Shown here one piece after another: positions 1-9,632 of a DNA stretch of 9,632 nucleotides. Every line of letters begins with the position of its first letter. Within the stretch, counting starts at the first letter, position 1. The notes under the pieces were generated by a model. That model did no database searches, was not told where the DNA came from, and saw only the letters and a list, made by a program, of their open reading frames with translations. Where the stretch lies: positions 1 to 9,632 of the forward strand of contig MHXC01000019.1 in assembly GCA_001824325.1 (NCBI GenBank), written 5' to 3'. The position numbers and the translations under genes were made by a program. This stretch comes from Parcubacteria group bacterium RIFCSPHIGHO2_01_FULL_47_10b (GTDB taxonomy: Bacteria; Patescibacteriota; Minisyncoccia; 2-01-FULL-47-10).

Positions 1-579
1 TTCAATGATCCCGACGAGCTCGCCTGTGGTGCGTATTTTGTTACGCCCGCCTTTTCGGGCTTGCACAATTGCTCGCGCGATTCTCCGACTGGCGCTCGTT
101 CGCTCCTCTCCGAATGTTGCAAAAATATGAAATAACTCTTCTTCATTCCACGTATTGATAATATCTCCGGCGGTTTCGCTCGTTTCTTTCGGGTTGTATC
201 GCATATCGAGCGGTTCATCTTTTCGGAAACTAAACCCCTTACCGCTTTCATCGACGTGCCAACTTGAGTACCCAAGGTCGAACACAATACCGTCGTACGT
301 GTGCTCATCTGTCGCCGTTGCCACCTCGCTCAACTGCTCATAGCTAGATGTAACAACCTTGACCCGATCGCCGTAGCTACGCAATGCGAGTTTCGCCTGT
401 CTGGCAACCTCGGGGTCCCGCTCGATACCCAGTACCGATGTACCCTTCGCTGTATCCAAAATGCCGCGTGTATGACCGCCGAATCCAAGCGTGGCATCGA
501 TATATCGACCACGCGCTCGAACCGACAATCCATCAATGACTTCTTGCAAAAGAACTGGTGTATGAATAATTTCGCTCAT
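1..579 (-). CDS. rsmH: 16S rRNA (cytosine(1402)-N4)-methyltransferase RsmH (MraW), 3' part missing
   Basis: This gene encodes the S-adenosylmethionine-dependent enzyme that N4-methylates C1402 of 16S rRNA in the ribosome decoding site. The visible 193 residues show the family's N-terminal HTPVLLQEVI (6-15), the SAM-binding DATLGFGGHTRGIL (28-41), the acidic GIERDP (51-56), the DLGYSS motif (101-106, usually DLGVSS) and the GFSFRKDEPLDMRY block (115-128). It is also followed by a family-typical NEEEL (145-149). Family members are about 300 residues long, so roughly a third lies beyond the left edge; the frame stays open to base 1. The ATG at 579 is chosen because HTPVLL normally lies within the first ten residues. 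It begins 25 nt after the mraZ stop on the same strand, the standard dcw order, and is probably co-transcribed with mraZ. No Shine-Dalgarno sequence precedes it. Identification is firm. Confidence 0.95.
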   Translation of the reverse strand, partial: MSEIIHTPVLLQEVIDGLSVRARGRYIDATLGFGGHTRGILDTAKGTSVLGIERDPEVARQAKLALRSYGDRVKVVTSSYEQLSEVATATDEHTYDGIVFDLGYSSWHVDESGKGFSFRKDEPLDMRYNPKETSETAGDIINTWNEEELFHIFATFGEERTSASRRIARAIVQARKGGRNKIRTTGELVGIIE

Positions 580-604
580 AACCGTACTAATAGCCGCGCT
601 GGCC

Positions 605-1036
605 TTAAATCTCTAACTCGCCCAAATGCTCCGTAATCGTATCAGTTGCCCGCTCTGTCTTATTCTTGTATTTCTCCCAATTTTCGGTATTCCAAATTTC
701 AACGCGGTTGAATAACCCTGCCACTGTCACTTCCTTGCTTAACGTCCCATACGTTCGCAAATAATCGGGAATCAAAATGCGCCCTTGCTTATCAATGTCT
801 ACGTCCATTGCACCTGCGAGCATGAGTCGTGCAAACGCCCGCGCATCTGCCCTGCTTAACGGTAGTGCTGCGAGCTTCGTTGCCAATATCTGCCATTCTT
901 TTTTCGTGTATATAAAAAGACACGAGTCCAAGCCACGTGTCACCACAGCGCCTTCCTTTAATGCCGCGCGGAACTTGACTGGTATAGCCAGCCGCCCTTT
1001 TGCGTCGATTTTGTGTGAAAACTCGCCAATAAACAT
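605..1036 (-). CDS. mraZ: Transcriptional regulator MraZ
   Basis: MraZ is an AbrB-like DNA-binding protein that forms ring-shaped oligomers and controls the dcw cluster, including its own gene. The 143-residue product has the two tandem family motifs, DAKGRLAIP at 11-19 and DKQGRILIP at 82-90, each in a swapped-hairpin half, and has the normal family length. The start at 1036 gives the usual MFIGEFSHKIDAKGR beginning. No Shine-Dalgarno sequence lies upstream (the last bases before the ATG are GCACGTTTCT). It is the first gene of the unit and rsmH follows after 25 nt. About 48 bp upstream begins a run of five TGG repeats at 10-bp spacing, the known binding layout for this protein, so negative autoregulation is likely. 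Identification is firm; the regulatory role is inferred from the family and the site. Confidence 0.96.
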   Translation of the reverse strand: MFIGEFSHKIDAKGRLAIPVKFRAALKEGAVVTRGLDSCLFIYTKKEWQILATKLAALPLSRADARAFARLMLAGAMDVDIDKQGRILIPDYLRTYGTLSKEVTVAGLFNRVEIWNTENWEKYKNKTERATDTITEHLGELEI

Positions 1037-1083
1037 AGAAACGTGCGCTATAGGTGTGCATTAGTTATCCACAGTTTCTGTGA

Positions 1084-1133
1084 GTTCTCCCCACTTTTAT
1101 CCACAATCACCCACTCGTCACCATTGTACTCCA
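1084..1133 (-). promoter_or_regulatory. MraZ operator: five TGG-headed 10-bp repeats
   Basis: Read on the minus strand, five consecutive decamers begin with TGG: TGGAGTACAA (1133-1124), TGGTGACGAG (1123-1114), TGGGTGATTG (1113-1104), TGGATAAAAG (1103-1094) and TGGGGAGAAC (1093-1084). Known MraZ boxes are direct TGGGN repeats separated by 5-nt spacers, that is a 10-bp period, so the match in period, orientation and position is close. Two repeats are TGGG and three are weaker variants. The first repeat contains the candidate -10 hexamer and the others lie just downstream, so a bound MraZ ring would block promoter opening or escape. The decamers on both sides (1143-1134 and 1083-1074) do not continue the pattern. 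Confidence 0.8.
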
Positions 1134-1150
1134 CCTGACAATAGTTGCAA
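1123..1150 (-). promoter_or_regulatory. Candidate promoter of mraZ-rsmH
   Basis: On the minus strand a -35-like TTGCAA (1150-1145) is followed after 16 bp by TACAAT (1128-1123), five of six matches to the sigma70 -10 consensus. Transcription would start near 1116 and give an 80-nt untranslated leader made largely of the MraZ repeats. A DnaA box lies just upstream of the -35 (1158-1166). The promoter is predicted from sequence only. Confidence 0.55.
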
Positions 1151-1166
1151 GGCATAGTTATCCACA

Positions 1167-1263
1167 ACTACAAATCGCCTCCGAGGTTTACTTCTCGGAA
1201 TGCGAGTGATTAAGGTGTGATTGTATTAGATCCTAAAATAACTTATTACATACTCGCTCTGTG
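1167..1263. other. Spacer with short hairpin and A+T-rich stretch
   Basis: Between the Clp-like stop codon and the DnaA boxes there is no gene. A small inverted repeat, TCCGAG (1180-1185) and CTCGGA (1194-1199) with an 8-nt loop, could fold in a transcript of either strand but is not followed by a T run, so it is not a convincing intrinsic terminator. From about 1205 to 1251 the sequence is A+T-rich. Confidence 0.4.
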
Positions 1264-3510
1264 TTACGCTGCGAGCATTGCGCGTGTCATTATAAGATGA
1301 GATCCCTTTCGAAGCTTGTCCTCGAGCACCATTTTCGCCAAAACGCTCTCAACCATATCTTGGATAACTCGCTGTAACTCTCGGGCGCCATATTCCGGTG
1401 TATAGCCGCGCTCAACCACTGCGTCAATAACGTCATCAGCAAATTCAACAGTGGCATCGTGCTCATCTAATATACGCGTCGCCGCGGCATCTAGATGCAT
1501 CCGCGCAATCATGTGTAACTGCGTCTTCTCTAATGGCTGGAATAATACCACTTCGTCAAAACGGTTCAAAAACTCGGGTGAAAATAGGTGTTCGTGCACT
1601 ATATGCTCCATGATACGCTGCTTAATCGCTGCACTATCGAATTGCTCCCGTTGATCACCACCTTGTACCGTATCATGTATCAATTCAGCCCCTGCATTTG
1701 ATGTCGCAATAATAATTGTATGTCGGAAATCAACGATGTCTTGTCGTGGGTTGATCAGTCGGCCTTCGTCTAGAATTTGCAAAAACAAGTCCCGTACTTC
1801 TTTGCTCGATTTCTCGATTTCATCAAGTAATAACAAGCAAAATGGATTCTCTCGGACTGCATTGGAAAGCGCCCCGCTCGGTTCGTCCCGTGTACCGATA
1901 AGCTGCTGCACTGCGCCGGGACCGCCATACTCCGTCATATTCATATATATGAACGCACCGTCACGTTTGTAATAATGCTTTGCAAGCGCCTTTGCAACCG
2001 ATGTTTTTCCTACGCCCGTAGGTCCAATAAACAAAAAATTGCCAATCGTATGGGCGTGCGAAGAAAGCGCTGCCTGTCGCCGTCGCAATGCATTTGCGAT
2101 CGCGGTGATCGCCACTCCTTGCCCCACAACATCTTCTTTCATTAACTTTTCCAGGTTCAATAATGTGTCTCGCACTGCCTTGTCCCCTTCCCCGATAGCC
2201 ACACCGAATCGTTCCGACAGAAACTGCTCTATATGTGATTTGGTTATTATATTTGTTTCGCCATCACGCACTGGTTTTGTTTGCAGCCAACTTACCAGTT
2301 GATCAATTAGCGTAATAACTTTCTGTGGTCGTTTGCCCTGACTTATATATTGATCTGCAAGCGTTACCAGCGCGCGCACCGATTGGTAGCTAAAGTAGAC
2401 CATATCCTCTGATCGCCGCTCAATATCGTCAATAATATCAAACAAAATAACCATGGTTTCTTCGGGCGTGGGCTCTGCAATTTGAAGCACGACAAATGAG
2501 TCATGTAACTGCTTATCCCGGGCGATAACGTCTTGCAACCCTTCGGGCGTCGTAAGGGCGATGAGTTGCAGCCGCTGTGACCGAATAAAGGGAATGATGA
2601 TTTCGGCAATCGACATTGTAGACAAACCATTTTTCACTTGCACAAACTCGTGCATATTTTCAATAACAAGTGCGATATTGCCAGCGCGCTCTGCCTCAGC
2701 GAATACAGCCCCTACTCGATCACGTAGTTGTCCCTGATTCGTGATACCTGCGAGTAATCGCTCCATATTAAGCACCATAACGCGTCGCACGTTAAGTCCG
2801 CGACTCGCAATACCTCGTTCGATTAGCCGCGTGAGCGCAAATATAAGCGCCCGCTTTCCCGTCCCCGACTCCCCTACTACCAGCGCGTTATTAAACCCTG
2901 ACTGCGTTAATATGCCTTGTAGCTGTTTTAACATCTGCTTATGCGCAGACAAATGAAAATGTGAACGCTTGGTGTCATAGACCGCAGCTGCTGGTTGGGC
3001 AAACTCATCAAGTAACGGCGTGTAGCCGCTTAACGAGCTATATCCGAGGGGTTTTTCCCGTGAAAAACGCATCAAAAAACCCTCTTTATGCTTTTCATCT
3101 TCCAAATGCCACCAGCGAGAAATCAACTGCAAGTCACGGTACTCGATATGCGCATCGTCGCATAATGTATGAAACCCTGACTCAAGTTGATACAACGCAA
3201 CCACGAGGTCATGCTCGCTAAAATTATGCCATTTTTGTTCTCGTGCCGCAGCTTCTGCCGCTTGGATCACCTGCTTTCGATGATCACGGAACAACGGCGT
3301 GAGATCAATGGTAGCAAGATCGCTTTCAGTGAGCCCGATTCTACGCACCATCCAGGCAATTATCGGATTGCCCCATACCCGCTTCGGGTCGCGAAACAAT
3401 GCCACAACTGCGCGCACCCGACGAGTGTGCTTGAGCTCAACAAAAATATATATAAGCACGAGCACAATCCACCCAATGATTGCGATAACGATCGGCATGT
3501 ACTCATTCAT
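1264..3510 (-). CDS. Membrane-anchored Clp-type double AAA+ ATPase (ClpC/ClpB-like) with degenerate first ATPase module
   Basis: The 748-residue protein starts with one transmembrane helix (about 6-24), then a single Clp-N-like repeat (about 70-125). AAA module 1 (about 190-350) has Walker A GESGTGK (213-219) but Arg in place of the usual Thr at 220. Its Walker B reads LVIEN (281-285) instead of a DE pair, and the arginine-finger region reads QLHDSF (334-339). Module 2 (about 455-740) is well kept: Walker A GPTGVGKT (496-503), Walker B LLLLDE (559-564), sensor 1 TSN (603-605), arginine finger FLNRF (647-651) and sensor 2 GAR (708-710). Where ClpB/ClpC have a GYVG pore loop after the LVG motif, this protein has a shorter segment, LIGTRDEPSG (537-546). 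No IGF/VGF-type ClpP-docking tripeptide is seen. It follows the small membrane protein gene by 15 nt, so the two probably work together at the membrane. It is ClpC/ClpB-related by descent; a protein-remodelling role is inferred and ClpP partnership is doubtful. Confidence 0.88.
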   Translation of the reverse strand: MNEYMPIVIAIIGWIVLVLIYIFVELKHTRRVRAVVALFRDPKRVWGNPIIAWMVRRIGLTESDLATIDLTPLFRDHRKQVIQAAEAAAREQKWHNFSEHDLVVALYQLESGFHTLCDDAHIEYRDLQLISRWWHLEDEKHKEGFLMRFSREKPLGYSSLSGYTPLLDEFAQPAAAVYDTKRSHFHLSAHKQMLKQLQGILTQSGFNNALVVGESGTGKRALIFALTRLIERGIASRGLNVRRVMVLNMERLLAGITNQGQLRDRVGAVFAEAERAGNIALVIENMHEFVQVKNGLSTMSIAEIIIPFIRSQRLQLIALTTPEGLQDVIARDKQLHDSFVVLQIAEPTPEETMVILFDIIDDIERRSEDMVYFSYQSVRALVTLADQYISQGKRPQKVITLIDQLVSWLQTKPVRDGETNIITKSHIEQFLSERFGVAIGEGDKAVRDTLLNLEKLMKEDVVGQGVAITAIANALRRRQAALSSHAHTIGNFLFIGPTGVGKTSVAKALAKHYYKRDGAFIYMNMTEYGGPGAVQQLIGTRDEPSGALSNAVRENPFCLLLLDEIEKSSKEVRDLFLQILDEGRLINPRQDIVDFRHTIIIATSNAGAELIHDTVQGGDQREQFDSAAIKQRIMEHIVHEHLFSPEFLNRFDEVVLFQPLEKTQLHMIARMHLDAAATRILDEHDATVEFADDVIDAVVERGYTPEYGARELQRVIQDMVESVLAKMVLEDKLRKGSHLIMTRAMLAA

Positions 3511-3525
3511 GATGCAAGAGTAGGT

Positions 3526-3918
3526 TCATGAAAATAACGGGCTCGCTAATAGCCAAACACCGTACAACGTCAGAGCAAACAGCCCAATCGGCAAGACGGC
3601 CCATGCAATCGACACAACTGCGCCTATCAGCCCAATAAACACCACCGAAATAAGCCCCCATACAATAATCATGGTTCGGATAACCATCCCCACCAACCGC
3701 GACACAACATTGAATCGAAAGCTATCGACAAATAACTTGATACTGAACCCATGCTGCTGATATCCCACCTGCATCTGCTTCCATGGCTTAAAAAAAGTGC
3801 CAAAATGCCACGAAATCGCAAAAAACCGCAACGTCAACCGCGTAAAATGCCACCAAAACAGAAACGTTGTGGGCACCGACTCCTTGTAGAACCATACAAA
3901 AAATCCGAGCATATACAT
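3526..3918 (-). CDS. Small aromatic-rich membrane protein of unknown function, paired with the Clp-like ATPase
   Basis: I do not recognise a named family. The 130-residue product is rich in Phe and Trp. The first 45 residues contain a hydrophobic segment (about 3-34) broken by charged residues. The middle (about 44-72) is more polar, with KPWKQMQVGYQQHGF. Two strong hydrophobic stretches follow at about 74-98 and 100-127, probably two transmembrane helices joined by a tight turn. The ATG at 3918 is used; a second ATG two codons later is possible. No Shine-Dalgarno sequence is seen. The stop codon is 15 nt before the ATG of the Clp-like gene on the same strand, so the two form a unit. The likely job is a membrane partner or anchor for that ATPase. 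That is inferred from context only. Confidence 0.75.
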   Translation of the reverse strand: MYMLGFFVWFYKESVPTTFLFWWHFTRLTLRFFAISWHFGTFFKPWKQMQVGYQQHGFSIKLFVDSFRFNVVSRLVGMVIRTMIIVWGLISVVFIGLIGAVVSIAWAVLPIGLFALTLYGVWLLASPLFS

Positions 3919-3937
3919 ATAACTATATCATAAAATC

Positions 3938-3961
3938 AAAGATCCGCCCACGCGGATCCTT
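3938..3961 (-). terminator. Intrinsic terminator after the basic small protein gene
   Basis: The minus-strand RNA forms a 10-bp stem, AAGGATCCGC (3961-3952) with GCGGATCTTT (3947-3938), closed by a 4-nt GTGG loop and containing one G-U pair. It is followed by GATTTTATG, a short interrupted T tract. Pairing is better on the minus strand than on the plus strand, where one pair becomes A-C. It lies 45 nt after the stop of the 55-residue gene and 20 nt before the membrane protein ATG. Confidence 0.65.
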
Positions 3962-4005
3962 GATTAACTCCAATCAAATAAAAGCTGATTCTGAACGGAT
4001 TCAGG

Positions 4006-4173
4006 TCAACGGCGTACCCTTCGTTTCTTTGAGCCTTTTCCCGTCTTGCGACGTGCTCCTTTCTTAGCGCGCTTTTTGGTAATGCGCTTCTTTTTTCCTT
4101 TCTTTTTTGTAGCTCGTTTCTTCGTTGCCTGCTTCCCTATGCGAGCTTTTCGTGTTTTCTTTTTCACTGGCAT
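4006..4173 (-). CDS. Lysine/arginine-rich histone H1-like small protein (55 aa)
   Basis: The 55-residue product starts MPVKKKTRKARIGKQATKKR and ends KKRRVRR. It has 21 lysines and 11 arginines, no acidic residue, and otherwise mostly Ala, Thr and Gly. This resembles the C-terminal tails of histone H1 and bacterial H1-like proteins such as chlamydial Hc1, so nucleic-acid binding or nucleoid compaction is the likely role; binding to ribosomal RNA is an alternative. The composition cannot form a hydrophobic core, so it is probably disordered. The start is well supported: GGAGG (4188-4184) ends 10 nt before the ATG, one of the few clear Shine-Dalgarno sites in the window. It has its own promoter upstream and a terminator hairpin downstream, so it is an independent, probably well-expressed unit. 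Function is inferred from composition. Confidence 0.8.
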   Translation of the reverse strand: MPVKKKTRKARIGKQATKKRATKKKGKKKRITKKRAKKGARRKTGKGSKKRRVRR

Positions 4174-4240
4174 GTAGTATATTCCTCCGAGTTATAAAAC
4201 GATGCCACGACTTTGCGGGGCTATGCCCGACATCTTACAC

Positions 4241-4246
4241 AGTATA
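4241..4246 (-). promoter_or_regulatory. Extended -10 promoter of the basic small protein gene
   Basis: On the minus strand the sequence TGCTATACT has the TGn extension and a TATACT -10 hexamer (4246-4241). No good -35 is seen at 16-18 bp, which fits an extended -10 promoter. Transcription would start near 4234 and give a leader of about 60 nt holding the GGAGG site at 4188-4184. A second A+T-rich hexamer, TATAAT (4308-4303), lies further upstream. Confidence 0.5.
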
Positions 4247-4313
4247 GCACAGATAGAAATTATGGTGTATAAAAATGCGTACTCTCTACGAGTAAAACAG
4301 GTATTATATCGAT

Positions 4314-4333
4314 AATTAAGGCGCAGCTTAATT
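4314..4333 (-). terminator. Weak hairpin after the HD-domain gene
   Basis: AATTAAG (4333-4327) and CTTAATT (4320-4314) form a perfect 7-bp stem around a CTGCGC loop, 10 nt past the HD gene stop. The stem is A+T-rich and no T run follows, so termination here would be weak at best. Confidence 0.3.
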
Positions 4334-4343
4334 TGCTTGCCCA

Positions 4344-4958
4344 TCAACTTTCAGCAAAGCCAAGTTTCTCGGCAGCAAAACCAAAGCCTGTTTTTTTCTC
4401 CAAAAATTCAGAATACTCGAGGTCCTTCAGTGCACAAACATATTCTTCAAGAAATTTCTTTGGAAGAAACTCCTCAGTATCCTGCAGAATGACTTTGAAG
4501 TACTCCATTTTTTTATCCTTTGGTGCGCTGAAGCGATCCCACACAAGAGCACCCTCATCTTTTAATACCTCGACCAGTGAGCGCATATTTGCCAAGGCAT
4601 CCGCGCTTTTAATGAAGTAGGCGTCTTGATTTGTTCGCAGGCGAAAAATATGTTCTGTCTTCCGTTCTGCCCAATCAGCCATTGATTTATCTTCGGTAAG
4701 TAATCCTACAAGATTTTTTACCTCACTCCCAAACTCTTCCTCTAGGTCTTCAACTGGATAGTTACAATCCTCCACGGTATCGTGAAGAATGGCAGCAGCA
4801 ACAAGTCCAGGGCTGTTTGTGTATCGTGCTACGATAATACCAACTTCTAGGGGGTGAACGACATAAGGGATTTTCCCATTGCCTTTTCGGACCTGTCCTG
4901 TATGCAGTTCAATTGCTTTCGTCAGTGCTTTTTCGACGAGATTATATGTGTTGTTCAT
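4344..4958 (-). CDS. HD-domain phosphohydrolase, (p)ppGpp hydrolase-like (small alarmone hydrolase family)
   Basis: From the ATG at 4958 the product has 204 residues. It shows the RelA/SpoT-type HD hydrolase pattern: His19 followed by GQVRKG (21-26), IPYVVHP with His35, the HD pair His59-Asp60 in AAILHDTVED (55-64), and KSADALANM (117-125) with Asp120 and Asn124. In the family these are metal ligands and catalytic residues. The usual RLHNM is ALANM here. Small alarmone hydrolases of this size remove the 3'-pyrophosphate of (p)ppGpp, but other nucleotide substrates are possible; no synthetase domain is present. The frame is open up to an ATG at 5108 with a good Shine-Dalgarno sequence, which would add 50 residues. 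I prefer 4958 because the family begins there and the extra stretch is occupied by a long terminator-like hairpin. No Shine-Dalgarno sequence precedes 4958. Confidence 0.85.
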   Translation of the reverse strand: MNNTYNLVEKALTKAIELHTGQVRKGNGKIPYVVHPLEVGIIVARYTNSPGLVAAAILHDTVEDCNYPVEDLEEEFGSEVKNLVGLLTEDKSMADWAERKTEHIFRLRTNQDAYFIKSADALANMRSLVEVLKDEGALVWDRFSAPKDKKMEYFKVILQDTEEFLPKKFLEEYVCALKDLEYSEFLEKKTGFGFAAEKLGFAES

Positions 4959-5021
4959 GGATTCTATAGTTATTTTTATTATTGTGCAGTTATCCACCTT
5001 TGTCTTCGTTCGACCTTCCCG

Positions 5022-5087
5022 AAAACAAAAAGCGGCTAAGAGATGTGATCCAGTCTGATGACTGAATGAAATCTCCCAACCGCTTTT
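5022..5087 (-). terminator. Long terminator-like hairpin in the leader of the HD gene
   Basis: In minus-strand RNA, bases 5087-5071 pair with 5044-5028 in an uninterrupted 17-bp stem with three G-U pairs. The 26-nt loop contains a smaller hairpin (CAGTC-ATCA-GACTG). The 3' side ends in GCCGCTTTTTGTTTTC, a fair T tract. It ends about 64 nt before the preferred HD start codon, so it could end transcription inside the leader. It may be an attenuator of the HD gene or the end of a short RNA made from the promoter at 5215-5242. No plus-strand gene precedes it. Confidence 0.6.
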
Positions 5088-5105
5088 GCGATTAGTCATT
5101 TGTTT

Positions 5106-5133
5106 CATCTGGCTCTCCGCAGATTTCCCAGAT
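5106..5133 (-). promoter_or_regulatory. Hairpin enclosing a ribosome binding site and start codon
   Basis: On the minus strand ATCTGG (5133-5128) can pair with CCAGAT (5112-5107). The loop holds GGAGA, a Shine-Dalgarno sequence 6 nt before the ATG at 5108-5106, and the stem takes in the first two bases of that ATG. The ATG opens a frame that runs through the terminator-like hairpin and into the HD gene. This arrangement would suit control of leader translation, but no known riboswitch class is recognised. Confidence 0.35.
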
Positions 5134-5214
5134 TGCCTACCCTATAAAAGGGAGAAACAAGCGGTCCGTGGTTGTGTGCACGAACGTCACTATTAGATTG
5201 CTAACTACGGTTTC

Positions 5215-5242
5215 AGTATAGCGAATTGGTTAAAATGAGCAA
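5215..5242 (-). promoter_or_regulatory. Candidate promoter of the HD gene leader
   Basis: TTGCTC (5242-5237) and TATACT (5220-5215) are separated by 16 bp on the minus strand. Transcription would begin near 5208 and give a leader of about 250 nt before the preferred HD start. The stretch from 4959 to 5269 otherwise holds no recognised gene, only the two hairpins and a one-mismatch DnaA box, TTATCCACC, at 4990-4998. Confidence 0.4.
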
Positions 5243-5261
5243 GCTGTTCAACGGGAGATGT

Positions 5262-5281
5262 AAAAAAGCTCAAAACGCTTT
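5262..5281 (-). terminator. Weak terminator overlapping the end of the endonuclease gene
   Basis: AAAGC (5281-5277) can pair with GCTTT (5269-5265) around a 7-nt loop that includes the endonuclease stop codon, and the T run extends to 5262. The stem is only 5 bp, so efficiency is doubtful. Confidence 0.3.
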
Positions 5282-5797
5282 GGACACTGGCAGTCCTAAT
5301 CTCTGAAGCGGTAAGTAATTAAAATAATACTGACACCCCACCGATATTACATAATCAAGTGTGTCCTTATATTCAGGTTTAGAAAACCAATCATTTAAAA
5401 TATAAATGTATTCCACTTCGATATTTAGCGGTGCCATTAATTTCTTATATTGTTTTTTCTTAAAATCGCAAGTTTGTAATTTTTCATCTACTGATCCGGC
5501 AACCTCCTGAAACTTCATCTCTATGATAAAAAGAGTATTGTTTACAATGACGTACAAAGCTTCGTCCGGCAACAGGCGTTTCGAAATAAGCTGCTTCCAG
5601 TTAATCCCTCGCGAATCCAAAAACTTATATAGGCCATACTTTTTGTAACTATAGGCAACTTCCCTGCCCTCATAATAAATGGCGTTGCCGCTTATCGAGT
5701 AACCGCTGGTCTTATCGAGGATAGATAGAATATCCCGTCCGTTTTCAAAATTAAGTCCAGTAATTGTACTCCCTCCACCTTTTCCGTATTTTTTCAT
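5270..5797 (-). CDS. Type II restriction endonuclease, PD-(D/E)XK fold
   Basis: The 175-residue product has a PD-(D/E)XK nuclease signature: Pro77-Asp78 in LLPDEALYVIVNN, then Glu93-Met94-Lys95 in TLFIIEMKF, followed by QEVAGSVDEKLQTC (97-110), a pattern I associate with short type II endonucleases. The N-terminus KYGKGGGSTITGLNFE (3-18) with Glu18 also fits this group. It starts 4 nt after the methyltransferase stop codon, the usual coupling of a modification gene and its nuclease, and would cut unmethylated DNA at the site protected by that enzyme. The recognition sequence cannot be read from the protein. No Shine-Dalgarno sequence is seen, so translation probably depends on re-initiation after the upstream gene. 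The gene is visibly richer in A+T than mraZ or the Clp-like gene, as expected for transfer. Family level is secure by context; exact subtype is unknown. Confidence 0.8.
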   Translation of the reverse strand: MKKYGKGGGSTITGLNFENGRDILSILDKTSGYSISGNAIYYEGREVAYSYKKYGLYKFLDSRGINWKQLISKRLLPDEALYVIVNNTLFIIEMKFQEVAGSVDEKLQTCDFKKKQYKKLMAPLNIEVEYIYILNDWFSKPEYKDTLDYVISVGCQYYFNYLPLQRLGLPVSKAF

Positions 5798-5801
5798 AAT
5801 A

Positions 5802-6614
5802 CTAAGTTACAAGTAATTTATTTTTCATATTACGATCCAGTGACTCAAATCGTTTTATCGAAACGTTTAAAAATTTCTTGTCTATATCAACTCCTATAAA
5901 ATTTCTACCAAAGAAGTAAGATACAATCCCTGTGGTCGAACTACCGGCAAATGGATCAACGACTAAATCGCCTTTATTTGTCGACGCTAACACTATACGT
6001 TTCAATAAATCTTCTGGTTTTTGGGTAGGATGTTTTCCAAATTTTTTTTCGCCCGCCTTCGGCGTGCCGATAGCCCAAACTGAACGCATTTGGGTGTTCG
6101 GTTTTTTTATAAAATCCTCTAGCCACTTTCCCTCTTTCATTAGCTTGTAATTGAAAGTATGCTTGGCTTTTTTTTCTTTTCGCGCCCAAATAAGGGTTTC
6201 GTGACTAGCGGTGAAATAGCGACAACTTAAATTCGGCGATGCATTTGGTTTAAACCACGCGACATCGTTCAAAATATGAAATCCCGAAACTTGAAGCGCA
6301 AAGCCACATTGATAAATAGAGTGGTATGTCCCACTGACCCATAAAGTGCCTTCCGGCTTTAACGCACGCCTGACAGCTTGTATCCAATCAAGGTGAAATT
6401 GAAAATCTTTTTTTAACCCATTACTCTTATCCCACTGACCTTTATTCACACTGACGCGTCGCCCAGCATGAACTGTAAAGCCACCATTGGAAAGAAGGTA
6501 GGGGGGATCAGCAAACACCATATCAACCGAATTCTCCGGCATTCCGGCGAGAATATCCATGCAATTTGCGTGGTATAATCTAAATCTTTGTTTTTTGTAA
6601 TACGGTTTTTGCAT
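5802..6614 (-). CDS. DNA adenine-N6 methyltransferase, beta class (type II modification enzyme)
   Basis: The 270-residue enzyme transfers a methyl group from S-adenosylmethionine to N6 of adenine. The catalytic motif IV DPPY (36-39) comes before the SAM-binding motif I DPFAGSSTTG (220-229), with the target-recognition region between them; this order defines the beta class. Motif X GKHPTQKP (193-200) sits just before motif I. The stretch FADPPYLLSNGG (34-45) with VSVNKGQWDK (54-63) closely resembles the single-strand GATC methyltransferases of the DpnIIB (DpnA)/MboI systems. The insert around KKPNTQMRSVW (170-180) is not one I recall in DpnIIB. The specificity is therefore open. It is followed by the endonuclease after 4 nt. 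The start at 6614 gives MQKPYYKK, matching the relative's KPYYNK. Only a weak AAGGG precedes the ATG. Confidence 0.9.
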   Translation of the reverse strand: MQKPYYKKQRFRLYHANCMDILAGMPENSVDMVFADPPYLLSNGGFTVHAGRRVSVNKGQWDKSNGLKKDFQFHLDWIQAVRRALKPEGTLWVSGTYHSIYQCGFALQVSGFHILNDVAWFKPNASPNLSCRYFTASHETLIWARKEKKAKHTFNYKLMKEGKWLEDFIKKPNTQMRSVWAIGTPKAGEKKFGKHPTQKPEDLLKRIVLASTNKGDLVVDPFAGSSTTGIVSYFFGRNFIGVDIDKKFLNVSIKRFESLDRNMKNKLLVT

Positions 6615-6673
6615 AATCCCTTAATCAATTATTTTCCTGGTAAGAAGAGATTAAAATTGACCGACGTATTCCA

Positions 6674-6702
6674 ATCTTATCAGAAAAAATTAGATCAGTA
6701 AA
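6674..6702 (-). promoter_or_regulatory. Candidate promoter of the restriction-modification pair
   Basis: TTTACT (6702-6697) and TAAGAT (6679-6674) lie 17 bp apart on the minus strand, each with four of six consensus matches, about 60 bp before the methyltransferase ATG. The spacer contains a GATC. If the enzyme methylates GATC it could affect its own promoter, but the specificity is unknown. This is a weak prediction; read-through from the tRNA is an alternative. Confidence 0.3.
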
Positions 6703-6705
6703 CCC

Positions 6706-6729
6706 AAAAAAAATCGCTGCAGAAAAAAA
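6706..6729 (-). terminator. T-rich tail after the tRNA gene
   Basis: Downstream of the tRNA on the minus strand are two T runs, seven T at 6729-6723 and eight T at 6713-6706. No separate G+C-rich stem precedes them, apart from the tRNA itself, so this may be the end of the tRNA transcript. Confidence 0.35.
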
Positions 6730-6736
6730 CTGACTA

Positions 6737-6810
6737 TGGGCGACTCAGGATTCGAACCTGAGACCTTTCGAATGTGAATCGAACGCTCTAACCAACTGAG
6801 CTAGTCGCCC
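6737..6810 (-). tRNA. tRNA-Val (anticodon CAC)
   Basis: The minus strand folds into a complete cloverleaf. It has a 7-bp acceptor stem GGGCGAC/GTCGCCC with A as discriminator, a D arm GCTC-GAGC, a 5-bp anticodon stem TTCGA/TCGAA around the loop TTCACAT, a 5-nt variable region and a T arm TCAGG/CCTGA with TTCGAAT. The anticodon CAC reads the valine codon GUG. The 3' CCA is not encoded, so it must be added by a nucleotidyltransferase. It is 122 bp upstream of the methyltransferase ATG on the same strand. Confidence 0.95.
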
Positions 6811-6837
6811 TCGTAAATGAACTCATGCCTACTCCTA

Positions 6838-6866
6838 ATAATAACGCTGATACACCTCGCTGGCAA
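6838..6866 (-). promoter_or_regulatory. Promoter of tRNA-Val
   Basis: TTGCCA (6866-6861) and TATTAT (6843-6838) are separated by exactly 17 bp on the minus strand, each with five of six matches to the sigma70 consensus. Transcription would start near 6831, about 20 nt before the mature 5' end. This is the best-matching promoter in the window. Confidence 0.65.
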
Positions 6867-6879
6867 CAACACCAGTTAA

Positions 6880-6932
6880 GACGAGTGGTGCCCGTGTGAG
6901 AATGTAAAATTCGAACATGGGTACCACGAGTC
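6880..6932. repeat. Inverted repeat flanked by short direct repeats
   Basis: GGTGCCCGTG (6887-6896) and CATGGGTACC (6916-6925) are inverted copies with two mismatches that become G-U pairs in plus-strand RNA, giving a 10-bp stem with a 19-nt loop. ACGAGT occurs as a direct repeat just outside both arms (6881-6886 and 6926-6931), and the pairing partly resumes beyond a 2x2 internal loop. No T run follows on either strand, so it is not a standard terminator. The rest of the spacer 6811-6967 holds only the tRNA promoter. Confidence 0.5.
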
Positions 6933-6967
6933 AGGGGCGTGGAATTAGTTCAAGGGGAGGCGCTCGC

Positions 6968-7576
6968 TTAGACCTTCAAATTATCAATAATCCGCCGATG
7001 CGGCTTCTGGAAAATACTCCGCACAAACCGATCATAGATATTGTATCGATACGTGAACTCACTCGTCTCCATGACGGTATAATTGATAGTTCGGCCTACA
7101 TCAGCTTCTATTTCCTGGATAAATGTCTTCATCTTTGCCGGCTCAATATCATCCCCAACAATAAAGAAATCAATTTGTGAGTTGTCTTTGCCCAAAAACA
7201 CACCCAGCAGTAACGCCAACCGAATCTTCCCAAGCGCATTCAGTTTCCGAACCGTGTCCATTTCATTAATTGGAAATGCTTTCAAAATGAGCGCCTTCAA
7301 TTCGAGATACAGTTCGAATTTCTGATCAATGCCATACAACGGCTTGAGACTCTCACTCTTTTTTACCCCCGCTTCCATTTTTCCCTGCTCGGTCCGCAAG
7401 AGCCCAATTTGTTCAAGAGTTTGAAGATATGCGTGTGTCGTATTATAGTTGGCCTGAATTTCGCGGGCAATTTCACCGACGCGGAATGTTTCCGTCGGGT
7501 GATGGAATAAGAACTTAAGCGCGCGTGCCTGCGTGTCAGAGCCAAATAATTTACCGAGGACTTCTTGATGTAACAT
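6968..7576 (-). CDS. Winged-helix DNA-binding protein with degenerate nucleotidyltransferase-like C-terminal domain
   Basis: From the ATG at 7576 the product has 202 residues. Residues 8-80 form a winged helix-turn-helix: LFGSDTQARALKFLFHHP, FRVGEIAREIQANYNTTHAY and LEQIGLLRTEQG are the usual three helices and start of the wing. Residues 115-202 resemble the minimal nucleotidyltransferase-like domain found fused to such regulators in Patescibacteria and archaea: LALLLGVFLGKDNSQIDFFIVGDD (120-143). The normal GS start of the NTase motif is GV here and only one of the catalytic acids (Asp136) is evident, so activity is unlikely. An ATG seven codons earlier (7597) is in frame but has no family support and lies inside an inverted repeat. 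The gene is divergent from the PP2C-like gene and probably regulates that region; the target is inferred. Confidence 0.75.
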   Translation of the reverse strand: MLHQEVLGKLFGSDTQARALKFLFHHPTETFRVGEIAREIQANYNTTHAYLQTLEQIGLLRTEQGKMEAGVKKSESLKPLYGIDQKFELYLELKALILKAFPINEMDTVRKLNALGKIRLALLLGVFLGKDNSQIDFFIVGDDIEPAKMKTFIQEIEADVGRTINYTVMETSEFTYRYNIYDRFVRSIFQKPHRRIIDNLKV

Positions 7577-7590
7577 ACACCTACATCCTA

Positions 7591-7638
7591 GTTTCATTTT
7601 TTTGAAACGTCAATATCAACAGGGTTTCCACCGTTTCA
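7591..7638. promoter_or_regulatory. Repeated GTTTC/GAAAC half-sites in the divergent spacer
   Basis: GTTTCA (7591-7596) and TGAAAC (7603-7608) form a perfect inverted repeat around six T. Two more half-sites follow, GTTTCC (7624-7629) and GTTTCA (7633-7638), the last ending two bases before the -35 of the plus-strand promoter. Such an array between a winged-helix gene and its divergent neighbour is a reasonable operator candidate. Binding by that protein is inference. Confidence 0.4.
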
Positions 7639-7640
7639 AT

Positions 7641-7668
7641 TTGCGAAAAAAAACAACTATAGTATACT
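7641..7668 (+). promoter_or_regulatory. Promoter of the PP2C-like membrane protein gene
   Basis: TTGCGA (7641-7646) and TATACT (7663-7668) are spaced by 16 bp. Transcription would begin near 7675, only about five bases before the ATG at 7680, so the mRNA would be nearly leaderless. This fits the absence of a Shine-Dalgarno sequence. Confidence 0.5.
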
Positions 7669-7679
7669 TGGGTTGTCCT

Positions 7680-9632
7680 ATGAAAGCTGAAATCGAGGTT
7701 TCCAAACTCCTTATAGAAGGCCGTAACCGAGTCGATATTTTTATGTATCGACCGGAGAATGTTGCGTGTGAACACCTGGGCAATCTGTTTATAATCGGCG
7801 AAATCGAGTCGATCGGCCGAAAACAAAAAGACGATTTTTTTGTATTGAACTCCATTGCTTCTATCGTCAAAAAAACATATTACCATACTATCTCCGGCAC
7901 CCCGGAAGACAACCTCGAACTTGCGCTCAAACAAGTCAACAATCAAATCGATCAGCTTACCAGCCGCGAGCTCTCCAGTATTCGAGAAACATTTCACTTT
8001 ATTGTAGCCGCAGTCGCCGACCGGGCGATATATTTTTCAAAAACCGGCGACAGCGAGATTGTTCTCGTTCGCGGTTCTAATTGGCTAAACATTGGCCACG
8101 CAGAAGCTGACAACGACGTCCGCCAGCGATATAAATTCTTTTCCGATATTATTAGCGGCCAACTCAACGACCGCGACATACTCCTATTCTTCACTCCCCG
8201 ATTGGCGCCGTTTCTGTCACAAGAGTCGATGCGCAATAAATTGGCGAGTCGGCAATTCGACACTGAGCATGCCTCCATACAGAAATACCTACTCACGGTT
8301 GACCCCGTAACCAGTCAGGCGTGCGTCCAATTACAAATTCACTTAAACGGCGAGGGCAGTGAGCACATCGGCAAGACTATACTTGATCTGGATGCAGAGC
8401 CAGAGCCAGAGCCAGAGCCCGAGACCGAATTGGAGCCGCAACAGAAGCCAAAACAAACCCCAGAACCAAAGCCATCCCTGAAAAAAATAGGAAGGAAGTC
8501 CGAGGAGGTGCCAGAAGTAATCGAAGCAACTGAACCATCAGAAGGTTCAATCGAACATTTCATGCAACAAAAACCGCCTGCGCGATCGCCTTCTACCCAC
8601 AAAGATCGAGGCGCAGCAGTTAAAGCTGCTTTTGCATCAGTGGCGCGAAAGGTTCGAGAAAAGTTTCCAATCCTTATGTCGTCACTCGGTAAGCGCCTGT
8701 CCCTTGGCTTTACCCAAGCTCTTAAAACCATTAAAGATAAATTCCAAAGTGCAAAACTCTCACGACCCGACGTTCAAACGATTACTGGGCAACTCCATCC
8801 AGCCGGCATGAGACTGCGCGAAGGAACTCGCCAGGTATCACAGATATTCGGCTCAGTGAAAAGAAATGCTTCTTCGGGTATCCGCATTGTCGGCTCAAGG
8901 TTGTCGCAATTGATGCAACGAATTATCGATCGAATAAAAACGATACGAAACGCCAGAACCACCGGCACGACTCCAATGTCAAGACCAACCCCTATGCCGC
9001 ACATTAGTATTTCGCGCAGCAGTGGAGCTCCATCAAAAACCCGTTTCTATGCACTAGTCGGGCTATTCATCCTGGCCATCATCATGCTCGCAGGCGCCCT
9101 TATCTATCAACAACAACTCAAAGGCCAAATACAAACAAACCTCGTTAAACAGCAGGGCAATCAAGCCAAGCTCGACCAGCTTTTGACGGATAAACGAACC
9201 AAAACCATCCGACTCACCGACGATGACATCGCCATTCGATTTACCACCCTTTCACTCAATAAACCATTTACGATCTACACTGGCTTTATTCGCACAGACG
9301 CCTCTCCGCGACTTATACTTGTCGGAGATGAAAGCGTCTATTTCGCTGATGAAACAACTGATATTGACGGCATTTTCATCCGTTATAGCGCCGACCTGAA
9401 ACCCACAACCGGTGCCGCGCTCCTGACTACAACGAACCAACTCCTCTTGTATTCCGTCGACTCGCCCAATACTTTCGTATTTATGAACCTCAAGACTGGC
9501 GATATTACTACCGACAATATCGAACTCGATGCGCCCATTCAAGCCATTGCTGAATTCAATAATCGCGTCTATGCGTTGACCCAGAATCAGATATATCGCT
9601 TTGGCGTAAGTACGGGTGCTCCAGCGCCTATC
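7680..9632 (+). CDS. PP2C-like (catalytic residues lost) transmembrane protein, 3' part missing
   Basis: The frame is open from the ATG at 7680 to the window end (651 codons) and has no stop. Residues 1 to about 215 look like a PP2C/PPM phosphatase fold: an FFVLNSIASIV segment where DGMGGH is expected, a long helix NLELALKQVNNQIDQL, then FHFIVAAVADRAIYFSKTGDSEIVLVR with GDS at 123-125 as in HVGDSR. The metal-binding aspartates of the first motif are absent, so it is probably a pseudophosphatase. Then come a Glu-Pro repeat (240-248), a charged linker, a basic helix-rich part (about 300-440), one transmembrane helix (about 457-476), a short Gln-rich coil, and from about 500 a beta-rich region with repeating strands (ILVGDESVYFAD, LLLYSVD, VYALTQNQIYRF) that suggests a beta-propeller. 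The N-terminus should be cytoplasmic and the C-terminus outside. Role unknown; a membrane signalling or scaffold protein is plausible. Confidence 0.75.
   Translation, partial: MKAEIEVSKLLIEGRNRVDIFMYRPENVACEHLGNLFIIGEIESIGRKQKDDFFVLNSIASIVKKTYYHTISGTPEDNLELALKQVNNQIDQLTSRELSSIRETFHFIVAAVADRAIYFSKTGDSEIVLVRGSNWLNIGHAEADNDVRQRYKFFSDIISGQLNDRDILLFFTPRLAPFLSQESMRNKLASRQFDTEHASIQKYLLTVDPVTSQACVQLQIHLNGEGSEHIGKTILDLDAEPEPEPEPETELEPQQKPKQTPEPKPSLKKIGRKSEEVPEVIEATEPSEGSIEHFMQQKPPARSPSTHKDRGAAVKAAFASVARKVREKFPILMSSLGKRLSLGFTQALKTIKDKFQSAKLSRPDVQTITGQLHPAGMRLREGTRQVSQIFGSVKRNASSGIRIVGSRLSQLMQRIIDRIKTIRNARTTGTTPMSRPTPMPHISISRSSGAPSKTRFYALVGLFILAIIMLAGALIYQQQLKGQIQTNLVKQQGNQAKLDQLLTDKRTKTIRLTDDDIAIRFTTLSLNKPFTIYTGFIRTDASPRLILVGDESVYFADETTDIDGIFIRYSADLKPTTGAALLTTTNQLLLYSVDSPNTFVFMNLKTGDITTDNIELDAPIQAIAEFNNRVYALTQNQIYRFGVSTGAPAPI
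8397..8420 (+). repeat. Hexanucleotide GAGCCA repeat coding for Glu-Pro
   Basis: Four consecutive hexamers (three GAGCCA and one GAGCCC) encode Glu-Pro four times in the linker after the PP2C-like domain. Slippage would change the linker in whole Glu-Pro units without breaking the frame, so length variation between strains is possible. Confidence 0.75.

Follow-up and report, generated by a model that had tools for sequence, protein, structure and literature searches.

The window analysed here, the whole stretch of 9,632 nt of contig MHXC01000019.1 (GCA_001824325.1) from Parcubacteria group bacterium RIFCSPHIGHO2_01_FULL_47_10b, holds on its minus strand, on which all features below lie, a Clp/Hsp100-type AAA+ ATPase of 748 aa with an ATG start (positions 1264..3510), recognized from its open reading frame, Pfam matches to AAA_2 and ClpB_D2-small, family alignments, AlphaFold2 and Foldseek. 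Placed 15 bp upstream is the gene of a predicted membrane protein of 130 (about 125) aa (3526..3918), which we call the partner; because this gene sits immediately upstream, we consider that the ATPase belongs to a two-gene system. The next gene downstream of the ATPase is mraZ (605..1036; Pfam MraZ, E 2e-40), and rsmH (mraW), truncated by the window edge, occupies positions 1..579 (Pfam Methyltransf_5, E 5e-55). The presence of mraZ beside the ATPase is a division and cell-wall cluster context.

The ATPase is laid out as a predicted membrane helix, a helical N-domain, a catalytically degenerate first AAA+ domain (D1) and a complete second one (D2); Pfam assigned D2 to AAA_2 plus D2-small and matched D1 weakly. 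A hydropathy scan predicts the membrane anchor at residues 6-24 (3439..3495), and the AlphaFold2 model (single chain, mean pLDDT 90.5) has a helix at residues 5-40. In alignments, the D1 Walker A is GESGTGKR (residues 213-220; 2851..2874), with Arg at the Thr position, and the arginine-finger position is occupied by DS (residues 337-338; 2497..2502) where RR is found in 75/75 canonical proteins. In the D1 Walker B region, ALVIEN (residues 280-285; 2656..2673), Glu stands at the Asp position and Asn at that of the catalytic Glu. The initial annotation, made from the letters alone, had described D1 as having lost the Walker A threonine, the arginine finger and both Walker B acids; our alignments bear out the first two losses, and only the catalytic second Walker B acid is missing, because Glu keeps the first position acidic. 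It had also described D2 as catalytically intact, and indeed Walker A (GPTGVGKT, residues 496-503; 2002..2025), Walker B (LLLLDE, residues 559-564; 1819..1836) and the arginine finger R650 (1561..1563) are all preserved, with K502, T503, D563, E564, N605, R650 and R710 present.

The pore loop 1 of D2 is TRDEPSGA (residues 540-547; 1870..1893), shortened and without an aromatic residue in the alignments. The segment that corresponds to GYVG is GTRDEPSGAL, in which the gap between G539 and L548 is 8 residues, as compared to 13 in 75/75 canonical proteins, and the AlphaFold2 model places this loop confidently between helices 533-538 and 547-554. The four pore-loop segments of the ATPase contain two aromatics, F595 and F289, neither of which is at a pore-loop-1 tip: F595 belongs to the V-D-F of the pore-loop-2 segment, where Phe is found in 74/75 canonical proteins, and the position of F289 is L, I or V in most of them. 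The shortening to TRDEPSG, the missing aromatic pore loops (the D1 pore-loop-1 position being non-aromatic as well) and the membrane tether, which is so far a predicted hydrophobic helix, had each been proposed at the outset and are all recovered here.

These features are shared by a family. We assembled 162 members, namely 52 open reading frames from loci (L001-L030, 14 named loci and L114-L121) and 110 database proteins (P0002-P0120 minus nine canonical ones, with P0068 kept), two sources that may share near-duplicates, and used 75 canonical Clp ATPases as controls, among them L125 and L126 of the window's own genome. The D1 elements GK[TS], DE and RR occur together in 0/162 family members versus 73/75 canonical proteins, and the D1 pore loop 1 has its aromatic in 18/162 versus 71/75. 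A membrane helix ahead of D1 is predicted in 151 of the 157 family members, and in 1 of the 74 canonical proteins, whose sequence in front of D1 is 120 aa or longer. All seven D2 catalytic residues (Walker A and B, sensors and arginine finger) were observed in 161/161 family proteins and also in P0068, as well as in 120/120 proteins of a second set, those nearest a Saccharibacterial member. A GYVG-type loop, in which G, Y and G are invariant across the 75 canonical proteins, is found in 1/162 family members versus 75/75 controls, a statistic that is partly circular because GYVG itself was used in the split; the results on D1, the membrane helix, ClpP, the partner and the tree are free of this circularity. 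The one exception, P0068, has GYAG, and L114 has GQAG. With a GYVG-type loop in just one relative, the window copy represents the rule and is no exception. The two closest homologues (53-55% identity) carry the loops GTRDEPSG and GSRDNPGG, and a private mutation or an assembly error was rejected since the relatives share the same state.

Based on sequence comparison, the ATPase is a member of a distinct Patescibacterial clade of Clp/Hsp100 ATPases. In a tree with the motif columns removed, the clade has a support of 1.0; in a tree of D2 columns the support for the whole clade is 0.55, and 0.98 after five Saccharibacteria-type sequences are dropped. At a cut-off of 530 bits, at least 88 of the 145 Patescibacteria genomes sampled contain the family, a lower bound because the count comes from the matches listed and because family fragments below 530 bits may exist. 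Of the 89 genomes initially at or above this cut-off, G133 was removed, as its match is a 551-aa GYVG-type protein with no membrane helix; a protein of G146 resembles it and scored below 530 bits. Searches by title or abstract start, with subscription journals mostly outside their reach, returned no description of the family, and term searches in the main text of PMC10633639, PMC6744442, PMC11665869 and PMC10768705 returned no statement on it.

The partner gene, which the initial annotation had passed over, is the main new result of this analysis. Its AlphaFold2 model (mean pLDDT 91.3) predicts a small protein that is helical and lacks an AAA+ fold, in which a conserved, positively charged F-x-P-W loop (F-x-P-W-K, residues 43-47; 3778..3792; in the alignment of relatives, Trp is variable and Pro nearly invariant) and Arg81 (3676..3678), invariant in alignments of 34 and 45 members, are on the predicted cytoplasmic side. 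The window partner matched 0 Pfam and 0 NCBIfam families. Pfam on 34 partner members returned 14 families, none in more than two members and with a best E of 0.0012 (DUF4064, in one member), and Foldseek with the partner returned 2 matches, the best at E 5.8.

The linkage of the two genes is nearly complete. A partner HMM (E<1) matched upstream of the ATPase at 84 family loci and fused to it at 20, that is, 104 of 106 testable loci (101/106 at E<0.001), a count in which 34 of the fetched loci match by construction because they built the model; the same HMM at E<1 matched 0/63 canonical Clp loci (64 minus one with fewer than 120 bases upstream). The testable loci are the 111 family loci, which include G002 twice (L009 and L132) and in which other genomes may also recur, minus four at contig ends (L030, L034, L122 and L010) and L012, where the partner lies upstream with an ORF between. 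The two loci without a match at E<1, assigned by elimination, are L121, where a fused partner is visible by eye, and L179, where the partner region is partly N-masked. At the level of genomes, the partner was found in 79 of the 145, all 79 of which carry the ATPase, with 76 having the two adjacent or fused on one contig; no sampled genome of the phylum had the partner without the ATPase, and neither did it occur in any of five non-Patescibacterial genomes searched. Ten ATPase-positive genomes gave no partner-HMM match, including G133 (non-family) and G176 (contig end); by eye, five of the other eight have a partner-like fused N-terminus and three a partner-like upstream ORF.

With ClpC, ClpA and ClpB, the ATPase shares two AAA+ domains, a D2 made of AAA_2 and D2-small and a common fold; its best Foldseek matches are ClpC and ClpB, with 21-31% identity among the 50 matches listed. 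Unlike these proteins, the family is without the D1 catalytic set, GYVG and the ClpP tripeptide and has a membrane helix and a dedicated partner gene, and the window ATPase, unlike ClpB, skips the middle-domain stretch. Among the matches listed, the NCBIfam Clp equivalogs are far below their cut-offs (ClpA 347/993 bits, ClpB 345/1232 bits). Torsins have one AAA+ domain, whereas the window ATPase has two and keeps its own D2 finger, R650, invariant in the family; the partner, too, differs in being a small helical protein that lacks an AAA+ fold. The likeness to TorsinA with LAP1/LULL1 lies elsewhere: according to the sections of PMC5425593 consulted, torsin is a Clp/Hsp100-type AAA+ protein with a membrane-associated hydrophobic domain and no aromatic pore loops that acts together with cofactors, and the window ATPase is likewise of Clp/Hsp100 type, membrane-associated by prediction and without an aromatic pore loop. 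The same sections locate torsins to the ER and the perinuclear space, and describe the missing arginine finger as supplied by the cofactor. A torsin proper was rejected, as the Pfam Torsin family (PF06309) scored 17.4 bits, below its cut-off of 27, and the arginine finger is present.

Based on these results, the reading we favour, and consider somewhat better supported than its negation, is that the protein supplies the ATPase of a Patescibacterial module of two genes, is anchored in the membrane and remodels or gates membrane complexes together with the partner, and that it neither threads substrates nor feeds ClpP. Remodelling at the membrane is likely, over pulling through a pore, because the grip loop and the catalytic residues of D1 are lost and a membrane partner adjoins or is fused to the ATPase. 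The system is probably a two-component, membrane-tethered, non-threading remodelling ATPase, torsin-like in its logic and yet not a torsin. In a possible mechanism, the ATPase would form a ring beneath the membrane in which D1 would be a passive spacer and D2 the sole motor; through its ATP cycle, D2 would reshape the D1, N-domain and membrane-helix side of the ring, and the F-x-P-W loop and the invariant Arg of the partner would take up this motion and relay it to a client membrane complex. The ring, the contact between ATPase and partner, the absence of threading and the client are what we infer.

A non-threading remodelling ATPase was also what the initial annotation had put forward, and although this is the best-supported reading, it has to accommodate those relatives that retain a loop aromatic. 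In counts that leave out the last loop residue, F, Y or W occurs somewhere in the aligned D2 loop of 44/162 members, at the second position in 27 of these, and in none of the loop positions in the other 118; the search for other loop aromatics thus came up empty in the window D2 and not in the family. Some members with such an aromatic could still grip substrate, perhaps weakly, and substrate contact might also come from a hydrophobic residue (often Val, Ile or Leu) ahead of the helix that follows. It is therefore conceivable, if rather unlikely, that the ATPase is still a threading unfoldase or an extractor of membrane proteins, in which D2 would pull with a short loop, non-aromatic or in some lineages aromatic, and deliver to the cytoplasm or to a protease other than ClpP. 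The conservation of D2 catalysis in all members, the pore-loop-2 V-D-F in common with canonical proteins and the fact that the best Foldseek matches, ClpC and ClpB, both thread would fit this reading. It is harder to reconcile with a pore loop 1 that is non-aromatic in both D1 and D2 of the window ATPase and most members, and with a loop that is under the canonical 13 residues in 152/162 and down to 2 aligned residues in L119-L121. The loop tip is also variable: among the 76 members with the commonest loop length, positions 2-7 have an entropy of 2.7-3.3 bits, against a D2 median of 1.76. In addition, the consulted sections of PMC5511170 describe yeast Cdc48 as having lost the aromatic pore residue from one ring and kept it in D2; Cdc48/p97 is similar in this evolutionary loss, while the window ATPase has the aromatic in neither ring.

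Bcs1 and MoxR-type AAA+ proteins, which belong to other AAA+ clades, are membrane-linked or assembly proteins thought to work without processive threading. Following a logic of this kind, the ATPase could be an assembly or gating factor for one envelope machine, for instance in division or cell-wall synthesis, with the partner as a subunit of that machine, an idea to which we give less credence than to threading. It draws on the neighbourhoods of 74 ATPase genes, of which 13 have a gene of the MraZ cluster and 14 one of the RsmH cluster, in varied orders: the ATPase is followed by mraZ in the window, L132 and L036, while mraZ, rsmH, a short gene, the partner and the ATPase succeed each other in L163, L166, L157, L164 and L039. 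By eye, mraZ-like and rsmH-like genes are also downstream in L003, L005, L007 and L009, outside the 74. About 60 of the 74 showed neither gene type, and the pair of ATPase and partner is the only constant element, so that the division link may be incidental. Such an envelope factor would be a special case of the remodelling module that we favour.

With respect to ClpP, the docking tripeptide [ILVMFY]G[FLYIM], whose absence had been noted from the start, is indeed missing from D2 of the window ATPase and occurs in 0/162 family members versus 62/75 canonical proteins, on which ground a ClpP-docking ATPase was rejected. A genome without ClpP was rejected as well: the question of whether this genome encodes ClpP had been raised initially, and it does (G000:C18), along with two ordinary Clp ATPases with GYIG loops and LGF/IGF tripeptides. 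Across the family, no ClpP match was obtained in 17 of the 88 ATPase-positive genomes; 14 of these reach 90% completeness or more, and one (G059) is a single contig scored 100% complete. G013 and G041, of the same class and scored 98 and 100% complete, have the module and neither a ClpP match nor a second Clp-type match; their loops, however, are 13 residues long and contain Phe (L019, L021), which counts against the non-threading reading. That the ATPase is a subunit of mixed rings in which it regulates ordinary Clp ATPases or ClpP by capping or tuning them, a role for which the window's own genome would have the components, is thus highly improbable given these genomes and D2 active-site residues that are invariant, as in a self-sufficient ATPase.

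The remodelling module that we favour has consequences for annotation and for the biology of the phylum. Some relatives are labelled "ATP-dependent Clp protease ATP-binding subunit" in their sources, which is likely misleading for a clade without the threading hallmark and the ClpP-docking motif. Patescibacteria have ultrasmall cells, and the presence of the module in at least 88/145 genomes, most of which are about 1 Mb in size or less, makes an important function probable. More speculatively, and with real doubt on our side, it is possible that this is a phylum-wide, ClpP-independent Clp/Hsp100 machine that abandoned threading, in which one dead and one live motor would drive an obligate membrane partner with a torsin-like logic in envelope building or division. 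If the proposed mechanism is true, the family would be a natural test of how a Clp/Hsp100 ring works without pore loops, a question that eukaryotic torsins also raise. The two-gene module would further be a possible deletion target in genetically tractable Patescibacteria such as Saccharibacteria (PMC10633639), if cultured strains carry it.

The features that the initial annotation had read from the Clp/Hsp100-type ATPase of the window (1264-3510, minus strand, 748 residues), namely a degenerate first AAA+ domain (D1), an intact second one (D2), a lost GYVG pore loop, no ClpP tripeptide and a membrane helix, are borne out by our comparisons and extend to a clade. Pfam places AAA_2 at residues 488-654 and ClpB_D2-small at 660-739, with a weak signal over D1, and the NCBIfam Clp equivalog models span the protein but score far under their cut-offs (ClpA 347 of 993, ClpB 345 of 1232). 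When it is aligned with ClpB by phmmer, the GYVG site is a five-residue gap and the D1 changes are also visible. The single-chain AlphaFold2 model (63-sequence alignment, mean pLDDT 90.5, pTM 0.84) has a long N-terminal helix at residues 5-40 and a short loop, 539-546, flanked by helices; the top Foldseek matches of this model are ClpC and ClpB, with E down to 2e-45.

Of 7997 candidates scored in a search of the protein database, 1876 were relatives, and in the best 120 of these, two were at 53-55% identity and the rest at 28-42%, a range whose upper values cover part of the protein only. We aligned 237 proteins (open reading frames of the fetched loci, family and canonical, together with database proteins P0002-P0120) and divided them by whether the aligned loop contains GY[VIA]G, which was absent from 161 and present in 76. 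One protein, P0068 (GYAG), was moved to the family because of its degenerate D1 and its side of the tree, giving 162 family and 75 canonical members; it is the only homologue (1/162) with a GYVG-type loop, and the window copy is not an exception. In a FastTree phylogeny of 506 D1 and D2 columns, from which pore-loop, Walker and finger columns had been taken out, the 161 and P0068 split off together with local support of 1.0. The same split had support of 0.55 with D2 only (276 columns), and 0.98 with five Saccharibacteria-type sequences outside it.

As the loop was used to divide the sets, the loop statistic is partly circular, whereas the counts for D1, D2, the ClpP tripeptide and the membrane helix are independent of it. 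In D1, the family and canonical sets differ in GK[TS] (35/162 versus 74/75), Walker B DE (13/162 versus 74/75), the RR pair (7/162 versus 75/75) and the three jointly (0/162 versus 73/75), and also in an aromatic in pore loop 1 (18/162 versus 71/75). The D2 residues K, T, D, E, N, R and R are kept in every aligned protein. No family member has a ClpP tripeptide (0/162), against 62/75 canonical proteins, and a membrane helix is predicted N-terminal to D1 in 151/157 and 1/74, respectively. A second sample, the best 120 proteins from a search with a Saccharibacterial member, had all seven D2 residues in 120/120, Walker A Lys of D1 changed to Arg in 113/120, Glu at the Walker B Glu position in 1/120, no RR pair (0/120) and a predicted membrane helix within residues 1-200 in 119/120. 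A CxxCxGxG motif, like that of the DnaJ zinc domain, lies within the first 130 residues of 11/162 family and 0/75 canonical proteins (L027, L028, L029, L039, L042, L115, P0019, P0068, P0072, P0075 and P0102); these N-termini are possibly a client- or Hsp70-linked module.

The D2 loop is 13 residues long in 75/75 canonical proteins and shorter in 152/162 of the family, and an aromatic is found in it in 75/75 versus 44/162. The canonical GYVG (n=75) has invariant G, Y and G, with V or I third, whereas family loops of the commonest length, 9 (n=76), reach 2.7-3.3 bits of entropy at positions 2-7 and are tighter only at the Gly of position 8 (0.64 bits) and the first residue (1.56). D1 is more variable than D2 in the family (median 2.57 versus 1.76 bits), the reverse of the canonical pattern (0.84 versus 1.17). 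In the Saccharibacterial-query set, loop columns 540-546 range from 0.5 to 1.9 bits, where the D2 median is 0.30, with neither an aromatic (0/120) nor GYVG (0/120) in the aligned loop. The replaced loop in this set (P0241-P0360) is acidic, with a net charge of -3 or -4 in 98/120. That constraint on the grip is lost while the ATPase site is strictly constrained is the main ground on which we infer that the family motor has probably given up threading. This supports the direction of the initial annotation, to which the partner gene is an essential addition; the aromatic kept in 44/162, at the second loop position in 27 of the 44, counts against a flat absence of aromatics for the whole family.

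The partner (3526-3918, 15 bp directly upstream of the ATPase) has 130 residues and two predicted membrane helices, and relatives have a similar protein of about 110-130 residues upstream of the ATPase or, in some, fused to its N-terminus. Its layout is an F-x-P-W-like loop, in which the Trp varies, followed by a conserved Arg entering a hydrophobic hairpin; Arg81 is invariant in alignments of 34 and 45 sequences, and P45, R74, G77 and P110 are nearly so in the former. By the positive-inside rule for orienting membrane proteins, the loop would lie on the cytoplasmic side. The AlphaFold2 model is all-helical (pLDDT 91.3), with no consistently fitting Pfam family and no match to a solved fold. 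In L119, L120 and L121 (genomes G087, G104 and G172), a partner-like segment is fused to an ATPase whose D2 pore loop is nearly all deleted, down to 2 residues; ClpP was matched in 0/3 of these genomes.

Among the matches listed, 89 genomes reached 530 bits or more with the ATPase alignment, and G133 was dropped, its match being a different protein, which leaves the family in at least 88 of 145 phylum genomes. All 79 genomes (of 145) matched by the partner model fall within these 88; in 76 the two genes are either fused or neighbours on one strand, and in the other three a partial ATPase match is on a separate contig from the partner. By eye, eight of the nine family genomes without a partner-model match have a segment resembling the partner, which is fused to the ATPase in five and lies upstream in three; the ninth has its locus at a contig end. 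Of 111 family loci, 106 were testable. With a partner HMM that 34 of the loci had built, the partner lay upstream in 84 and was fused in 20 when matches at E<1 were accepted, and in 83 and 18, respectively, at a threshold of E<0.001; testable canonical Clp loci had 0/63 in-place matches at E<1. The partner was found in 0/5 non-Patescibacterial genomes searched, and once each in 3/3 Saccharibacterial genomes.

The genome of the window does encode ClpP (C18:27385-27915), with two further Clp ATPases (L125 and L126) that have GYIG and LGF/IGF tripeptides. ClpP was matched in 117/145 phylum genomes, and not in 17 of the 88 module genomes, 14 of them at least 90% complete. In G013 and G041, of the same class and 98 and 100% complete, the family ATPase is the sole Clp-type match and a ClpP match is absent; these cases are qualified by their long loops with a Phe. 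L123 and L124 (genomes G133 and G146) are short two-domain Clp ATPases (551-554 residues) with a GYVG-type loop, without N-domain or membrane helix, and the adjacent gene resembles a type IV coupling ATPase by eye. An excerpt of PMC10768705 reports a "predicted clp protease", TM7x_03020, as higher in the recovery phase of TM7x/host co-culture; this protein is a possible member of the family.

Across 74 regions, the ATPase-partner pair is the constant element and other neighbours vary, with MraZ-type genes in 13/74 and RsmH-type in 14/74 (cluster names assigned by eye, except mraZ and rsmH of the window). Gene order also varies, from ATPase-mraZ-rsmH in the window to mraZ-rsmH-short gene-partner-ATPase in L163 and other loci. 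This neighbourhood hints weakly at an envelope or division role. Elsewhere in the window are an HD-domain protein (HD_4; 4344-5108, minus strand), tRNA-Val (6737-6810, minus strand) and a long protein (7602-9632, plus strand) that contains a stretch of Glu/Pro-rich repeats, runs off the window edge and has no confident Pfam match. A DNA N6/N4 methyltransferase (PF01555, E 1e-54) is followed by a protein whose match to a PD-(D/E)XK nuclease stays below threshold (20.5 bits against a cut-off of 23.7); the two are probably a small restriction-modification pair (5270-6614, minus strand).

Cdc48 tolerates a ring without the aromatic, according to an extract of PMC5511170, whereas the window ATPase has it in neither ring. 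By analogy, the closest working parallel is the torsins, which are described in an extract of PMC5425593 as Clp/Hsp100-like, without aromatic pore loops, and requiring cofactors that supply the arginine finger. Unlike a torsin, the ATPase carries two AAA+ domains and its own arginine finger, and its partner is unrelated; it is therefore not a torsin, but it may nevertheless work like one.
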